Shown one piece after another: positions 1-64,000 of a stretch of DNA of 64,000 nucleotides. The notes under the pieces were generated by a model that worked only from the letters and a program-made list of their open reading frames with translations, did no database searches and had not been told where the DNA came from. Source of the stretch: Streptomyces sp. 840.1 (GTDB taxonomy: Bacteria; Actinomycetota; Actinomycetes; Streptomycetales; Streptomycetaceae); contig NZ_RJUU01000001.1 in NCBI RefSeq assembly GCF_003751445.1, positions 3,539,001-3,603,000 on the forward strand, given 5' to 3'. Positions within the stretch are counted from its first letter, which is position 1, and each line of letters starts with the position of its first letter. The position numbers and the translations under genes were made by a program.

Positions 1-1662
1 GTCCATTACGGCCTTGACGACGAGGCGGGCGCGCGCGTCGTTTCCCGTGAAGAGATTGCTGAGCGCGCCAACGTCGTACGCGCCCCGTTTCCAAGTGACC
101 GCGCTCATATCGGTGTTGTCTGTGATGCCGAAGTAGTGGAACGGGCTCAGGAGCTCGTTCTCAAGTGCCTCCCAGAGCCGCATCTCTGCTGCGATTCGGC
201 CGTCAAAGAACTCATCCTGAACATTCAGCCCGTCCATCCGCTCGGGGGTGGCAGTGAGACCGAGTAGTTCTTGCGGGGTGAAGTGGTCCACGATGCGTCG
301 ATAGGTCGGGGACGTGCCGTGATGGAACTCATCGATCACGATGACGTCGAAGTGGTCCGGGGCGAGGCGCTCCAGAGCACGCGCGTTGAGCGACTGGACG
401 CTCGCGAAGACATGGTTCCAAGCGGCTGGTACTTCGCCGCTGTAGAAGAGCTCACCGAAGTTCGCATCGACCAGTACGTTCTGGTAGACGCGAAGTGACT
501 GTTCCAGGATCTCCTTGCGATGAGCCACGAAGAGCAGCCGGGGGTCCCGCCCGAGTTTCTGCCGCAAGTGCTTGTAGTCCAGGGCAGCCATCACCGTCTT
601 GCCCGTTCCGGTGGCCGCGACGAGCAGATTGCGATTCCGCCCGTGGACAGTGCGCTCGACTTCGAGACGTTCCAGCATGTCGCGCTGGTGGGGGTATGGG
701 CGGACGTCCAAGCCAGAGAGGGTGATGATGTTGCGCCCCTGCGGACCGGAGGACCCACTGGCGTGGGAGAGGGCTTCATCCAGTCGCTGTGCGTCATTGT
801 CGGGGTCGTACGTCTCGAAGGAGCGCTCGCTCCAGTAGGCGTCGAAAGTTGCCTCGAACTTGCGAAGGACCGACGGGGTCGCGACCGACGACAGGCGTAC
901 GTTCCACTCGAGGCCGTCGAGGAGCGCAGCCTTCGACAGGTTGGAGCTGCCGACGTACGCGGTGTCGAAGCCGCTCTCGCGGCGAAAGAGCCATGCCTTG
1001 GCGTGCAGGCGCGTCGAGCGGAGCTCGTAGTTGACCTTTACTTCAGCGCCAAACTCACGAACCAGCCGGTCGAGCGCGCGACGCTCTGTGGCACCGATAT
1101 ATGTCGTCGTCAGAACTCTGATAGGGACGCCGCGGTCCCGAGCGGACATCAACGACTGTTCCAGTACGCGCAGACCGTGCCACTTCACGAAGGCGCACAG
1201 CAGGTCCACACGGTCCGCCGTCGCCAGTTCGGCCCGTAGCTCGAAACCCAAGCTTGGATCTTCGGGTGAGTTGGTGATGAGCGCGGTCTCAGAGAGCGGA
1301 GTGGCGGGACGGATGGCGTAGACGCCAGGAGCTTCCTGTTCCGCGACTGCGAGAAGCTGTCGAGGCCCTTCGACGACCAGGTCGACCCACTCGGAGGCGC
1401 CTTCCAGCGTGTTGAGCGACTCCAGGATGTGGTTGGCGGTGAGTACCTGCTCCGCCGGTGTGAGCCCCTGAAGCACTCGGCGCACTGTGCTCGCGATGTG
1501 GCGGGAGAGGACGTGAGACGTGGACTCGCCCCCTACCACTTCGTCGATGGCGTGCCAGCCCGCGGCATCGAGCTGTTTCATACGCTCTTCGAGACGTCGG
1601 GTGATCAACGTTTCGTACAGCCCGGCAACTGGTGCCGCTTCCCGCGCAGCTTGGCTGGACAT
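1..1662 (-). CDS. PLD-domain DEAD/DEAH-box helicase, 3' part missing
   Basis: An uninterrupted minus-strand frame of 554 codons starts at an ATG at 1662 with a GAGGGGGG Shine-Dalgarno and runs off the left edge. The first half holds a phospholipase-D-like segment: an HxK box (LHAKAWLF) followed by GSSNLS, as in HKD nucleases. The second half is a superfamily 2 helicase core: Walker A ATGTGKT, DEAH-like box DEFHH and motif III TATPER. This order is that of the large actinobacterial DUF3427-type helicases (about 1,000 residues), so roughly the last half, including the second RecA lobe, would lie outside. Members are predicted DNA-acting enzymes with restriction-like architecture; no function is proven. 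Codon use is less GC-extreme than in the neighbours (AAC/AAT, CAA, TTG appear), which hints at horizontal origin. Confidence 0.85.
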   Translation of the reverse strand, partial: MSSQAAREAAPVAGLYETLITRRLEERMKQLDAAGWHAIDEVVGGESTSHVLSRHIASTVRRVLQGLTPAEQVLTANHILESLNTLEGASEWVDLVVEGPRQLLAVAEQEAPGVYAIRPATPLSETALITNSPEDPSLGFELRAELATADRVDLLCAFVKWHGLRVLEQSLMSARDRGVPIRVLTTTYIGATERRALDRLVREFGAEVKVNYELRSTRLHAKAWLFRRESGFDTAYVGSSNLSKAALLDGLEWNVRLSSVATPSVLRKFEATFDAYWSERSFETYDPDNDAQRLDEALSHASGSSGPQGRNIITLSGLDVRPYPHQRDMLERLEVERTVHGRNRNLLVAATGTGKTVMAALDYKHLRQKLGRDPRLLFVAHRKEILEQSLRVYQNVLVDANFGELFYSGEVPAAWNHVFASVQSLNARALERLAPDHFDVIVIDEFHHGTSPTYRRIVDHFTPQELLGLTATPERMDGLNVQDEFFDGRIAAEMRLWEALENELLSPFHYFGITDNTDMSAVTWKRGAYDVGALSNLFTGNDARARLVVKAVMD

Positions 1663-1688
1663 GACCGAGCCCCCCTCATCGCCATACC

Positions 1689-1717
1689 TATCTACGCAGT
1701 TGTATCAAGGAGGTCAA
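1689..1717 (-). promoter_or_regulatory. Vegetative-type promoter of the PLD-helicase gene
   Basis: On the minus strand a -35 box TTGACC (1712-1717) is separated by 17 bases from a -10 box TAGATA (1689-1694), which puts the start of transcription about 20 bases before the ATG at 1662. The -35 lies within a direct repeat (AAGGAGGTC, then AAAGGAGGTC on the plus strand, 1707-1725). Confidence 0.45.
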
Positions 1718-1808
1718 AGGAGGTCTGACAAATCCTGATCATGCTGCCCAGGCCAGACTTCCTGCCCGCTGAACAACTCCGACTCTCCGGCAGGACGTGG
1801 CGCCGTGA

Positions 1809-2681
1809 CTACCGGCCAGGCGCGGGCAGGCCCGTGTCGGCCCGGTTCACGGCGACCGCCTTGAAGAACGTGTAGTGGAAGGTCCCCTCGGCCAGGGCCG
1901 TGCGGTGCAGGTCCGTGATTCCCCGGTCCCAGTCGGCCTCGGTCATGAGCCCGGCGGCCAGTGCCTCGTCGCGGACGGCTTCGACCATGGCGATGAACGT
2001 GTTGCGGGTGAAGCCGTCGACCAGCGTCGGGCGGGACCGGTCGGCGTACACCGTGCGGGGGCGGACCGCGATGTCGTCGTATCCGGCCCTGGCCAGCAGT
2101 GGGTGCAACTGGCGGCCGATCAGGGCGTTTCCGCCGGCGGCCGACTGCAGTCGGACCTGGCAGTCGATCACGGCGCGGGCGTGGGCGCTGGCGGGGTGGA
2201 ACAGGGCCGAGCCGTGGTCCCCTTCGACCACGGTGATGGTCCCGCCGGGGCGGAGTAAGCGCCGCAGTACGGCCAGCGCCCGCCGGGGGTCCGGGAGGTG
2301 CTCCAGGAGGAAGCAGACGAAGACGTGGTCGAACTCCGCCGGGGAGAAGGGGAGATCGAACAGATCGGCGTGGCACCACTCCACGTCCGCCTCCGGTGCG
2401 TGGGCCGCGATCCGGGCGCGGGCCTGCGCAAGGGAGTCCGCGCTGTGGTCGACGGCGGTGATCCGGGCCCCCGGGCCGGACCGGGCGAGGTGGACGGTCT
2501 GGGCGCCGACCCCGCAGCCCATCTCCAGGACCCGGCTGCCGGCCGGATAGGCGGTTCCCGTGTGCAGCAGTGCCGCCAGGGTGTCCGCCTGGTCGCCGAG
2601 CCGGGCCGTCTCGCGTTCGGAGTAGCCGTGTACGTAGTCGGCCGTCGCGACGGCGGAAGGAGATGACATCGCTCTGTTCAT
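1809..2681 (-). CDS. Class I SAM-dependent methyltransferase
   Basis: This 290-residue cytoplasmic protein has the SAM-binding motif I VLEMGCGVG at residues 51-59, an acidic motif II ending in VDHS, and a post-I segment (HADLFDLPF) typical of UbiE/Methyltransf_11-25 type small-molecule methyltransferases. The C-terminal third is a variable substrate lid. The substrate cannot be read from sequence. The gene is divergent from the MocR regulator at 2711, with only 29 bp between the start codons, so it is the likely target of that regulator. An in-frame ATG four codons downstream (MSSPS) is an alternative start. Confidence 0.85.
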   Translation of the reverse strand: MNRAMSSPSAVATADYVHGYSERETARLGDQADTLAALLHTGTAYPAGSRVLEMGCGVGAQTVHLARSGPGARITAVDHSADSLAQARARIAAHAPEADVEWCHADLFDLPFSPAEFDHVFVCFLLEHLPDPRRALAVLRRLLRPGGTITVVEGDHGSALFHPASAHARAVIDCQVRLQSAAGGNALIGRQLHPLLARAGYDDIAVRPRTVYADRSRPTLVDGFTRNTFIAMVEAVRDEALAAGLMTEADWDRGITDLHRTALAEGTFHYTFFKAVAVNRADTGLPAPGR

Positions 2682-2704
2682 GCACCAAACCCTGCTGGGA
2701 TTAT

Positions 2705-2764
2705 GGTCCGATGAACAGGTCCAATCGAGACGCCGTCGACAGGTCCATAGTTGCCGGGTCCGAT
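2705..2764. promoter_or_regulatory. Candidate MocR operator: repeated GGTCCRAT boxes
   Basis: GGTCCGAT at 2705, GGTCCAAT at 2718, GGTCCAT at 2742 and GGTCCGAT at 2757 all lie in the same orientation across the divergent start region and first codons of the MocR gene. MocR/GabR regulators are known to bind direct repeats in the shared promoter; assignment here is inference. Confidence 0.35.
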
Positions 2765-4210
2765 TTCCTGCAGCTGAACATCCTCGACGCGCCGGCCGGC
2801 GGCCGGTCCGCCTGGCTGGCCCAGCAGCTCAGGCTCGCGATCCAGGACCGCAGGCTGCCGGTCGGGAGCAAGCTGCCGGCCACCCGCGTGCTGGCCGGCG
2901 AGCTGCGGGTGTCGCGCGGTGTGGTCACGGAGGCGTACCAGCGGCTGATCGAGGACGGGCACGCGGCGGGACACGGGCGCAACGGAACGATCATCGTCGC
3001 CGCGCCCACCGCTCCCACCGCGCCCGCCCAGGCGCCCTCGGCCGCACCGGCCGCTGCTCCTTCGCCCGGCGGGCTGTTCGCCGCACTGCCCGGCCCGGAC
3101 ATCTTCGACCGGATGCGGGCGACGCCCGCCCGGATCGACCTGTCGCCCGGCACCCCGGACCTCGCCGCGTTTCCGCGAGCGGCCTGGATGCGCGCCGAGC
3201 GTGCCGCACTGGCGAGCCTCTCCACGTCCGGCCTCGGCTACGGAGACCCGCGCGGAACCCCCGCGCTGCGGCACGCCATCGCCAACTGGCTCGCCCGCTA
3301 CCGCGCGATCAGGGCGGACCCCGACGGCATCCTCATCGTCGCCGGCACCGCACAGACCCTGAGCCTGCTCGGACGGGTGCTGCGCGACGACGGGATCCCG
3401 GCGGTCGCCGTGGAGGACCCGGGGTCGCTCGGGGCGCGGCAGCACCTGCGCCACCAGGGGCTGGACACCCCGCCGGTGCCGGTGGACGCGCAGGGCGCGC
3501 GCATCGACGTACTGCGTGACCTGGCCGCCCGAGCGGTCCTGCTGACCCCCGCGCACCAGTTCCCGACCGGTGTGGTGCTCAGCGGGGCACGGCGCCGGGA
3601 GCTGATGTCCTGGGCGTCGGAGAGCGACGGACTGATCATCGAGGACGACTACGACGCCGAGCACCGCTACGACCGGCCTCCGGTCCCCGCCCTGCGCTCC
3701 GTACTCCCTCACCACGTCTGCTACGCCGGAAGCGTTTCCAAGCTCCTCGCCCCCGCCCTGCGGATCGGCTGGGTCCTGGCGCCGCCGAAGTACCGCGACG
3801 CCCTCGTCGACGCCAAGCGGTTCGCCGACCTGGGCAACGCCGCACTGCCGCAGCAGGTGCTGGCCCGGCTCATGGAGTCGGGGCAGATGGAACGCCAGTT
3901 GCGGCTGCTGCGCACCCGGCACTGCCGCCGCCGGGACGCCATGGTCGACGCGATCAGGACCCATCTCCCGGAGGCGGTCGTGCACGGGGCCGCAGCGGGC
4001 CTGCACCTGATGATCACCTTCGACGCCGAGTTCGACGACACCGGGCTCGCCGCCGCCGCCCTCGCGCGCGGCGTCAAGGTCCACCCGCTCTCATGGCACA
4101 GCCAGGACGCACGACGGCCCGGGGTGGTCCTCGGCTACGCGGCGAGCACGCCCGCCGCCATCAGCGAGGGCGTGGCGGTGCTCGGAGAGGTCCTGCGGCG
4201 CCTGTCCTGA
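2711..4210 (+). CDS. MocR/GabR-family PLP-dependent transcriptional regulator
   Basis: The 499-residue product joins an N-terminal GntR-type winged helix (about residues 25-95, with SRGVVTEAYQRLIEDG as the recognition region) through an Ala/Pro linker (about 97-120) to a fold-type I aminotransferase domain. The PLP pocket is visible: IIEDDYDAEHRYD (Asp that holds the pyridine nitrogen, and the conserved Tyr) and Lys344 in YAGSVSKLLAP, which would form the Schiff base. The ATG at 2711 is preferred because an upstream extension would run into the divergent gene. MocR proteins sense PLP or amino-group ligands and usually regulate the divergently transcribed neighbour, here a methyltransferase; no pdxST genes are nearby, so PLP biosynthesis control is not supported. 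Confidence 0.88.
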   Translation: MNRSNRDAVDRSIVAGSDFLQLNILDAPAGGRSAWLAQQLRLAIQDRRLPVGSKLPATRVLAGELRVSRGVVTEAYQRLIEDGHAAGHGRNGTIIVAAPTAPTAPAQAPSAAPAAAPSPGGLFAALPGPDIFDRMRATPARIDLSPGTPDLAAFPRAAWMRAERAALASLSTSGLGYGDPRGTPALRHAIANWLARYRAIRADPDGILIVAGTAQTLSLLGRVLRDDGIPAVAVEDPGSLGARQHLRHQGLDTPPVPVDAQGARIDVLRDLAARAVLLTPAHQFPTGVVLSGARRRELMSWASESDGLIIEDDYDAEHRYDRPPVPALRSVLPHHVCYAGSVSKLLAPALRIGWVLAPPKYRDALVDAKRFADLGNAALPQQVLARLMESGQMERQLRLLRTRHCRRRDAMVDAIRTHLPEAVVHGAAAGLHLMITFDAEFDDTGLAAAALARGVKVHPLSWHSQDARRPGVVLGYAASTPAAISEGVAVLGEVLRRLS

Positions 4211-4236
4211 ACGGGCCGGTGCGCCGTTCCGTTGCG

Positions 4237-4752
4237 CTACCGGGCGCCGGCGTCAGTGGTCCGCTCGCCGGACAGCCGCCGTACGTACGCCAGCCCCCGC
4301 CGCCCGTTCAGCAGCACCTCCTCGCCCGTACGGACGAAGCCGGTCCTGGTCAGGACTGAGCGGGAGGCGGTGTTGGTGACGGTGGCCGCCGCCCGCAGCG
4401 TGGTCAGGGCGTACGTGGCGGTGCACAGGGCGAAGAGGTCGTGGACCGCCGCCGTGGCCAGGCCTCGGCCCGTGGCCTTCTCGGCCAGGCGGAAGCCCAG
4501 ATCGGCCGAGCCGTCCGCCGCGTCGACCAGGTTGAAGCGGCCCAGGATCTCGCCGTCGCCCGCCACCAGGAGGTGGAAGTGGCAGACGCCGGCCGCCTGC
4601 TCGGTGAGCAGGGCCTCGTGGCGGGCGGCGAAGCGGGCGAAGTAGTCGTCGCCCCGGTCGGGTATCGAGGCGGCGAAGAAGGCGCGGTTCTCCTGCTCGA
4701 ACGCGAGGAGGGCCGGGGCATGGTCGGCGCGCAGCCGTTGGAGTTCGGGCAT
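4237..4752 (-). CDS. GNAT-family N-acetyltransferase
   Basis: The protein has 171 residues, the size of RimJ/RimL-type GNAT enzymes that acetylate protein N-termini or small amines with acetyl-CoA. The strand order fits: GEILGRFNLVD, LGFRLAEKATGRGLAT (the acetyl-CoA pyrophosphate loop, Q/RxxGxG/A type) and TNTASRSVLTRTGF, the C-terminal helix found in RimJ-like members. The frame is open far upstream, but ATG 4752 begins the homologous part (MPELQRLRADHAPALLAFE). It ends 26 bp from the MocR gene in convergent orientation. Confidence 0.82.
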   Translation of the reverse strand: MPELQRLRADHAPALLAFEQENRAFFAASIPDRGDDYFARFAARHEALLTEQAAGVCHFHLLVAGDGEILGRFNLVDAADGSADLGFRLAEKATGRGLATAAVHDLFALCTATYALTTLRAAATVTNTASRSVLTRTGFVRTGEEVLLNGRRGLAYVRRLSGERTTDAGAR

Positions 4753-4780
4753 GGCGGGACCGTACCGGGGCCGGCGCCGC

Positions 4781-4834
4781 CCCGGCATCCGGTATTCCGC
4801 AACGCCGGGCACCCCCCGGCATCCGGTATTCCGC
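4781..4834. repeat. Two 20-bp direct repeats, period 34
   Basis: CCCGGCATCCGGTATTCCGC occurs at 4781-4800 and again at 4815-4834 with no mismatch, filling the gap between the GNAT start and the stop codon of the SEC-C gene. It could be a regulator site for the GNAT gene or a small duplication. Confidence 0.6.
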
Positions 4835-4835
4835 G

Positions 4836-5840
4836 CTACAGGGCGCCCCCGTGGCAGTCCCGGTACGGGCGGCCCGTGCCGCACCAGCAGGCAGCGCTCC
4901 GCGCCGGCGGCCAGGGGACGGCGCGGCCCCGGGCGGCGAGGGTGGTGGCGTACTGGGGGAGCAGGTCCGGGTCGGCCGGGGAGGCGGCCTCGGAGGCGGC
5001 GAACGCCTCGTACGACGGGACCGTGCCCGTCACGATGCCGAGGTTCGGGGTGCCCGTCGCATGGAGGTCGCGCAGGGCCGCCTCCAGGCGGGCCAGGTGG
5101 TCCGGGTGGGAGGCGTACTCGCTGCCCAGGCCCGGGTACGCGGTGAGGAGCTCGTCCAGTTCGGCCTGCGGCCAGTGCAGCACCGCCACCGGGAAGGGGC
5201 GGGAGAGCGCGGTGCGGTAGGTGCCGAGTTCGGCGCGAAGGCGGGTGATCTCGGCGCGCAGCTCGCCCGGGTCCGAGGAGCCCAGGGCCCACAGCCGCTT
5301 CGGGTCGTGGAGCTCGTCCAGCGGGACGGCCGCCGTGTGCAGGGTGTCGGCCAGCTCGTCCCAGGCGTCGTGCCGCACCCCCATCAGCCGGCGGACCCGG
5401 TGGCGGCCGGTCAGCAACGACTGCGTGGCGTACGGGACTTCCTCGCCCGGCGCGATGAGCAGGGTGAGGGCCGTGGAGAAGAAGTCGTGGGCCGCCTCCA
5501 GCTCGTCGTGGGCCTCCAGGGTCTCCGCCGCGATCTCCCAGGGGGCCGCCTCCAGCGGGCCCGCCGTGCGGATGCCGTCGATGATCGCGCGGGCCTCGGC
5601 CTCGTGGCCGTACTCCCACAGGTTGGCGGCGTTGAGCGCCTTGACCAGGTGCGGGTGCTCGGTTCCGGGTGCGCTGAGCAGTTCGTCGTAGAGCGTCGTG
5701 GCGCGGGCGCGCTCACCGGCCAGCTCCAGATGGGCTGCGGCCTGGAGGAGCAGCGGCTCGTGGTCCTCGGGATACCGCGCCGCGGTGCGCAGCAGGCGCT
5801 CGGCTTCGGTGATGTGGTCGGCAGGCGTGTCGGGGCGCAT
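4836..5840 (-). CDS. Tetratricopeptide-like protein with C-terminal SEC-C zinc motif
   Basis: The 334-residue product is mostly helical, with TPR-like helix pairs in residues 1-130 (LLLQAAAHLELAGERARATTLYDELL is one). It ends in a SEC-C motif, CWCGTGRPYRDCHG, whose C-x-C-x8-C-H ligands bind zinc as in the tail of SecA. SEC-C proteins of this size have no settled function. ATG 5840 is chosen because the open frame upstream has no coding character. It is divergent from the sortase gene. No membrane segments or signal peptide are seen. Confidence 0.78.
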   Translation of the reverse strand: MRPDTPADHITEAERLLRTAARYPEDHEPLLLQAAAHLELAGERARATTLYDELLSAPGTEHPHLVKALNAANLWEYGHEAEARAIIDGIRTAGPLEAAPWEIAAETLEAHDELEAAHDFFSTALTLLIAPGEEVPYATQSLLTGRHRVRRLMGVRHDAWDELADTLHTAAVPLDELHDPKRLWALGSSDPGELRAEITRLRAELGTYRTALSRPFPVAVLHWPQAELDELLTAYPGLGSEYASHPDHLARLEAALRDLHATGTPNLGIVTGTVPSYEAFAASEAASPADPDLLPQYATTLAARGRAVPWPPARSAACWCGTGRPYRDCHGGAL

Positions 5841-5927
5841 GAACCACACCGTACTGCGGTAGGGCCGCGAGGCGGAGAGTTGTTCGGGCTCTGGAGAGTT
5901 ACGGGGCTTGGCCCTATCGTGCGGGCC

Positions 5928-6725
5928 GTGGCCAAGCGGATACCTGTGGTGGTGCAGCGGAACTCGCGGGGGCGGCGGGCCGCTGTGCGCGGGCTGTGGA
6001 CGAGCGCCGAAGTGGTGGTCACCCTCGGCGTCGTCCTGCTGCTGCTCGTCGCCCATCAGCTGTGGTGGACCAACCGGCAGGCCCGCGCGGGCGCCGCGCA
6101 CACCGTGCAGGCCCTCCAGCGGGACTGGTCGGACCCGGCGCCCGCCCCGTCGGGCACGCCGGACAGCCCCGCCGTGTCTGCGGGGGACACGGGGGGCGCG
6201 GGGGACACCGGGAACACCGGGGACGGGAAGGACGGGCCGGGCGGCGCCGCCCCCGCCACCGACGCGCCCCGCCGGTCCCAGGCCTACGCCGTCATCCGGA
6301 TTCCTCGCATCGGCCTCACCGCGCCCGTCGCCCAGGGCATCAGCCGGAGCGGCGTCCTGGACAAGGGGTACGTCGGCCACTACCCCGGCACCGCGCAGCC
6401 CGGCGGCGCCGGGAACTTCGCGCTCGCCGCCCACCGCAACACCCACGGCGAACCGTTCCGCTACATCAACCGGCTGCGCCGCGGCGACCGCGTCACCGTC
6501 GAGACCCGGGACACCGTCTACACGTACACCGTCGACAAGACGCTCCCGCAGACCGGTGCGGGGGACGGCGGGGTGGTGGCCGCCGTCCCGCGCAGCAACG
6601 TGAAGCCGTACGTCGGGTACCGGGCCGCCGGGTCCTACGTGACGTTGACGACGTGCACGCCCGAGTTCACCTCCCGCTACCGGCTGGTGGTGTGGGGGAA
6701 GCTGACGGATGTGCGGGGGAGGTAG
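5928..6725 (+). CDS. Class E sortase
   Basis: A 265-residue transpeptidase that anchors LAxTG-type proteins to peptidoglycan. One membrane segment near residues 26-40 (VVVTLGVVLLLLVAHQLWW) is followed by a Gly/Asp/Pro-rich spacer to about residue 120 and the sortase barrel. Catalytic residues are His169 (LAAHRNTHG), Cys243 (LTTCTPEF) and the Arg a few residues later (SRYR). The order IPRIGL...HYPGTAQPG...LTTCTP is that of Streptomyces class E enzymes. The start is either GTG 5928 or GTG 5919; there is no clear Shine-Dalgarno. A substrate with an LARTG signal is encoded at 14138 in this window. Confidence 0.88.
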   Translation: MAKRIPVVVQRNSRGRRAAVRGLWTSAEVVVTLGVVLLLLVAHQLWWTNRQARAGAAHTVQALQRDWSDPAPAPSGTPDSPAVSAGDTGGAGDTGNTGDGKDGPGGAAPATDAPRRSQAYAVIRIPRIGLTAPVAQGISRSGVLDKGYVGHYPGTAQPGGAGNFALAAHRNTHGEPFRYINRLRRGDRVTVETRDTVYTYTVDKTLPQTGAGDGGVVAAVPRSNVKPYVGYRAAGSYVTLTTCTPEFTSRYRLVVWGKLTDVRGR

Positions 6726-6798
6726 AGGGAGAGGGGATACCGGGAGGGCCGCCGGGGCGATGGTGTCCGGGGCGGGCCGTGTCACTAGGGTCGCTGAC

Positions 6799-6987
6799 GT
6801 GCTCAGACGACGTCCGCAGTTGCTGTGGTTGCTGGTTCCCTACGTGCTCTACCTGGGGGCGCTGCCGTTCGTGAACCGGGTCCGTCCCGTCGTTCTCGGA
6901 CTGCCGTTCCTCTTCTTCTGGCTGCTCGGGGCGACCGTCCTGACCCCTGTCGCCGTCTGGCTGACCCGGCGGGGGGACCGCCGGTGA
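6799..6987 (+). CDS. DUF3311 small membrane protein, symporter partner
   Basis: This 62-residue protein has two hydrophobic helices (LLWLLVPYVLYLGALPF and VVLGLPFLFFWLLGATVL) and an Arg-rich tail, the pattern of DUF3311 proteins that precede sodium:solute symporters. GTG 6799 has an AGGG site 8 bases upstream; longer ATG starts exist but only add low-complexity Gly/Arg. Its TGA overlaps the GTG of the symporter (GTGA), so the two are translationally coupled and probably form one transporter. Confidence 0.72.
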   Translation: MLRRRPQLLWLLVPYVLYLGALPFVNRVRPVVLGLPFLFFWLLGATVLTPVAVWLTRRGDRR

Positions 6988-8498
6988 ACGCCGCCGTCGC
7001 GACCTCCGTCTTCGGGGTCTTCATGGTTGCCACGGTGGCCCTCGGACTGTTCGCCGTGCGGGGGCGGCGCGGCCGGGGCGAGGGCGGCGGGCTCGCCGAA
7101 TGGTCGGTGGGCGGGCGCAGCCTCGGCACCGTCTTCATCTGGGTCCTGATGGCCGGCGAGGGCTACACCAGCTTCAGCTACCTCGGCGCCGCGGGCTGGG
7201 GCTACAACTACGGGGCGCCGGTCCTGTACGTGGTGGCGTACATGTCCTGCGGGTACGCCGTCGGCTACGTCGTCGGGCCGATGCTCTGGGCCTACGCGCG
7301 CAAGCACGGCCTCGTCGGGATCACCGACATGGTGGCGCACCGCTTCGGCCGGCCCTGGCTCGGCGCGCTCGTCGCCGTCCTCGCGACCGTCTTCCTGCTC
7401 CCCTACATCCAGCTCCAGATCACCGGCATGGGCGTCGTCGTCTCGACCATCTCCTACGGTGCCATCAGCCTGAACTGGGCCTACTTCATCGCCTTCGCCG
7501 TCACCACCGGCTTCGTCGTCGTCAGCGGGCTGCGCGGCAGCGCGTGGGTGTCGGTGCTGAAGGACGTCATGGTGATCGCCACGCTCGGCTTCCTCGCCGT
7601 CTACGTACCGATGCACTACTTCGACGGCTACGGGCCCTTCCTCGACCGCCTCGTCACCGAGAAGAGCGAGTGGCTGACCTTCCCCGGGCACGGCGACAGC
7701 GGCCTCGGGCAGGCCTGGTTCATCACCACCTCCTTCCTCAACTCCCTCACCGTCGTGATCTTCCCGACGACCGTCGCCGGCTACCTCGGCGCGAGGAACG
7801 CCGACGTGCTGCGCCGCAACGCGATGTGGCTGCCCGCCTACAACGTCCTGCTGTTCGTCCCGATGCTGCTCGGCATGGCGGCCCTGTTCGTCGTCCCGGG
7901 CCTGGTCGGGGCCGAGTCGAACCTGGCCCTCTTCAAACTGGTCGTGGACTCGCTGCCGGCCTGGTCGGTCGGCGTCATCGGCGTCGCCGCCGCACTCTCC
8001 TCGATCGTGCCGATGGCCGTCTTCATGCTGGTCATCGGCACGATGTGGGGACGCAGCGTGCTCTCGCTCGTGCCGCGCTGGGAACAGCGGCAGAAGGGCG
8101 CGGCCCAGGTGGTCGTCGTCATCGCGGGCGGCCTGGCCCTGCTGCTCACGTACACGGCCCCGAACACCCTGGTCCGGCTCTCGCTGATCTCGTACGAGGG
8201 GATGGCGCAGCTGCTCCCCATGGTGCTGCTCGGGCTGATGTGGCGACGCCTCACCCTGCTCGGGGCGATGAGCGGGCTGGCCGTCGGGGTGGCGGTGGTG
8301 TGCGGGTTCGTCTTCACGGAGAACGATCCGGTGTGGGGCGTGAACGCCGGCATCGTCGCCCTCGGCGCGAACCTGGCCGTCGCGCTGGCCGTGACGTACG
8401 CGGGCCCGCGCGAGCGCGACGAACGGCCGGACGAGGACGTGCTGGCGCGCGACGAGATCGAGAGCGACGAGGCGGTGTCCCCGGCGGCGGTGGCGTGA
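6984..8498 (+). CDS. Sodium:solute symporter (SSS family)
   Basis: A 504-residue integral membrane protein with about 13 predicted helices. The N-terminal half has the family hallmarks: a first helix at residues 3-22, WSVGGRSLGTVFIWVLMAGEGYTSFSYLGAAGW (discontinuous helix lining the substrate site) and helices rich in Gly and Tyr up to residue 180. Members co-transport organic acids, proline, pantothenate or sugars with sodium; the pairing with DUF3311 resembles putative monocarboxylate or acetate-type carriers, but the substrate is unknown. The tail after residue 475 is charged and cytoplasmic. It overlaps the DUF3311 gene by four bases. Confidence 0.85.
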   Translation: MNAAVATSVFGVFMVATVALGLFAVRGRRGRGEGGGLAEWSVGGRSLGTVFIWVLMAGEGYTSFSYLGAAGWGYNYGAPVLYVVAYMSCGYAVGYVVGPMLWAYARKHGLVGITDMVAHRFGRPWLGALVAVLATVFLLPYIQLQITGMGVVVSTISYGAISLNWAYFIAFAVTTGFVVVSGLRGSAWVSVLKDVMVIATLGFLAVYVPMHYFDGYGPFLDRLVTEKSEWLTFPGHGDSGLGQAWFITTSFLNSLTVVIFPTTVAGYLGARNADVLRRNAMWLPAYNVLLFVPMLLGMAALFVVPGLVGAESNLALFKLVVDSLPAWSVGVIGVAAALSSIVPMAVFMLVIGTMWGRSVLSLVPRWEQRQKGAAQVVVVIAGGLALLLTYTAPNTLVRLSLISYEGMAQLLPMVLLGLMWRRLTLLGAMSGLAVGVAVVCGFVFTENDPVWGVNAGIVALGANLAVALAVTYAGPRERDERPDEDVLARDEIESDEAVSPAAVA

Positions 8499-8640
8499 GA
8501 CCGGGCGGCGGCGAGGGGAGCGGGTGCCCGGTGTCCCACGTATCGGGTATGGGGCCGGGCGACAGCGATCGTGTATAACGGTTAAAGGTTGAAGTGCCGC
8601 TTTACGATGCGGCCGCAGGAGCGCGAGAGGGGGAGGGCCC

Positions 8641-8976
8641 ATGGGCGCACGTGCCATGAACCGCATGCGCGGTGGCCTCGCCCGGCTGCTCCGTCCCGCC
8701 GGGCTGCTGCTCTTCTTCCTCACCGAGGTCCTGCTCGCGGAGGGCGGCAGCCTCTCCGCCGCCGTCGCGCTCGCCGCCACCGCGGCCGCCGGTACGGCGC
8801 TCGTCGCCTGCTCGGTGATCAGCGCTCGCTGCGCCGTCCCGGTGCCCCGGACCAGGGTCCGTACCGCCATGCGCGACCGGGAGAAACGCACCGCGTTCCT
8901 TCCGCAACGAGACCCCGACGCCAAGGGGCGCAGGCGGCCCCGAGCTCCCGGCCGTGTCCTCCTGACGGCCGCGTAG
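8641..8976 (+). CDS. DUF6412-type small membrane protein
   Basis: A 111-residue protein with two hydrophobic stretches (about residues 18-32 and 38-62, ending VACSVISARCAV) and a basic, Arg-rich cytosolic tail. GGGAGGG sits 4 bases before ATG 8641; an internal ATG at 8656 is possible. Small proteins of this kind commonly precede the short YidC paralogue of Streptomyces, as here, which suggests a helper of membrane insertion, but no function is established. Confidence 0.65.
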   Translation: MGARAMNRMRGGLARLLRPAGLLLFFLTEVLLAEGGSLSAAVALAATAAAGTALVACSVISARCAVPVPRTRVRTAMRDREKRTAFLPQRDPDAKGRRRPRAPGRVLLTAA

Positions 8977-9103
8977 GGCTCCCTCTTCCTGCCTCTTTCG
9001 TCCAGGTGCGTACGCCGTGTGCGTGCATGCGGGCGCCCGCGCGGATCGTCATGCCGAAGCTGATCCACTTCCCGGCACGACGAGACCCCCGGAGGGCTCA
9101 TCC

Positions 9104-9874
9104 ATGTCCGCCCTGATGTCCGCTTTCGCCAGCCTGGTCGGCGCCTTCGCCGATCTGCTGGACCCGTTCTTCCAGAACGCGTCCACCGCCGCCGCGATCG
9201 TGCTGTTCACCGCGCTCGTACGGCTCGCCGTGCACCCTCTGTCACGCGCCGCGGCACGGGGGCAGAAGGCGCAGCGCCGGCTCCAGCCGCAGATCGCCGA
9301 GCTGCGCAAGAAGCACAAGAAGAACCCCGAGCGGATGCAGAAGGCGATCATGGAGCTGCACAAGGAGGAGAAGGTCTCGCCGCTCTCCGGCTGCCTGCCC
9401 AGCCTGCTCCAGATGCCCGCCTTCTTCCTGCTCTACCACGTCTTCTCCAGCCAGAAGATCGGTGACGACGCGAACGAACTCCTCGGCCACCAGCTGTTCG
9501 GCGCCCCGCTCGGGGAGCGCTGGCACGACGCGATCGCGCACGGCGGGATGTTCGGGGCGCAGGGCATCGTGTACGTGGGGCTGTTCGTGATCGTCGCCGC
9601 GGTCGCCACGTTCAACTACGGGCGGACGAAGCGGCAGATGGCCGCGAACCCCGTCACCCCGGCCGCCGGTCCGGACGGACAGCCGGTACCCGGCATGGGT
9701 GCGATGAACAAGGTGATGCCGCTGATGTCCTTCTTCACCCTCTTCACCGTCGCCTTCGTGCCGCTGGCCGCCGCGCTGTACGTCGTCACCAGCACCACCT
9801 GGACCGCGATCGAGCGGGCCTACCTGTACCGCGACATGCCGGCCGCCGGTGCCGCCATGGCCACCGCGGCGTAA
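9104..9874 (+). CDS. YidC/Oxa1-family membrane protein insertase (short paralogue)
   Basis: The 256-residue protein has a first hydrophobic helix (about 8-25), then the conserved core: STAAAIVLFTALVRLAVHPL, a cytosolic basic hairpin (residues 45-85, PQIAELRKKHKKNPERMQKAIMEL cut by KEEKVSPLSGCLPSLLQMPAFFLLY), and three more helices ending near residue 245. The SGCLPSLLQMP element and the basic hairpin define the family. It inserts proteins into the membrane with or without Sec. It is shorter than the dnaA-linked housekeeping YidC, and the lack of rpmH/rnpA neighbours marks it as the second copy. GGAGGG is 7 bases before ATG 9104. Confidence 0.9.
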   Translation: MSALMSAFASLVGAFADLLDPFFQNASTAAAIVLFTALVRLAVHPLSRAAARGQKAQRRLQPQIAELRKKHKKNPERMQKAIMELHKEEKVSPLSGCLPSLLQMPAFFLLYHVFSSQKIGDDANELLGHQLFGAPLGERWHDAIAHGGMFGAQGIVYVGLFVIVAAVATFNYGRTKRQMAANPVTPAAGPDGQPVPGMGAMNKVMPLMSFFTLFTVAFVPLAAALYVVTSTTWTAIERAYLYRDMPAAGAAMATAA

Positions 9875-9924
9875 TCGAAGACGTGAGTGCGCCGGTCCAG
9901 TGTGTGAACAGGGTCTTGCGGAGT

Positions 9925-9948
9925 GATCGGATGTCTTGGAGGATCGGA
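9925..9948. promoter_or_regulatory. Direct repeat GATCGGA x2 upstream of FAH gene
   Basis: GATCGGATGTCTTGGAG is followed 17 bases later by GATCGGACAAG. The period of 17 is not a full double turn, but the position, 60-85 bases before the TTG start of the FAH gene, fits a regulator site. The factor is unknown. Confidence 0.3.
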
Positions 9949-10009
9949 CAAGCCTGCGATGGCCGCAACCCATCCGACGGGCCCGATCTCGACCGAGGGA
10001 GACAGACCG

Positions 10010-10870
10010 TTGAAGTTGCTTCGTGTGGGTACGGCAGGCGCGGAACGTCCGGCACTGCTGGACGATGACGGGACCCTGCGTGACCTGTCGGGAGTCGTCA
10101 CCGACATCGACAGCGCACTGCTCGCCGACGAGGACGCGCTGGCCCGGGTCCGGGCCGCCGCCGCCGCGCCCGGCGAGCTGCCGGTGCTCGACGCCGAGGA
10201 GCTGCGGGTGGGTCCGCCGCTCGCCCGGATCGGCAAGATCGTGTGCATCGGGCTGAACTACCACGACCACGCCACGGAGACCGGCGCGCAGATACCGGCG
10301 GAGCCGATCCTGTTCTTCAAGGCGCCGGACACCGTCGTCGGGCCCGAGGACACCGTGCTCGTGCCGCGCGGCAGCGTGAAGACCGACTGGGAGGTCGAGC
10401 TCGCGGTCGTCATCGGCCGCACCGCCCGGTACCTGGACTCGGCCGAGGAGGGCCTCGCCCACGTCGCCGGCTACGCGGTCGCGCACGACGTCTCCGAGCG
10501 CGAGTTCCAGATCGAGCGCGGCGGCACCTGGGACAAGGGCAAGAACTGCGAGACGTTCAACCCGCTGGGGCCGTGGCTGGTGACGGCCGACGAGGTGGCC
10601 GACCCGCAGGCGCTGCCGCTGAAGCTCTGGGTGAACGGCGAGCTGAAGCAGGACGGCACGACGGCCGAGCAGATCTTCCCGGTCGGCGAGGTCGTGCGCT
10701 ACCTGAGCCACTTCATGACCCTGTACCCGGGCGACGTCATCAACACCGGCACGCCGGCCGGCGTGGCGATGGGGCAGCCCGAGCCGAAGCCGTACCTCCG
10801 GGCGGGAGACGTCGTCGAGCTGGAGATCGAGGGGCTGGGGCGGCAGCGGCAGGAGTTGAAGGGGGCGTAG
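10010..10870 (+). CDS. Fumarylacetoacetate hydrolase family protein
   Basis: A 286-residue cytosolic enzyme with the FAH beta-roll. Key parts: IGKIVCIGLNYHDHA (start of the domain, about residue 75), FFKAPDTVVGPEDTV, DWEVELAVVIGR (metal-binding acidic residues), the lid segment YAVAHDVSEREFQ, GKNCETFNPLGPWLV and GDVINTGTPAGVAMG. Such enzymes hydrolyse C-C bonds of acylpyruvates, decarboxylate oxaloacetate or hydrate 2-keto-dienoates; sequence alone does not choose. The start is a TTG at 10010 with GAGGGAGA eight bases upstream, the only start with a good ribosome site. The gene stands alone and ends at a terminator shared with the convergent UPF0303 gene. Confidence 0.88.
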   Translation: MKLLRVGTAGAERPALLDDDGTLRDLSGVVTDIDSALLADEDALARVRAAAAAPGELPVLDAEELRVGPPLARIGKIVCIGLNYHDHATETGAQIPAEPILFFKAPDTVVGPEDTVLVPRGSVKTDWEVELAVVIGRTARYLDSAEEGLAHVAGYAVAHDVSEREFQIERGGTWDKGKNCETFNPLGPWLVTADEVADPQALPLKLWVNGELKQDGTTAEQIFPVGEVVRYLSHFMTLYPGDVINTGTPAGVAMGQPEPKPYLRAGDVVELEIEGLGRQRQELKGA

Positions 10871-10930
10871 GGGTGAGGGGGCTCAGGGTCCGGGTGCGTC
10901 CTGGTAACCCTGATTCGTACCGGTAAAGAT

Positions 10931-10971
10931 CGGAGGGGTGGGCCCTGTTGGTGACAGGGACCACCCCTCCG
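10931..10971. terminator. Bidirectional terminator
   Basis: CGGAGGGGTGG (10931-10941) pairs with CCACCCCTCCG (10961-10971), extended inside by CCTGT/ACAGG with a small mismatch. It lies between the convergent FAH and UPF0303 genes. Confidence 0.75.
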
Positions 10972-10987
10972 GTGTGTCACCGGGGTG

Positions 10988-11467
10988 TCAGTTGCCGATC
11001 ATCGTCGCGAACTGTTCCAGGGCCTCGACCGCCAGCGCGTGGTCCTCCGCCTGGGGCAGGCCCGAGACCGTGACCGAGCCGATGACGCCCGCGCCCTCGA
11101 CCGAGATCGGGAACGAGCCGCCGTGCGCGGCGTACCGGTCCAGGTCCAGGCGCGACGCGTCCTCGAACGTCGTCCCCTTGGCCCGGAACCTGGTCCCGAC
11201 CAGGTAGGAGCTCTCTCCGTAGCGCTCGACGACCCTGCGCTTGCGGTCGATCCAGGCGTCGTTGTCCGCACTCGAACCGGGCAGTGCGGCGTGGAACAGC
11301 TGCTGCGTGCCGCGCCGGATGTCGATCGCCACCGGTGCGTGCCGCTCCCGGGCCAGGGAGACGAGCAGCCCGCCGAGCGCGTACGCGTCGTCGTAGCCGA
11401 AATGCGGCAGCGTCAGCCGGCGCTCCTGAGCGATCAGCTCGGAGATGGTCGGAGCGGTGGGGTTCAT
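10988..11467 (-). CDS. UPF0303 / heme-degrading-domain (GlcG/HbpS-like) protein
   Basis: This 159-residue protein belongs to the UPF0303 branch of the GlcG/HbpS-like fold: FGYDDAYALGGLLVSLA at the N-terminus, VAIDIRRGTQQLFHAALPG in the centre, and GGSFPISVEGAGVIGSVTVSGLPQAEDHALAVEAL at the C-terminus in overlapping conserved blocks. Relatives bind heme or cobalamin or have only structural roles. Its ATG overlaps the TGA of the oxidoreductase gene upstream (ATGA at 11464-11467), so the two are co-translated and should be in one pathway, under the ROK operator at 12616. Confidence 0.82.
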   Translation of the reverse strand: MNPTAPTISELIAQERRLTLPHFGYDDAYALGGLLVSLARERHAPVAIDIRRGTQQLFHAALPGSSADNDAWIDRKRRVVERYGESSYLVGTRFRAKGTTFEDASRLDLDRYAAHGGSFPISVEGAGVIGSVTVSGLPQAEDHALAVEALEQFATMIGN

Positions 11468-12609
11468 GCGGACTGCTCCTCGGTGGCGGGTGCGGGGGTT
11501 GTGGGCAGGGTGACCGTAACGCCGTCGCGCGCCGAGCGGCGGGCGGCCTCCAGGACGTCCAGGGCGGCCGCGGCCTGCAGGGCGGTCACCGGGTTCTCGC
11601 CCTTCCCGCGCAGCGCGTCGACGACCGCCGCGTAGTACGCGGGGTAGTCGCCCGGCCGGGTACGGACCGGGGCGCCGCCGCCCGTGAGCGGGGACTCGCC
11701 CGAGCCGAGCCGGCCCCACAGCTCCTCGGCCTCCTCGCCCCACGGTTCGCCCTTCGAGGGGCGGGCACCCTCGCGCAGGGCGGCCTCCTGGGGGTCGAGG
11801 CCGTACTTCACATAGCCGGCGGCCGAGCCGAGCACCCGGAAACGCGGGCCGAGCTGGGCCGTCGTCGCGCTGACGTACAGGTGCGAGCGGACCCCGCTCT
11901 CGTGGGTGATCGCCAGGAACGTGTCGTCGTCGGCCGCCGCACCCGGCCGGCGCACGTCCGACTCCGCGTACACCCGCACCGCCGGGCCGAACAGGACCAG
12001 CGCCTGGTCGACGACATGACTGCCCAGGTCGAACAGCAGCCCGCCGATCTCCTGCGGGTCGCCCGACTCGCGCCAGCCGCCCTTCGGCTGCGGGCGCCAC
12101 CGCTCGAAGCGGGACTCGAAGCGCTGCACCTCGCCCAGCCCGCCGTCCGCGATCAGCGAGCGCAGGGTGAGGAAGTCGTTGTCCCAGCGGCGGTTCTGGA
12201 AGACCGAGAGCAGCACCCCGTGCTCCTCGGCCAGCGCCGCCAGATCCCGGGCCTCGGCGGCCGAACCGGCGATCGGCTTGTCCACGACCACCGGCAGACC
12301 GGCCCTGATCGCGGCGGCGGCGATCGGCACGTGCGTCTTGTTCGGTGACGCGATCACGATCAGATCGAGCTCGTCCGCGCGCTGCCACAACTCGTCCGGC
12401 GAGGCGGCGAACCGTACGCCGGGGAATTCGGCGCGGGCCTGCTCGCGCCGCTCCTCGTTCGAGGTGACGACCGTGTCCAGGACGAGGCCGTCGGTCGCGG
12501 CGATCAGCGGGGCGTGGAAGACGGAGCCCGCCAGGCCGTAGCCGACGAGTCCGACGCGCAGGGGGGTCCCGGACGGGCCGGAGGTCTCGTGAGTCGCGTG
12601 GGCAGTCAT
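11464..12609 (-). CDS. Gfo/Idh/MocA-family oxidoreductase
   Basis: The 381-residue protein has an N-terminal NAD(P)-binding Rossmann fold (LRVGLVGYGLAGSVFHAPL, about residues 18-36), the ASPNKTHVP strand and the DKP motif (VVDKPIAG, catalytic Lys of the family, normally EKP), followed by the C-terminal alpha/beta domain with FDLGSHVVDQALVLFG, whose Asp-x3-His pair helps catalysis. It oxidises or reduces a sugar, inositol or related polyol. ATG 12609 is preferred over a longer reading because the latter would begin inside the operator palindrome. It is divergent from a ROK sugar-sensing repressor, fitting a sugar-responsive operon. Confidence 0.87.
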   Translation of the reverse strand: MTAHATHETSGPSGTPLRVGLVGYGLAGSVFHAPLIAATDGLVLDTVVTSNEERREQARAEFPGVRFAASPDELWQRADELDLIVIASPNKTHVPIAAAAIRAGLPVVVDKPIAGSAAEARDLAALAEEHGVLLSVFQNRRWDNDFLTLRSLIADGGLGEVQRFESRFERWRPQPKGGWRESGDPQEIGGLLFDLGSHVVDQALVLFGPAVRVYAESDVRRPGAAADDDTFLAITHESGVRSHLYVSATTAQLGPRFRVLGSAAGYVKYGLDPQEAALREGARPSKGEPWGEEAEELWGRLGSGESPLTGGGAPVRTRPGDYPAYYAAVVDALRGKGENPVTALQAAAALDVLEAARRSARDGVTVTLPTTPAPATEEQSA

Positions 12610-12615
12610 GCACTC

Positions 12616-12642
12616 CACTTTGGCAACGCTGTTGCCAAAGTG
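12616..12642. promoter_or_regulatory. 27-bp perfect palindrome, ROK operator
   Basis: The arm CACTTTGGCAAC (12616-12627) is repeated in perfect inversion as GTTGCCAAAGTG (12631-12642) around a GCT centre. It starts seven bases before the oxidoreductase ATG and 24 bases before the ROK GTG, so a bound repressor would block both genes. A+T content at the arms contrasts with the surroundings. Confidence 0.85.
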
Positions 12643-12665
12643 CAAGCGGCAGCGACAATGGGTCC

Positions 12666-13790
12666 GTGAACAGGAGTAATACCGGCGCCAATCTGCCGAC
12701 GCTGCGCGGCCACAACGCGGCGCTCGTGCTGGACCTGCTGCGGGTCGCGGGCGAGCGCGGGATCAGCCGGATCGAACTGGCCGAGCGGACGGGGCTCACC
12801 CCGCAGGCCGTCAGCAAGATCACCGCCCGGCTGCGGGCCGAGGGGCTGGCCGCCGAGGCGGGCCGCCGCGCCTCCACGGGCGGCAAGCCCCGGACCGTGC
12901 TGCGGCTGGTGCCGGAAGCCGGCCACGCGGTGGGGCTCCACCTGGACCGCGACGGGCTGACCGTGGTGCTCGTCGACCTCGCGGGCACGGTGGTCAGCAG
13001 CCGTACGGCTCCGCTGGACTTCGGCGCCCCGGCCGACGAGGTGGTCGCGGCCGCCGCCGTGGCGGTGGCGGAGGTGCGCGGCGACGGGGCCCGGCCGGTG
13101 CTCGGCGTGGGCGCGGCGGTGCCGGGGCCGCTCGACCACCGCGACGGAGTGCTGCACCGCGTCACCGGATTCCCGCAGTGGGACGGCTACCGGCTCGGGG
13201 ACGCGCTCGCCGGGCGGACCGGGCTGCCCGTCGCCATCGACAAGGACACCAACGCGGCCGCCCTCGGGCTCGCCCTCCAGACGCCGGGGCCGGCCGACTT
13301 CGCCTACCTCCACCTCGGGACCGGGCTCGGCGCGGGACTGGTCCTCGGCGGTGCGCTGCACCGCGGGGCCCGTACCGGAGCCGGTGAGTTCGGCCATCAG
13401 ACCGTGCAGCTGGACGGGGTCCGGTGCGGCTGCGGCGGGCGCGGCTGCCTGGAGGCGCTCTGCCTGGCGGCGGTGGCCCGGGGCGATGTGGCCGAGGCCG
13501 CGCGGGTGCTCGGCACCGGCGCCGCGAACCTGGTCGCGCTGCTCGACATCGACCGGGTGGTGCTGGGCGGGCGCACCGTCGCGGCCGACCCCGGCGCATA
13601 CGTCCGCGGGGTGCGCGCGGTGCTCGACGAGCGGGCCCGGCGTGGGGGCGCGGGCGGGGGGCCGGCGGTGGACGTCACCGCCGGCGGCGACCGGCCGGTG
13701 GCCGAAGGGGCGGCGCAGCTGGTCCTGGCCCCGCTGTTCGGCCGCGTGGGCGGCGAGGACGCGGACCGGGACGGGGGCTGGGGCGCCTGA
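12666..13790 (+). CDS. ROK-family transcriptional repressor
   Basis: A 374-residue regulator with an N-terminal winged helix-turn-helix (about residues 15-75, SRIELAERTGLTPQAVSKIT) and a sugar-kinase-like ROK domain. The structural zinc site CGCGGRGC gives Cys254, Cys256 and Cys261, preceded by EFGH. The phosphate-binding loop seen in active ROK kinases is degenerate, as expected of repressors of the NagC/Mlc/XylR type. It should bind the palindrome at 12616 and respond to a sugar made or consumed by the divergent oxidoreductase. The last 20 residues (RVGGEDADRDGGWGA) look like a non-conserved extension. GTG start at 12666. Confidence 0.87.
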   Translation: MNRSNTGANLPTLRGHNAALVLDLLRVAGERGISRIELAERTGLTPQAVSKITARLRAEGLAAEAGRRASTGGKPRTVLRLVPEAGHAVGLHLDRDGLTVVLVDLAGTVVSSRTAPLDFGAPADEVVAAAAVAVAEVRGDGARPVLGVGAAVPGPLDHRDGVLHRVTGFPQWDGYRLGDALAGRTGLPVAIDKDTNAAALGLALQTPGPADFAYLHLGTGLGAGLVLGGALHRGARTGAGEFGHQTVQLDGVRCGCGGRGCLEALCLAAVARGDVAEAARVLGTGAANLVALLDIDRVVLGGRTVAADPGAYVRGVRAVLDERARRGGAGGGPAVDVTAGGDRPVAEGAAQLVLAPLFGRVGGEDADRDGGWGA

Positions 13791-13815
13791 CCCAGGCGGT
13801 CGCGGCGACACAGCC

Positions 13816-13953
13816 CGAGCAGGAGCAGGAGCAGGAGCAGGAGCGGCAGCAAGAGCAGGTACAGGTACAGGTACAGGTACAGGTACGGGCATAGACACAG
13901 GTACAGGTACGGGCATAGACGCAGGCGCAGGTACGGGCACAGGCACGGGCAGC
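13816..13953. repeat. Hexanucleotide tandem repeats (GAGCAG)n and (ACAGGT)n
   Basis: This gene-free stretch (13791-14137) begins with four to five GAGCAG units, passes through degenerate units into about five GTACAG units, and repeats a block ending in ACGGGCATAGAC twice (ends at 13895 and 13920). All frames are low-complexity, so it is probably not coding. The rest of the spacer up to 14137 shows nothing recognisable. Confidence 0.85.
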
Positions 13954-14137
13954 GGCCCCGGGCTGTGTCCGCGTCGCGGCTCGGCTGATCGAGGGGTTCC
14001 GCGCCGCCGGCCGGGCGGCCTCGCGGCATGTCTGCGCGCGGGTGCCCCGGGGCGCGTGGCAGCGTCGCGGGTCCATACCGGTGAACTCCGGGTCCGGGGC
14101 GAGCCGACTGTTTCCGCGAGCAGCGAAGGCCGCCCTC

Positions 14138-15319
14138 ATGCCCCCCACACCGCCCCCGCCCGCCACGCCCCCGGAGCACCCCGTGCCGCCGCCCCCGCCC
14201 GCACTCACCGGGCGGCCCCGGCACGGGCTCGCGCTCGGGCTGGCCGCCGCCAGTGTCGTCCCCGCCGTCGTGCTCGGCGGAGCGGCGAACGCGTCGGCGG
14301 CGCCGCAGCGCAATCCGGCCGCCACCCCGGCCGCCCCGACGACCTCGGCCCTGGCGGCTTCCGCTCCGGCGGTGTCGGCGGTGCCGGTGGCGGTATCCGC
14401 ACCGCTCGCCGTCGGCGCCGAGCAGCAGCCCGCCTGCGGTGACCCGGAGGCGGCCGAGTTCCCGATCGACACCCGGATCCACGGCGGCCCCGACACCTAC
14501 GCGTCCGGCGGCGGTTACGGCACCTGGTTCCTGGACCTGACCAACACCACCGCACATGCCTGCCGGTCCATCCACCCGGTCCTGGTCCTCACCGACGAGG
14601 ACCGCAGGCTGACCTCGGACCAGATCCAGCTGAAGTTCTCCGAGCGCGCCCATCCGGACGTGGAGCACCGCGTCACCTGGGAGACGACCGACCGGGACGA
14701 GCACATCGGCGTCTTCGGCGGCGCCGGCGACGACGCCTTCGCGGGATTCACCGTGCCTGCGGGGCGCACCGTCACCGTCCAGGTCCGGCTCGCGTTCACC
14801 TCCGACACCAGCCCCGGCCGGATCACCGCCAACGCCGCGATCGTCCAGCGCAAGCACCCGGCGAACGGCAGGAGCGACAGCGGTACGGCACCGAAGGGCA
14901 GCGACGGGGAGTGGGTCGGCGAGTCCGATGACTATCTGTTCACCGTGATCGAGGACGAGGCCGGGACGGGCCCGGACGGCGACGACACCGACACCGGCAC
15001 CGGCACAGGTACCGGCAAGGAGAACGAGATGGGCACCGGCGAGGTCGGCAAGGGCCACGAGAGCGAAGGCACCGGCCGCCTCCCCGACGGCACGGCCGAG
15101 CGGCCCGGCCGCCTCCCCGACGGCACCCGGCCCAGCGGCAGGGCAACCGGCACCCCGCGCCCCGTCGCACCGGGCCGGGACCCGGCCGGGGTCCCGGAGC
15201 TGGCCAGGACCGGCATCACCGTGCCGCTGCCCCGGCCGGTCCTGACCGTCTCGGGCTTCCTGATCGGCGGCGGAGCCGTGGTGGTCTGGTCCCGCCGGAG
15301 CCGCCGAGCGCGTCGGTGA
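14138..15319 (+). CDS. Secreted LAxTG cell-wall-anchored protein
   Basis: The 393-residue product has a Pro-rich cytosolic start, a hydrophobic signal segment (about 26-48, ending AANASAAP), an Ala/Thr-rich linker, a beta-rich domain (about 95-270, two Cys near 93 and 130) and a Gly-Thr-Asp linker with two GRLPDGT repeats. It ends with LARTG at residues 355-359, a hydrophobic helix (VLTVSGFLIGGGAVVVW) and the basic tail SRRSRRARR. That tripartite end is a class E sortase sorting signal, so the mature protein should be bound to peptidoglycan. The function of the exported domain is unknown. ATG 14138 is the first start that leaves a normal signal peptide. Confidence 0.82.
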   Translation: MPPTPPPPATPPEHPVPPPPPALTGRPRHGLALGLAAASVVPAVVLGGAANASAAPQRNPAATPAAPTTSALAASAPAVSAVPVAVSAPLAVGAEQQPACGDPEAAEFPIDTRIHGGPDTYASGGGYGTWFLDLTNTTAHACRSIHPVLVLTDEDRRLTSDQIQLKFSERAHPDVEHRVTWETTDRDEHIGVFGGAGDDAFAGFTVPAGRTVTVQVRLAFTSDTSPGRITANAAIVQRKHPANGRSDSGTAPKGSDGEWVGESDDYLFTVIEDEAGTGPDGDDTDTGTGTGTGKENEMGTGEVGKGHESEGTGRLPDGTAERPGRLPDGTRPSGRATGTPRPVAPGRDPAGVPELARTGITVPLPRPVLTVSGFLIGGGAVVVWSRRSRRARR

Positions 15320-15421
15320 CGTCCTGCCGGAGCCGCCGAGCGCGTCGGTGACGTCCTGCCGGAGCCGCCGGGCAAGCCGGTGACGTCCCGCCCGACCCGC
15401 CACGCGCGTCGCTGACTTCCG
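15294..15421. repeat. 32-bp tandem repeats across the end of the LAxTG gene
   Basis: Two nearly identical 32-bp units (15294-15325 and 15326-15357) begin GCCGGAGCCGCCGAGCGCG and end in GGTGACGTCCT; two diverged units follow to 15421. The first unit encodes the basic tail and stop codon of the LAxTG protein, so the array grew out of a gene end. Confidence 0.85.
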
Positions 15422-15478
15422 GCCGACCGCGCACCGGGGCGCCCACCCGTGTTCATGTCCGTCTGCAACCATCGGGCC

Positions 15479-16243
15479 GTGGACTACCCGCACGACCAGG
15501 CACCTGGCGCACCGATCCGCTCCGGCATCCCGGAGCACGGCCGTATTCCCAAGTACTACGCCGTGAAGGCCCATGTCTCCGTCCTCATCGAGGAGTTGGG
15601 TGAGGGCGGCATGCTCCCGCCGGAACGGGACCTCGCCCTGCGCTACGAGGTGTCGCGCGAGACCGTGCGCCAGGCGCTGCGCGAACTGCTCCTGGAGGGG
15701 CGCCTCGCCCGGCAGGGCCGGGGCACGGTGGTCGCGGGCCCCAAGCTGGAGCAGCCGCTCTCCCTCGCCAGCTACACGGAGGGCGTACGCCGGCAGGGGC
15801 GCACTCCGGGGCGCCATCTCATCGGGCTGGAACGCTTCCCGTGCCCCGAGGCGCTCGCCGCCGAGATCGGGGCCGAGCGCGGGGAGCCGGTCTGGCACCT
15901 GGAGCGGGTGCTGCTCGCCGACGACGACCGGGTCGGCCTGGAGAGCACCTACGTCAGCGTGGCCCGGGTGCCGGACCTGGCGGGGGAGTTCGACCCCGAC
16001 TCCTCGTTCTACGCCTACCTGCGCGACCGGCTCGGGATCTCCTTCGGTGACGCGGACGAGCGGATCGAGACCGTGCTGGCCACCCCGCGCGAGGCGCTGC
16101 TCATCGGTACGCCGCCCGCGCTGCCCATGCTGCTGATCCACCGGGTTTCGCGGGACGCGGGCGGCCGGCCGCTGGAGCGGGTGCGGACCCTGTTCCGGGG
16201 TGACCGGTTCTCGTTCACCGCCCACCTGAACGGCCGCGGCTGA
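15479..16243 (+). CDS. GntR/HutC-family regulator, probable phosphonate-operon repressor
   Basis: A 254-residue regulator: N-terminal winged helix (about 20-95, LPPERDLALRYEVSRETVRQALRELL in two parts, then a RQGRGTVV wing) and a UTRA ligand-binding domain (about 105-250, LASYTEGVRRQGRTPG to LFRGDRFSF). This is the DasR/PhnR architecture. It lies just upstream of the phosphonate catabolic operon on the same strand, and GGTCTRGWCC-like sites of the HutC type occur before that operon and before the AlkP gene, making it the likely regulator. GTG 15479 (VDYPHDQ) is preferred; GTG 15449 and ATG 15455 would add ten or eight residues. Confidence 0.82.
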   Translation: MDYPHDQAPGAPIRSGIPEHGRIPKYYAVKAHVSVLIEELGEGGMLPPERDLALRYEVSRETVRQALRELLLEGRLARQGRGTVVAGPKLEQPLSLASYTEGVRRQGRTPGRHLIGLERFPCPEALAAEIGAERGEPVWHLERVLLADDDRVGLESTYVSVARVPDLAGEFDPDSSFYAYLRDRLGISFGDADERIETVLATPREALLIGTPPALPMLLIHRVSRDAGGRPLERVRTLFRGDRFSFTAHLNGRG

Positions 16244-16293
16244 GGCCGTCCGCGCCCACTTCCTGAAGGACGCGCCGTCCGGGGCCGGCGGGG

Positions 16294-16410
16294 CCGCTGG
16301 ATCGTGGGTCCGGGCCAGTCCACGATCTCCTCGCGGCCGAGCGCCATGCTCGCCGGGAACCGCAGCACGTAGCGCGTCAGCGCGAGCCCCAGCATGGTCG
16401 AGGCGCACAG
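16294..16410 (-). pseudogene. Remnant of a TetR-family regulator (C-terminal end)
   Basis: In one minus-strand frame 39 codons read MLGLALTRYVLRFPASMA, then LGREEIVDWPGPTIQR, which matches the end of the TetR C-terminal domain of a Streptomyces subfamily (usually ALTRYVLR followed by the ExIVDWLGPTIQRYL type ending). The frame is broken just upstream and no DNA-binding domain is present. It lies in a 420-bp space between the GntR gene and the phosphonate operon. Confidence 0.5.
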
Positions 16411-16462
16411 TGCCGTCCGCGACGCTGATGGTGGTCAACGGCCCGCTGATGTTGCGTGAGAC

Positions 16463-16496
16463 CCGTGGGGCCGCCGTCGCGCAGGCGGCCCCACGG
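16463..16496. terminator. Hairpin, probable terminator
   Basis: CCGTGGGGCCGCC (16463-16475) and GGCGGCCCCACGG (16484-16496) form a perfect 13-bp stem with an 8-base loop, downstream of the GntR gene and the TetR remnant. Confidence 0.6.
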
Positions 16497-16533
16497 ACCC
16501 CGCAGCCCGCCTGACCCCCTCGGTCCGGGCGGC

Positions 16534-16569
16534 CCGTTACCGGACTCGCGCGGGCGAGTCCGGTAACGG
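16534..16569. other. Perfect 16-bp inverted repeat before the phosphonate promoter
   Basis: CCGTTACCGGACTCGC (16534-16549) is inverted at 16554-16569 around GCGG. It ends 11 bases before the GGTCTAGTCC operator. It may be a second terminator insulating the operon, or part of the control region. Confidence 0.6.
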
Positions 16570-16574
16570 AAGAG

Positions 16575-16589
16575 TAACGGGTCTAGTCC
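16575..16589. promoter_or_regulatory. Candidate GntR/HutC operator of the phosphonate operon
   Basis: TAACGGGTCTAGTCC lies 77-91 bases before the first operon gene. The same TAACGGGTCTRG core recurs at 22429 before the AlkP gene, and the GGTCTAG half matches HutC/DasR-type operators. Confidence 0.55.
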
Positions 16590-16665
16590 AGGTTTGGGGT
16601 CCAGTTCACCCTCCCGTTGCCGTACCGATCCGTGCGGGTCACCCGTCCCGAGGAGCGTTGCCCTC

Positions 16666-17790
16666 GTGAGAGTCATCGTCGTAGGAGCCGGCGTGGTGGG
16701 AACCATGCACGCCTGGCACGCAGTGAACCGCGGCCACGAGGTCGTACAGATCGAGCGCGAGAGCGAGGCACGCGGGGCGTCACTCCGTAATTTCGGACAG
16801 ATATGGGTCAGCGGCCGGGCCGGCGGCGAGGAGCTGGAGACCGCGCTCCGCGCCCGTGAGCTGTGGGAGTCCATCGGCGAGCGGGTGCCGGACCTGGGCT
16901 TCCGTGCCTGCGGTTCGCTCACGCCGCTGCGGACCGAACGGGAGACCGCGGTCGCCGAGGCGGCCGTCGCCCGCCCCGACGCGGCGGCCCGCGGCTACAA
17001 GCTGCTCACCGCCGCCGAGGCCCGCGCGGTCAACCCGGCCCTGCGCGGCGACTTCCACGCGGCGCTGTGGTGCGAGCGGGACGCGGCCGTGGAGCCCCGC
17101 ATCGCCCAGCTCGCCCTGAAGCGGGAACTGCTGGCCTCCGGCCGGTACACCTACCTCGGCGGCCGCGAGGTGCGCGAGGTCGTCGGCGCCGCGTCCGTCC
17201 GCGACGACCACGGCGACGTGCACACGGGCGACGCCGTCGTCCTGGCCACCGGCGCCTGGCTCGGCGGGCTCGTCCGCGAACTGGCCGGGCCCGACCTGCC
17301 GGTGCGCCGGGTCCGCCTCCAGATGATGCAGACCGACGCGCTCGGGGAGAGGCTCACCACCTCCGTAGCGGACGCCGACAGCTTCCGCTACTACCCCGCC
17401 TACCGGGGTGAGGCGCTCGACGCCCTCAACGCCGGACAGCCGCAGGCCGCCACCGCCTCGGAACACCGGATGCAGCTCCTGATGGTGCAGCGCCGCGACG
17501 GCGGACTGACCATCGGCGACACCCACGAGTACGAGCACCCCTTCTCCTTCGACACCGTCGAGGAGCCGTACGAGCACCTCGCCGGCGTCGTCGAGGCCTT
17601 CCTCGGCCGTCCGCTGCCGCGGATCCGCCACCGCTGGGCCGGGGTCTACGCCCAGTGCACCGACACCGGCCGCGTCGTCCACCGCCAGCAGGTGCGCGAC
17701 GGCGTCTGGCTGGTCACCGGACCGGGCGGCCGGGGCATGACCTGCTCGCCCGCCATCGCCGAGACGACCGCCAACGAACTGGGCTGGTGA
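16666..17790 (+). CDS. FAD-dependent oxidoreductase of phosphonate loci (TIGR03364-type)
   Basis: A 374-residue DAO-type flavoenzyme. The FAD-binding Rossmann loop is at residues 3-12 (VIVVGAGVVG) with the acidic end of strand 2 (VVQIERE) and the C-terminal TGPGGRGMTCSPAIAE flavin loop. This subfamily is found with phosphonatase genes and is thought to oxidise 2-aminoethylphosphonate or its N-methyl forms to phosphonoacetaldehyde, replacing the PhnW transaminase, which is absent here. GTG 16666 has AGGAG ten bases upstream. Its TGA overlaps the next start (GTGA). Confidence 0.8.
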   Translation: MRVIVVGAGVVGTMHAWHAVNRGHEVVQIERESEARGASLRNFGQIWVSGRAGGEELETALRARELWESIGERVPDLGFRACGSLTPLRTERETAVAEAAVARPDAAARGYKLLTAAEARAVNPALRGDFHAALWCERDAAVEPRIAQLALKRELLASGRYTYLGGREVREVVGAASVRDDHGDVHTGDAVVLATGAWLGGLVRELAGPDLPVRRVRLQMMQTDALGERLTTSVADADSFRYYPAYRGEALDALNAGQPQAATASEHRMQLLMVQRRDGGLTIGDTHEYEHPFSFDTVEEPYEHLAGVVEAFLGRPLPRIRHRWAGVYAQCTDTGRVVHRQQVRDGVWLVTGPGGRGMTCSPAIAETTANELGW

Positions 17791-18494
17791 AGAAGTTGAC
17801 CACGGACAACACCCACAACCTGATCGTCCTCGACATGGCCGGCACCACCGTCGCCGACGGCGGCCTCGTCGAGCGGGCCTTCTCCGCCGCCGCCGGACAC
17901 CTCGGCGTGGAGCCCGGCTCCGCCGACCACACCGAGAAGCTCGACTACGTCCGCGCCACCATGGGCGAATCCAAGATCACCGTCTTCCGCCACCTGTTCG
18001 GCGAGGAGACCCTGGCCCAGCGTGCCAACACCGCCTTCGAGGAGGCGTACGGACAACTGGTCGACGGCGGCCTCATCACCCCCGTCCCCGGCGCCCGCGA
18101 GGCCATCGAGCGGCTCCGGGCCGAGGGCCGCACCGTCGTCCTGTCCACCGGGTTCGCCCGCACCACCCAGGACGCGATCCTCACCGCACTCGGCTGGCAG
18201 GACCTCGTCGAGCTGACCCTCTGCCCCGCCGACGCGGGCGGCCGGGGCCGCCCCTACCCGGACATGGTCCTGGCCGCACTCCTGCGCACCGGCGCGGTGG
18301 ACGACGTCCGCCGGACCGTCGTCGCGGGGGACACCTCGTACGACATGCTCAGCGGGGTGCGCTCCGGGGCCGGGATCGTCGCGGGCGTCCTCACCGGCGC
18401 CCACGACAAGGACCGGCTCACCCGCAGCGGCGCCACCCACGTGCTGGGCTCCGTCGCCGAACTGCCCGCCCTGATCGCGCGGGCCGAGGCATGA
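17787..18494 (+). CDS. Phosphonatase-like HAD hydrolase
   Basis: The 235-residue protein is a HAD hydrolase of the phosphonatase-like type (TIGR03351). Asp16 in DMAGTTV is the nucleophile, LSTGF (motif II) follows near residue 112, and VVAGDTSYDMLSG holds motif IV. TMGESK places Lys63 where the Schiff-base Lys of phosphonoacetaldehyde hydrolase (PhnX) sits in the cap, so C-P cleavage to acetaldehyde and phosphate is plausible. It overlaps the flavin oxidase upstream and the ABC ATPase downstream by four bases each, so the six genes from 16666 form one operon. Confidence 0.8.
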   Translation: MKKLTTDNTHNLIVLDMAGTTVADGGLVERAFSAAAGHLGVEPGSADHTEKLDYVRATMGESKITVFRHLFGEETLAQRANTAFEEAYGQLVDGGLITPVPGAREAIERLRAEGRTVVLSTGFARTTQDAILTALGWQDLVELTLCPADAGGRGRPYPDMVLAALLRTGAVDDVRRTVVAGDTSYDMLSGVRSGAGIVAGVLTGAHDKDRLTRSGATHVLGSVAELPALIARAEA

Positions 18495-19606
18495 CGGGCG
18501 GGGCCCCGGCCGTCCGCAGCGGCATCAGGTTCGACCGGGTCAGCGTCGCGTACGGCGGGAACGTGGTCCTGGACGGGCTCGATCTCACCGTGGAACCCGG
18601 CGAGGTCATGGCCCTGCTCGGGCCTTCCGGATCCGGCAAGACGACCGCCCTGCGCGCCGTCGCCGGATTCGTCCGGCCCGCCTCCGGACGGGTCTTCATC
18701 GGCGACCGCGACGTCACCGCCCTGCCGCCGCACAAGCGGGGCATCGGCATGGTCGTCCAGAGCTACGCCCTCTTCCCGCACCTGCGGGTCCAGGACAACG
18801 TGGCCTTCGGCCTGAAGGCGCAGAAGACGGACAGGGCCGAGATCCCGGGCCGGGTCGCCGAGGCGCTCGAACTCGTCGGCATGGCCGCCTTCGCCCGCCG
18901 CTACCCGCGCGAGCTCTCCGGCGGACAGCAGCAGCGCGTCGCCATCGCCCGCGCGCTTGCCATCCGCCCCGGCGTCCTGCTGCTCGACGAACCGCTCTCC
19001 GCGCTCGACGCCCAGCTGCGCTCCGGGATGCTCACCGAACTGGCCAGGCTGCACCGGGAACTGCCCGACGTCTCCATCCTGTACGTCACCCACGACCAGG
19101 TCGAGGCGCTCACCCTCGCGGACCGGATCGCCGTCATGGACCGGGCCCGGCTGCGGGACTGCGACACCCCGCAGGAGCTCTACCGGCGCCCGCGCACCGA
19201 GTTCACCGCCTCGTTCGTCGGCAATGCCAACCTGCTGCCGGTCACCGTCGCCGGGCCCGCCGACACGGTGGACTTCGCCGGGCACACACTCGCCGTACCG
19301 ACCGGCCAGGTGGCCGGGGGCGTCACCGCCACGCTCTGCGTCCGGCCGCACCTGGTCGGGCTCGGGGCCGGGCCCAACGCGCTGACCGGCACGATCTCCG
19401 AGGTCCAGTGGCGCGGCTCCACCCACCGGCTGTACGTCGACGTCGACGGGCACCGCATCAAGGCGGACGTCCGGGAGCTGCGGGAGACGCCCGTACTGGG
19501 GGACCCGGCGACGCTGCACTTCGCCGCCGCCGACGCGGTGCTGCTGCCTGCCGGGGCGGGGGCCTCCCATGGCCTGCCCGCCGGGGCTGGGGCCTCCCAT
19601 GGCTAG
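18491..19606 (+). CDS. ABC transporter ATPase, 2-aminoethylphosphonate-type importer
   Basis: A 371-residue ATPase of the PotA/FbpC type: Walker A GPSGSGKTT (about 45-53), Q-loop VVQSYALFPH, signature LSGGQQQR, Walker B VLLLDEPLSALD and H-loop VTHDQ, then a C-terminal TOBE domain (about 250-350). With two permeases and a Fe3+/spermidine-type binding protein it matches phosphonate importers of the PhnSTUV type. The end is odd: LPAGAGASHG occurs twice in a row as the final 20 residues, from a 30-bp duplication, and is probably not functional. Confidence 0.83.
   Translation: MTGGAPAVRSGIRFDRVSVAYGGNVVLDGLDLTVEPGEVMALLGPSGSGKTTALRAVAGFVRPASGRVFIGDRDVTALPPHKRGIGMVVQSYALFPHLRVQDNVAFGLKAQKTDRAEIPGRVAEALELVGMAAFARRYPRELSGGQQQRVAIARALAIRPGVLLLDEPLSALDAQLRSGMLTELARLHRELPDVSILYVTHDQVEALTLADRIAVMDRARLRDCDTPQELYRRPRTEFTASFVGNANLLPVTVAGPADTVDFAGHTLAVPTGQVAGGVTATLCVRPHLVGLGAGPNALTGTISEVQWRGSTHRLYVDVDGHRIKADVRELRETPVLGDPATLHFAAADAVLLPAGAGASHGLPAGAGASHG
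19544..19603. repeat. 30-bp duplication at an ATPase/permease junction
   Basis: Two 30-bp units (19544-19573 and 19574-19603) differ at only two bases. Each contains a CCTCCCATGG segment, so the duplication also doubled the permease start codon (ATG 19569 and ATG 19599). Confidence 0.9.
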
Positions 19607-20483
19607 CGCCGTCACCGGTGACATCAGGCCGGCCGCCGCCGCCGGGGACGCCGCCTCCGGGCGCCGCAGGGGCCGGAACCTCTGGGCCCTGCCCCCCGTC
19701 GCCGTGCTTGCCGTCGTCTTCCTCTACCCGCTGCTCCTCGTCGTCCAGCAGTCCTTCAGCCCCGACGAGGGCGGTACCTCCACCGCCCCGTACACCGAGG
19801 TCTTCGCCTCCGCGTCCTTCCGCTCGGCGCTCACCACCACCGTCTGGCTCGCGGTCGGCGCGACGGCCGGGTGCCTGCTCCTCGGCTTCGTCCTCGCGAT
19901 GGTCATCGCCTTCGTACCGTTCCCCGGCGGCAGGGCCGTCGCCCGGTTCGTCGACGTCTTCCTCTCCTTCCCGTCCTTCCTGATCACGCTGGCCCTGCTG
20001 TTCATCTACGGCAACGCCGGGATGGCCAACGGCCTGTGGACGGGGGCCACCGGGGCGGCCGACGGGCCCTTCCACTTCCTCACCACCCCCTGGGGCGTCC
20101 TGCTCGCCGAGATCACCTACTTCACCCCGTTCGTGATGCGCCCGCTGCTCGCCGCCTTCTCCCAGCTGGACACCGCGCAACTGGAGGTGGCGTCCTCGCT
20201 CGGCGCCGGACCGGCCCGCATCGTGCGGCAGGTGATCCTCCCCGAGGCGCTCCCGGCGCTCGCGGCGGGCGGCAGCCTCGTCCTGGTCATGTGCCTCAAC
20301 GAGTTCGGCATCGTGCTGTTCACCGGCGCGAAGGGCGTCACCACCCTGCCGATGCTCGTCTACAGCAAGGCGATCCTGGAGTCCGACTACCCGGCCGCCT
20401 GCGTCGTGGCCGTCGTCAACATCGCGATCTCCGTCGGCCTCTACAGCCTGTACCGGGTGGTGAGCCGCCGTGCTGGTGCATAG
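19599..20483 (+). CDS. ABC transporter permease, phosphonate importer (PhnU-like)
   Basis: A 294-residue inner-membrane subunit with six helices: first at about 27-47 (LPPVAVLAVVFLYPLLLVV), last near 265-285. The EAA loop (DTAQLEVASSLGAGPARIVRQVILPEALPAL, split over two motifs) contacts the ATPase. The start could be ATG 19569 in the first copy of the duplicated junction or ATG 19599 in the second; 19599 gives the homologous length. It overlaps the next permease by 14 bases. Confidence 0.8.
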   Translation: MASAVTGDIRPAAAAGDAASGRRRGRNLWALPPVAVLAVVFLYPLLLVVQQSFSPDEGGTSTAPYTEVFASASFRSALTTTVWLAVGATAGCLLLGFVLAMVIAFVPFPGGRAVARFVDVFLSFPSFLITLALLFIYGNAGMANGLWTGATGAADGPFHFLTTPWGVLLAEITYFTPFVMRPLLAAFSQLDTAQLEVASSLGAGPARIVRQVILPEALPALAAGGSLVLVMCLNEFGIVLFTGAKGVTTLPMLVYSKAILESDYPAACVVAVVNIAISVGLYSLYRVVSRRAGA

Positions 20484-21267
20484 CCGTACCGGGAAGTGGG
20501 CCGCCTGGGCCGTCTTCCTGCTGCTGTTCGTCCCGCTGTTCGCGGTGCCGCTGCTGGTCGTGCTCGCCGCCTCGTTCGCCACGAACTGGTCCGGCGCCCT
20601 CCCCTCCGGGCCGACCCTGGAGCACTACGGCGCGGCCACCGCGGGCGACTCCCTCCAGGCCCTCACCACCAGCCTGGTCACCGCCGTCACCGCGAGCCTC
20701 CTCGCGCTGATCGTCGGCTCCTGGGCGGCGCTCGCCGCGGCCTCGCTCGGGCGGCGCGGGAAGCGGTTCCTGGACGCGTTGTTCATGCTGCCGGTCGCCG
20801 TGCCGTCCGTCGTCGTCGGGCTCGCCGTGCTCGTCGCCTTCAGCAAGCCGCCGATGCTGCTCAACGGAACGCGCTGGATCGTGATCCTCGCGCACACCGT
20901 TCTTGTCACGGCGTTCGCCTATTCGTCGGTTTCGGCCGCGACAGTACGTCTCGACCCGATGTACGAACAGGCGGCCGCCAGTCTCGGTGCCCGCCCCGGA
21001 TACGTCCTGTGGCGCATCAGGCTGCCGCTCCTGCTGCCGTCCCTCACGGCGGCCGCCGGGCTCTGCTTCGCCCTGTCCATGGGCGAGCTGAGCGCCACGA
21101 TGATGCTCTACCCGCCGGACTGGACGCCCCTTCCGGTGCAGATCTTCGCGGCCACCGACCGCGGCTCGCTCTTCACCGGGGCCGCCGTCGCCGTGGTCCT
21201 GATGGCGACGACCCTGCTCGTGCTGTTCGCGGTCTCCCGCATCCGCACCAGGGCCTCCTACCGCTGA
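20470..21267 (+). CDS. ABC transporter permease, phosphonate importer (PhnV-like)
   Basis: The 265-residue second permease has six predicted helices and the EAA loop with DPMYEQAAASLGARPGYV followed by LWRIRLPLLLP. It starts at GTG 20470 inside the end of the previous gene. The two permeases would form the heterodimeric channel energised by the ATPase at 18491 and fed by the lipoprotein at 21309. Confidence 0.8.
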   Translation: MLVHSRTGKWAAWAVFLLLFVPLFAVPLLVVLAASFATNWSGALPSGPTLEHYGAATAGDSLQALTTSLVTAVTASLLALIVGSWAALAAASLGRRGKRFLDALFMLPVAVPSVVVGLAVLVAFSKPPMLLNGTRWIVILAHTVLVTAFAYSSVSAATVRLDPMYEQAAASLGARPGYVLWRIRLPLLLPSLTAAAGLCFALSMGELSATMMLYPPDWTPLPVQIFAATDRGSLFTGAAVAVVLMATTLLVLFAVSRIRTRASYR

Positions 21268-21308
21268 CCTCCCCCGCTCCGACACGTCTTCCAGGAGATA
21301 CGACTCCC

Positions 21309-22370
21309 ATGCGCAAGAAGCACCTCACGCCGATGGCCGCCGTCACGGGCGCGCTCGCCCTCACCGCCTCGCTGTCCGCCTGCGGCGGCTCGTCGGCCGC
21401 CTCCGACGAGAAGACCGTCACCGTCTACAGCGCCGACGGGCTCAAGGGCGAGAACGGCGACGGCTGGTACGACAAGGTCTTCAAGGACTTCGAGAAGAAG
21501 ACCGGCATCAAGGTCGAGTACGTGGAGGGCGGCTCCGGCGAGATGGTGCAGCGCGCCGTCCGCGAGAAGACCAACACCCAGGCCGACGTACTGGTCACCC
21601 TCCCGCCGTTCATCCAGCAGGCCGACTCCAAGGGCCTCCTCCAGGCGTACGAGCCGGCCGGTTCCGACCAGGTGGCGAGCGCCGACAAGGCGGCCGACGC
21701 CAAGTGGACCTCCGTCGTCAACAACTACTTCGGCTTCATCCACAACACCAAGGAGCTGAAGACCCCGCCCGCCACCTGGGAGGAACTGCTCGACGGGAAG
21801 TACAAGGAGAAGGTCCAGTACTCCACCCCCGGCGTCGCCGGTGACGGCACCGCCGTACTCATCAAGGCCATGCACGACTTCGGCGGCAAGGAGCCGGCGA
21901 TGGCCTACCTGAAGAAGCTCCAGGCCAACAACGTCGGCCCGTCCGCCTCCACCGGCAAGCTCGCGCCCAAGGTCGACAAGGGCGAACTGCTGGCCGCCAA
22001 CGGCGACGTCCAGATGAACTACGCCCAGTCCAAGGACATGCCCAACCTCGGCATCTGGTTCCCCGCGAAGGCCGGTTCGAAGCCCACCACCTTCGCCCTT
22101 CCCTACGCCGCCGGCCTGGTCAGCAAGGCCCCGCACAGCGCCAACGGCAAGAAGCTGCTCGACTTCATGCTCGCCGAGCAGGCCCAGAAGGACGTCAGCG
22201 CGGTCGGCGGCGGCTTCTCCGCCCGCAAGGACATCGAGGCGACCGACGCCAACGCGGTCGCGCTGGCGAAGCTGATGGAGGGGGTCGAGGTCTTCGAGCC
22301 GGACTGGTCGGACATCGCGGCCGACCTCGACTCGTACGTGGACGCGTGGAAGTCGGCCACCGGCAGCTGA
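21309..22370 (+). CDS. Phosphonate ABC transporter substrate-binding lipoprotein
   Basis: The 353-residue protein begins with a lipoprotein signal peptide, lipobox LSAC with Cys26, so it is tethered outside the membrane. The rest is a type II periplasmic-binding fold of the iron/spermidine/2-AEP class (TVTVYSADGLKGENGD at the start, ADVLVTLPPFIQQADS, YSTPGVAGDGTA as a likely anion-binding loop with Ser/Thr, and PYAAGLVSKAPHS). Binding of 2-aminoethylphosphonate is inferred from the operon. GGAG lies 13 bases upstream of ATG 21309. Confidence 0.83.
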   Translation: MRKKHLTPMAAVTGALALTASLSACGGSSAASDEKTVTVYSADGLKGENGDGWYDKVFKDFEKKTGIKVEYVEGGSGEMVQRAVREKTNTQADVLVTLPPFIQQADSKGLLQAYEPAGSDQVASADKAADAKWTSVVNNYFGFIHNTKELKTPPATWEELLDGKYKEKVQYSTPGVAGDGTAVLIKAMHDFGGKEPAMAYLKKLQANNVGPSASTGKLAPKVDKGELLAANGDVQMNYAQSKDMPNLGIWFPAKAGSKPTTFALPYAAGLVSKAPHSANGKKLLDFMLAEQAQKDVSAVGGGFSARKDIEATDANAVALAKLMEGVEVFEPDWSDIAADLDSYVDAWKSATGS

Positions 22371-22395
22371 CCGTTCCGGGACGGTTCACCCCCGG

Positions 22396-22443
22396 GGTCT
22401 GGACCTCCGATGGATTATCGCGAAAAGATAACGGGTCTGGACC
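22396..22443. promoter_or_regulatory. Two GGTCTGGACC operators before the AlkP gene
   Basis: GGTCTGGACC occurs at 22396-22405 and at 22434-22443, 38 bp apart; the second lies in the longer palindrome GGGTCTGGACCC and shares TAACGGGTCTRG with the operon operator at 16575. The pair puts the AlkP gene under the same regulator. Confidence 0.6.
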
Positions 22444-22521
22444 CACGTTCGACTCCGCGCAATCCGGCGGGGAGTCGAACGCCTTCCCCGTGTGCCCCCA
22501 CCACTTCGACGGAGGATTCCC

Positions 22522-24018
<1,497 letters not shown>

Positions 24019-24135
24019 TCCGCGGCCGCGGCCGGACCTCTGAGGAAGGACCCCCTAAAATCGGGTACGCCGGCGCTGCACAACGCGGTGCCGCCGGCGC
24101 CCCGCACCCGGCGTACGGCACATCAGGAGTCCCGC

Positions 24136-24924
24136 ATGGCAGAGCGCAAGCCGATCTCGTCCTGGCTCACCGACATGGACGGAGTCCTCATCCACGAGGG
24201 GACCCCGATCCCCGGCGCGGACGCCTTCATCAAGCGGCTGCGCGAATCCGGGCTGCCCTTCCTGGTCCTCACCAACAACTCCATCTACACCGCGCGCGAC
24301 CTGCACGCCCGGCTCAACCGGATGGGCCTCGACGTGCCCGTCGAGAACATCTGGACCTCCGCGCTCGCCACCGCCCAGTTCCTGGACGACCAGCGGCCCG
24401 GCGGTACGGCGTACGTCATCGGTGAGGCCGGGCTGACCACCGCACTGCACGACATCGGCTACGTCCTCACCGACCACGAGCCCGACTACGTGGTGCTCGG
24501 GGAGACCCGTACCTACTCCTTCGAGGCGCTCACCAAGGCCATCCGGCTGATCAACGGCGGCGCCCGCTTCATCTGCACCAACCCGGACGAGACGGGCCCG
24601 TCCGCCGAGGGCCCGCTGCCCGCCACCGGGTCCGTCGCCGCCCTCATCACCAAGGCCACCGGCAAGGCCCCGTACTTCGCGGGCAAGCCCAACCCGCTGA
24701 TGATGCGCACCGGGCTCAACGCGATCGGCGCCCACTCCGAGTCCAGTGCCATGATCGGCGACCGGATGGACACCGACGTGCTGGCCGGTCTGGAGGCGGG
24801 CATGCAGACGTTCCTGGTGCTCACCGGGCTCACCACGGTCGCGGACATCGACAGGTATCCGTTCCGGCCGTCCACCGTCGTCGACTCCATCGCCGACCTC
24901 GTGAACCTCGTCGACCTGGGCTGA
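24136..24924 (+). CDS. HAD-IIA family (NagD-like) phosphatase
   Basis: A 262-residue HAD hydrolase with the IIA cap. Catalytic Asp pair in TDMDGVLI (about residues 13-20), motif II FLVLTNNS, motif III GKPNP and motif IV MIGDRMDTDVLAG are all intact. NagD and relatives dephosphorylate nucleoside monophosphates and sugar phosphates. It has its own short upstream region, with a TAAAAT -10-like box at 24056-24061 and AGGAG before the ATG, so it is probably not part of the phosphonate operon. Confidence 0.88.
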   Translation: MAERKPISSWLTDMDGVLIHEGTPIPGADAFIKRLRESGLPFLVLTNNSIYTARDLHARLNRMGLDVPVENIWTSALATAQFLDDQRPGGTAYVIGEAGLTTALHDIGYVLTDHEPDYVVLGETRTYSFEALTKAIRLINGGARFICTNPDETGPSAEGPLPATGSVAALITKATGKAPYFAGKPNPLMMRTGLNAIGAHSESSAMIGDRMDTDVLAGLEAGMQTFLVLTGLTTVADIDRYPFRPSTVVDSIADLVNLVDLG

Positions 24925-25045
24925 TCACGGGCGGGGGGACGGCGCTGCGGCCCCGTCCCCCCGCACACCCGACCGGCCCAGTGCCGGGACCCCTGCGGAT
25001 GCGGAAACGCGCCGCACGCGTGAACCTTCCATAAGGAGGTTCACG

Positions 25046-25609
25046 ATGCGTTCAATACCCCTCACGTTCTGTGCCGCCGCAGCTGCTGCGGCGACCCTGA
25101 TGCCCGCTTCCGCCGCACTGGCCAATTCCGGTTCGGACCACGACCAGGACTCGCGGTCCCGGGCCACCCTCTCGGTCTCCCCGTCCTCCATCGCTCCGGG
25201 CGGCGAGGTCGACCTGGAGGTCGGCGGCTGCAAGGGCAAGGAGGCCAAGGGGAACTCCGAAGCCTTCGTCTCCGAGGCGCGCTTCTCGCCCGGTGACGAC
25301 CGGACGCTCTTCGCGGAGGCCCGGATCCGCTCCGACGCCGAGCCCGGCGAGTACGACATCCAGGTGGTGTGCAAGGACGACCGGCACACCAAGGTGTCCG
25401 GCGTCGTCACCGTCGTCCACCGCAACCGGCCCATGCCGGTCGCCCCCGTCCGCGCGGGCGGCGGCGGCACCGCCGTGCTCGCCGACCAGGCTGCCCAGCA
25501 GGAGGGCCCCGGCACCGTCCACGCGCTGGTCGGCCTCGCCCTGGCCGCCGTGGCCGCCGTCGCGGTCGCCTTCCGCAGCGCGCGCCGCCGCCGCCCGGCC
25601 GTCGACTGA
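25046..25609 (+). CDS. Secreted, membrane-anchored protein of unknown function
   Basis: The 187-residue product has a cleavable signal peptide (residues 1-27, ending ASAALANS), an immunoglobulin-like beta domain of about 85 residues (LSVSPSSIAPGGEVDLEVGG to VCKDDRHTKVSGVVTVVH) with two Cys that could pair, a Gly/Ala linker, a C-terminal membrane helix and the tail RRRRPAVD. It resembles a sortase substrate but no LPxTG-like motif precedes the helix. AAGGAGG before ATG 25046 is a near-perfect ribosome site. The class F sortase starts one base after its stop, so the two are a functional pair. Confidence 0.75.
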   Translation: MRSIPLTFCAAAAAAATLMPASAALANSGSDHDQDSRSRATLSVSPSSIAPGGEVDLEVGGCKGKEAKGNSEAFVSEARFSPGDDRTLFAEARIRSDAEPGEYDIQVVCKDDRHTKVSGVVTVVHRNRPMPVAPVRAGGGGTAVLADQAAQQEGPGTVHALVGLALAAVAAVAVAFRSARRRRPAVD

Positions 25610-25610
25610 C

Positions 25611-26324
25611 ATGTCGTCCTCGGACCGCTCGACGGGGCACGGCAGGCTGCTCACCGGAGTGGCCTGGGCCGTGCTCCTGCTGGGCCTGTGGCTCTGGGGC
25701 CGGGGCATCACCGACGGCTCCGGCATCGGCTCCGCCCCGACCACCGGGGACGTCGCCGCGGTCGGACGCCCGCTCGGCGTGCCGCTGCCCCCCGCGCACG
25801 ACCCGATCAAGGGCGTGACGCCGCGGAGCGTGGAGATCCCGTCGATCGGCATCCGGGCCCCCGTTGTCTCCCGGGGCCTGGACGGGGACGGCGCGATCGA
25901 ACCGCCGTCGTTCGACACGCCCCAGACCGTCGGCTGGTACGGCAGCGGCACCGAGCCCGGCGCCAAGGGGCCGGCGCTGTTCGTCGGCCACGTCGACACC
26001 GAGACCAAGCCGGCCGTCTTCTACGGGCTCAGCGCGGCCCGCCCCGGCGCCAAGGTCGAGGTGACCCGGACCGACGGCACCGTCGCGGAGTTCACCATCG
26101 ACGACGTCCAGGTCTTCACCCGGGCCCGCTTCAACGCCCAGAAGGCCTACGGGCCCCGCAAGGACGGCCGGGCCGAACTCCGGCTGATCACCTGCGGCGG
26201 CACCTACGACCGCGCCTCGCACTCGTACACCGCGAACGTGGTCGTCTCGGCGTATCTGACCGGCGAGGAGTCGGCGGAGAAGGCTGCGGAGAAAGCCGAG
26301 AAGGCCGCGAAGGAGCCGGCGTAG
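25611..26324 (+). CDS. Class F sortase
   Basis: A 237-residue sortase with one N-terminal membrane helix (about 13-30) and a catalytic domain containing His127 (FVGHVDTE), Cys195 (LRLITCGGTYD) and the beta8 strand SYTANVVVSAYL. The GHVDT and TCGG contexts distinguish class F from class E. The C-terminus is a short Glu/Lys/Ala helix. Class F enzymes have a poorly defined role; the directly preceding surface protein is the first candidate partner. Confidence 0.85.
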   Translation: MSSSDRSTGHGRLLTGVAWAVLLLGLWLWGRGITDGSGIGSAPTTGDVAAVGRPLGVPLPPAHDPIKGVTPRSVEIPSIGIRAPVVSRGLDGDGAIEPPSFDTPQTVGWYGSGTEPGAKGPALFVGHVDTETKPAVFYGLSAARPGAKVEVTRTDGTVAEFTIDDVQVFTRARFNAQKAYGPRKDGRAELRLITCGGTYDRASHSYTANVVVSAYLTGEESAEKAAEKAEKAAKEPA

Positions 26325-26354
26325 CGGGGCGGGCCCGTGGTCCCGGGGGTACAC

Positions 26355-26395
26355 GGCCCGGCCGGCCGCCCGGTGTTCCGGGCGCCGGCCGGGCC
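26355..26395 (+). terminator. Terminator hairpin after the class F sortase
   Basis: A 19-base arm GGCCCGGCCGGCCGCCCGG (26355-26373) pairs, with one bulge, with 26378-26395 around a TGTT loop. The remaining spacer to 26692 contains a second, weaker hairpin (CACGCTC 26540-26546 with GAGCGTG 26568-26574) and a CAGGAT -10-like box near 26640 before the cslZ gene; no gene is seen. Confidence 0.65.
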
Positions 26396-26692
26396 GGTCC
26401 TCGACCGCGGGGCGCGGGCCGCGGGAGTGGCCCGGCGCGGACACGGGAGGTCGGTGGCGTCCACGTCCGCCGCACGTCCACTGTAGGACGCCGAACTCGA
26501 CTCGCCCAGCTGCTTTCTGACGGTACGTCGATAACCAGTCACGCTCCGCGCCCGGCCAAGTCGGGCAGAGCGTGGTGAACCCGCCGTAACGGCTCGTCGG
26601 TGATGTGGTGCGGGGCCGGGCCGCTCCCGGGCGCTGTGCCAGGATGGGCGGCGATGCGACGGGGAACGCCGGACTGGAACTAAGGGGAGTGG

Positions 26693-27730
26693 ATGTACGG
26701 CAGCCACAACGGCCGGTTCGGTATGCGGGGAGCGGGTGCGGCCGTGCTCGGCGCGGCGCTGCTGCTCGCCGGATGTTCGTCCTCCGGTGACGGCGGGGAC
26801 GAGCAGGGTTCCGGCGGGAAGAACCCGGCGGCCGTCGGCCAGCAGCCCAAGGGCACCGACCCGTACTGGGTCAACCCCGACGGGAACGCCGCCCGGCAGG
26901 TCGCCCGGTACACCGGGGACGGCAACGCGAAGGACGCCGGCCTGGTCCGGAAGATCGCGGGGCAGCCGGTCGGCGAGTGGATCGGCCCGGACAGCCCGGA
27001 GGCCGAGGCCAAGGGTTTCACGGAGGCCGCGGCGAAGGCCGACCGCGAGGCGCTGCTGGTCCTCTACAACATCCCGCACCGCGACTGCGGACAGTTCTCC
27101 AAGGGCGGCGCCGCCGACGGCGACGCCTACCGGGCCTGGCTGGAGGGCGTCGCCAAGGGCATCGGCGACCGGGGCGCCACGGTGATCCTGGAGCCGGACG
27201 CGGTGCTGCACCTGGTCGACGGGTGCACCCCGCAGGAGTTCCACGAGGAGCGCTACGACCTGCTCAAGGGCGCGGTGGAGCGGCTGAAGAAGCTGGCCGG
27301 CACCAAGGTCTACCTGGACGCGGGCAACGCGGGCTGGCACACGCCGGACGCGCTCTTCCAGCCCCTGCGCCGGGCGGGCATCGACAAGGCCGACGGCTTC
27401 GCGGTGAACGTCTCCAACTTCCAGACCACCGACGTCAGCAAGGACTTCGGCAAGCGGCTGTCCGCGAAGGTGGGCGGCAAGCCGTTCGTCATCGACACCA
27501 GCCGCAACGGCAACGGGCCGTACACCGGCGGCGATCCCGCGAAGAGCTGGTGCAACCCGCCGGGACGGGCCCTGGGTGAGACGCCGACGACGTCCACGGG
27601 CGACGAACTGGTCGACGCCTACCTCTGGATCAAGCGCCCGGGGGAGTCCGACGGCGACTGCCGGGGCGGCCCGAAGGCCGGCGACTGGTGGCCCGAGTAC
27701 GCGCTGGGCCTGGCCCGCAGCACCGGATAG
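26693..27730 (+). CDS. cslZ: GH6-family endoglucanase lipoprotein CslZ
   Basis: The 345-residue product begins with a lipoprotein signal (lipobox LAGC, Cys28) and a Ser/Gly linker, then the glycoside hydrolase family 6 domain (about 50-340). Conserved GH6 blocks: LLVLYNIPHRDCGQFS, ILEPDAVLHL (catalytic-site Asp in EPD), VYLDAGNAGWH, GFAVNVSNF, VIDTSRNGNGP and CNPPGRALG...DAYLWIKRPGESDG. GH6 enzymes cut beta-1,4-glucan by inversion. In S. coelicolor the homologue cslZ stands next to cslA and glxA and is thought to trim the tip glycan. It is convergent with glxA here, 36 bp apart. Confidence 0.88.
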   Translation: MYGSHNGRFGMRGAGAAVLGAALLLAGCSSSGDGGDEQGSGGKNPAAVGQQPKGTDPYWVNPDGNAARQVARYTGDGNAKDAGLVRKIAGQPVGEWIGPDSPEAEAKGFTEAAAKADREALLVLYNIPHRDCGQFSKGGAADGDAYRAWLEGVAKGIGDRGATVILEPDAVLHLVDGCTPQEFHEERYDLLKGAVERLKKLAGTKVYLDAGNAGWHTPDALFQPLRRAGIDKADGFAVNVSNFQTTDVSKDFGKRLSAKVGGKPFVIDTSRNGNGPYTGGDPAKSWCNPPGRALGETPTTSTGDELVDAYLWIKRPGESDGDCRGGPKAGDWWPEYALGLARSTG

Positions 27731-27766
27731 GAGCGGACCGCCCCCGTCCGGTGCCGCGTCGGGCGC

Positions 27767-29701
27767 CTACGGCACCTCGACCCACGTCCCCTCGGACGGC
27801 GTGCCCTTGCCGTCGGTGACGAAGAGCATGTACCAGCCGGACGGCACCAGCGCCCGGTTCTCCGGCACCGTCACCGAGATCCCGCCGTCCGTCTTCTTCA
27901 GGTCCAGGGCCACCGACCGCTGGTCCGTGTCCGTGACGTGGGTGACCGCGCTCGGCCGCATCAGCTTCGCGGACTTGATGTCCGCCGCCTGGTTCGTGGT
28001 GAACATCGCCGTACCGCCGCGCTTGATCTCCTTGGGCCCGGCGGTCAGTTCGGGACGCGAGTCGCGGTAGAGGTAGGGCGGGGTGTAGATCTCGATGCGC
28101 TGCTCGAAGACGCCGGGCCGGGTGTTCGCCTTGTCGGAGTAGAGCGAGTCCGAGCCGAAGATCATCACCCGGCCGTCGGGCAGGAGCACCGAGCCGGAGT
28201 GGTAGTTGCGGCCCACCGCCGGGTCCGCGACCCGCTCGTACGTGTCCGTCTTGGCGTCGTAGAGCCGCGCCTGCAGGACGTTGGAGCCGCCGCGGCCCCG
28301 GTAGTCGTTGGAGCCGCCGGTGACCAGCAGCGAGTCGTCCGGGAGCAGGGACGCGCTGGGGTAGCGGGTGCCTTCGTCCAGGGACGCGCCGTCCTTGAAC
28401 TTCGGGTCGGCGTCCTGGAGGTCGACCAGCCGGGACTTCTCGCTGGACTTGTCGGACTCACCGACGCCGCCGCCGCCGATCACCATGAACTTCTCGTCCT
28501 GGGCCGGGGGCAGCCGCACGGTCGTCGAGGTCTCCATCTGGTCCGGGTCGCTCAGGCCGGGGATCTTGGTGAACTTGTTCGTCGCCAGGTCCCAGACGCC
28601 GGGCGCGCGGCCGACGGTGGCGGGGCCGTAGCCCGCGTTCGAGCCGGAGTAGAAGAGCTTGCCGTCGTTGAGGAGGAAGACCGCCGGATAGGTGGGGAAC
28701 TTCCGGACGATGCCGGTGTACGACCACTTCCTGGTCTTCGGGTCGTAGACCTCGTCCTTGCCGGGCACGATCTGGCCGATCTCGTCCAGGCCGGACATGG
28801 CGAGGACCTTGCCGTCCTTGAGCGTGGTCAGCGTCGGGTACCAGCGGGCCTCGTTCATCGGGTCGACGGTGATGTACTTCTCCGCCACCGGATCGAATTC
28901 GAAGGCCTCCCGGATGCCCTGGAAGTCCTTCTTGTCCAGGGCGAGCTTCTGGGCGATCCCGTACACGTTGCGGGTGTCCGAGCCGGACAGGCCGGCTATC
29001 CGGTAGTTGTCCTCGGTGCCCGTTTCGTACTTCGTACCGGACTTCTGCGCCTCGACGTAGATCCGGCCGAGCCCGGGGTCGTTGCGCAGGAAGGCTCCGG
29101 TGTTCTTGTCGAAGACCTTCTTGGCCTTCTCCACCAGCACGGGGTCCTTGGTGACGAAGGTCTTCCCGTTGGTCTTGCCGGTGAATCTGGTGCCCGCCGG
29201 AAGCGTGATCGGCTTGTCCGGGTCCTCGTTGTGGACGATCATCAGGCCGCCGGCCTTGGTGACGTCGCCCTTGAGCTTCTCGTACTGCTTCGTGCCGCCG
29301 GCTATGAGCAGCTTGCCGTCCGGGAGCTGGGTGTGACCGGCGCAGAACATGTCCTTGGGCGTCGGTATGTTCTTGAACGCGTTGGTCTTGGGGTCCCACA
29401 GCACCGAGCGGAAGCTCTTCGCGTCGAAGTTCTTCTGGTTGTTGCCCGAGCCCGCGACCAGCAGCACCTTGCCGGTGTGCAGCAGCGCCGCGTGGATCGT
29501 GTTGATCTTGTACTCGGAGGGGATGTCCAGGAAGTCCCAGTGGCCGTTGGTGGCCTTGTAGCCGGCCTGGTTGATCTTGTAGTCGTGGTAGCGGTCGGTG
29601 CTGAAGCGGTACAGCCACGGCCCGTTCGCTCCCGCGAGCGCGAGGACGACCGCCGTACTGATCGCCATGCGGCGGGTACGGCGGCTCGGACGGTACTTCA
29701 T
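27767..29701 (-). CDS. glxA: GlxA radical-copper (galactose-oxidase-like) oxidase
   Basis: A 644-residue membrane-anchored mononuclear copper oxidase. After a signal-anchor helix (about 13-30), the Kelch beta-propeller and C-terminal Ig-like domain are complete. Active-site residues by analogy with galactose oxidase: Cys120 (DMFCAGHT) and Tyr288 (EARWYPT) for the thioether radical, Trp287 next to it, the Tyr-His pair in GRNYHSGSVLLPDGR and the last His in SAVTHVTDTDQR. GlxA is required in Streptomyces for glycan deposition at hyphal tips and morphogenesis. Its ATG overlaps the cslA stop (ATGA), so both are made together. Confidence 0.93.
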   Translation of the reverse strand: MKYRPSRRTRRMAISTAVVLALAGANGPWLYRFSTDRYHDYKINQAGYKATNGHWDFLDIPSEYKINTIHAALLHTGKVLLVAGSGNNQKNFDAKSFRSVLWDPKTNAFKNIPTPKDMFCAGHTQLPDGKLLIAGGTKQYEKLKGDVTKAGGLMIVHNEDPDKPITLPAGTRFTGKTNGKTFVTKDPVLVEKAKKVFDKNTGAFLRNDPGLGRIYVEAQKSGTKYETGTEDNYRIAGLSGSDTRNVYGIAQKLALDKKDFQGIREAFEFDPVAEKYITVDPMNEARWYPTLTTLKDGKVLAMSGLDEIGQIVPGKDEVYDPKTRKWSYTGIVRKFPTYPAVFLLNDGKLFYSGSNAGYGPATVGRAPGVWDLATNKFTKIPGLSDPDQMETSTTVRLPPAQDEKFMVIGGGGVGESDKSSEKSRLVDLQDADPKFKDGASLDEGTRYPSASLLPDDSLLVTGGSNDYRGRGGSNVLQARLYDAKTDTYERVADPAVGRNYHSGSVLLPDGRVMIFGSDSLYSDKANTRPGVFEQRIEIYTPPYLYRDSRPELTAGPKEIKRGGTAMFTTNQAADIKSAKLMRPSAVTHVTDTDQRSVALDLKKTDGGISVTVPENRALVPSGWYMLFVTDGKGTPSEGTWVEVP

Positions 29702-31623
29702 GGTTTACGTCCCCCAAGGGCGATCTGCATGGTCTGTTCGTTCCCGGCCCAGCCGGTGTTCTCCTGGCGGGCGTCCTGGTGCCCGGCGGGCGGGCCGCTC
29801 GGCGGCGGTGGCTCCGCACGGCGCTTCTTCTTCTCCGCCCGTACGGTGTACCGCCAGCCGAAGACCGGCGCCGCGGTGATCAGCAGCGCCAGTGCCGCCC
29901 AGGTGAGCATCGCGGGATGGCTGTGGCCGAGGACGAAGGACGCCACGATCGAACCGGCGAAGACCAGGATGAAGAAGAGGTGGATGCGGAAGGTCCCGAA
30001 GAGGGTGTCCGGGCTGGAGGAGTCGCCCTTGGGCGTGACCACGAACGAGCTCTTGCGGCGCAGCACGGCGTCCATCAGCGAGCGGGCGTAGATCGGCGCG
30101 GAGAGCGCCGACATCATCATGCCTGCCAGCCCGCCGGAGCCCTCGGGCTCGTGCGGCGAGACGTTGTGCCGGCGGTTCCAGATGTACAGCCCGATCTGGA
30201 GCGCGGAGGCGTTGCCGTACAGCATCATCCAGACGACCGGGTCGATCTGCACGCCCGAGGCGCCCATGCCCAGGAACAGGGCGCAACTGAGGGCCGCCAG
30301 GATCCAGTTCATGGCGGACATCGGGTAGAAGATGATCATCATGGTGTAGTTGAAGAGCTTGCCCGCGGGCAGCGAGAAGAAGCCCTTCCAGTACTGCTTG
30401 AGGATCGTCTCGTACGTCCCGCGCGACCAGCGCAGCTGCTGGGTGAAGAAGTCGGTCCACGCGGTCGGGCCCTCGCCCACGGCCAGTACGTCCGGGGTGT
30501 ACACCGAGCGCCACTTGCGGCCGGTGCGCGGGTTGCGGGCGCGGTGCATCTCGAAGCCGGTCGCCATGTCCTCGGTGATCGAGTCGTACAGGCCGCCGAT
30601 CTGCTTGAGGGCCGAGATCCGCACCGCGTTGCTGGTGCCGACGAACATCGGGGCGCCGTAGCGGTTGCCCGCGCGCTGGATCAGCGCGTGGAAGAGGAAC
30701 TGCTGGGACTCGGCGGCCTTGGTGACGAAGGTGTCGTAGTTGCCGTACACCTGCGGGCCGATGACGAAGCCGACGTCCGGGTCGCGGAAGTAGCCGAGCA
30801 TCCGCTCCAGGTAGTTGGGCATGGGTACGTGGTCGGTGTCGACCGATGCGAAGAAGTCGTAACCGTCACCGTGCGCGTCGAGCCAGGCGTTGTAGTTGCC
30901 GTGCTTGGTCTTCGCCCGGTGCGGGCCCTTGGCCTGGTTCCAGTGCGCCACGCCCTTGCGGGAGAAGTGGTGCACCCCGAGGCGCCGGCAGACCTCCTTG
31001 ACGGCCGGGTCGTCGCCCTCGTCGAGCAGCCAGACGTGCATCAGGCCGCGGTGGCGGATGCGGACGGCGGCCTCCAGCGTCTTCGTCACCATCTCCAGGG
31101 GTTCCTTGCCCGGGACGAAGGAGGTGAGGAAGGCGACCCTGGTGCCGTTCTCCGGCACGACCGGCACCGGATCGCGCGCGACCAGGGTGGCGTGTGCGTT
31201 GGACAGCACGTTCAGGGTGCGGAACAGCTCGATCAGGCCGATCGACACCAGCATCACGATGTCGAGGATCAGCAGCGTGTCGTTTCTGAGGTTCGGGTCG
31301 CGCTGCGTCCAGTGCTCCGGCTGCATCAGCCAGGCGAACAGGCCGAGCGAGACGAGCGGTGCGGCGCCCAGCAGGAGCGCCGCGCGTATCCGGTGCGGCT
31401 CCTGGGAGAGGAGCGAGCGGTAGCGGACGGTGTACGGCTTGGCCGGATCGGGCTGGGTCAGTGGCCCGGCGAGCCGGCTGTAGTGCTCGTAGTCGTAGCG
31501 TGGCAGCGCCTTCTTCGGACGCCGGCTGTAGCCCCCGGTCCGGAGCTTCGGGGGTATCCGAAGCTGCGTGGTCCGGGAAGGGTCGTCGTTGTTCGGCCGG
31601 GCGCCTGGCGGCGTCGACGTCAT
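29698..31623 (-). CDS. cslA: CslA cellulose-synthase-like glycosyltransferase
   Basis: A 641-residue GT2 enzyme with two N-terminal helices (about 80-130), a cytosolic transferase domain (about 160-400) and four to five C-terminal helices. The processive GT2 signature D, DxD, D, QxxRW is present: VDTDHVP, ITEDMATG and QQLRWSRG. It polymerises a beta-linked glycan at the hyphal tip from a UDP-sugar; in Streptomyces CslA and GlxA act together in tip growth, attachment and aerial development. ATG 31623 has a GGGGGA ribosome site. The tail after 600 is Pro/Lys-rich and non-conserved. Confidence 0.93.
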   Translation of the reverse strand: MTSTPPGARPNNDDPSRTTQLRIPPKLRTGGYSRRPKKALPRYDYEHYSRLAGPLTQPDPAKPYTVRYRSLLSQEPHRIRAALLLGAAPLVSLGLFAWLMQPEHWTQRDPNLRNDTLLILDIVMLVSIGLIELFRTLNVLSNAHATLVARDPVPVVPENGTRVAFLTSFVPGKEPLEMVTKTLEAAVRIRHRGLMHVWLLDEGDDPAVKEVCRRLGVHHFSRKGVAHWNQAKGPHRAKTKHGNYNAWLDAHGDGYDFFASVDTDHVPMPNYLERMLGYFRDPDVGFVIGPQVYGNYDTFVTKAAESQQFLFHALIQRAGNRYGAPMFVGTSNAVRISALKQIGGLYDSITEDMATGFEMHRARNPRTGRKWRSVYTPDVLAVGEGPTAWTDFFTQQLRWSRGTYETILKQYWKGFFSLPAGKLFNYTMMIIFYPMSAMNWILAALSCALFLGMGASGVQIDPVVWMMLYGNASALQIGLYIWNRRHNVSPHEPEGSGGLAGMMMSALSAPIYARSLMDAVLRRKSSFVVTPKGDSSSPDTLFGTFRIHLFFILVFAGSIVASFVLGHSHPAMLTWAALALLITAAPVFGWRYTVRAEKKKRRAEPPPPSGPPAGHQDARQENTGWAGNEQTMQIALGGRKP

Positions 31624-32150
31624 GGGTCATCCCCCTGCACGCAGGCGGGGCTGCGCGGTCGGTCGGTCCTTTCGCCTGCCGCGTGCCCCCCTGGAACGCG
31701 ACCGACGGCTCAGTGGTGGGCCACCCTTCCAGAGACACGGAACGGCGCCCTTCCGGTTGCATGATGCCTGCCCGGCGTTTGCTCATGTGCGAGGCCCCCA
31801 CCTCGCACCGCACACAACCGGAACATCCCCCTCTAATGCCCCCAACTGCCCGGTTCGTCGGTGTGGTTGGTACCGACGACCCTCAGACAGGTTGGCCGAC
31901 ACGGCTCGTGACCGCAAGGGTGAAACAGACTATTAACCGCTCATACGCACGATTTGAGGGGCCCTTGCGGCGAGAGAATGCGGGGGCGTAGCAGGGGGTA
32001 ATTGGGGTGCCCGCAAAGGGGGCCCGCGCCTCCCGGTGACCAACTGATTACTGTGCGTCGGGCATGGGCAGACTGTGCGTGAGCAAAGAATTCACTGTGC
32101 GGCACCTGTGCGAGATGCCGGAGAACGGGCCGGGGGTTGGGCCGGGAACA
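31624..32150. other. Long spacer upstream of cslA, no gene seen
   Basis: About 530 bases separate cslA from the terminator of the tRNA-Lys gene. Part of it (31820-32060) has more A+T than the rest of the window, consistent with promoter DNA for cslA-glxA, but I see no convincing -10/-35 pair, known operator or conserved small ORF. Confidence 0.4.
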
Positions 32151-32187
32151 GTCAAGGCCCCCTCACGCGTGGTGAGGGGGCCTTGAC
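32151..32187. terminator. Strong terminator after tRNA-Lys copy 1
   Basis: GTCAAGGCCCCCTCAC (32151-32166) pairs perfectly with 32172-32187 around GCGTG. It lies immediately downstream of the minus-strand tRNA-Lys. Confidence 0.8.
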
Positions 32188-32193
32188 TTTGCG

Positions 32194-32267
32194 TGCGCCG
32201 CCAGGGACTCGAACCCCGGACCCGCTGATTAAGAGTCAGCTGCTCTAACCAACTGAGCTAGCGGCGC
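32194..32267 (-). tRNA. tRNA-Lys(CTT), copy 1
   Basis: On the minus strand: acceptor GCGCCGC / GCGGCGC, D-arm GCTC..GAGC, anticodon loop CTCTTAA with anticodon CTT in a five-base-pair stem, T-loop TTCGAGT, discriminator A. No CCA is encoded. A leader GTCAGCAG directly before the 5' end is shared by all three copies in the window. A TAGAGT -10-like box lies about 20 bases upstream. Confidence 0.96.
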
Positions 32268-32450
32268 CTGCTGACCTGGAGAACTCTACCCGATCCGGGG
32301 TGGTGCTCCCGACCATTTCCGGCCCGTCCCGGCCTGTCGGATGGTCGTTTTTTCTCTTCTATCCGTCAAAATGCGATATGTCAGGAGAGTTGAGACACTG
32401 ACGCCCGTACAGATGCTCCCAAAGATCTTGACAACTGCGGAGGGAATCGC

Positions 32451-33851
32451 ATGACTGTGCCGGCCTTCGAGGAGTACGTGCCCGCCATCGACTGCACCTG
32501 TGCGGGGTGCGCCGTACAACGACGAACCGCGGCCTCGGCGCTGCCGACGCGGCAGGGAGGACATCCGGCCGCGCACGGCGCGCGGCGCGCGCTGGTGCTG
32601 GTCACCGCCGCCGGGGTGGTGCTGAGCGCCGGCCTGGCGGAAGCCGCGACGGCGGCGGCCGACCCCGCCCCGGTGACCGATCCGGCCCTGCCGGCCGACC
32701 CGGAACCGGGGGCCGGTCCGGCTCCGGCCGCCGGGGCGGTGCCGGTGGAGGCGGCCCTGGCCGAGCCGGGGGACGCGGCCGATCCGGCCGACCCCGGACC
32801 GGAGAGTCCGCAGGGCGGGCCCGGCCCGTTGCAGGGGGCGGGGGCCTCCGGCCCGCCCGCCTCCCAGACGGGCACGCCCGCGCTGCGCAAGACCAGCCGG
32901 GCCGACATCATCAACCGCGCGAAGAAGTGGATCGGCGCGCAGGTCCCGTACAGCATGAGCAAGTACTGGTCGGACGGGTACCGGCAGGACTGCTCCGGCT
33001 ATGTGTCGATGGCCTGGAACCTGCCGGGGAACGAGTGGACCGGCAGCCTCGCCTCGTACGGGACGCGGATCGCCCGGGAGGATCTCCAGCCCGGCGACAT
33101 CCTGCTCTTCCACAACCCGGCCGACCCCTCGAAGGGCTCGCACGTCACGATCTTCGGCGGCTGGTCGGACTACACCCACACCCATTACACGGCGTACGAG
33201 CAGACCACGCCGCACACCCGCAAGCAGACGACGCCCATGGCGTACTGGTCCAACTCGGGCAGCTACGTCGCCTACCGGTACAAGGGGCTGAGCACCGGGA
33301 CCGGCGGCAGCGGCTCGACGACGACGTTCCCGGGGGCCGGGAAGTTCGGCCCGGGTGCCGACAACGCCTACGTCACCCAGCTCGGCAGACTGCTCGTCGC
33401 CCGGGGCGGCAAGCGCTTCTACAAGGTCGGCCCCGGGCCCGCCTGGGGCAGCGCCGACCGGCAGGCGACCGAGGCGTTCCAGAAGGCCCAGGGCTGGAAG
33501 GGCAAGGAGGCCGACGGCATCCCGGGACCCGACACCTGGCGCCTGCTGACCGGCGGCACCGGCCATGACATCCCGGCGGCCGGCGGAAGCGGCCGGGGCG
33601 GCTCGAAGGCGGTGCCCGCCTTCCCCGGCCGGGGCTATTTCCGGTCGGGTCAGTCCAACAGCCATGTCGACAGGCTCGGGAAACAGTTGGTGAAGAAGGG
33701 ATACGGCAAGTACTACCTGTCGGGCCCCGGACCCCGGTGGACCGAGGCGGACCGGCGCAATGTCGAGGCCTTCCAGAAGGCCCAGGGCTGGCGGGGTGCG
33801 CAGGCCGACGGCTATCCGGGTCCGGAGACCTGGCGGCGACTCTTCGCGTGA
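32451..33851 (+). CDS. Secreted NlpC/P60-type peptidase with two peptidoglycan-binding repeats
   Basis: The 466-residue protein has a long positively charged start, an export helix (about 46-68, LVLVTAAGVVLSAGLAEAA) and an Ala/Pro-rich linker. A cysteine-peptidase domain (about 145-285) follows, with Cys181 in QDCSGYVSMAW and His231 in KGSHVTIFGGW. Two peptidoglycan-binding repeats (about 300-365 and 390-465) share YYxxGPGPxW, FQKAQGW and ADGxPGPxTWRxL. It should cut or remodel the cell wall. In S. coelicolor the same gene type lies beside cslA, suggesting that it opens the wall for the CslA glycan. GGAGGG precedes ATG 32451. Confidence 0.82.
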   Translation: MTVPAFEEYVPAIDCTCAGCAVQRRTAASALPTRQGGHPAAHGARRALVLVTAAGVVLSAGLAEAATAAADPAPVTDPALPADPEPGAGPAPAAGAVPVEAALAEPGDAADPADPGPESPQGGPGPLQGAGASGPPASQTGTPALRKTSRADIINRAKKWIGAQVPYSMSKYWSDGYRQDCSGYVSMAWNLPGNEWTGSLASYGTRIAREDLQPGDILLFHNPADPSKGSHVTIFGGWSDYTHTHYTAYEQTTPHTRKQTTPMAYWSNSGSYVAYRYKGLSTGTGGSGSTTTFPGAGKFGPGADNAYVTQLGRLLVARGGKRFYKVGPGPAWGSADRQATEAFQKAQGWKGKEADGIPGPDTWRLLTGGTGHDIPAAGGSGRGGSKAVPAFPGRGYFRSGQSNSHVDRLGKQLVKKGYGKYYLSGPGPRWTEADRRNVEAFQKAQGWRGAQADGYPGPETWRRLFA

Positions 33852-33876
33852 CACGACGCACATGACGGAGGCGGGA

Positions 33877-35565
33877 ATGCGATCCACGGTGCCGGACAGC
33901 TCCGGGAACCAGGGACACGGACAGAGCGGACAGAACGGGGCCCCGGACAGTCCGGAGTACGGCGAGGAGAGGTACGGGGCGCTCCCGGTGCGGGAGTGGG
34001 CCGCGCCGGACGGGGCGCCGGCCGAGGCCGGGCCCTACGACTGGTCGGCGCCGGAACCGGCTCCGCGAGCGAGAGAGGGCGAGGGGGCGGGGGCGGACGG
34101 CCGGGCCGGTCCTGTCGCCCGGTCCGGGCCGGACTCCGTGGTCGACCTGGTACTCGACCTGACGCCCGGCACGGGCGAACGCGGGGGCTCGGCCTTCGGC
34201 GCCACCTCGGCATCGGTGTCGGTCCCGGGCGCGGCCCCGGCGCCGCCTTCGGGGGCGGCCGCCGGTCCGGAGCGGCGCGAGGACGTACGCGATCAGGGGG
34301 AGTCCGGGCAGCCGGCCCTCGCGGTGAGCCCGTTCCTTCCCGGCCCCGGGCTCGCCCCGGCCCGCCGGGACCTCGGGCCCTCCCTCTCGCTGTCCTTCGG
34401 CGACGGCGACACGGGCGAGCTGCACACCGAGGTGCGGGTGGACACCGGGCGCCGGCACTCGGTCATCGCCAACGAGCGCACCGCCTCGATCCCCGTGCAC
34501 CTGCTCTTCCGCGACGACCCCGAGGCCGCCTCGGACGCCGCCGCACTGCCCGCCGCCGTCGTGCGCAGGGCGGCCGGGAGCGAGCAGCCGGCCGGTGTCC
34601 GGCGGCCGCCGGTGCCCAGGTCCCCGCAGGTGCGGCCCTCCACCAGGCCCGCGCCGGTCGCGGACCCGAGGCTGAACGAACGGCCCGGCCCCGCGCTGCC
34701 GGGCTGGGCCGCGCTGCTCGCCGCTCTCGGCGGACTCGCCGCGGCGGGCGGGGTCCTGTGGTGGACGGGCGCGCTGCCGGGCGGGGTGCTGTCCCGGTTC
34801 GGGCTCGGCCCGCGCCCCTACGACGGCATCGGCCTCGACGCCTGGGCGGCGCTCGCGCTGCTGCTCACCGGGGTGCTCTTCGCGCTCGGCGGGCTGACCC
34901 GGGGCCGGGTCGGGTACGCCTGGGTGCTCACCCTCTTCGGCCAGTACCGGGGCAGCGTGCGGCGCACCGGGCTGATGTGGGTCAGCCCGCTGCTGCTGCG
35001 CCGCCGGGTCGACGTACGGCTGCGGCACTGGCGCAGTGAACCGCTGCCCGCGGTGGACGCGAACGGCACGGCCCTGCGGGTCGTCGTCCTCGTCGTGTGG
35101 CGGGTCGAGGACACCGTGCGGGCGACCCTGGGCATCGCGGACCACGAGGAGTACCTGCGGGAGCAGGTCGAGGCGGCGATGGCCCGGGTGCTGTCCCAGC
35201 TCCCCGCCGACGCCTTCCACGAGGACGCCCACACCCTGCGCAACGCCGAGGCCGTCGGGGACGCGCTGACCAGGATGCTGAAGGCGGACTGCGAGCCGGT
35301 CGGCATCGAGGTGTACTCGGCGCAGCCGACCGGGATCGAGTACGCGCCGGAGGTGGCCGCGGCCATGCAGCGGCGCCGGATCGCGGCCATCGACGCCAAA
35401 CACCGCGACAGCGTGCTGACTTCGGTGGTGGACGCGGTGGACGACACCGTCAGCCGGCTGACCGCCCGGGGTCTTGTGGAGCTCGACGACTACGAACGGA
35501 AGTCACTGGTGAAGGACTTGACCGTTGCCTTCTACACCGGACGCGGTGGTGGGGACAGCGCCTGA
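33877..35565 (+). CDS. SPFH/Band-7 (flotillin-like) membrane protein
   Basis: A 562-residue protein. Residues 1-270 are Pro/Gly/Ala-rich and probably disordered; two membrane helices follow (about 275-297 and 325-345), then an SPFH/Band-7 domain (about 350-555: VRRTGLMWVSPLLLRRRVDVR, DANGTALRVVVLVVWRVEDT, REQVEAAMARVLSQLP). Such proteins form membrane microdomain scaffolds. ATG 33877 has GGAGG five bases upstream; ATG 33862 is the alternative. It follows the wall peptidase by 25 bp on the same strand and probably shares its transcript. Confidence 0.78.
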   Translation: MRSTVPDSSGNQGHGQSGQNGAPDSPEYGEERYGALPVREWAAPDGAPAEAGPYDWSAPEPAPRAREGEGAGADGRAGPVARSGPDSVVDLVLDLTPGTGERGGSAFGATSASVSVPGAAPAPPSGAAAGPERREDVRDQGESGQPALAVSPFLPGPGLAPARRDLGPSLSLSFGDGDTGELHTEVRVDTGRRHSVIANERTASIPVHLLFRDDPEAASDAAALPAAVVRRAAGSEQPAGVRRPPVPRSPQVRPSTRPAPVADPRLNERPGPALPGWAALLAALGGLAAAGGVLWWTGALPGGVLSRFGLGPRPYDGIGLDAWAALALLLTGVLFALGGLTRGRVGYAWVLTLFGQYRGSVRRTGLMWVSPLLLRRRVDVRLRHWRSEPLPAVDANGTALRVVVLVVWRVEDTVRATLGIADHEEYLREQVEAAMARVLSQLPADAFHEDAHTLRNAEAVGDALTRMLKADCEPVGIEVYSAQPTGIEYAPEVAAAMQRRRIAAIDAKHRDSVLTSVVDAVDDTVSRLTARGLVELDDYERKSLVKDLTVAFYTGRGGGDSA

Positions 35566-35610
35566 AGCGGTCCGCAGCGCCGTGCGGAGCGAACCGGAAT
35601 CCAACTCCCA

Positions 35611-35662
35611 TTGGTCTGGACATGTTCATGATCCGTCAATAATCTAGGCCTTGGTCTAGACC
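35611..35662. promoter_or_regulatory. DasR-type (dre) sites before the LPMO gene
   Basis: TTGGTCTAGACC at 35651-35662 contains the perfect GGTCTAGACC core of the DasR-responsive element; TTGGTCTGGACATG at 35611-35624 is a second, weaker copy. They are 40 bp apart and 60-115 bp before the LPMO ATG. DasR represses chitin/GlcNAc-responsive genes, so chitin or GlcNAc would induce this LPMO. Confidence 0.65.
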
Positions 35663-35723
35663 GCACGACACGCGCGCAGCAGTGCTCATGGAACCTCCCC
35701 CACGTATCCGAGGAGCGTCAGCA

Positions 35724-36314
35724 ATGCGTAAGAAGACAGGTGTGGCCCTGGTGAGCCTCGCGGTGGCGGGCGTCTCGATGTTCGCGACGAGCAGCGCCAG
35801 CAGCCACGGCTACACCGACAACCCCATCAGCCGTCAGAAGCTCTGTGCCAACGGCACGGTGACCGGCTGCGGCAACATCCAGTGGGAGCCGCAGAGCGTC
35901 GAGGGCCCCAAGGGCTTCCCGGCGGCCGGCCCCGCCGACGGTGCGATCTGTTCCGGTGGCCACGGCGAGTTCGCGCAGCTCGACGACCCGCGCGGCGGCA
36001 ACTGGCCCGCCACCCACGTCACCGCAGGTCAGGGCTTCAGCTTCCGCTGGCAGTTCACCGCCCGCCACGCCACCACGGACTTCCGCTACTACATCACCAA
36101 GAACGGCTGGGACCCCACCAAGCCGCTCAAGCGCTCCGACCTGGAGTCGCAGCCCTTCATGACGGTGCCGTACAACAACCAGCAGCCGCCCGCCACGCTG
36201 ACCCAGCAGGGCACCATCCCCACCCAGAAGACCGGGAAGCACATCATCCTGAGCGTCTGGAACATCGCGGACACGGCCAACGCGTTCTACTCGTGCTCCG
36301 ATGTTCAATTCTGA
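35724..36314 (+). CDS. lpmP: AA10 lytic polysaccharide monooxygenase (LpmP-like)
   Basis: A 196-residue secreted copper enzyme. The signal peptide ends SSASS, exposing His28 (HGYTDNPISR) as the mature N-terminus; with His98 (PATHVTAGQ) it forms the copper histidine brace. Four Cys can form two disulfides. The NWPATHVTAGQGFSFRW and YYITKNGWDP blocks are typical of single-domain chitin- or cellulose-active AA10 enzymes; no carbohydrate-binding module is attached. In S. coelicolor the LPMO beside the cslA cluster contributes to morphogenesis. ATG 35724 with AGGAG upstream excludes a longer start. Confidence 0.9.
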   Translation: MRKKTGVALVSLAVAGVSMFATSSASSHGYTDNPISRQKLCANGTVTGCGNIQWEPQSVEGPKGFPAAGPADGAICSGGHGEFAQLDDPRGGNWPATHVTAGQGFSFRWQFTARHATTDFRYYITKNGWDPTKPLKRSDLESQPFMTVPYNNQQPPATLTQQGTIPTQKTGKHIILSVWNIADTANAFYSCSDVQF

Positions 36315-36340
36315 CGCTTAGTCAGTTACCGTGCGGCGCC

Positions 36341-38017
36341 ATGAGGAGCGCAGGCACCGTCGCGGAGCTCGTACAGCGCCAATGGGGCGACCACCGGCCG
36401 GGACTGAGGCACGAGGACACCGTCCTCAGTCATCATCAGGTCGCCTCGGGCGCTGCCGCACGGGCTGCGCTCCTGGCGGATCTGCTGCCGGCGGGCAGCG
36501 AACCGCACCTCGGGGTGCTGCTCGACAACACCCCGGAGTTCCCGCTCTGGCTGAGCGCGGCGGCCCTGGCCGGGGCCGCCGTCGCCGGCATCAACCCCAC
36601 CCGTCGCGGCGCCGAACTGGCCCGCGACATCACGCACACCGAATGCCGGGTGCTGATCACCGAGCGCTCCCGCCTCCCGCTGCTCGACGGCCTGGAACTG
36701 CCGGGCGTACGGGTGCTGGTCACCGACACCGAGGCGTACGCCGCGCTGCTCGCCCCCTACGCCGGGGCCGAGCCGGGCGACACGGTCATCGCCCGCCCCG
36801 GGCCCGGAACCCGGATGCTGCTCTACTTCACCTCCGGCTCCACCGGCGCCCCCAAGGCCGCGCTCTGCACCCAGGGGCGCCTCGCCGCGGCCGGGCACTC
36901 GCTCGTCGAGCACTTCGGGACGGGCCGCGAGGACGTCCACTACATCTGCATGCCGATGTTCCACGGCAACGCGGTGATCGCCGACTGGGCGCCCGCACTG
37001 GCCGGCGGAGCCGCCGTGGCCCTGCGCCGCCGCTTCTCGGCATCCGCCTTCCTCTCCGACGTACGCGCCCACGGCGCCACCTACTTCACCTATGTCGGCC
37101 GCGCCGTGCAGTACCTGCTCGCCACCCCCGAGCGCCCCGACGACCGCGAGCACCCGCTTCGGATCGGCTTCGGCACCGAGGCGAGCGCGGTGGACGCCGC
37201 CCGGTTCCGGGAGCGGTTCGGGGTGCGGCTGGTCGAGGGCTACGGCTCCTCGGAGGGCGGCGCCGCGATCCAGCGGACCCCGGACACCCCGCCCGGCGCG
37301 ATCGGCCGGGCCGCGGACCGGGACGACCTCGCGGTCGTCGACCCCGTGACCGGCCGGGAGCGGGTCGCCGCGGTCTTCGACGAGGGCGGGAAGCTGCTCA
37401 ACGGCGCCGCCGCGATAGGGGAACTCGTCAACCGGGGCCGGACCCCCTTCGAGGGCTACTGGCGCAACGAGGAGGCGGACGCCGCCCGGGTGCGCGGCGG
37501 CTGGTACTGGACCGGCGACCTCTTCTTCCGCGACCCCGACGGCTTCCTCTACTTCGCCGGCCGCACCGAGGACCGGCTCCGCGTCGACAGCGAGAACCTG
37601 GCCGCCGCGATGATCGAGAACATCCTCGCCCGCTGGGCGGACGCGGCGGCCGTGGCGGTCTACGCGGTGCCCGACCCGGTCGCGGGGGACCAGGTCATGG
37701 CGGCGCTGGCACTGCGCGAGGGGGCCCGGTTCGATCCGGCCGCCTTCGCCGCCTTCCTCCGCGACCAGCCCGACCTCGGTACGAAGATGGCGCCCCGGTT
37801 CGTACGGATCGTGCCCACGATGCCCGTGACCGCGACGAACAAGGTGCACCGGGTCGGGCTGCGCCTGGAGGGGTTCCGGGCCGGGGCCGATGTGTGGTGC
37901 CGGGACCGGGAGGGTGTCTACGTACCGTTCGGGGAGAAACAACTGACTGCCCTCACAGTTGAGTTCGAGGAGCACGGTCGGGCCGGACTGCTGTCATCGG
38001 ACGCCGGACGGGTCTGA
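36341..38017 (+). CDS. Acyl-CoA synthetase / AMP-dependent ligase
   Basis: A 558-residue ANL-superfamily enzyme. Motifs: LLYFTSGSTGAPKAAL (P-loop, about residues 165-180), VEGYGSSEGG (A5), YWTGDLFFRD (A7) and a C-terminal hinge with AGRTEDRLRVDSENL. The catalytic A10 Lys is probably in TNKVHRV. It activates a carboxylic acid, likely medium or long chain fatty acid, with ATP and CoA; the substrate is not determined. It starts 26 bases after the LPMO stop but is unrelated in function. Its 3' end overlaps the convergent MFS gene by 24 bases, so the two transcripts share antisense sequence. Confidence 0.85.
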   Translation: MRSAGTVAELVQRQWGDHRPGLRHEDTVLSHHQVASGAAARAALLADLLPAGSEPHLGVLLDNTPEFPLWLSAAALAGAAVAGINPTRRGAELARDITHTECRVLITERSRLPLLDGLELPGVRVLVTDTEAYAALLAPYAGAEPGDTVIARPGPGTRMLLYFTSGSTGAPKAALCTQGRLAAAGHSLVEHFGTGREDVHYICMPMFHGNAVIADWAPALAGGAAVALRRRFSASAFLSDVRAHGATYFTYVGRAVQYLLATPERPDDREHPLRIGFGTEASAVDAARFRERFGVRLVEGYGSSEGGAAIQRTPDTPPGAIGRAADRDDLAVVDPVTGRERVAAVFDEGGKLLNGAAAIGELVNRGRTPFEGYWRNEEADAARVRGGWYWTGDLFFRDPDGFLYFAGRTEDRLRVDSENLAAAMIENILARWADAAAVAVYAVPDPVAGDQVMAALALREGARFDPAAFAAFLRDQPDLGTKMAPRFVRIVPTMPVTATNKVHRVGLRLEGFRAGADVWCRDREGVYVPFGEKQLTALTVEFEEHGRAGLLSSDAGRV

Positions 38018-39499
38018 GAGGACCGACTGCCGCAGCCGCGTCACCGCGAGGACGGCACCCGCCAGCAGGAGCAGCGCCCCCGCCACCGAGGCGTAACTCA
38101 TGCTGTGCACGAAGGCCTCCCGGCCGAGCGAGATCAGTGAACCGTCACCGGTGGACAGCGCCCCCGGCAGCGTCTTGCGGGCCACGTCCGGCGCGGAGTC
38201 CGGCATCTGGGCGGCGTACACCGCGGTCGCCACCGCGCCGAGGAGGGCCATCCCCATCGCCCCGCCGAACTCCTGCCCGGTCTCCAGCAGGGAGGCGGCC
38301 GAACTCGCCTTCTCCGGCGGGCTGGTGGACAGGGCCAGGTCCGAGACGAGCGCCATGACGGTCACGATCCCACTGCTCATCACGGCCGATCCGACGAGCA
38401 GCAGCCACAGGGAGTCGGTGCCGGACAGGGCGAGGACGCCGAAGCCGGCCGCCGCGATGACGAAGCCGGCGCAGATGACCCGGCTCCGCTCGACCCGCTG
38501 GGCGACGGCCGTGGCGGCGGGTGCGGCCGCGCCGACCGCCAGCGACGGGGCCAGGCTCCACAGCGAGGCCTCCATCGTGCTCATGCCGAGCACCGACTGG
38601 AGGTACTGGGTGGTGAAGAAGGCGGAACCCATCATCGCGAAGGAGGCCAGCGCGTTCAGACCGATCCCGGCGGCGAAGCCGCGGCCCCGGAACAGCTCCC
38701 GGCTGATCATCGCGTCGTCGCGGCCGCGCTGCCGGCGGACGAAGAACCAGCCGATGACGAGCCCGGCGACGATGAGCACCGCGTTGCGCGTGTCCATACC
38801 GTGGGCGGCGGTCTCCTTGATCCCGTAGATGACCGGCAGCACCGAGCCCATCGACAGCGGCACGCTGAGGAAGTCGAAGCGGCCCGGCTTCGGGTCCTTG
38901 AACTCCGGGACCAGCACCGGCACCAGGATCAGCAGCAGCACCATCGCCGGCACGTTGATCAGGAAGACCGAGCCCCACCAGAAGTGCTCCAGCATGACGC
39001 CGCTGAGCACCGAGCCCAGGGCGATCCCGCCCGCCATGGCCCCGGACCAGATGCCGACGGCCCGGCTGCGCTGCCCCGCGTCGCGGAACATGTTGCGCAC
39101 CAGGCCCATCGTCGACGGCATCAGGGTCGCACCGCCGATGCCCAGCAGGGCGCGGGCCGCGATGAGCATCTCCGGGGTGGTGGCGTAGGCGGCGCCGACC
39201 GAGGCCGTGCTGAAGGCGAGGGCGCCGATCATCAGCAGCTTGCGGCGGCCGATCCGGTCGCCGAGCGAGCCCATCGTGATGAGCAGGCCGGAGAGGGCGA
39301 AGCCGTAGACGTCGAAGATCCAGAGCTGCTGGGTGGCGCTGGGAGCGAGGTCCCGGTCGATGGACGGGATCGCGAAGAAGAGGACGGAGACGTCCATCGA
39401 GACGAGCAGGAGGGGGAGCAGCAGGACCACGAAGGCGGTCCATTCCTTGCGGCCGGCGCGCTCGCCGGGAGCCGTGGTGGTGCTCGAAGGTGTTGTCAT
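37994..39499 (-). CDS. MFS transporter, DHA2 (14-helix) drug-efflux type
   Basis: A 501-residue proton-driven exporter with 14 predicted helices. DHA2 motif A is GSLGDRIGRRKLLMIG and motif C is in the fifth helix (SGAMAGGIALGSVLSGVM). The N-terminal helix contains LLVSMDVSVLFFAIPSIDRDL, typical of QacA/EmrB-like pumps. A palindromic operator lies 13 bases before the ATG, so expression should be repressed until a ligand is present; no TetR gene is adjacent. Confidence 0.87.
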   Translation of the reverse strand: MTTPSSTTTAPGERAGRKEWTAFVVLLLPLLLVSMDVSVLFFAIPSIDRDLAPSATQQLWIFDVYGFALSGLLITMGSLGDRIGRRKLLMIGALAFSTASVGAAYATTPEMLIAARALLGIGGATLMPSTMGLVRNMFRDAGQRSRAVGIWSGAMAGGIALGSVLSGVMLEHFWWGSVFLINVPAMVLLLILVPVLVPEFKDPKPGRFDFLSVPLSMGSVLPVIYGIKETAAHGMDTRNAVLIVAGLVIGWFFVRRQRGRDDAMISRELFRGRGFAAGIGLNALASFAMMGSAFFTTQYLQSVLGMSTMEASLWSLAPSLAVGAAAPAATAVAQRVERSRVICAGFVIAAAGFGVLALSGTDSLWLLLVGSAVMSSGIVTVMALVSDLALSTSPPEKASSAASLLETGQEFGGAMGMALLGAVATAVYAAQMPDSAPDVARKTLPGALSTGDGSLISLGREAFVHSMSYASVAGALLLLAGAVLAVTRLRQSVLSDPSGVR

Positions 39500-39511
39500 G
39501 CCAGGAAATGT

Positions 39512-39532
39512 ACAAGCGTATGAAACGCTTGT
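39512..39532. promoter_or_regulatory. TetR-type palindrome before the MFS gene
   Basis: ACAAGCGT (39512-39519), five-base spacer, ACGCTTGT (39525-39532). A related half site AAACGCTCGTAC lies at 39549. Size and symmetry fit a TetR-family operator. Confidence 0.6.
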
Positions 39533-39642
39533 CTAGTACGGATGTGTAAAACGCTCGTACATCATCGCGGGCAGCACGAAACCGGCCTCGGAGGAGGCCG
39601 GTTGGGCGGGACCGGTGGGGCTGGGCGGTCGCGCCGGGCTCG

Positions 39643-40773
39643 TCAGCCGGCGGTGTCGAGCCGTACCTGCTCGATGCCTTCGTCCAGGAAGACGGACAGG
39701 TCCTGTGCCTCGGCGTGGACCGCCTCCCGCTCCTGGGTGGTGAGGGCGCGGAACGGGCTGACGTGGAGCCGGTGCTCGCGCACGGACCAGGTGGCGGCGA
39801 CGCGGCCGTCGACGAGGACCGCGCGGTGGCCCGCGACGGACAGGCCGAGGTGAGGGGCGTCGATGATGCGGCTGCGGTCGTGGTAGCCGAGGATCGCGTT
39901 GTCGAAGGCGGGCAGGAAGCGGACGGGGGCCGGGGTGTCGGGGTCGGGCCGGGGCGCGTCCGGCAGGTCGAGCAGCTCGCGGCCGCGCTCGTCCCGGAAG
40001 GCGACGAGCTCCTCCCGGACGGCCTTGACGGCGGCGGGCAGGCCGGCGAGGCCGCACCAGGCGCGCAGGTCCGCGCTCGCGGCGGGCCCGTGGGCGGCGA
40101 GGTAGCGGCGCAGCAGCTGCTGCCCCACGGGGTCGCCGTCCCCGGCCTCCCCGGCGGGCAGCGGGGTGATGTCCTGCTCCAGCCAGGCGGCCAGCGGCAG
40201 GTTGCGCACCCCGGAGGTCCGGTGCCACAGGCCCCGGGGCGGGAGCTGGGCCATCGGGACGAGCGCGGCGACGAGCAGTTCGCCCAGGACGCGGCGCGGT
40301 GGACCGGGCCAGCGGTTCCGGACCTCCTGGACGAGTTCGGCCATGGTGCGGGGCTGCCGGTCGGCCATCACGGCGCGGCCGGCTGCGGCGAGCTCGTCCA
40401 GGTCGATCCCGGCCAGCTCGCTCCGGTAGGTGCCCAGCATGCGCTGGCGCAGCATGGCGTCGTGCCGGGCCCGCCAGGCGAGGGCGTCGTCGCGGGAGAG
40501 GAGGTGGACGGTGCGGCGCATCAGGTGGGTGCGCACCACCGCGCGGCCGGTCAGCGCGTCGTCCAGGTGCTCCGGCCGGAACCCGGTCAGCCGGGACCAC
40601 AGCCCGGTGAACGGTTCCTGGGGCTCCTGCGCCTGCAGTCCGCACAGGTGGGCCACCGCCTCGGGGACGGACGCGTCGCTGCGGGCGAGCAGGTGCTGAC
40701 GGGCGAGGGTGGCGCGGTTGAGGGCGCGGTTGTCGAGGACGGGCGTGGTGTTCTCAGGTTTCCGCTTCCGCAT
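39643..40773 (-). CDS. Winged-helix DNA-binding protein, AlkZ-like (HTH_42)
   Basis: A 376-residue member of the HTH_42 family, whose best-known members AlkZ and AlkX are DNA glycosylases that unhook interstrand crosslinks. The family's catalytic Q-x-Q motif is present as Gln47-Ala-Gln49 in LCGLQAQEP. Other blocks are TVHLLSRDDALAW, WHRTSGVR and VRFLPAFDNAILGY...RLHVSPFRAL. ATG 40773 begins the homologous part. A cryptic role in repair of alkylated DNA is plausible; a glycosylase of a self-resistance system is less likely because no biosynthetic cluster is adjacent. Confidence 0.82.
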   Translation of the reverse strand: MRKRKPENTTPVLDNRALNRATLARQHLLARSDASVPEAVAHLCGLQAQEPQEPFTGLWSRLTGFRPEHLDDALTGRAVVRTHLMRRTVHLLSRDDALAWRARHDAMLRQRMLGTYRSELAGIDLDELAAAGRAVMADRQPRTMAELVQEVRNRWPGPPRRVLGELLVAALVPMAQLPPRGLWHRTSGVRNLPLAAWLEQDITPLPAGEAGDGDPVGQQLLRRYLAAHGPAASADLRAWCGLAGLPAAVKAVREELVAFRDERGRELLDLPDAPRPDPDTPAPVRFLPAFDNAILGYHDRSRIIDAPHLGLSVAGHRAVLVDGRVAATWSVREHRLHVSPFRALTTQEREAVHAEAQDLSVFLDEGIEQVRLDTAG

Positions 40774-40918
40774 GGTGACCCGCTTCCGTGAGCTGCTGTA
40801 CGTGACCGGTGCGCACGCCACGATGGCGGAGATAGCGGACAGAGCCTGTCCGCTCCTACGGAAAGTACGGATCTTGTGCCGAGGAGATGTCCGCAGGCGA
40901 GCTCGGAGCACGCCGGAA

Positions 40919-40960
40919 ACGCACGAGGCGGCCCCGTTGACCGGAGACCGCCTCGTGCGT
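40919..40960. terminator. Terminator after tRNA-Lys copy 2
   Basis: ACGCACGAGGCGG (40919-40931) and CCGCCTCGTGCGT (40948-40960) form a perfect 13-bp stem with a 16-base loop, directly downstream of the minus-strand tRNA. Confidence 0.75.
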
Positions 40961-40966
40961 TGTCTG

Positions 40967-41040
40967 TGCGCCGCCAGGGACTCGAACCCCGGACCCGCTG
41001 ATTAAGAGTCAGCTGCTCTAACCAACTGAGCTAGCGGCGC
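40967..41040 (-). tRNA. tRNA-Lys(CTT), copy 2
   Basis: Identical over all 74 bases to the copy at 32194, with the same GTCAGCAG leader. The upstream sequence contains TATTAT about 15 bases before the leader, a likely -10 box. Confidence 0.96.
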
Positions 41041-41351
41041 CTGCTGACTCGAAAATAATACCTGGTCCTCAGGGGTGCGAATGACAACCCCCGGCGGACC
41101 CGGGCCGCAGGCCCCCAGCCGGACAGGCCCCAGGTTCTGTCCGGCGGATCGCGGTCGGAGCTGTGTCGAGCAGCAGAGCCGGCTCCTCGCGACTTCCCGG
41201 CCAATCCGTGAAGCGTCTGCCGACAGGCCGCGCCGCGTCCCGAGCGGCGGCTCCAGGGGCCAGGTCGCTGCCGGGCCGGCACACGCTTCGATTGTCAGTG
41301 GGTCGTGTGAGGCTGTCCGAGACCCACCGTACGAATCACCGGAGTTCAGGT

Positions 41352-41909
41352 ATGACGACCCCTTCGCCCATGACGGTCGCGGAATGGCGCGTGTTCCTCA
41401 GCGACTACAACGCCAGGCACATCAACTCGGACGAGGTCCGTGAGGCCATCGAGGAGCATCGGCAGGTCATCAGCAAGGAGCGGCTGGAGGCCGGGTGGGC
41501 CGGTGCCGAACCGGCGGGCGAGCAAGCGATCGTGGCCGCCGAGGAGCGGCTCGGGGTGAGGTTTCCTCCCTCGTACCGAAACTTCCTCCATGTCAGCGAC
41601 GGCTGGGAAGACATCGGGTCTGTCAACCTGTTCCAGGTCGGCACGATCGGCTGGTTTGCCGACCTCGACGCCGAGCTCTTCGAAGAGTGGTCGGACCTCG
41701 ACAGCTTCGAGGAGCAGCTCACCGTACTCAGGCGATGCCTGCTGGTCGGCGACGACGACGGCGGTAGCGGCTGCTACTGGCTGCTGCACGCCGACAGCAT
41801 CGGGGACAACGGCGAGTGGACCGCGTATGTGTGGTGGCCCGGCGACGGTGACGACCCCGAGCCTCACCCCGACTTCGCCGCCATGGTGCGGGAAGCAGCG
41901 CATCCCTAG
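41352..41909 (+). CDS. SMI1/KNR4 family protein
   Basis: A 185-residue cytosolic protein with the SMI1/KNR4 fold: an N-terminal helix pair, IVAAEERLGVRFPPSYRNFLHVSDGWED (in pieces, the family's defining motif, about residues 65-90), FQVGTIGWFADLD and the acidic C-terminal half with GSGCYWLLHAD and EWTAYVWWPGDGD. In bacteria many such proteins are immunity proteins to polymorphic toxins (SUKH group). No toxin gene is next to it. GGAG seven bases before ATG 41352 supports this start. It lies inside the inverted-repeat segment. Confidence 0.83.
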   Translation: MTTPSPMTVAEWRVFLSDYNARHINSDEVREAIEEHRQVISKERLEAGWAGAEPAGEQAIVAAEERLGVRFPPSYRNFLHVSDGWEDIGSVNLFQVGTIGWFADLDAELFEEWSDLDSFEEQLTVLRRCLLVGDDDGGSGCYWLLHADSIGDNGEWTAYVWWPGDGDDPEPHPDFAAMVREAAHP

Positions 41910-41911
41910 GC

Positions 41912-42006
41912 TGTTGACTGGCCGCTCGACCTCGTTGCGGCGCTCGTACACCTCGCCGTCGAAGCCAGTGGGCCGGCCGCCCTTGCTGCCGCGTCGTCGG
42001 CGGTTG
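41912..42006 (-). pseudogene. IS5-family transposase remnant
   Basis: One minus-strand frame reads RRGSKGGRPTGFD, then GEVYERRNEVERPVNSL, matching the conserved C-terminal DDE region of IS5-type transposases (RGSKGGRP.. YKxRNxVER.xNxLK). Everything before and after it is missing; the frame opens straight from the right inverted repeat and ends near the SMI1 stop. Confidence 0.65.
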
Positions 42007-42023
42007 GATCCGCCGGACAGAGC

Positions 42024-42782
42024 CTAGAGGGCCAGGGACAGCAGTACCGGTGCCGCGCGCCGGTTCAGGGTGTCCGCCGCCTCGCGCAGCCGGTGGGCGT
42101 CCTCGACGGGCAGTGAGAGCGCCAGGCATCCGGCCGACGCCCCGGCGGTCAGCGGCACCGCCGCGCACACCGTGCCGACCGCGTACTCCTGGAGGTCGAG
42201 CACCGGGACCGTCGCCGGCTGGCTGTCCAGCTTGGAGAAGAGGACCTGCTCGCTGGTGATCGTCCGCGAGGTCAGCCGCGCGGTCTTGTGCCGCGAGATG
42301 TGGTCGCGGCGGCCGTTCTGGTCCAGCTGGGTCAGCAGGCACTTGCCGATGGCCGAGGCGTGCGCCGCGGACCGGAAGTCCACCCACTCGTTGACCGCCG
42401 GGGTGTGCGGACCGTCGGCGTACTGGGTGACCCGGATCTCGCCGTCCACGTACCGGCTGATGTAGACCGCCGCGCCGACCGAGTCGCGCAGCTGCACCAG
42501 GGCCTGCTGGAGCCGGACCTCCACGGCCTGTCTGCGGGCCGCGCCGGAGCCGAGCAGCAGCAGCGAGGCGCCGATCACGTACGCGCCGTCGGTGATCTGC
42601 TCGACGTACCCCTCGCGGCGCAGCATCAGCAGCAGGGAGGCGAGGTGCCCGACGGGCAGCCCCGTCTCCCGGGCGATCTGGGTGTCCGTCACACCGTTGC
42701 CGTGTTTGGAGACGGTTTCGAGAACACGAAGGGCGTACTGCACCGAATGGAACGGCGCGGTCGGTTCGGGCTTCAACGCCAC
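42024..42782 (-). CDS. IclR-family transcriptional regulator
   Basis: A 252-residue regulator with an N-terminal winged helix (about 10-75, TDTQIARETGLPVGHLASLLLMLRREG as its core in two parts) and an IclR effector domain (about 85-245: VYISRYVDGEIRV, SAAHASAIGKCLLTQL, YAVGTVCAAVPLTAGA). The stop codon is at the edge of the inverted repeat at 42025. It precedes the ehu-like importer genes on the same strand but is separated from them by a terminator, so it is likely to regulate them in trans. Confidence 0.85.
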   Translation of the reverse strand: MALKPEPTAPFHSVQYALRVLETVSKHGNGVTDTQIARETGLPVGHLASLLLMLRREGYVEQITDGAYVIGASLLLLGSGAARRQAVEVRLQQALVQLRDSVGAAVYISRYVDGEIRVTQYADGPHTPAVNEWVDFRSAAHASAIGKCLLTQLDQNGRRDHISRHKTARLTSRTITSEQVLFSKLDSQPATVPVLDLQEYAVGTVCAAVPLTAGASAGCLALSLPVEDAHRLREAADTLNRRAAPVLLSLAL

Positions 42783-42870
42783 GGTTTCCCCCTACCAGGT
42801 TGTGACCGCAAGCTCTGCCCTCACGATAGCCGCCAAAGCCCTGTTCAGGGGCTGGTGTTGACGACTCGGC

Positions 42871-42903
42871 GGTGCGCCCCGGCTCTGCGAGCTGGGGCGC
42901 ACC
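42871..42903 (-). terminator. Terminator of the ehu-like operon
   Basis: GGTGCGCCCCGGCTC (42871-42885) and GAGCTGGGGCGCACC (42889-42903) make a 15-bp stem, with one G-T pair, and a TGC loop. It lies 46 bases after the last gene of the operon. Confidence 0.75.
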
Positions 42904-42948
42904 CGCCTGGCATATGCCAGAGTCAATGGCGAGCGACGGATGCCGAGG

Positions 42949-43800
42949 TCACAGCACCGCGTTGAGGAATTCGCGCGTGCGTTCGTGCTCTGGATCCGTG
43001 AAGATTTTTTCCGGCGAACCGGACTCCACGACCCGTCCGGCGTCGAACATCAGCACCTTCTCCGAGACGTCCCGGGCGAAGTTCATCTCGTGGGTCACGC
43101 AGAGCATGGTGATGTCGGTGTTGCGGGCGATGTCGCTCAGCAGCTCCAGGACGCCGGCCACCAGCTCCGGGTCGAGCGCCGACGTCACCTCGTCCAGGAG
43201 CAGGATCTCCGGCTCCATCGCCAGCGCCCGCGCGATCGCGACCCGCTGCTGCTGGCCGCCGGAGAGCTGGGAGGGGTGGGCGTCGACCTTCGCGGAGAGC
43301 CCGACCAGGTCGAGCAGCTCCCGGGCCCGGGTCTCCGCCTTGTCGCGGTCCATGCCCAGGACGTTGACCGGCGCCTCGGTGATGTTCTGCAGCACCTTCA
43401 TGTTCGGGAAGAGGTTGAACTGCTGGAAGACCATCCCGATCTTCTTCCGCGCCTCGCGCAGGTGTTTCTCGGAGGCCGGCTTCAGCGAACCGTCCGCCGC
43501 CGTCATGTGCGTCAGCGGATCGCCGTTGATCCGGATCACGCCGTCGCTGACCTTCTCCAGGGTCATCAGCAGTCGCAGGATGGTGGTCTTGCCCGAACCG
43601 CTGGGCCCGATCAGGGTGACGTGCTCGCCGCGCTCGACCGTGAAGTCCAGCTGATCGAGGACGACATGGTCGCCGTACTGCTTGACCACCTTGTCGAAGC
43701 GGACCAGCGGGTGCCCGGTGTCCTTGGAGGCGGAGACCGGCACGACGTCCTCGGGGGCCGTGGCCGCGGTCTTCTGCAGGGGGAGAGGTTCAGTGGCCAA
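42949..43800 (-). CDS. ehuA: Amino-acid/ectoine ABC transporter ATPase (EhuA-like)
   Basis: A 283-residue ATPase of the polar amino acid family: Walker A GPSGSGKTT, Q-loop MVFQQFNLFPN, signature LSGGQQQR, Walker B ILLLDEVTSALDPE and H-loop VTHEM. The predicted start is a TTG at 43800 that overlaps the permease end by 11 bases; an internal start near VRFDKVV would remove a non-conserved 30-residue extension. With the neighbouring permeases and binding protein it fits ectoine/hydroxyectoine import (Ehu). Confidence 0.82.
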   Translation of the reverse strand: MATEPLPLQKTAATAPEDVVPVSASKDTGHPLVRFDKVVKQYGDHVVLDQLDFTVERGEHVTLIGPSGSGKTTILRLLMTLEKVSDGVIRINGDPLTHMTAADGSLKPASEKHLREARKKIGMVFQQFNLFPNMKVLQNITEAPVNVLGMDRDKAETRARELLDLVGLSAKVDAHPSQLSGGQQQRVAIARALAMEPEILLLDEVTSALDPELVAGVLELLSDIARNTDITMLCVTHEMNFARDVSEKVLMFDAGRVVESGSPEKIFTDPEHERTREFLNAVL

Positions 43801-44434
43801 GGCGCTTCTCCAGCTTTCTCATCAGCAGTGAGGTCGGGTAGCTCGCGACCAGGAAGATCAGGCCGGCAAGGGTGAACGCCTCGGTGTACTCGAAGTGTTT
43901 GGTTCCGTAGTCGCGGGCCTGGAAGACCATCTCCTGGACGGTGATCACGGCCAGGAACGGGGTTTCCTTGAACATCGAGATCGCGTAGTTCCCGAGGGCG
44001 GGCAGCACGTTGCGCACCGCCTGCGGCAGGATCACGGCCTGCCAGGTCCGCCGGGACGACATGGACAGCGCCCGGCAGGCCTCCCACTGGCCCTTCGGCA
44101 CCCCGTCGATCCCGGCGCGGTACACCTCGGAGGTGTACGTGGCGTAGTGGATGCCCAGCACCACGATGCCGACGTACAGCGGCTCCACCGTGCTGAACAC
44201 GGCGGCGGCGCCGACCAGCTGGACCAGCAGCGGGGTGGAGCGGATGAACTCCATCACGACCCGCACCGGGACGGTCACCAGCCGGCTCGGGGCCCGTCCG
44301 GCGACCGCGATGACCAGCCCGAGCACCGCGGCGACCAGCGTGCCGAGCACGGTGGCCAGGAGGGTGATCTTGAAGCCGTCGAGGAGCAGCGGCAGCGCCT
44401 CGCCGACCGCACCCCAGTCGAATCCCTGGTTCAC
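43790..44434 (-). CDS. ehuD: Amino-acid/ectoine ABC permease (EhuD-like)
   Basis: A 214-residue permease with about five helices and the HisM-type inner-membrane signature: LLDGFKITLLATVLG, IRSTPLLVQL, GIHYATYTSEVYRAGIDGVPKGQWEACRALSMS and ILPQAVRNVLPALGN. It starts at GTG 44434 overlapping the TGA of the upstream permease (GTGA). Confidence 0.82.
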   Translation of the reverse strand: MNQGFDWGAVGEALPLLLDGFKITLLATVLGTLVAAVLGLVIAVAGRAPSRLVTVPVRVVMEFIRSTPLLVQLVGAAAVFSTVEPLYVGIVVLGIHYATYTSEVYRAGIDGVPKGQWEACRALSMSSRRTWQAVILPQAVRNVLPALGNYAISMFKETPFLAVITVQEMVFQARDYGTKHFEYTEAFTLAGLIFLVASYPTSLLMRKLEKRLGH

Positions 44435-45165
44435 CGCGCACCTCCGGCAGTCTGGGCGGTCACGGCGCTGCGGGACTTCAGCAGGCTGCGCCCGCCGGTC
44501 TCCAGGCCGAGCCTGCGCTTGGCGGACCGCTCCAGCAGGTTCATCAGCAGGGTCAGCGCGTACGCCATCACGAAGTAGCAGACCAGCAACGTCAGATAGG
44601 CCGTGAGGGTCTCACCCGTGCGGCTGCGCAGTTTCTCCACGGCGGTCATCAGGTCGGCCGCCGAGATGAGCCACAGCAGCGGCGTGCACTTCAGCAGCTG
44701 GATCAGCAGGTTGGTGAAGGACGGGATCATCTGCACCCACGCCTGCGGCAGGATCACCTTGCGCATCCGGTGCAGCGGCGTCATGTTGAGCGCGACCGTC
44801 GCCTCGTACTGGGCGCGCGGCACGGAGTTGATCGCCCCGCGCACCACCTCGGCGCCGTACGCACCGTAGTTGAGGCCGAAGGCGAGGACGCCGCAGAGCA
44901 GCGGCGACAGGTCGTAGCCCGTCAGCGTCGGCATCGCGTAGTACAGCCAGAACAGCTGGACGTACAGCGAGGTGCCGCGGAAGAACTCCACGACCACGCG
45001 GGAGACGCCGCGCGACAGCAGCAGCCGGCTGATCGACATCAGTCCGAGGACGAACGACAGCAGCAGGGCCATCAGCGCGCCGAGGACCGTGGCCTCCAGC
45101 GTCACCCACAGGCCCGAGCGCAACTGTGGGAGGTCGTCCATGAAGGCGGAGAAGAAATCACTCAT
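44431..45165 (-). CDS. ehuC: Amino-acid/ectoine ABC permease (EhuC-like)
   Basis: A 244-residue permease, the partner of the one above: LRSGLWVTLEATVLGAL, FFRGTSLYVQLFWLYYA, GLNYGAYGAEVVRGAINSVPR and KVILPQAWVQMIPSFTN. Its start follows the binding-protein gene by 24 bases. Confidence 0.82.
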   Translation of the reverse strand: MSDFFSAFMDDLPQLRSGLWVTLEATVLGALMALLLSFVLGLMSISRLLLSRGVSRVVVEFFRGTSLYVQLFWLYYAMPTLTGYDLSPLLCGVLAFGLNYGAYGAEVVRGAINSVPRAQYEATVALNMTPLHRMRKVILPQAWVQMIPSFTNLLIQLLKCTPLLWLISAADLMTAVEKLRSRTGETLTAYLTLLVCYFVMAYALTLLMNLLERSAKRRLGLETGGRSLLKSRSAVTAQTAGGAR

Positions 45166-45189
45166 GCGGTGGGTTCCGTTCCGTCCCTG

Positions 45190-46092
45190 TCAGCCCTTGC
45201 ACAGATCGGCCGTCTTCAGCGTGGCCGGCGGCAGCTCGGAGGCCCCGAAGCCGTAGTCCCGCAGCAGCTCCACATAACGTGACCTGTCCGCGACGATCTT
45301 CTTCAGCTCGCGGTTGAAGGCGTCCCGCAGCTCCTCGTTGCCCTTGCGGAAGACCGCGCCGCCGGGGCTGTACTGCTTCTTCCCCTTGAGCTCCGGCAGG
45401 AAGGCGTCGGTGACCTCGGTGCCCGCGTTGGTCTTGGCGAGCCAGCGCAGCGAGATGCCGGTCAGCAGGAACGCGTCGACGCGGCCGCCCTTGACCGCGT
45501 CCGCGCCGTCCTGCGGCTTCTGCAGGGTCTTGATCCTGTCCTTGGATATGCCCGCGCCCTCGGCGTACGAGCCCTCGACCGCACCCGCCATCACGCCGAT
45601 GGTGATCCCGGCCGCCTTCGCGGAGGCCAGGTCGGTGATCTTCTTCGGGTTGCCCTTCTTCACCATCATCGCGGTCGGCGAGATGAACTCGGGCTCAGAG
45701 AACAGCGCGTTGGCGCAGCGCTCCGGGGTGATCGCCATGCCGGCGCTGACCACGTCGTACTTGCTGGCCTGCAGACCGGGGATCAGTCCGTCCCACTCGG
45801 AGAGGGTGGGCCGCAGCTCGTCGACGCCCAGGGCCTTGAAGATCTCCCGGTGCAGGGTGGGCGCCTCGCCCTTGAGCTCCTTGCCCTCCATGTAGCCGTA
45901 CGGGGCCTCGTCGGCGTACGCCACCCGGACGAAGCCCTGCTTGCGGAGCTTGTCGAGGGCTCCCTCGCCGTCCGCGGAGTCGGCGCCGGTCTTGCTGCAA
46001 GCGGTGAGCAGGCCGGGGACGACGAGCAGACCGCCCACGGCTGCCGATCGGTTGAGAAAGCCCCGGCGGGACAGGTTCGGGAAATCAGCCAT
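45190..46092 (-). CDS. ehuB: Ectoine/hydroxyectoine-type ABC binding protein (EhuB-like)
   Basis: A 300-residue exported receptor. The N-terminus has a twin-arginine motif (SRRGFLNRSA) and then a lipobox ending LLTAC (Cys32), so it is a Tat-routed lipoprotein. The type II binding fold begins VRVAYADEAPYGYMEG and contains GEAPTLHREIFKALG, VSAGMAITPERC, ISPTAMMVKKGN and LLTGISLRWLA. These features resemble EhuB. Ectoine as ligand is inferred: the ehu arrangement is complete but ectoine-degradation genes other than a EutA-like protein are not in the window. Confidence 0.82.
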   Translation of the reverse strand: MADFPNLSRRGFLNRSAAVGGLLVVPGLLTACSKTGADSADGEGALDKLRKQGFVRVAYADEAPYGYMEGKELKGEAPTLHREIFKALGVDELRPTLSEWDGLIPGLQASKYDVVSAGMAITPERCANALFSEPEFISPTAMMVKKGNPKKITDLASAKAAGITIGVMAGAVEGSYAEGAGISKDRIKTLQKPQDGADAVKGGRVDAFLLTGISLRWLAKTNAGTEVTDAFLPELKGKKQYSPGGAVFRKGNEELRDAFNRELKKIVADRSRYVELLRDYGFGASELPPATLKTADLCKG

Positions 46093-46347
46093 GGTTCGCA
46101 GTCTCCTGGAAGGTCGAACAGTCCGGACAGGGTGAACGCCTGCCCGCTCCCGTACGTCTATGCAGCGGGAGATCGCATGTAACCGAACGGTGGCCGGAGG
46201 GTGACCTTCCCGTGTCCGAAGTTGGGCGGAGCGCGACGAGATGTGCGCAGGGTGTACTTCCTTGTGGGATGCGGCGGATGACGGGGTGTTATCAGTAGAT
46301 GTCCGCAATGGGGTAATGAAGTCGGCATTGAACGGGTCGGGTTGGGG

Positions 46348-47307
46348 TCACTCGTCCAGATCCGTCCCCGGGATGTATCCGAGCCCCTTGTCCACGACGT
46401 TCGGCAACGGCTGCCCGGCGGCCCGCAGTTCATACATCGTGACGAACTGCTCGCCCAGCCGGTCCCGCCAGCCCAACGTGTCGCCGCTCATGTGGGGCGA
46501 CACGATCAGACCGGGCACGTCCCACAGCGGGCTCCGCGGGCCGAGCGGTTCCGTCGCGAAGACGTCGAGGGCCGCACCGGCGATCCACCGCTTGCGCAGC
46601 GCGTCCACCAGATCGGCCTCGACGACCATCGGGCCGCGCCCCACGTTGATGAACCGGGCCGACGGCTGCATCAGCCCGAAGAACCTGGTGTCGAACATCC
46701 CGTGTGTGCGGGGGGTCAGCGGGGCCGCGCAGATCACCCAGTCGGCCCGCGCCGCCAGCGGGTCCAGGTCCGCCGCCCCGTGGATCGTGCGCCGGGCCGT
46801 GCGGCCCACCAGCGCCACCTCGACGCCCAGGGCCATCAGCAGCCGGGTGATCGCCCGCCCGACAGGCCCTGCCCCCACGACCACGGCACGTGAACCCGCG
46901 ACCTGGACGCTCTCGCGGTGCCGCCACCGCCGCGCGCGCTGGAGCTCCAGGGTGGTGGGGAGGTCCTTCGCGAACGCCAGCACCAGCCCCGCCACGTATT
47001 CGGCGATCGGCTGCTCGAAGACGCCCCGCGCGTTGGTCACCACGGTGTCGCCGGCCACCAGCTCCGGGCAGAGCAGCCGGTCCACGCCCGCGCTCGCCGT
47101 GTGCACCCAGGCCGGTCGCGGTCCGTCACCCGGCCAGGCCTCCCGCACCGCGTCGGAGGTGAAGTCCCAGACCAGCAGGACATCGGCGTGGGGGAGCTGC
47201 GCGGCCAGTCCGGCCGCATCCACGTGCCGTACCCGGACCCGTCCGGCCAGCCGGCCGAGCCGGGGCGGTGGATCGGCGTCCAGTACGAGCAGGACGGGCT
47301 CCGGCAT
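46348..47307 (-). CDS. D-2-hydroxyacid dehydrogenase (NAD-dependent)
   Basis: A 319-residue enzyme with the split 2-hydroxyacid dehydrogenase fold. NAD-binding VVVGAGPVGRAI (Rossmann GxGxxG type) follows the hinge; catalytic Arg lies in INVGRGPMV, Glu near DVFATEPL and His in VSPHMSGD. It interconverts a 2-keto acid and a D-2-hydroxy acid; the substrate is unknown. It is in the same direction as the ehu-like operon and 255 bp upstream of the ehuB start. Confidence 0.87.
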   Translation of the reverse strand: MPEPVLLVLDADPPPRLGRLAGRVRVRHVDAAGLAAQLPHADVLLVWDFTSDAVREAWPGDGPRPAWVHTASAGVDRLLCPELVAGDTVVTNARGVFEQPIAEYVAGLVLAFAKDLPTTLELQRARRWRHRESVQVAGSRAVVVGAGPVGRAITRLLMALGVEVALVGRTARRTIHGAADLDPLAARADWVICAAPLTPRTHGMFDTRFFGLMQPSARFINVGRGPMVVEADLVDALRKRWIAGAALDVFATEPLGPRSPLWDVPGLIVSPHMSGDTLGWRDRLGEQFVTMYELRAAGQPLPNVVDKGLGYIPGTDLDE

Positions 47308-47513
47308 GGGGGACGGTTCCTCCCGCGTCGGCCGAGAGGCCCTGGGCGGGCTCCGTCCCCACGCTCGCAGCCGCCCCGGGCCCCGTCAACAGGTCGGGGC
47401 GATGACCGGGGCGGATGGGGGAATACTTGAACGGAGACGGGGGAGCTCCAGAAGACAGCCGGACGGCAGTCGGAAGGCAGCCGGACAGCAGCCGGCGCAC
47501 AGGAAGGGTGGAC

Positions 47514-48326
47514 ATGACGACCGTCGGATTCCTCTACCCGGGCCATTTCGCCGCGGACGACTTCCCGCGGATGGAAATCCTGCTCGACAGCACCATCAGA
47601 CTCGTCATCAACCACACCGAGTGCCCCGACGACGCCTACCGCGAGGACGCCCTGCGGGCCCTGGGCGCCCCCGAGAGGCTCGCGGCCGGCGCCGAGGAGC
47701 TGCAGCGCTCCGGGGTCGAGTCCGTCGTGTGGGCCTGCGACGCCGGCAGCTTCCTGTACGGCCCGCAGGGCGCCCGCGACCAGGCCGCGGGCGTGGCCCG
47801 CGCGCTGGGCGTCCCCGTCTCCAGCACCTCCATCGGCTACGCCCACGCGGTACGGAAGCTGGGCGCCGCCCGGGTCGCGGTGGCCGCGACGTACCCCGAG
47901 GAGATCGCCGCGCGCTTCACCGCGTTCCTGGAGGAGGAGGGCATCGAGGTCCTCGCCACCCACGCGGCCGGTGCCGCCACGGCCGCCGAGGCCGCGGAGT
48001 GGGGACCGGACCGGATCAGGGAGCTGGCCACCGCCGCAGACCGCCCGGACGCGGACGCGGTACTGCTTCCGGACACCGCCCTGCACACGGTCGGCCACCT
48101 CGCGGAACTGGAGGAGCTGCTCGGCAAGCCCGTCCTCACCGCGAACCAGGTCGCCGTCCGGGAGGCCCTGCGCCTCGCCGACCGCCCCGCCTGGGGCGCC
48201 CAGCTGGGCACGCTCTTCGCGGCCCGTGAGGCGCCGCCCGCCCCGGCCGAACCGCCGGCCCGGCGGGTCTGGGGGAGCGGCCGCTCGTACGCCCACGGCG
48301 GGGGCTCCGGCCGGACCCGGGAATAA
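47514..48326 (+). CDS. Maleate isomerase / Asp-Glu racemase family protein (EutA-like)
   Basis: A 270-residue protein of the maleate cis-trans isomerase/aryl-malonate decarboxylase family. The first catalytic Cys is in SVVWACDAGSF. At the second site, where the family has Cys-Thr, the sequence is LLPDTALHTV, so the second Cys is replaced by Asp. This resembles EutA-like proteins of ectoine catabolism more than active maleate isomerase. AGGAAGGG precedes ATG 47514. Divergent from the dehydrogenase at 46348, near the ehu-like importer. The final 30 residues are low-complexity. Confidence 0.75.
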   Translation: MTTVGFLYPGHFAADDFPRMEILLDSTIRLVINHTECPDDAYREDALRALGAPERLAAGAEELQRSGVESVVWACDAGSFLYGPQGARDQAAGVARALGVPVSSTSIGYAHAVRKLGAARVAVAATYPEEIAARFTAFLEEEGIEVLATHAAGAATAAEAAEWGPDRIRELATAADRPDADAVLLPDTALHTVGHLAELEELLGKPVLTANQVAVREALRLADRPAWGAQLGTLFAAREAPPAPAEPPARRVWGSGRSYAHGGGSGRTRE

Positions 48327-48432
48327 CGGCGGGCCCCCGGGCAGCCGGGTCCCGGAATAAACGGAGTCATCCTCCTGTTTTTCCTCTCCAGACGTACGAG
48401 GGATAGACGAGCACCATCGGAGAGGTCAGGAC

Positions 48433-49530
48433 GTGGACGAGATTCGAGGCGACGAGATCCGTGGCAAGGCGGAGGGAACGGCACCCGTTCCGCTCTCCGT
48501 GCTCGATCTGGTGACCGTGGGCCAGGGCGGCACCGCGAGCCAGGCCCTGCGCACCGGGGTCGAGATCGCGCAGCTCGCCGAGCGGCGCGGCTTCCACCGC
48601 TACTGGGTCGCGGAACACCACTCGATGCCCGGCGTCGCCTCCTCCTCACCGGCCGTGATCCTGGCCCACACCGCCGCCCACACCGAACGCATCCGGCTCG
48701 GCTCCGGCGGCGTCATGCTGCCCAACCACGCCCCGCTCGTCATCGCCGAGCAGTTCGGCACCCTGGAGGCCATGGCACCCGGCCGCGTCGACCTGGGCCT
48801 CGGCCGAGCCCCCGGCACCGACGGCGCCACCGCCGCCGCGCTGCGCCGCACGGAACGGCTCAACGAAGGCGCCGACGACTTCCCGCAGCAGTTGGCCGAG
48901 CTGACCCGCTTCCTGGACGACGACTTCCCCGACGGCCACCCCTACGCCCGCATCCACGCGGTCCCCGGCCCCGTCCAGGCCACCGCCGAGGGCGGCGTCC
49001 AGTCCCCGGGGCGCCCGCCCCTGTGGCTGCTCGGCTCCTCCGGCTTCAGCGCCCGGCTGGCCGGCATGCTCGGCCTGCCCTTCGCCTTCGCCCACCACTT
49101 CTCGGCCCAGAACACCATCCCGGCCCTGGAGCTGTACCGGGAGTCCTTCAGGCCGTCCGCGGTCCTGGACGCCCCGTACGCCCTGATCGGCGTCGCGGCC
49201 CTGGCCGCCGAGGACGAACGTGAGGCCCGCCGCCAGGTGCTGACCGGCGCCCTGTCGATGCTCCGGCTGCGCTCCGGCCGCCCCGGCCTTGTCCCGACGC
49301 CGGAGGAGGCGGAGGCGTACGCCTTCACCCCGATGGAGCGCGAGTTCGTCGACAGCTGGCTCGTCAACATCGTGCACGGCACCCCGGACGAGGTCCGCAC
49401 CGGCCTCGACGACCTGGCCAAGCGCACCGGCGCCGACGAGCTGATGATCACCGCCAACGCCCACGGCGGGGAGGCCCGGCTGCGCAGTTACGGGCTGATC
49501 GCGGACGCGTACGGGCTGCCGGGAGCCTGA
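48433..49530 (+). CDS. Luciferase-like flavin-dependent monooxygenase (LLM class)
   Basis: A 365-residue F420- or FMN-dependent enzyme of the bacterial luciferase fold: [63 protein letters not shown] in blocks, and [21 protein letters not shown]. The MsnO8-type alkane/luciferase-like oxidoreductases share this. GTG 48433 lies 106 bases after the previous stop. Substrate unknown. Confidence 0.85.
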
Positions 49531-49547
49531 CCCGAGCCGCACCGGAA

Positions 49548-49598
49548 AAGCCGGTCCGGCCCCCTCTCGCGCCCGCGACGAGGGGGCCGGACCGGCTT
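49548..49598. terminator. Bidirectional terminator, 19-bp stem
   Basis: AAGCCGGTCCGGCCCCCTC (49548-49566) is perfectly complementary to 49580-49598; loop of 13. Lies between the convergent LLM and MFS genes. Confidence 0.85.
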
Positions 49599-49662
49599 CG
49601 GCGTGTCCGGGTCCGCAGTCGTACCCGGGCCCCGGTCCGGGCCCGTGTCCCGGGGCATCCGG

Positions 49663-51081
49663 TCAGCTCCGCGGCCCGCGGCGCAGGAAGACCGCCGCCA
49701 CCAGCACCCCGGCCAGCAGCGTGCCGCCCGCCACGAGCAGCGCCGCGTGCAGCCCGGCCAGCAGCGTGCTGCCCGAGCCGGCGACGGCGGCCAGCCCCGC
49801 GACACCGATGGCGCCCACGAACTGCGGCATCTGGGCCAGGCTGCCCGCCACGCCCTGCTCGTCGTCCCGCAGCCCCGAGGTCAGCGTCGAGATGAACGCG
49901 ACCACGGCGAGGACATGGCCGAATCCCATGAGTCCCGACGTGACCAGCAGCAGCGGAAGGCTGCCGTGGGCCGGCAGCAGGACCATCGCGCCCGTGCCCA
50001 CCGCCTGGACCAGCAGACCGGTCGCCATGGTGGCCGTCGTGCCCCGGGCCGCGATCACCCGGGAGGCCAGGGTGCCGGCCACCAGCGCGGCCACACCCTC
50101 GGCGAGGAAGCCGAAGCCGGTGGCTAGCGGCGACCAGCCGAGCACGTCCTGCATGTACAGGCTCAGCAGCAGCGTCGCGCCGCCGCACATCGAGAAGGTG
50201 ATCAGCCCGACCAGTGCGCTCCACTTGACCGTGCGGCGGCCCAGCAGCCCGAGCGGAACCAGCGGCGCGCTGTGCCGGGACTCCGTGACGAGGAAGGCCG
50301 CGAGCAGCACCACCGCACCGGTCAGTGCGGTCAGCGTCGGCGCACTCGTCCAGCCGGCGTCGGCGCCGGTCGAGATGGCGTACACCAGGGCGAACAGGCC
50401 TCCGCCGGAGAGCAGGGCGCCCGGCACGTCGAGACGGCCCGCGCGGCGGGTGTCGGCGGAGGCGGGGAGCACGGTCAGCGCGCCGACGAGGACGGCCGAG
50501 CCGATCAGCACCAGCAGCAGCATCGTCCAGCGCCAGTCGAGTCCGCTGGTGATGAGCCCGCCGCCGATGGTGCCGGTCACGAAACCGAGCGAGAGCAGTG
50601 CTCCGTTGATCCCCAGCGCCTTGGTGCGCTGCGGCCCTTCGGGGAACGAGGCGGTCATCAGGGCGAGCGCGGTCGGTCCGATCATCGCGGCGGCGATGCC
50701 CTGCCCGGCCCGTGCGGTGATCAGCAGCGCCGGACCGGTGGCGGCGGCGGCCAGCAGCGAGAGCGCGGTGAACAGCGCGGCGCCCAGGACGAAGAGCCTG
50801 CGCCGGCCGACCAGGTCGGAGAGCCGGCCGAAGAGCGGCAGCAGCCCGGCGGTGGGCAGCAGGCAGGCGGTGGCCACCCACTGCAGGTCGCCCGTGGAGG
50901 CGAAGCCGAGATCCCGCCCGATCTCCGGCAGCGCGACGGTGATGATCGAGTAGTCGAGGCCGGTCATGAACGTGGCCCCGCACAGGGTGATCAGGATCAG
51001 CAGTCCGCGCAGCCCGAGCGCGGCGGCCCCGGGGCCGCCGGACCGGGTGTCCTCGGACGGCGGTGAGGTGACGGTGGTCAT
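49663..51081 (-). CDS. MFS transporter (DHA2-like)
   Basis: A 472-residue exporter with 14 predicted helices: TLCGATFMTGLDYSIITVALPEIG is helix 1 with its Asp, GRLSDLVGRRRLFVLG is motif A and LLSLGFVTGTIGGGLITSG resembles motif C. It is divergent from a LysR regulator 207 bp away, which should control it. Substrate not determined; drug export is the default for this class. Confidence 0.85.
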   Translation of the reverse strand: MTTVTSPPSEDTRSGGPGAAALGLRGLLILITLCGATFMTGLDYSIITVALPEIGRDLGFASTGDLQWVATACLLPTAGLLPLFGRLSDLVGRRRLFVLGAALFTALSLLAAAATGPALLITARAGQGIAAAMIGPTALALMTASFPEGPQRTKALGINGALLSLGFVTGTIGGGLITSGLDWRWTMLLLVLIGSAVLVGALTVLPASADTRRAGRLDVPGALLSGGGLFALVYAISTGADAGWTSAPTLTALTGAVVLLAAFLVTESRHSAPLVPLGLLGRRTVKWSALVGLITFSMCGGATLLLSLYMQDVLGWSPLATGFGFLAEGVAALVAGTLASRVIAARGTTATMATGLLVQAVGTGAMVLLPAHGSLPLLLVTSGLMGFGHVLAVVAFISTLTSGLRDDEQGVAGSLAQMPQFVGAIGVAGLAAVAGSGSTLLAGLHAALLVAGGTLLAGVLVAAVFLRRGPRS

Positions 51082-51288
51082 CGGGAGCCTCTCAGCGGTT
51101 CGGAAGTCTGGTGCCGGCCGCCAGGTCGTGCCGTGCGTTGCCGGCCGCGTCGCCCGCCCCGAAGGCGCTGATCAGCCAGGTGCCCGGCGATCCGCTGCCA
51201 ACTTCCCGGTGCGGCGCGGTGGTTACGGATACGAGCTTCGGCCCGCACCGCCCGGCCGGTCCAATACCCGCTTCCATAACCTGGGGGC

Positions 51289-52194
51289 ATGGATGTCGAC
51301 ACCAGGCTGCTCCGCTACTTCGCCGTCGTCGCCGAGGAGGGTCATCTGACCCGGTCGGCCGAGCGGCTGTTCATCTCGCAGCCCGCCCTGACCAAGCAGA
51401 TCAAGCAGCTCGAAACGCTGCTCGGCGTCACGCTGTTCACCCGGTCCAGGGCCGGTATGGCACTCACCGATGCGGGGACGGCGCTCGCGGCTACGGTCCC
51501 GGCCGTGCTCGACTCCTGGGACTCCGCCCTCCGGACGGCCAAGGGCGCCGCCAGCCGCGCGGACCGGGTGCTGCGGGTCGGCTTCGTCGCCAGCGGGGCC
51601 AACGAGCTGACGCAGCGGATCATCGCGGACTTCGTCCGGCGGCGGCCGGGCTGGCGGGTCCAGCTGCACCAGACCCCCTGGGACGACCCGACGGCGGGTC
51701 TCGCGTCCGGGGACGCCGATGCCGCGCTGCTGCGGCTGCCGTTCCCCGGTGAGGAGGCGCTGGACGTCGAGGTGCTGATCACCGAGGACCGGTGGGTGGC
51801 CCTGCCCGCAGGGCACCGGCTGGCCGGTCAGGAGGTGATCGCGTTCGCGGACCTCTTCGACGAGCCGTTCGTCGCCACCCCGCAGGCCTCGGGCTGGTGG
51901 CGCGAGTACTGGCTGGCCTCGGACGAGCGGGGCGGCCGGCCGGTGACGGTCGGGGCGGTCGCGCACAACCCCGACGAGTGGCTGAACGCGATCGCCAACG
52001 GCGACGGCGTCAGCCTCACCCCGCAGGCCACGGCTCGCTTCTACCAGCGCCCCGACGTGGTCTACCGACCGGTCAGCGGGGTCAGCCCGTCCCGGGTGGG
52101 GGTCGCCTGGCCCCGTACGCCCGTGGTCCCCGCCGCGGTGCGGGACTTCGTGCGCAGCTGCCTGGAGCTGCGGCCGGACGTGGAAGGCGGCTGA
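51289..52194 (+). CDS. LysR-family transcriptional regulator
   Basis: The 301-residue protein has the LysR winged helix (RLLRYFAVVAEEGHLTRSAERLFISQPALTKQI in two blocks, about residues 5-40) and a periplasmic-binding-like effector domain (about 90-295). Its gene is divergent from the MFS exporter, the usual position for LysR autoregulation. ATACCCGCTTCCATA just before the start has the T-N11-A spacing of LysR sites. Confidence 0.87.
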   Translation: MDVDTRLLRYFAVVAEEGHLTRSAERLFISQPALTKQIKQLETLLGVTLFTRSRAGMALTDAGTALAATVPAVLDSWDSALRTAKGAASRADRVLRVGFVASGANELTQRIIADFVRRRPGWRVQLHQTPWDDPTAGLASGDADAALLRLPFPGEEALDVEVLITEDRWVALPAGHRLAGQEVIAFADLFDEPFVATPQASGWWREYWLASDERGGRPVTVGAVAHNPDEWLNAIANGDGVSLTPQATARFYQRPDVVYRPVSGVSPSRVGVAWPRTPVVPAAVRDFVRSCLELRPDVEGG

Positions 52195-52214
52195 GCGCCG
52201 GGACCACCGCCGGC

Positions 52215-54107
52215 TCAGGCCTCCAGCGCGCGGGCGCCCAGCAGTTCGGCGATGCGCTCCGGGGCGACCGCGCGCGAGTAGAGCCAGCCCTGCCCGGTGT
52301 CGCAGCCGATCCGGCGCAGCCGCTCCGCCTGGCCGGCCGTCTCCACACACTCCGCGGTGACGGTCAGGCCCAGCCGGTGCGCCAGCTGGACCATCGCTTC
52401 GACGATCGTCTCGTCGGCGGGGCTGGGATGCGTGCCGTCCTCGTACCGGAAGCCGCGCACGAAGGCGCCGTCCAGCTTCAGTACGGAGACCGGCAGGCGG
52501 CTCAGGTAGGCGAGGTTGGAGTAGCCGGTGCCGAAGTCGTCGATGGCGATGCGGACGCCCATGTCGCTGAGCGCCTGGAGGGACTGGAGCGGGCGGCCCG
52601 CCGAACCCATCACCGCGGACTCGGTCAGCTCCAGCTGCAGCAGCGCCGGGGCCAGGCCGGTCTCCGCGAGGATCTCCGCCACGTCGGTGACCAGGTCGGA
52701 GTCCCAGACCTGGCGGACCGCGACGTTGACGCTGATGAACAGCGGCGGCTCGGCCGGGTGGTCGAGCTGCCAGCGCCGGGCCTGACGGCACGCCGCCCGC
52801 AGCACCCAGCGGCCGAGCTGCACGATCGAGCCGTCCTCCTCCGCGATGGCGACGAACCGGTTGGGCGAGAGCATCCCGAACTGCGGGTGGTTCCAGCGCA
52901 CCAGCGCCTCCACCCCGCGCACGACCCCGTCGGCCATGCCGACCAGCGGCTGGTACTCGATGGTGAACTCGCCGCGCTCCACGGCGGGGCGGAGGTTGGA
53001 GGAGAGCGCTTGACGTGTCATCCGGTGCGCGTTGCGCTCCGGGTCGAAGAGGGTCCAGCGGGATTTGCCGTCCGCCTTGGCCCAGTACAGCGTCGTGTCG
53101 GCGGCCTGCATGAGACCGGTGGCCGAGGTGCCCGCCACGGGCCGCTCCACCACGCCGATCGACGCCGAGACGGAGAGCCGCTGCCCGGCCAGGTCGAAGG
53201 GCTTCTGGAGCGCGGCGAGCACGGTGCGGGCGAGCTCGGTCAGCTGCCGGGTGCCCGTGGACTCCTCGACCAGGATCGCGAACTCGTCGCCGCCCAGACG
53301 CGCCACCAGGGGGGCGCCGCTGGGGTGCGGGCCCTCCTGCTCGGCGCAGTCGGTGAGCCGGGCGGCGACGGCGGCGAGCAGCCGGTCCCCGGTCCGGTGC
53401 CCCAGGGTGTCGTTGACGGCCTTGAATCCGTCCAGGTCGAGGTAGCAGAGCCCGATCCGGCCGCGTCCGGGACGGGTGTCGTCCTGGAAGGGCGGGGTCT
53501 CCAGGACCGCCGAGAGCCGCTCGAAGAACAGGGTGCGGTTGGGCAGCCGGGTCACCGGGTCGTGCATCTGCAGGTGGCGCAGCCGCTTCTGCAGCTCGCG
53601 CCGGTCGCTGACGTCCGCGACCGAGAGCAGCACCTGGCCGGGCGCGGCGCCGGGCTCCGGCGTCTGCGCACCCGGCATCGGCACGACGGTGATCTCGGCC
53701 CACAGGGAGCGCCCGTCGGGGTGCTTGAGCCGGCGGGTGCAGCGGAAGCGGGAGCGCCTGCCGTGCAGCACCTCGCGGTAGGCGTGCCAGGTGCGGCCGT
53801 CCGCCGCGAGGTCGACCAGATCGGAGGCGGACTGGGCGGTGAGCGCGGGCCCGGCGATGCCGACCAGGGCGGCGAGGGCCTCGTTCGCGGTGACGATCAG
53901 GCCCTCGTGGTCGACGACGGCCATCGGGAGGGTGGCGGCGAGGAAGGCGGCCCGGTAGTCGTGCGGCCCGGACACCGCCGTCTCCCCGGCGCGCTCCGCC
54001 CCGGCCCCCTCGACGGGCCAAGAGTCATGACGCTCCGTGACCGGTGGTCGTGGGGAAGAGGCCGCTGTGCCTGCCGGGGGCCTCGCCCCATCGGAGGTTG
54101 CGCTCAC
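52215..54107 (-). CDS. cdgA: PAS-GGDEF-EAL cyclic-di-GMP turnover protein, CdgA-like
   Basis: A 630-residue cytosolic protein: PAS domain (about 50-165), GGDEF domain (about 180-345) with the intact GGDEF at residues 272-276 (VARLGGDEFAI), EAL domain (about 360-620) with Glu400-Ala-Leu in VEALVRWNHP and the loop DDFGTGYSN. Both motifs are intact, so it may make and cleave cyclic-di-GMP. The homologue in the equivalent S. coelicolor region, CdgA, affects development. GTG 54107 start; the 55 residues before the PAS domain are disordered. The symbol rests on architecture and locus, not on alignment. Confidence 0.8.
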   Translation of the reverse strand: MSATSDGARPPAGTAASSPRPPVTERHDSWPVEGAGAERAGETAVSGPHDYRAAFLAATLPMAVVDHEGLIVTANEALAALVGIAGPALTAQSASDLVDLAADGRTWHAYREVLHGRRSRFRCTRRLKHPDGRSLWAEITVVPMPGAQTPEPGAAPGQVLLSVADVSDRRELQKRLRHLQMHDPVTRLPNRTLFFERLSAVLETPPFQDDTRPGRGRIGLCYLDLDGFKAVNDTLGHRTGDRLLAAVAARLTDCAEQEGPHPSGAPLVARLGGDEFAILVEESTGTRQLTELARTVLAALQKPFDLAGQRLSVSASIGVVERPVAGTSATGLMQAADTTLYWAKADGKSRWTLFDPERNAHRMTRQALSSNLRPAVERGEFTIEYQPLVGMADGVVRGVEALVRWNHPQFGMLSPNRFVAIAEEDGSIVQLGRWVLRAACRQARRWQLDHPAEPPLFISVNVAVRQVWDSDLVTDVAEILAETGLAPALLQLELTESAVMGSAGRPLQSLQALSDMGVRIAIDDFGTGYSNLAYLSRLPVSVLKLDGAFVRGFRYEDGTHPSPADETIVEAMVQLAHRLGLTVTAECVETAGQAERLRRIGCDTGQGWLYSRAVAPERIAELLGARALEA

Positions 54108-54509
54108 CGTTCGCTCCCGCCATGCAGTTCTGTCCCGGACAGGTCTGGTCGGACTGGCCCGCCGCGTGGAGCGCCGTTGTCAGGGGCGGAAATCGCGGAG
54201 GAAAGCGAGGTGAAGCATAGAGGCTGGCGGCTCGGCCGTTCCAGCGCCCCGACCGTTCCGGAGTGCGCAACCGATATGCATGGGCCATTCGCGCGCAGAT
54301 CCGGTTTGCCCACACCTGATCGTTTCTGCGCGGCTCTGTTCTCTCCGGTTGTATCGGTGATCGATTGTGACTTTCCGTGAAGGGAGTACGTGGCCTGACC
54401 ACTGACCCGACTGGGGCAGCTCAACAGGACGTAACGCCCGAACCGCCACAGGGTGGTCGGGAGGGTGCTGAAGATCCCAGGCGTCCGCACCCCGCACCCG
54501 GAGGTAGAT
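54108..54509. other. Divergent promoter region between cdgA-like and M6 genes
   Basis: About 400 bases with no supported gene. TGACTTTCCGTGAAG (54367-54381) resembles the BldD box TNACNCWGNGTNAN with two mismatches; too weak to assign. The 54200-54380 part is richer in A+T than the flanks. Confidence 0.3.
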
Positions 54510-55751
54510 GTGCCGCGTCAGCACGGACCCGGAGGAGTGGTGAGGCCGAGTCCGCGTGCCGTGACGGCCGGCCTGATCTCCCTGCTGGCGGTGGCCGCCA
54601 CCTCCCTCGTCGCGGGGCCCGCCGCGGCCGCCACCGGTGCGGCCGCCGCCTGCGCGCTGCCGCGGACCGAGGCCCACCACTCGCTGGGCCTCGACGAGTG
54701 GAACGGCGCCTACCCGCGCCCCGACCATCCGCTCGACGCGGTCATGGTCTTCCTGTCGTTCCCGGACTCCCGGCCGCTCACCACCCCCGCCGAGCTCACC
54801 TCCGACTACTTCCCCGCCACCACCCGGTTCTTCCAGCGCGCCTCGTACGGGAAGTTCACCCTGCGCCCGCACCCGCTGAAGCGGTGGATCCAGATGCCCG
54901 AGCCGTCGGTCCGCTACGGCATAAAGCGTGACTGGGCCGGCGACCGGCGCAGCGCCTACCTGCGCGACGCGATCGCCGCGGCCGACCCCGAGGTGGACTT
55001 CTCGAAGTACGACATCGTCTACCTCGTCGCCGACCCGGACGCTCCGGGCGTCGACTCCGACGCCACCAAGGTCGTCAACTTCGACCGGCCGCTGCACGCC
55101 GACGGTACGGACATCAGGCGCGTCGTCACCGTCTTCGAACAGCACCCGCCGGACCACAACGTGCTGGCCCACGAGACCGGTCACGTCTTCGACCTGCCCG
55201 ACCTCTACCACCGGCCGCAGGACGGCAAGGGTGACTGGGACACCTACGTCGGCGACTGGGACGTGATGGGCAGCCAGTTCGGGCTCGCGCCCGATCTCTT
55301 CGGCTGGCACAAGTGGAAGCTCGGCTGGCTGGACGACCGGCAGGTGGTCTGCGTCCAGAGCGACCGGGTGGTGACCCTGGAACCGATGGCGGCCGTGCCG
55401 GTGCCCGGCGCGTCCATCGGGACCCGGCTCGCGGTGATCAGGACCGGCGAGGGCAGCGCCGTGGGGATCGAGGCCCGCAGCGCCACCGGCAACGACCGGT
55501 CGACGTGCAGCGAGGGCGTGCTGCTCTACCGCATCCGCAACGAGACCCCGTCGGGCGGCGGGCCGGTCGACGTCATCGACACCCACCCCGGCACCGACGC
55601 CTGCTGGGACCAGTCGGTCTACCCACCGCTCGCGGACGCACCGCTGCGGGTCGGGGAGACGTTCTCCGTCCCCGGTGGGCACACCACGATCGAGGTCGCC
55701 GACCGGACCCCGTCCGGCGCCTGGACCGTCCGGATCACCACCGGAACGTAA
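54510..55751 (+). CDS. Secreted M6-family (immune-inhibitor-A-like) metalloprotease
   Basis: A 413-residue exported protein with a signal peptide (about 18-42, AVTAGLISLLAVAATSLVAG) and an M6-type protease domain: LAHETGHVFDLPDLYH supplies HExxHxxxxxD zinc ligands, WDVMGSQFG follows as the M6 Met-turn, and the C-terminal beta domain ends in GGHTTIEVADRTPSGAWTVRI. Three pairs of Cys are present. GTG 54510 has GGAGG five bases upstream; GTG 54537/54540 are alternatives. It ends before a terminator shared with a tRNA. Confidence 0.85.
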   Translation: MPRQHGPGGVVRPSPRAVTAGLISLLAVAATSLVAGPAAAATGAAAACALPRTEAHHSLGLDEWNGAYPRPDHPLDAVMVFLSFPDSRPLTTPAELTSDYFPATTRFFQRASYGKFTLRPHPLKRWIQMPEPSVRYGIKRDWAGDRRSAYLRDAIAAADPEVDFSKYDIVYLVADPDAPGVDSDATKVVNFDRPLHADGTDIRRVVTVFEQHPPDHNVLAHETGHVFDLPDLYHRPQDGKGDWDTYVGDWDVMGSQFGLAPDLFGWHKWKLGWLDDRQVVCVQSDRVVTLEPMAAVPVPGASIGTRLAVIRTGEGSAVGIEARSATGNDRSTCSEGVLLYRIRNETPSGGGPVDVIDTHPGTDACWDQSVYPPLADAPLRVGETFSVPGGHTTIEVADRTPSGAWTVRITTGT

Positions 55752-55769
55752 GCGGTCCGGCCCATACGA

Positions 55770-55801
55770 AAAAGCCCCCTCGCTCTCGCGAGGGGGCTTT
55801 T
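55770..55801. terminator. Bidirectional terminator, 14-bp stem
   Basis: AAAAGCCCCCTCGC (55770-55783) and GCGAGGGGGCTTTT (55788-55801) with a TCTC loop and T tracts in both directions. It serves the M6 gene and the minus-strand tRNA-Lys. Confidence 0.9.
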
Positions 55802-55809
55802 CCCGTCTG

Positions 55810-55883
55810 TGCGCCGCCAGGGACTCGAACCCCGGACCCGCTGATTAAGAGTCAGCTGCTCTAACCAACTGAGCTAGCGGCGC
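55810..55883 (-). tRNA. tRNA-Lys(CTT), copy 3
   Basis: Identical to the copies at 32194 and 40967. Its 5' end overlaps the last ten bases of the coding region at 55874, whose stop codon TAG is formed by tRNA positions 8-10. Confidence 0.96.
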
Positions 55884-56590
55884 CTGCTGACGTCGTAGAC
55901 CTTAGCACCCTGATCGGCGGGAGGAAAAATCGAAATACGAGGCCCCGATGAGGGCACCGACCGGGCCACCCGCACACAGGCCCAGAGCAGTACGTCGGGC
56001 CCCGGCAGCCACGGGCTGCGGGTGTCGGGGGCGACCACCCAGCGGGGGCCCGAGGCATTCGCCCCGCAGGTCAGGGGCGGTACGGTCACCGCGTCCCCGG
56101 TGCCGTGACAGAGCAGCGGAGGTACCTTCCGGCCGCTCTCCTCCTCGCCCGCCGCGTCTCCCTCGGACCGGGACGCGGGGCCCCCGCCCCACTCCTCCCA
56201 GTCCAGCAGCGAGGGCAGCCGCTGGGCGGTCCCGGGGGAGGCGAACAGCAGCATCCGGCCCCGGTGCAGGGCGACCGGCCCGGAGCCCGGACCGTCCGCC
56301 CAGAGGTGTTCGAGCATCCGGCGTCCGAAGAGCGTGGGGACGTTCACCACGTCGAAGGCCGAACCGCACGGCAGCACGCCCGGGGCGGACGGGTGCGACT
56401 CCCACTGGCTCAGGGCGCTGCGCGGATACGCGGCGGCGCCGGCCAGCCAGGCGGCCCCGGCCGCGGTCACCTGAGCCGTCTGGTTACCGGCCTGCTCGCG
56501 CAGGACGGCGAATACGTCAGCGGCCCGGTCCTCCCGGTAGGGGCCGTTGCCGTGATGCAGGGTCGTTTCGTCTGGCAGCCATGCGGTCAT
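55874..56590 (-). CDS. Prim-pol-like (bifunctional DNA primase/polymerase family) protein
   Basis: A 238-residue protein. SAFDVVNVPTLFGRRMLEHLW, GPVALHRGRMLLFASPGTAQRLPSLLDWEEWG in blocks, VPPLLCHGTGDAVTVPPL and RWVVAPDTRSPWLPGPDVLLW recur in Streptomyces prim-pol-N family proteins. The canonical catalytic acids are not obvious, so activity is doubtful. ATG 56590 begins the conserved part. Its end runs into the tRNA-Lys, and read-through would place the tRNA on its transcript. Confidence 0.65.
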   Translation of the reverse strand: MTAWLPDETTLHHGNGPYREDRAADVFAVLREQAGNQTAQVTAAGAAWLAGAAAYPRSALSQWESHPSAPGVLPCGSAFDVVNVPTLFGRRMLEHLWADGPGSGPVALHRGRMLLFASPGTAQRLPSLLDWEEWGGGPASRSEGDAAGEEESGRKVPPLLCHGTGDAVTVPPLTCGANASGPRWVVAPDTRSPWLPGPDVLLWACVRVARSVPSSGPRISIFPPADQGAKVYDVSRRR

Positions 56591-56793
56591 GCACACAGGT
56601 CTACCGGGAGTGATCAAGCGGATTCCGAGAGTTGCCGGAAACCGGGACAGGTCGGGGTGGCGAGGAGTATCTTGCCCCCGGGCATATGCCAGCGGTTCTA
56701 CCCGGAGCCGGCACTGGACGGGAGGCGGCGGGCAGCACGCCGGAGCCGGCGAGCAGGCCGGGCGCCGGGTCCGTACGCCGGCACCTCGGCGGC

Positions 56794-57135
56794 TCAGGGC
56801 CTGGGGTCGTTCAGCAGGCTCCTGCCGAACTCGACCATCTTCGTCGCGTAGTCCTCGGTCCACTCCGCCCGCTGGGCGATCTCCGCCGTGGTGAGCCGGT
56901 CGAACCGGCGCGGGTCGGCCAGCTGGGCGGCCGCGACCGCCTGGAACTCGACGGCCCGATCGGTCGCGGCGCGGAACGCCAGGGCCAGCTCGGTGGAACG
57001 GCTCAGCAGCTCCTTCGGATCCTCCATCGACTCCAGGTCGAAGAAGTGCTCCGGATCGGCGACCGACGCCGACGGCTCGAAGAGCAGGGGTGCGGGGCGC
57101 AGCCGCTGCCGCTCGTTCCGCTCGGGTTGTGCCAT
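56794..57135 (-). CDS. Conserved actinobacterial protein of unknown function
   Basis: A 113-residue, acidic, mostly helical protein without membrane segments (LFEPSASVADPEHFFDLESMED, then ALAFRAATDRAVEFQAVAAAQL and a C-terminal region that may form a small helical domain). GGAGGAGG lies before ATG 57135. It is the last gene of a minus-strand run after the helicase, separated by 104 bp that hold a hairpin. Confidence 0.65.
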   Translation of the reverse strand: MAQPERNERQRLRPAPLLFEPSASVADPEHFFDLESMEDPKELLSRSTELALAFRAATDRAVEFQAVAAAQLADPRRFDRLTTAEIAQRAEWTEDYATKMVEFGRSLLNDPRP

Positions 57136-57198
57136 GTGGGTGTTCCTCCTCCGGTGGGCCCGACGGCCACCCTCTATTGTCCAGCCCGCCGCAAGGGC

Positions 57199-57239
57199 GC
57201 CCGGGGGCGTGCGCCGGACCGCTTCCCGCGCCCCCGGGC
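57199..57239 (-). terminator. Hairpin directly after the helicase gene
   Basis: GCCCGGGGGCG (57199-57209) and CGCCCCCGGGC (57229-57239), 11-bp stem, loop of 19, adjacent to the helicase stop codon. It may attenuate expression of the 113-aa gene. Confidence 0.5.
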
Positions 57240-58571
57240 TCAACGCCCCCAGCGCACGCGGTGTTCCGCCAGGTGCGCCAGCACCCGGTGGTTCGCCTCC
57301 CAGCCGTCCGGGAACTTCACCGTGACGCCCAGCTGGACCGGCTCCGTCGACGGGTGCTCGTCGAGGAGCTCCGCGACGCCCGCGCGGCACACCACGATGC
57401 AGGCGTGCCGGTGGCGCGAGGCCAGTACGCACAGCCGGCCCGTCTCCAGGTGGAACGCGGTGGCGTCCGGCCGGCCGGACAGCGGGTGCAGGACCACCGT
57501 CACGTCGAACTCGCGGCCCTGGAGCCGGTTCGCGGTGTCCACCGCCACGCCCGTCACCCCCAGCTCCGCGAGCGCCGCCCGCACCGCCGCCGCCTGGTCG
57601 CGGTGGGCCGTGCCGACCGCGACCCGGTCCGCCGTCACCGGGGCCGGGTCGGGGGAGCGCTCGCTGGTGGCCGCGCCGCCCCGGTCCAGCAGCCGGCGCA
57701 CCACCGTGGCCACCGCCCGGACCGCCTCGGGGTCCGTGCGCGGGGTGTGCCGGGCCGGCAGTTCCAACAGCCCCCAGCCGGACTCCGCCGCCTCGTCCAG
57801 CACCCGGTCCGCCGCCGAACCGTCGGACCCGACACCGAACGACAGCAGCCGGTCCCCGTGGTCCGTACCGCTGCGGAACGGGGTGTACGGGTAGAACGCG
57901 TCCGACACCAGCTGCGCGGCCGACGCGGGCAGCCGCCAGGAGACCGGCAGCCGGCGCTGCGGCAGCTCCGGATTGTGCGCCAGCAGGGTGGAGACCGCGC
58001 TCGCGGACGGGTCGTAGCTCAGCCCCGCCCACTGGTCCGCGCCGACGATCGAGAACGGGTCCAGCTGGCCCGGATCGCCCACGAACAGCGCCCGTTCGAA
58101 GAGCCCGGCGACGGCCAGCAGCGCGTCCGAACGCATCTGGTACGCCTCGTCGACGATCGCGTGGCCCCAAGGCTCGACGTTCTTCACATGGGCCCACTTG
58201 GCCGCCGTCGAGATGACGATGTCGAGCCCGGCCAGATCCGCCGCCTTCGCCGACTTGCGGACGTTCTCCAGCCCGTCGAGCACCTTGTCGTACGGGTCGG
58301 AGTCACTGCTGTGCAGCCGGCCGACGGGCAGCCCGGGGTCCTTCTCGGCCAGCCGCACCACCAGGTCGTCCACCTGCGCGTTCGTCTGCGCGACGACCAT
58401 CAGCGGGCGCCCGGCCGCGGCGAGTTCGAGCGCGGCACGCACCACCAGGGTCGACTTGCCCGCGCCCGGCGGGGAGTCCACCACGATGCCGCGCGCGGTG
58501 CCGTTCAGCGTGTCGTCCAGGATCTGGGCGGTCGCCCGGCCCGCCGCCGCCCCCGGGTCCAGGTTGCTCAC
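57240..58571 (-). CDS. Superfamily 1 (UvrD/DNA2-like) helicase
   Basis: A 443-residue ATPase. Motifs: Walker A DSPPGAGKST with Lys39, motif Ia-like VVAQTNAQVDDL, Walker B AIVDEAYQ, motif III FVGDPGQLDP, motif IV-like VSWRLP, motif V NRLQGREFDV and motif VI ASRHRHACIVV. This is the pattern of SF1B (Dna2/NAM7/RecD2) helicases, but the protein is short and has no nuclease domain of its own. GTG 58571 overlaps the TGA of the preceding gene by four bases (GTGA). It sits in one operon with a Fe-S nuclease, the usual partner of Dna2/AddAB-type helicases. Confidence 0.8.
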   Translation of the reverse strand: MSNLDPGAAAGRATAQILDDTLNGTARGIVVDSPPGAGKSTLVVRAALELAAAGRPLMVVAQTNAQVDDLVVRLAEKDPGLPVGRLHSSDSDPYDKVLDGLENVRKSAKAADLAGLDIVISTAAKWAHVKNVEPWGHAIVDEAYQMRSDALLAVAGLFERALFVGDPGQLDPFSIVGADQWAGLSYDPSASAVSTLLAHNPELPQRRLPVSWRLPASAAQLVSDAFYPYTPFRSGTDHGDRLLSFGVGSDGSAADRVLDEAAESGWGLLELPARHTPRTDPEAVRAVATVVRRLLDRGGAATSERSPDPAPVTADRVAVGTAHRDQAAAVRAALAELGVTGVAVDTANRLQGREFDVTVVLHPLSGRPDATAFHLETGRLCVLASRHRHACIVVCRAGVAELLDEHPSTEPVQLGVTVKFPDGWEANHRVLAHLAEHRVRWGR

Positions 58572-60175
58572 AGCACGTCCTCCGGGGTCACGGGGTCGGG
58601 GATTTCCGCAGCCGCGCCGGAGCCCGGCGGGCCGCCGTGGGTCCATGGCGTCTCCTCCGGATCGGGCAGCTTCGGGCCGCCGCGCTGGTCGTGCTCGAAC
58701 AGCGTCCAGGCGATCCGGTCACCCGGCTCCGGCACCGAACCCGGGGCCGGCTCCCTGCTCCGGCCCATCCGGTCGGTGATCCGTAGCACCAGCAGGGGCG
58801 GCTCGCCCGCCTCCACCGGCCCGTACCCGGCGAACTCGGCCGTCTGCGGCTTGCCGTCCAGCGAGCGGTAGACCTTCACACCGTCGGCCAGCTGCGGCTG
58901 CTCGCCCGTGCGGACGGTGACCAGCGGGCGCGGCGAGGGCCGCTTGGACTCGGTGTACGTCATCTCCACCCCCGTCACCTCCCCGAGGAACGCCTCGCCC
59001 GCGAGGCGCCGGCCGGCCAGCACCAGCGGATCGTCCAGCGCCTCCTGGGCCTCCAGCTGCGCCTGGGCGGTCTCGCGGGACGCGAGCTTGCGGGCCGCCG
59101 TCACCGCGTCGTCCCGGCGCGGCTGCGGCGGCTCCCCGGACCGCACCCGGTCGCGGTGACCGGTGAACGACCAGCGGTCACGCGACCAGCGGTCCTCGGT
59201 CCTGGACCCCTCGGGCAGCTCCCGCAGCAGGTCCAGGCCCCGCCACACGGCGTCCCAGGTCGGCCGCAGCACACCCCCCAGCAGCGCCCTGATCTCCCGC
59301 TCGGCCGCCGTCAGCGCGGCGAGCCCGGCATCGGCCGCCAGCCCGTCCTCGGCGGCGGCCAGCGCGGTGCGCGCCCGGTCGTACCGCTCGATAGCGGGGG
59401 CCAGCAGCCGGTTGTCGAAGTCCGGATCGGTGGCCGGCCCGGCGGGCGGGCACAGCAGCTGCCCCGCGCCGTCCCGGGCCAGCTCGGCCCGGAGCGCCGC
59501 CTCCGCCCCGGACCCGTCGGCGGGCGGGTCGACCCAGGCGAGCAGGGCGCCCAGATGCTGGTCCTCCAGGCTGGACTGGCCGCTCGCCCAGTGCCGGTTG
59601 AGCAGATCGGTGCAGGCCAGCAGCAGCGAGGAGCCCGGCACCCGGGCGCGCTCGCCGTAGTGCGTGAGCCAGCGGCCGAGCAGCGGGACACGGGCGGGCG
59701 CCGGATACGGGGTGTCCGGGTCGTCCTCGGCGGTGCGCCGGAACCGCATCGAGCGGCCGAGCAGCCGGATGAACTCGATGCCCGCCCGGCTCGGCACGAT
59801 CAGCTGCGCGGCGTCCGTGCACAGCTCGGTCTCGACCTTGACCTTCTTGCCGGTCGCGGGGTCGCTCTCGCTCCGTTCGGCGGGCTCGACCACATCGGCG
59901 TACGACTCGATGTGCGGCAGGACCGCCTCGGCCAGCTCCGCGAGGAAGGCGAACCGCAGGTCCCGGTCGCGCGGCTGGGCCACGATCAGCAGCCGGGGCG
60001 CGTCCCGGTCGGTGCCGACGAGCGCGCCGAGCGGGGCGCCCGCCTCGCCCGCGGTGGTCAGCGGCACCAGGACCAGCGGCCGGTCGGTGAGGCGGCGGTG
60101 GCGGACCGTGGCCAGCGGCTGCGCGCGGCCGCTCTCCACGGCCTCCAGCCTGGCCAGGGTGGAGATCAGTGGCAC
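58568..60175 (-). CDS. Unknown 535-residue protein in a nuclease-helicase operon
   Basis: I recognise no family. The N-terminus has alternating hydrophobic strands (RPLVLVPLTTAGEAGAPLGALVG, RLLIVAQPRD); the middle (about 150-350) is helical and Ala/Leu-rich; the last 150 residues contain beta-rich stretches (VTVRTGEQPQLADGVKVYRSLDG) like an OB or SH3 barrel. There are no Cys clusters, Walker motifs or catalytic motifs I can name. Gene start GTG 60175 overlaps the nuclease gene, and the stop overlaps the helicase start, so it is very likely a subunit of the same complex. Confidence 0.6.
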   Translation of the reverse strand: MPLISTLARLEAVESGRAQPLATVRHRRLTDRPLVLVPLTTAGEAGAPLGALVGTDRDAPRLLIVAQPRDRDLRFAFLAELAEAVLPHIESYADVVEPAERSESDPATGKKVKVETELCTDAAQLIVPSRAGIEFIRLLGRSMRFRRTAEDDPDTPYPAPARVPLLGRWLTHYGERARVPGSSLLLACTDLLNRHWASGQSSLEDQHLGALLAWVDPPADGSGAEAALRAELARDGAGQLLCPPAGPATDPDFDNRLLAPAIERYDRARTALAAAEDGLAADAGLAALTAAEREIRALLGGVLRPTWDAVWRGLDLLRELPEGSRTEDRWSRDRWSFTGHRDRVRSGEPPQPRRDDAVTAARKLASRETAQAQLEAQEALDDPLVLAGRRLAGEAFLGEVTGVEMTYTESKRPSPRPLVTVRTGEQPQLADGVKVYRSLDGKPQTAEFAGYGPVEAGEPPLLVLRITDRMGRSREPAPGSVPEPGDRIAWTLFEHDQRGGPKLPDPEETPWTHGGPPGSGAAAEIPDPVTPEDVL

Positions 60176-61263
60176 GAGGACCCGCTCTCCAGCGCCTCGG
60201 CGCGCAGCGCGGCGGCGCGGCGCAGCGCCGAGACCGTCGGATCGGCCGGATCGCCCTCCTTGCCGGCCGCCGCGGCCAGCACCGCGCCGACCGTGGTCAG
60301 CCCGCCGAGCTCACCGCGCACGCTGCGCCCCAGCGCCTCCACGGCGCCCTCGGCGCGGGCCCGGCCCCGGCAGTGGAAGGCCAGTTCGCAGGCGGCCAGG
60401 CACTCCGGCGCGTACGCCGCGGCGACCGACTCGACGGCGCGGTCCAGGTCCTCGGGGGAGCGCTCCGGGTCGAAGGTGGTGCCCTCGGGCAGGGCCGCCG
60501 CGATGTCCTCGATCCGGGTGAGCCGGGTCAGCTGGCGGCGGGTGACCGCACGCTGCTTGCGCACGTCCACGACGGACGCGGCGGGCAGGTTGGAGAAGTC
60601 CTTGGGGCAGACCAGCAGCACCCGGTGGCCGACCTCCGCCCCGTCGGTGGCGGCGGCGATCCGCTCCAGCGCCAGCACGTAGACCGCGGACTGACGGGCG
60701 GCCGCGCCGACCTTCGCCGCGTCGGCGGAACCGTCGATCATCGGGAAGGACTTGATCTCGACGACGGTCCAGGTGCCGTCGGGGTGCACCACCACCGCGT
60801 CCGGTTCCAGATAGGCGGGCGAGCCCGCCACCTCCAGGGCCAGCATCGGGTGGTCGAGGAGCGCCCAGCCGCCCGATCGGGTCGCCTCCCGCAGGGCCAG
60901 CGCGGTGCGCGCGGCGCGGCCCTCGGGACCGGCGGCGCTGAGATCGGGCACCGCGACGTCGCGCGGCGGTTCGCCGGGGCCGCCGAGCCGCTCGTGCAGC
61001 AGCCGCATCAGCTCCGTACCGCCGTCGGCCTTGACCTTGGCCTCGAAGGCGTTGCCCCGCATGAAGGCGAACTGGGACTGGCCGAAGGGGGCCGGTGAAC
61101 CGAGCGCGGTGGCCAGGGCCGTCTTGTCGACACCGGCCCCGTCGAGCAGGGCGCGCCGCTTGCAGCCGGGGTTGGCGGCCAGGGCGGCCAGTGCGCGGGC
61201 GTCCAGCGGACGGGGCGCCACGGCCGGGCCCCTCAGCTCAGCGAGCCGCCGCCGCAGTGTCAC
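60166..61263 (-). CDS. RecB/Cas4-like PD-(D/E)XK nuclease with Fe-S cluster motif
   Basis: A 365-residue protein (from GTG 61263; frames remain open to an ATG at 61419, but that would overlap the PAP2 gene by 182 bases). Nuclease core: Glu74, Asp155 (LEPDAVVV), Glu169-Ile-Lys171 (VVEIKSF) and a QxxxY motif (Gln191-Tyr195). Cysteines Cys34, Cys288, Cys292 and Cys298 have the arrangement of the 4Fe-4S cluster in AddB/Cas4/Dna2 nucleases (one Cys before, three after the core). Such enzymes process single-stranded DNA ends. Next in the operon are an unknown protein and an SF1 helicase. Confidence 0.75.
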   Translation of the reverse strand: MTLRRRLAELRGPAVAPRPLDARALAALAANPGCKRRALLDGAGVDKTALATALGSPAPFGQSQFAFMRGNAFEAKVKADGGTELMRLLHERLGGPGEPPRDVAVPDLSAAGPEGRAARTALALREATRSGGWALLDHPMLALEVAGSPAYLEPDAVVVHPDGTWTVVEIKSFPMIDGSADAAKVGAAARQSAVYVLALERIAAATDGAEVGHRVLLVCPKDFSNLPAASVVDVRKQRAVTRRQLTRLTRIEDIAAALPEGTTFDPERSPEDLDRAVESVAAAYAPECLAACELAFHCRGRARAEGAVEALGRSVRGELGGLTTVGAVLAAAAGKEGDPADPTVSALRRAAALRAEALESGSSCH

Positions 61264-62221
61264 CGCCGGCGGCCCGTCCTGCCGCGCTTCCGGCCGGGGC
61301 GGGGACGTCGGCCGGGGCAGGTGGACCTGCCGGTGCTGCGGCATCGGTGGGATCTGCGGAGGAGGTCCGCTGGCCGGGGATTCGCTCACCCGCGGAAGTC
61401 TTGCATCCGGCACTGACATCCGGGGAGTCCGTGGCCGGGCTCACCCGTACGAAGCGGGCCTTGGCCGCGTCGGCGACCTTGTTGGCGAGCCGGGTCACGG
61501 GCCGGGCCAGCAGGGCTCCGAAGCCCATCACGGCGGCGCCGGCCACCGCGTCGAGGAAGTAGTGGTTGGCCGTGCCCATCACCACGAAGACGGTGATCAG
61601 GGGGTACGCGATGCCCGCCGCCCGGACGAGCGGATGCCGCCCGTGGCGCCAGATGAGGATTCCGCACCACAGCGCCCAGCCGACGTGCAGACTCGGCATC
61701 GCCGCGTACTGGTTGGTCATTCCGCCCATGCCGCGCGGGGCGCTCGCCTCGGTGCCCCACCAGCCGTGCGAGCTGTACTGCGCCATCGTGTCCACGAAGC
61801 CGTGTCCCGCGGCCAGCAGCCGGGGCGGGCAGGTCGGCATCAGCGTGAAGCCGATCAGGCCGAGCATGGTGGACGTCATCAGCCAGGTGCGGGCCCTGCG
61901 GTAGGCCTGCGAGTGTCGCCGGAACATCCATATGAGGACGGCGGGGGTTATCAGGTAGTGCAGCGACGCGTACGCGAAGTCGGCGGGTATCCCGATCCAC
62001 GAGTGCGCGGTGAGCAGCCGGTTCAGGGGGTGCTCGAAGTTGATGCGGAGCGTCTGTTCCAGGTTCAGGATGCGCAGCCCGTGGTCCACGGCCGTCGAGA
62101 CGTCGCCGCGTACCAGCAGTCTGCCGCCCGAGTACGCCGCATACACCAGGGCGAGCAGCGGGAGCTCGGTCCACCAGCGGGGCCGGGGGCGCGGCGCGGG
62201 CGCGGTGGTGGCATGCGGCAT
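61238..62221 (-). CDS. PAP2-type membrane phosphatase
   Basis: A 327-residue integral membrane protein with about six helices. The PAP2 phosphatase motifs are recognisable in a diverged form: [10 protein letters not shown] (the PSGH-like block) and the last block [12 protein letters not shown] (SRxxxxxHxxxD type, with the His and Asp). The 77-residue tail is Ala/Pro-rich. PAP2 enzymes dephosphorylate lipid phosphates, e.g. in envelope synthesis. ATG 62221 has GGAG ten bases upstream; ATG 62236/62239 are alternatives. Its end overlaps the nuclease start by 26 bases, so it may head the operon. Confidence 0.8.
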
Positions 62222-62520
62222 CCGGAAGTTCTCCATCATGTGTTCATGCGGCCGACGGCGGACGTTCAACCGTACGGTGCGGTGCGGCCGGGAATCCCCC
62301 AGGGGTGCCCTCGGCGCCCCTCAGCCGCTCTGTTCGGTCTGCGATGAGTGGGACGCCGATGCGGCCCCCCGGGTTGCGTCAGGTGCGTGTGCGAGATGAT
62401 GGAAATCCGGACGTTCCGTTCCCACCGTTCATCCGTAGCGTGTCGGACGGTTGTGTCCCCGTCGATGTCCAAGATCTCAGATCCAGGATCAGAGGTCTCA
62501 GTTTCAGGGAGAGCCGTCAC

Positions 62521-63117
62521 ATGGCACCGCGAATCCTGCTTGCCCGGCACGGCCAGACGGAATGGTCCGTCAACGGCAATCACACCGGCAGGACGGATAT
62601 CCCCCTGCTCGACACCGGGCGCGAGGGGGCCAAGCTGCTCGGGGAGCGGCTGCACCGCGGCCCGTGGGTGGACCTGCCCGGTCTCGAGGTCCGGACCAGC
62701 CCGCTGGTGCGGGCCTCGGAGACCTGCGAGCTCGCGGGCTTCGGCGAGGTGGCCGAGCCGTGGGACGCGCTGATGGAGTGGGACTACGGGGCGTACGAGG
62801 GGATGACGCCGGCCGCGATCAAGGCGGCCCGCCCGGACTGGTTCATCTGGCGTGACGGGGTGCCGGAGGGGGAGACCCTGGCCGAGCTGTCGGCCCGAGC
62901 CGACGAGGTCATCGAGTGGGCCCTCTCCGCCGACCGCGACGTGCTGGTCTTCGCCCACGGCCACATCCTGCGGGCGCTTGGCGCGCGGTGGCTGGGCGAG
63001 GACGTGTCGTTCGCCGCGCGCATCCGGCTGGAGCCGACGTCGCTGTCCGTCCTGGGCTGGGCCTACGGGGCACGGGCCCTGGAACGCTGGAACGACACGG
63101 GCCACCTGGAGCGGTAA
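62521..63117 (+). CDS. Histidine phosphatase (phosphoglycerate-mutase-like)
   Basis: A 198-residue enzyme of the histidine phosphatase superfamily: [14 protein letters not shown] carries the catalytic His10 with the RHG motif, [14 protein letters not shown] the conserved Arg, EWDYGAYEG the acidic motif and [11 protein letters not shown] the second His. Members dephosphorylate sugar phosphates or related compounds. AGGGAGAG precedes ATG 62521. Divergent from the PAP2 gene. Confidence 0.9.
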
Positions 63118-63180
63118 CACCCGGGTACGCGCGTCTTCGGACGCCCCCGCACCTATTCAGTTCGGTCCGGGTAACCCGGC

Positions 63181-63340
63181 CGGTTCGGGCAACCTGAGCC
63201 TGGTTCTGGGTAACCCGAGCCGGTTCGGGCAACCCGAGCTTGGTTCCGGGTAACTCGAGCCGGTTCGGGCAACCCGAGCTTGGTTCCGGGCAACCCGTGC
63301 CGGTCCGGCAACTCAAGCCCGATTCCGGTCAACCAAGCCC
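63181..63340. repeat. 40-bp tandem repeat array in a gene-free spacer
   Basis: Three 40-bp units (63181-63220, 63221-63260, 63261-63300) begin CGGTTCGGGCAAC and contain CGAGC then GGTTCCGGGTAAC; a degenerate fourth unit of about 40 bases follows to 63340. Each unit is itself two related 20-mers. The spacer 63118-63563 has no supported gene. Confidence 0.85.
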
Positions 63341-63519
63341 GTCCGGCGTTTGAGGACGGAACCCTCCGCCCGGAGCCGGGGCGCGAAAACCAGCCCGCCC
63401 GGCGCCTGAGGGCAGGACCGTGCCCCCGGACCGAGGCACAGGGTTCCGTCCTCAAACGCCGGACGGGCTGGGGGTGGCCGGGGCACAGGGTTCCGTCCTC
63501 AAACGCCGGACGGGCTGGG
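63335..63519. repeat. Interspersed Streptomyces repeat, inverted and direct copies
   Basis: The 29-mer beginning TTCCGTCCTCAAACGCCGGA and ending CGGGCTGGG occurs at 63444-63472 and 63491-63519 (period 47), and a shorter inverted copy lies at 63335-63363. A diverged copy is at 63390-63419. This motif is common in intergenic DNA of Streptomyces. The inverted copies can form a long stem. Confidence 0.85.
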
Positions 63520-63563
63520 ACGGCCATGTGAGGGCCCCGCACTGGCCTGCAGGCGCCCCGCAG

Positions 63564-64000
63564 CTACGGCGTCGGGGCGGACGCTCCGTGGCGGTCGAGG
63601 AAGTCCGTGATGTCGACCGATCCCCGGCCGCGAGGCCTCAGTACCGCCACCGCGCCCGCCAGCATCGTCCTGATCCGGGAGGACCGGACCTGGTCCAGCA
63701 GGTCGAGCACCTGGTGACCCGTGGCCGCCGCCTCCTCCGCGAGGCCCGCGTGGGCCAGGTCCGTGGTCAGCTCGGCCCGGTACAGCGCCAGGTTCCGGGT
63801 GAAGTGCGGGTCCTGCAGCCGCGTCGCGCGCCGCGCGTGCCGGGCCGCCCGCGACCAGTCGCCCAGCGCCGACCAGCACTGCGCCTCCAGTATCTCCAGC
63901 TCCGCCTCCCGGAAGAAGCTCATCCACTCCGGGTCCGACGGTGACGGCCCCCGCCCGAACGCGGTGTGCGCCCGGCCGAGCGCCCGCTCGCAGCCGGTGC
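63564..64000 (-). CDS. TPR-containing regulator (XRE-type), 5' part missing
   Basis: The minus-strand frame enters at 64000 and stops at 63564, giving at least 145 C-terminal residues. It has TPR-like helix pairs (FFREAELEILEAQCWSALG, HFTRNLALYRAELTTDLAHA, GLAEEAAATGHQVLDLLDQV) and the tail SSRIRTMLAGAVAVLRPR...DFLDRHG seen in many Streptomyces XRE-type regulators with TPR domains. The DNA-binding end lies beyond the window. Confidence 0.65.
   Translation of the reverse strand, partial: TGCERALGRAHTAFGRGPSPSDPEWMSFFREAELEILEAQCWSALGDWSRAARHARRATRLQDPHFTRNLALYRAELTTDLAHAGLAEEAAATGHQVLDLLDQVRSSRIRTMLAGAVAVLRPRGRGSVDITDFLDRHGASAPTP

Follow-up and report, generated by a model that had tools for sequence, protein, structure and literature searches.

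What do a nuclease, a helicase and a protein of no recognized family do together when their genes overlap, and does their partnership serve repair or defence? The question arises from a trio of genes, here called nuc, mid and hel, in a 64-kb stretch (hereafter the window) of an 8.84-Mb genome whose closest Mid proteins come from Streptomyces. The answer that we favour, with moderate confidence, is one Dna2-like DNA-processing machine split over three genes: a housekeeping enzyme in Streptomyces, coupled to defence where its relatives are mobile. That the proteins form a complex, and what its activity, polarity and biological role would be, we infer. By title and abstract, the open-licence literature (most subscription journals and bioRxiv lie outside it) yielded no published description of a nuc-mid-hel set.

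The locus

The minus strand carries, in order, pap2, nuc, mid, hel and sml. The pap2 gene (61238..62269) encodes a PAP2_3 protein, overlaps nuc by 26 nt and is the 5' neighbour in most core loci. Each member of the trio has a GTG start: nuc (60166..61263; 365 aa), a Cas4/Exo5/Dna2-type PD-(D/E)XK nuclease with four cluster-type cysteines; mid (58568..60175; 535 aa), predicted to contain an RNase H-like domain followed by a stalk and barrel; and hel (57240..58571; 443 aa), an SF1B Upf1/Dna2-like helicase core. Downstream, at a spacing that differs between loci, sml (56794..57135) encodes a conserved 113-aa protein. Longer reading frames, from ATG 61419 (nuc) and ATG 58646 (hel), probably are over-extensions, since the first would overlap pap2 by 182 nt and the second mid by 79 nt.

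The initial annotation described three genes overlapping by 4-10 bases, and so they do: nuc and mid share 10 nt (60166..60175), mid and hel 4 nt (58568..58571). Across the fetched loci, several of which are cuts of the same place, the nuc/mid spacing is −4 in 75 and −10 in 29, and the mid/hel spacing −4 in 56 and −11 in 26; rarer values include +7 (10) and +29 (8). The three genes are separate in the window and in the adjacent loci that were read. In L037 an apparent read-through from mid into hel leaves the Mid barrel frame. The window contains no SOS box (GAAC-N4-GTTC).

The nuclease

Nuc had been described as RecB/Cas4-like, with four cysteines and a QxxxY motif, and this description stands. 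The residues are C34 (codon 61162-61164); a predicted catalytic stretch running from E153-P154-D155 to E169-x-K171 (60751..60807); Q191-Y195 (60679-60693); and C288, C292 and C298 (60370..60402), all on the minus strand. In alignment A6 (57 rows, none from clade C, defined below), the four cysteines are invariant, as are E153, P154, K171 and Y195; conservation is at least 90% at D155, E169 and Q191. Judged by sequence, Nuc would bind an Fe-S cluster.

The AlphaFold2 model (pLDDT 93.9) has the Cas4-type nuclease fold: it matches Cas4, Exo5, AddAB and Dna2, mostly DNA nucleases by title, in lists from which the absence of a family excludes none. Nuc has no accepted match in Pfam, NCBIfam or PADLOC (for PADLOC, no family at E 1). 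Against PDB sequences its profile retrieved one match at E 0.098 and two designed proteins, which we ascribe to composition.

A helicase apparently divided between two genes

Hel contains the stretches PPGAGKST (34-41), VDEAYQ (140-145), GDPGQLDP (165-172), DTANRLQGRE (345-354) and SRHRHA (385-390), which we take to be the helicase motifs. The motor matches Pfam AAA_11/AAA_12; of the 13 Pfam families that match up to E 1, none is of the UvrD type. Profile matches to DNA2 (4e-10) and IGHMBP2 (1e-10) both outrank UPF1. Helicases of the Upf1/Dna2-like family are expected to carry a 1B barrel. The annotation of Hel as a complete SF1 helicase therefore needs amending: its two RecA-like domains are present, but the 1B barrel appears, from the models, to be encoded in mid.

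Mid indeed lacks a recognized family, as first noted for this 535-residue protein, in Pfam, NCBIfam and PADLOC (limit E 1). Its sole Pfam match, GPAT_C at 0.019, falls under that family's cut-off, and its profile found nothing among PDB sequences. In the model, residues 31-330 (59186..60085, minus strand) resemble the exonuclease (RNase H-like) domain of family B DNA polymerases; the first strand has no acidic residue, and the domain probably is not catalytic. Residues 355-494 (58694..59113, minus strand) resemble the helical stalk and beta barrel of SETX, Sen1, IGHMBP2 and Dna2, at Z scores that common folds reach too (8.1, for example, for ferredoxin reductase barrels). The proposal of a nuclease-helicase pair with a third subunit survives in part: the Dna2 logic, the SF1 helicase and the co-occurrence of Mid hold, but the model of Mid suggests the helicase's missing stalk and barrel, joined to an RNase H-like domain, more readily than a third subunit in its own right.

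Similar known systems

The closest analogue is eukaryotic DNA2, which shares the RecB/Cas4-type nuclease, the SF1B motor and, as far as the model of Mid predicts, the barrel and stalk. Matched DNA2 chains run from nuclease (32-412) through barrel (456-569) to motor (from about 645). DNA2 is one chain, whereas the window has three genes; the RNase H-like domain is extra, and sequence similarity was found for the motor only.

A second parallel is the TM0106 family (TIGR03491), seen in single-chain proteins of two other actinobacterial genomes (L180 and L179; 1,128 or 1,267 aa). In these, TIGR03491 (7e-50 and 2e-45), RNase_H_2 and AAA_11/AAA_12 matches follow one another, and the same order of nuclease, RNase H-like domain and helicase runs across the three window genes, by predicted fold. 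In hhalign comparisons the TM0106 profile matches Hel at E 9e-12, Nuc at E 0.055 (a probability of about 1%, although QxxxY and the C-terminal cysteines line up in order) and Mid at E 0.16. The sequence relation not being significant, Nuc and Mid were not assigned to TM0106, which was kept as a parallel in domain order. Besides being a single chain, the TM0106 protein differs from Mid, whose first strand lacks the acidic residue. The window genome has no TIGR03491 match, so the trio may be said to work like the TM0106 family, not to belong to it. The family passes its cut-off in 3 of 61 genomes and in none of the 37 Streptomyces among them; four Streptomyces, three of them from these 37, give weak matches of at most 23 bits; in a phylum-wide sample it passes in 48 of 396, including none of 12 Streptomyces. 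One genome, G107, has both TIGR03491 and Mid.

Long, weak helicase matches in other genomes might have been fused relatives, an idea rejected for most after a domain scan of 7 of the 10 fetched loci. L172, L173 and L178 are caspase-helicase proteins, and the proteins of L176 and L177 carry MTES_1575 nuclease domains; among the scanned matches, TM0106 appears in L179 and L180 only.

Other likenesses are partial. Cas4 and ACE1, an Argonaute-associated Cas4 family protein by its PDB title, share the nuclease fold and four cysteines, and clade C of the present set adjoins a PIWI-type gene island; unlike them, Nuc of the window type has constant partners in mid and hel. AddAB, RecBCD and AdnAB likewise pair a RecB-type nuclease fold with a helicase. 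Their motors are of the UvrD-type SF1A class, whereas Hel matches AAA_11/AAA_12. The trio is read as a split Dna2/TM0106-like enzyme because of the fold matches of Nuc together with the RNase H-like, stalk and barrel folds of Mid.

The trio travels together

The initial annotation held that independent occurrence of the three genes would count against a joint machine. The genomes do not show such independence. Among 61 (the window genome and 60 relatives), 42 have all three proteins, 17 have none and two are partial: G001, 79% complete, lacks Hel, and G010 lacks Nuc and has Mid in two pieces. Singly counted, Mid occurs in 44, Nuc in 43 and Hel (above 450 bits) in 43; seven of the 17 genomes without the trio show a helicase match below 60 bits. 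Neither Nuc alone nor Mid alone was found in any of the 61.

Within Streptomyces the set is nearly fixed. Mid is present in 37 of 37 Streptomyces among the 61 genomes and in 281 of 295 sampled more widely (best five candidates scored per genome); 12 of the 14 genomes without it have a completeness of 90% or more and a contamination of 5% or less, which leaves 12 of 288 well-assembled genomes lacking Mid. Across the phylum sample (best three candidates per genome) Mid occurs in 14 of 396, comprising 12 Streptomyces and two others. Carriers among the best 80 of 541 matches include Streptomyces, Micromonospora, Actinomadura, Nocardia, Frankia, Streptosporangium and Nonomuraea, presumably mostly filamentous actinomycetes. 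Pairwise distances over 98 loci are closely correlated: 0.92 for nuc-mid, 0.94 for mid-hel and 0.95 for nuc-hel.

All three genes are close together in 62 of 80 named loci; one locus (L068) starts after nuc, and 17, named Micromonospora or Verrucosispora, have no Hel in the fetched flank. Adding 16 further loci brings these classes to 76, 2 and 18, respectively. With hel outside the nuc/mid flank in 17 of 80 named loci, strict gene coupling is evidently not always needed. The helicase nonetheless is kept: it is present in 20 of 20 Micromonospora-type genomes, of which 17 were picked for the absence of Hel from the flank and three have Hel nearby.

Three clades with different neighbours

A FastTree phylogeny from the joined alignment of 98 loci contains three clades, each with support of 1.0: the Streptomyces core (17 tips, including the window); clade B (23 tips, two of them duplicates, and not the same set as the 23 loci of the neighbour count); and clade C (9 tips).

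Core loci resemble one another. In the seven with long flanks (L003-L021, with 1.5-kb flanks, were left out of the neighbour count), pap2 lies upstream in six (not L169) and sml downstream in all, in L035 after a 4.9-kb insert. Neither these seven nor the window has a marker of c2, SbcCD, Wadjet or pPIWI-RE; in the window, the search for Wadjet used markers of types I and II and the JetC of type III. The window genome as a whole has no match to c2.

A fourth gene, c2 (about 280 aa), joins the trio in 22 of 23 clade B loci; L041 has a 60-aa fragment. No Pfam match to c2 is accepted (the best, Alanine_zipper, is under cut-off), and the L052 copy matches no PADLOC family at 0.001. Divergent from c2 are SbcC and SbcD, near full length or reaching a contig or stretch edge, in 20 of 23 loci (partial in L030 and L170, absent in L041). 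SbcCD is the bacterial Mre11-Rad50. Wadjet (JetABCD) is present in 14 of 23: type I in eight and type II in five, with genes directly after hel, and type III in L046, scored by a JetC about 1.1 kb off on the opposite strand, since JetA and JetB of this type had no marker in the scans. No Wadjet was found in the other nine, although in one of them, L051, a JetC-like gene (25% identity) lies at a distance. JetB and JetC of L039 read in pieces. NCBI annotation of the linear plasmid NZ_CP108489.1 shows ten such genes: an SMC ATPase and SbcD on one strand; and three hypothetical proteins, an AAA ATPase, DUF3375, DUF4194, an ATP-binding protein and JetD on the other. Nineteen clade B loci contain four SOS boxes only, none at the divergent sbcD/c2 promoter, and clade B Mid has no phage relatives at E 1e-5.

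Duplicates were dropped before counting (L154=L038, L156=L044, L158=L047, L028=L045); L159 and L160 are longer cuts of L030 and L029, and close relatives such as L038-L040 were kept. Because the loci were picked partly by similarity to a clade B query (best 80 of 541 kept), the frequency of the clade is best read from the copies above 800 bits in 7 of 295 Streptomyces genomes. Nine further matches among those listed from that sample are seven of clade C and two core (L168, L169).

On the clade B tree, Wadjet state requires at least eight changes; shuffled labels average 11.6, and 0.75% of 2000 shuffles need eight or fewer. The state thus is partly inherited and partly switched. L030 (type II), for instance, is nested among L038-L041 (type I), in a clade with three nodes below 0.8 support.

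Clade C comprises second copies in nine Streptomyces genomes. A pPIWI-RE island, scored by PprPDDEXK, PprRE and PprDinG (the PIWI gene is not among these markers), is divergent from c2-nuc-mid-hel in all nine (by PADLOC for L031, tblastn for the rest). The pPIWI-RE system has been described as a three-gene island, in a main text that does not use the words Cas4 and RecB (PMC3702460). A DinG helicase is part of this neighbour set.

The 65 other named loci, several of which end at a contig edge, carry c2 in 39, always with hel nearby. They show no SbcCD, type I or II Wadjet or pPIWI-RE; there is one JetC3 match (160 aa, 35%), and GmrSD in three: GmrSD_N separates mid from hel in L053 and L055, and in L088 it comes after hel. 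L053 also has an HsdM-like gene downstream of hel. Actinomadura loci have neighbour gene clusters in common, called with a home-made gene caller that put some genes on the wrong strand; cluster c16, for one, resembles c2 read in antisense.

Housekeeping or defence?

The favoured mechanism brings these parts together. Nuc would be the Fe-S PD-(D/E)XK nuclease of the complex, Hel its two RecA-like motor domains, and the C-terminal stalk and barrel of Mid domain 1B of the same helicase, with translational overlap presumably keeping the three in equal amounts. Once loaded on single-stranded DNA at an end or flap, the complex would translocate by means of its motor and would cut the strand or degrade it. 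In Streptomyces the core set most likely would be a housekeeping end- or flap-processing enzyme. Mobile relatives, with c2 added, most likely would process or destroy DNA ends made by a partner system: SbcCD or pPIWI-RE genes stand back to back with the mobile set, and Wadjet often follows. Wadjet and SbcCD, both of which lie outside the window locus, act on DNA, and Wadjet cuts circular DNA.

Because mobile relatives adjoin plasmid- and virus-defence genes, a role at DNA ends probably has been recruited repeatedly into immunity. The main argument that adjacency reflects processing of partner-made ends is that different Wadjet types occupy one and the same position. Since Wadjet occurs in 42% of Actinobacteria genomes (PMC10482375), chance could account for some of the adjacency, but Wadjet was seen in 14 of 23 clade B loci, against at most 1 of 65 other loci.

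A bolder reading is possible, and we hold it tentatively: SbcC-SbcD plus c2-nuc-mid-hel would be a new kind of immune effector, a complete Mre11-Rad50/Dna2-style machine for processing ends. It would serve several DNA-cutting systems in turn and complete the destruction of the plasmid or phage DNA that they cut, and in Streptomyces it would have been domesticated as a core enzyme of genome maintenance. Its partners would be Wadjet types I, II and III and, in a sister clade whose nuclease has lost its catalytic residues, pPIWI-RE.

Could the window trio, nearly fixed as it is in Streptomyces, be an active system against phages or plasmids in its own right? This is unlikely, even though relatives keep company with SbcCD/Wadjet, pPIWI-RE genes, GmrSD and once HsdM. 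Presence of Mid in 281 of 295 Streptomyces genomes, one monophyletic core clade with similar neighbours, the lack of c2 in the window genome, and the lack of partner markers in the window and in all seven long-flank core loci argue against it. The prediction of a repair or defence machine divides: defence islands do hold relatives, but a defence role for the window copy does not fit a nearly fixed clade and a window free of defence-system markers. Near-fixation, membership in a single clade, absence of c2 and absence of those markers make housekeeping more likely for this copy.

That the trio is a plain repair enzyme, hitch-hiking in defence islands with no functional link, is quite unlikely. 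Its core status in Streptomyces, its retention in 17 genomes with hel away from nuc and mid, and the neighbour clusters common to Actinomadura loci would suit such an enzyme. Chance company, however, poorly explains why SbcCD diverges from c2 in 20 of 23 loci of clade B, nor does it account well for three types of Wadjet next to hel, changes of Wadjet state at that position, and pPIWI-RE markers in all nine clade C loci.

Action on RNA or R-loops in the manner of Upf1, Sen1 and senataxin, meeting pPIWI-RE on RNA-DNA hybrids, is very improbable. Barrel and motor do resemble SETX, Sen1 and UPF1, and the pPIWI-RE neighbour DinG is a helicase; yet Nuc matches mainly DNA nucleases by title, IGHMBP2 and DNA2 outrank UPF1, and the SbcCD and Wadjet partners are DNA enzymes. 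Scarcely credible, despite the 17 of 80 named loci with hel apart, are three merely co-regulated enzymes working separately, given overlapping genes in most loci, neither Nuc nor Mid alone in any of 61 genomes, and barrel and motor predicted on separate chains.

What the genes offer

The fate of DNA ends cut by Wadjet is a natural next question, and a set that sits beside three Wadjet types supplies named candidate genes. The trio also offers a bacterial Dna2-like enzyme in separable parts, and the analysis suggests structure and role for Nuc, Mid and c2, families with no accepted match in Pfam or PADLOC.

Clade C, moreover, provides a natural experiment on a nuclease fold without cutting. Predicted catalytic residues of Nuc are lost in all nine loci, and the C-terminal cysteines are kept; seven have LIR for EIK, and L164 and L166 have PQ for PD together with EIR for EIK. 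Altered Nuc occurs also outside this clade, in L084 (EPA) and L095 (EPG, TIK), both without the catalytic D.

The 3' end of hel, the SF1 helicase gene that overlaps the genes for the Cas4/Dna2-type nuclease (nuc) and the middle protein (mid), appears (57240-57330 in the window) to be an attachment site of serine-recombinase elements. Related loci show an insert at L035 (L035:8803-13673), which holds a 577-aa frame that, judged by eye, reads like a large serine recombinase; alternative helicase C termini, one at L035 and another at L016; and a second copy of approximately the last 20 hel codons, found downstream of hel in four loci (L008, L010, L011, and L015).

Mobile relatives carry a fourth gene, c2, in the order c2-nuc-mid-hel. 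Its conserved product of about 280 aa (for example L053:6005-6877; alignment A5) had no accepted Pfam match, and combines the core LRRDEERS...RPYYLC with an N terminus that appears, by eye, to be coiled-coil-like. Among the 65 named loci outside the core clade, clade B, and clade C, c2 occurs only where hel is nearby.

Clade B cassettes, which are mobile and encode c2 and SbcCD, often with Wadjet, sit close to replicon ends in three loci. At L155 (G525:C1), the contig, 8.27 Mb long, ends at most 10 kb away from the cassette; the L171 cassette occupies the stretch 6-22 kb inward from one end of the linear plasmid NZ_CP108489.1; and at L170 the plasmid record NZ_CP027023.1, although declared circular, ends at most 14 kb away. 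Towards the ends of Streptomyces chromosomes, Wadjet and Lamassu are reported to be enriched (PMC10482375).

Clade C, the second copies in nine Streptomyces genomes, lies beside pPIWI-RE genes. It also adjoins (L161:1037-3895, L031:10235-13411) a methylase-like protein, so judged by eye, and a large SNF2/HKD helicase (PADLOC C3a139 match, 2e-107, in L031). This suggests that the pPIWI-RE genes are part of a larger island.

Elsewhere, an EACC1-associated caspase domain is fused to an Upf1-like helicase (L172:1192-4935, L173:1535-5233, and L178:1666-6099) in one genome of the genus Streptomyces and two of the same order. The 64 kb window itself encodes tRNA-Lys (CTT) three times, each on the - strand (32193-32267, 40966-41040, and 55809-55883).
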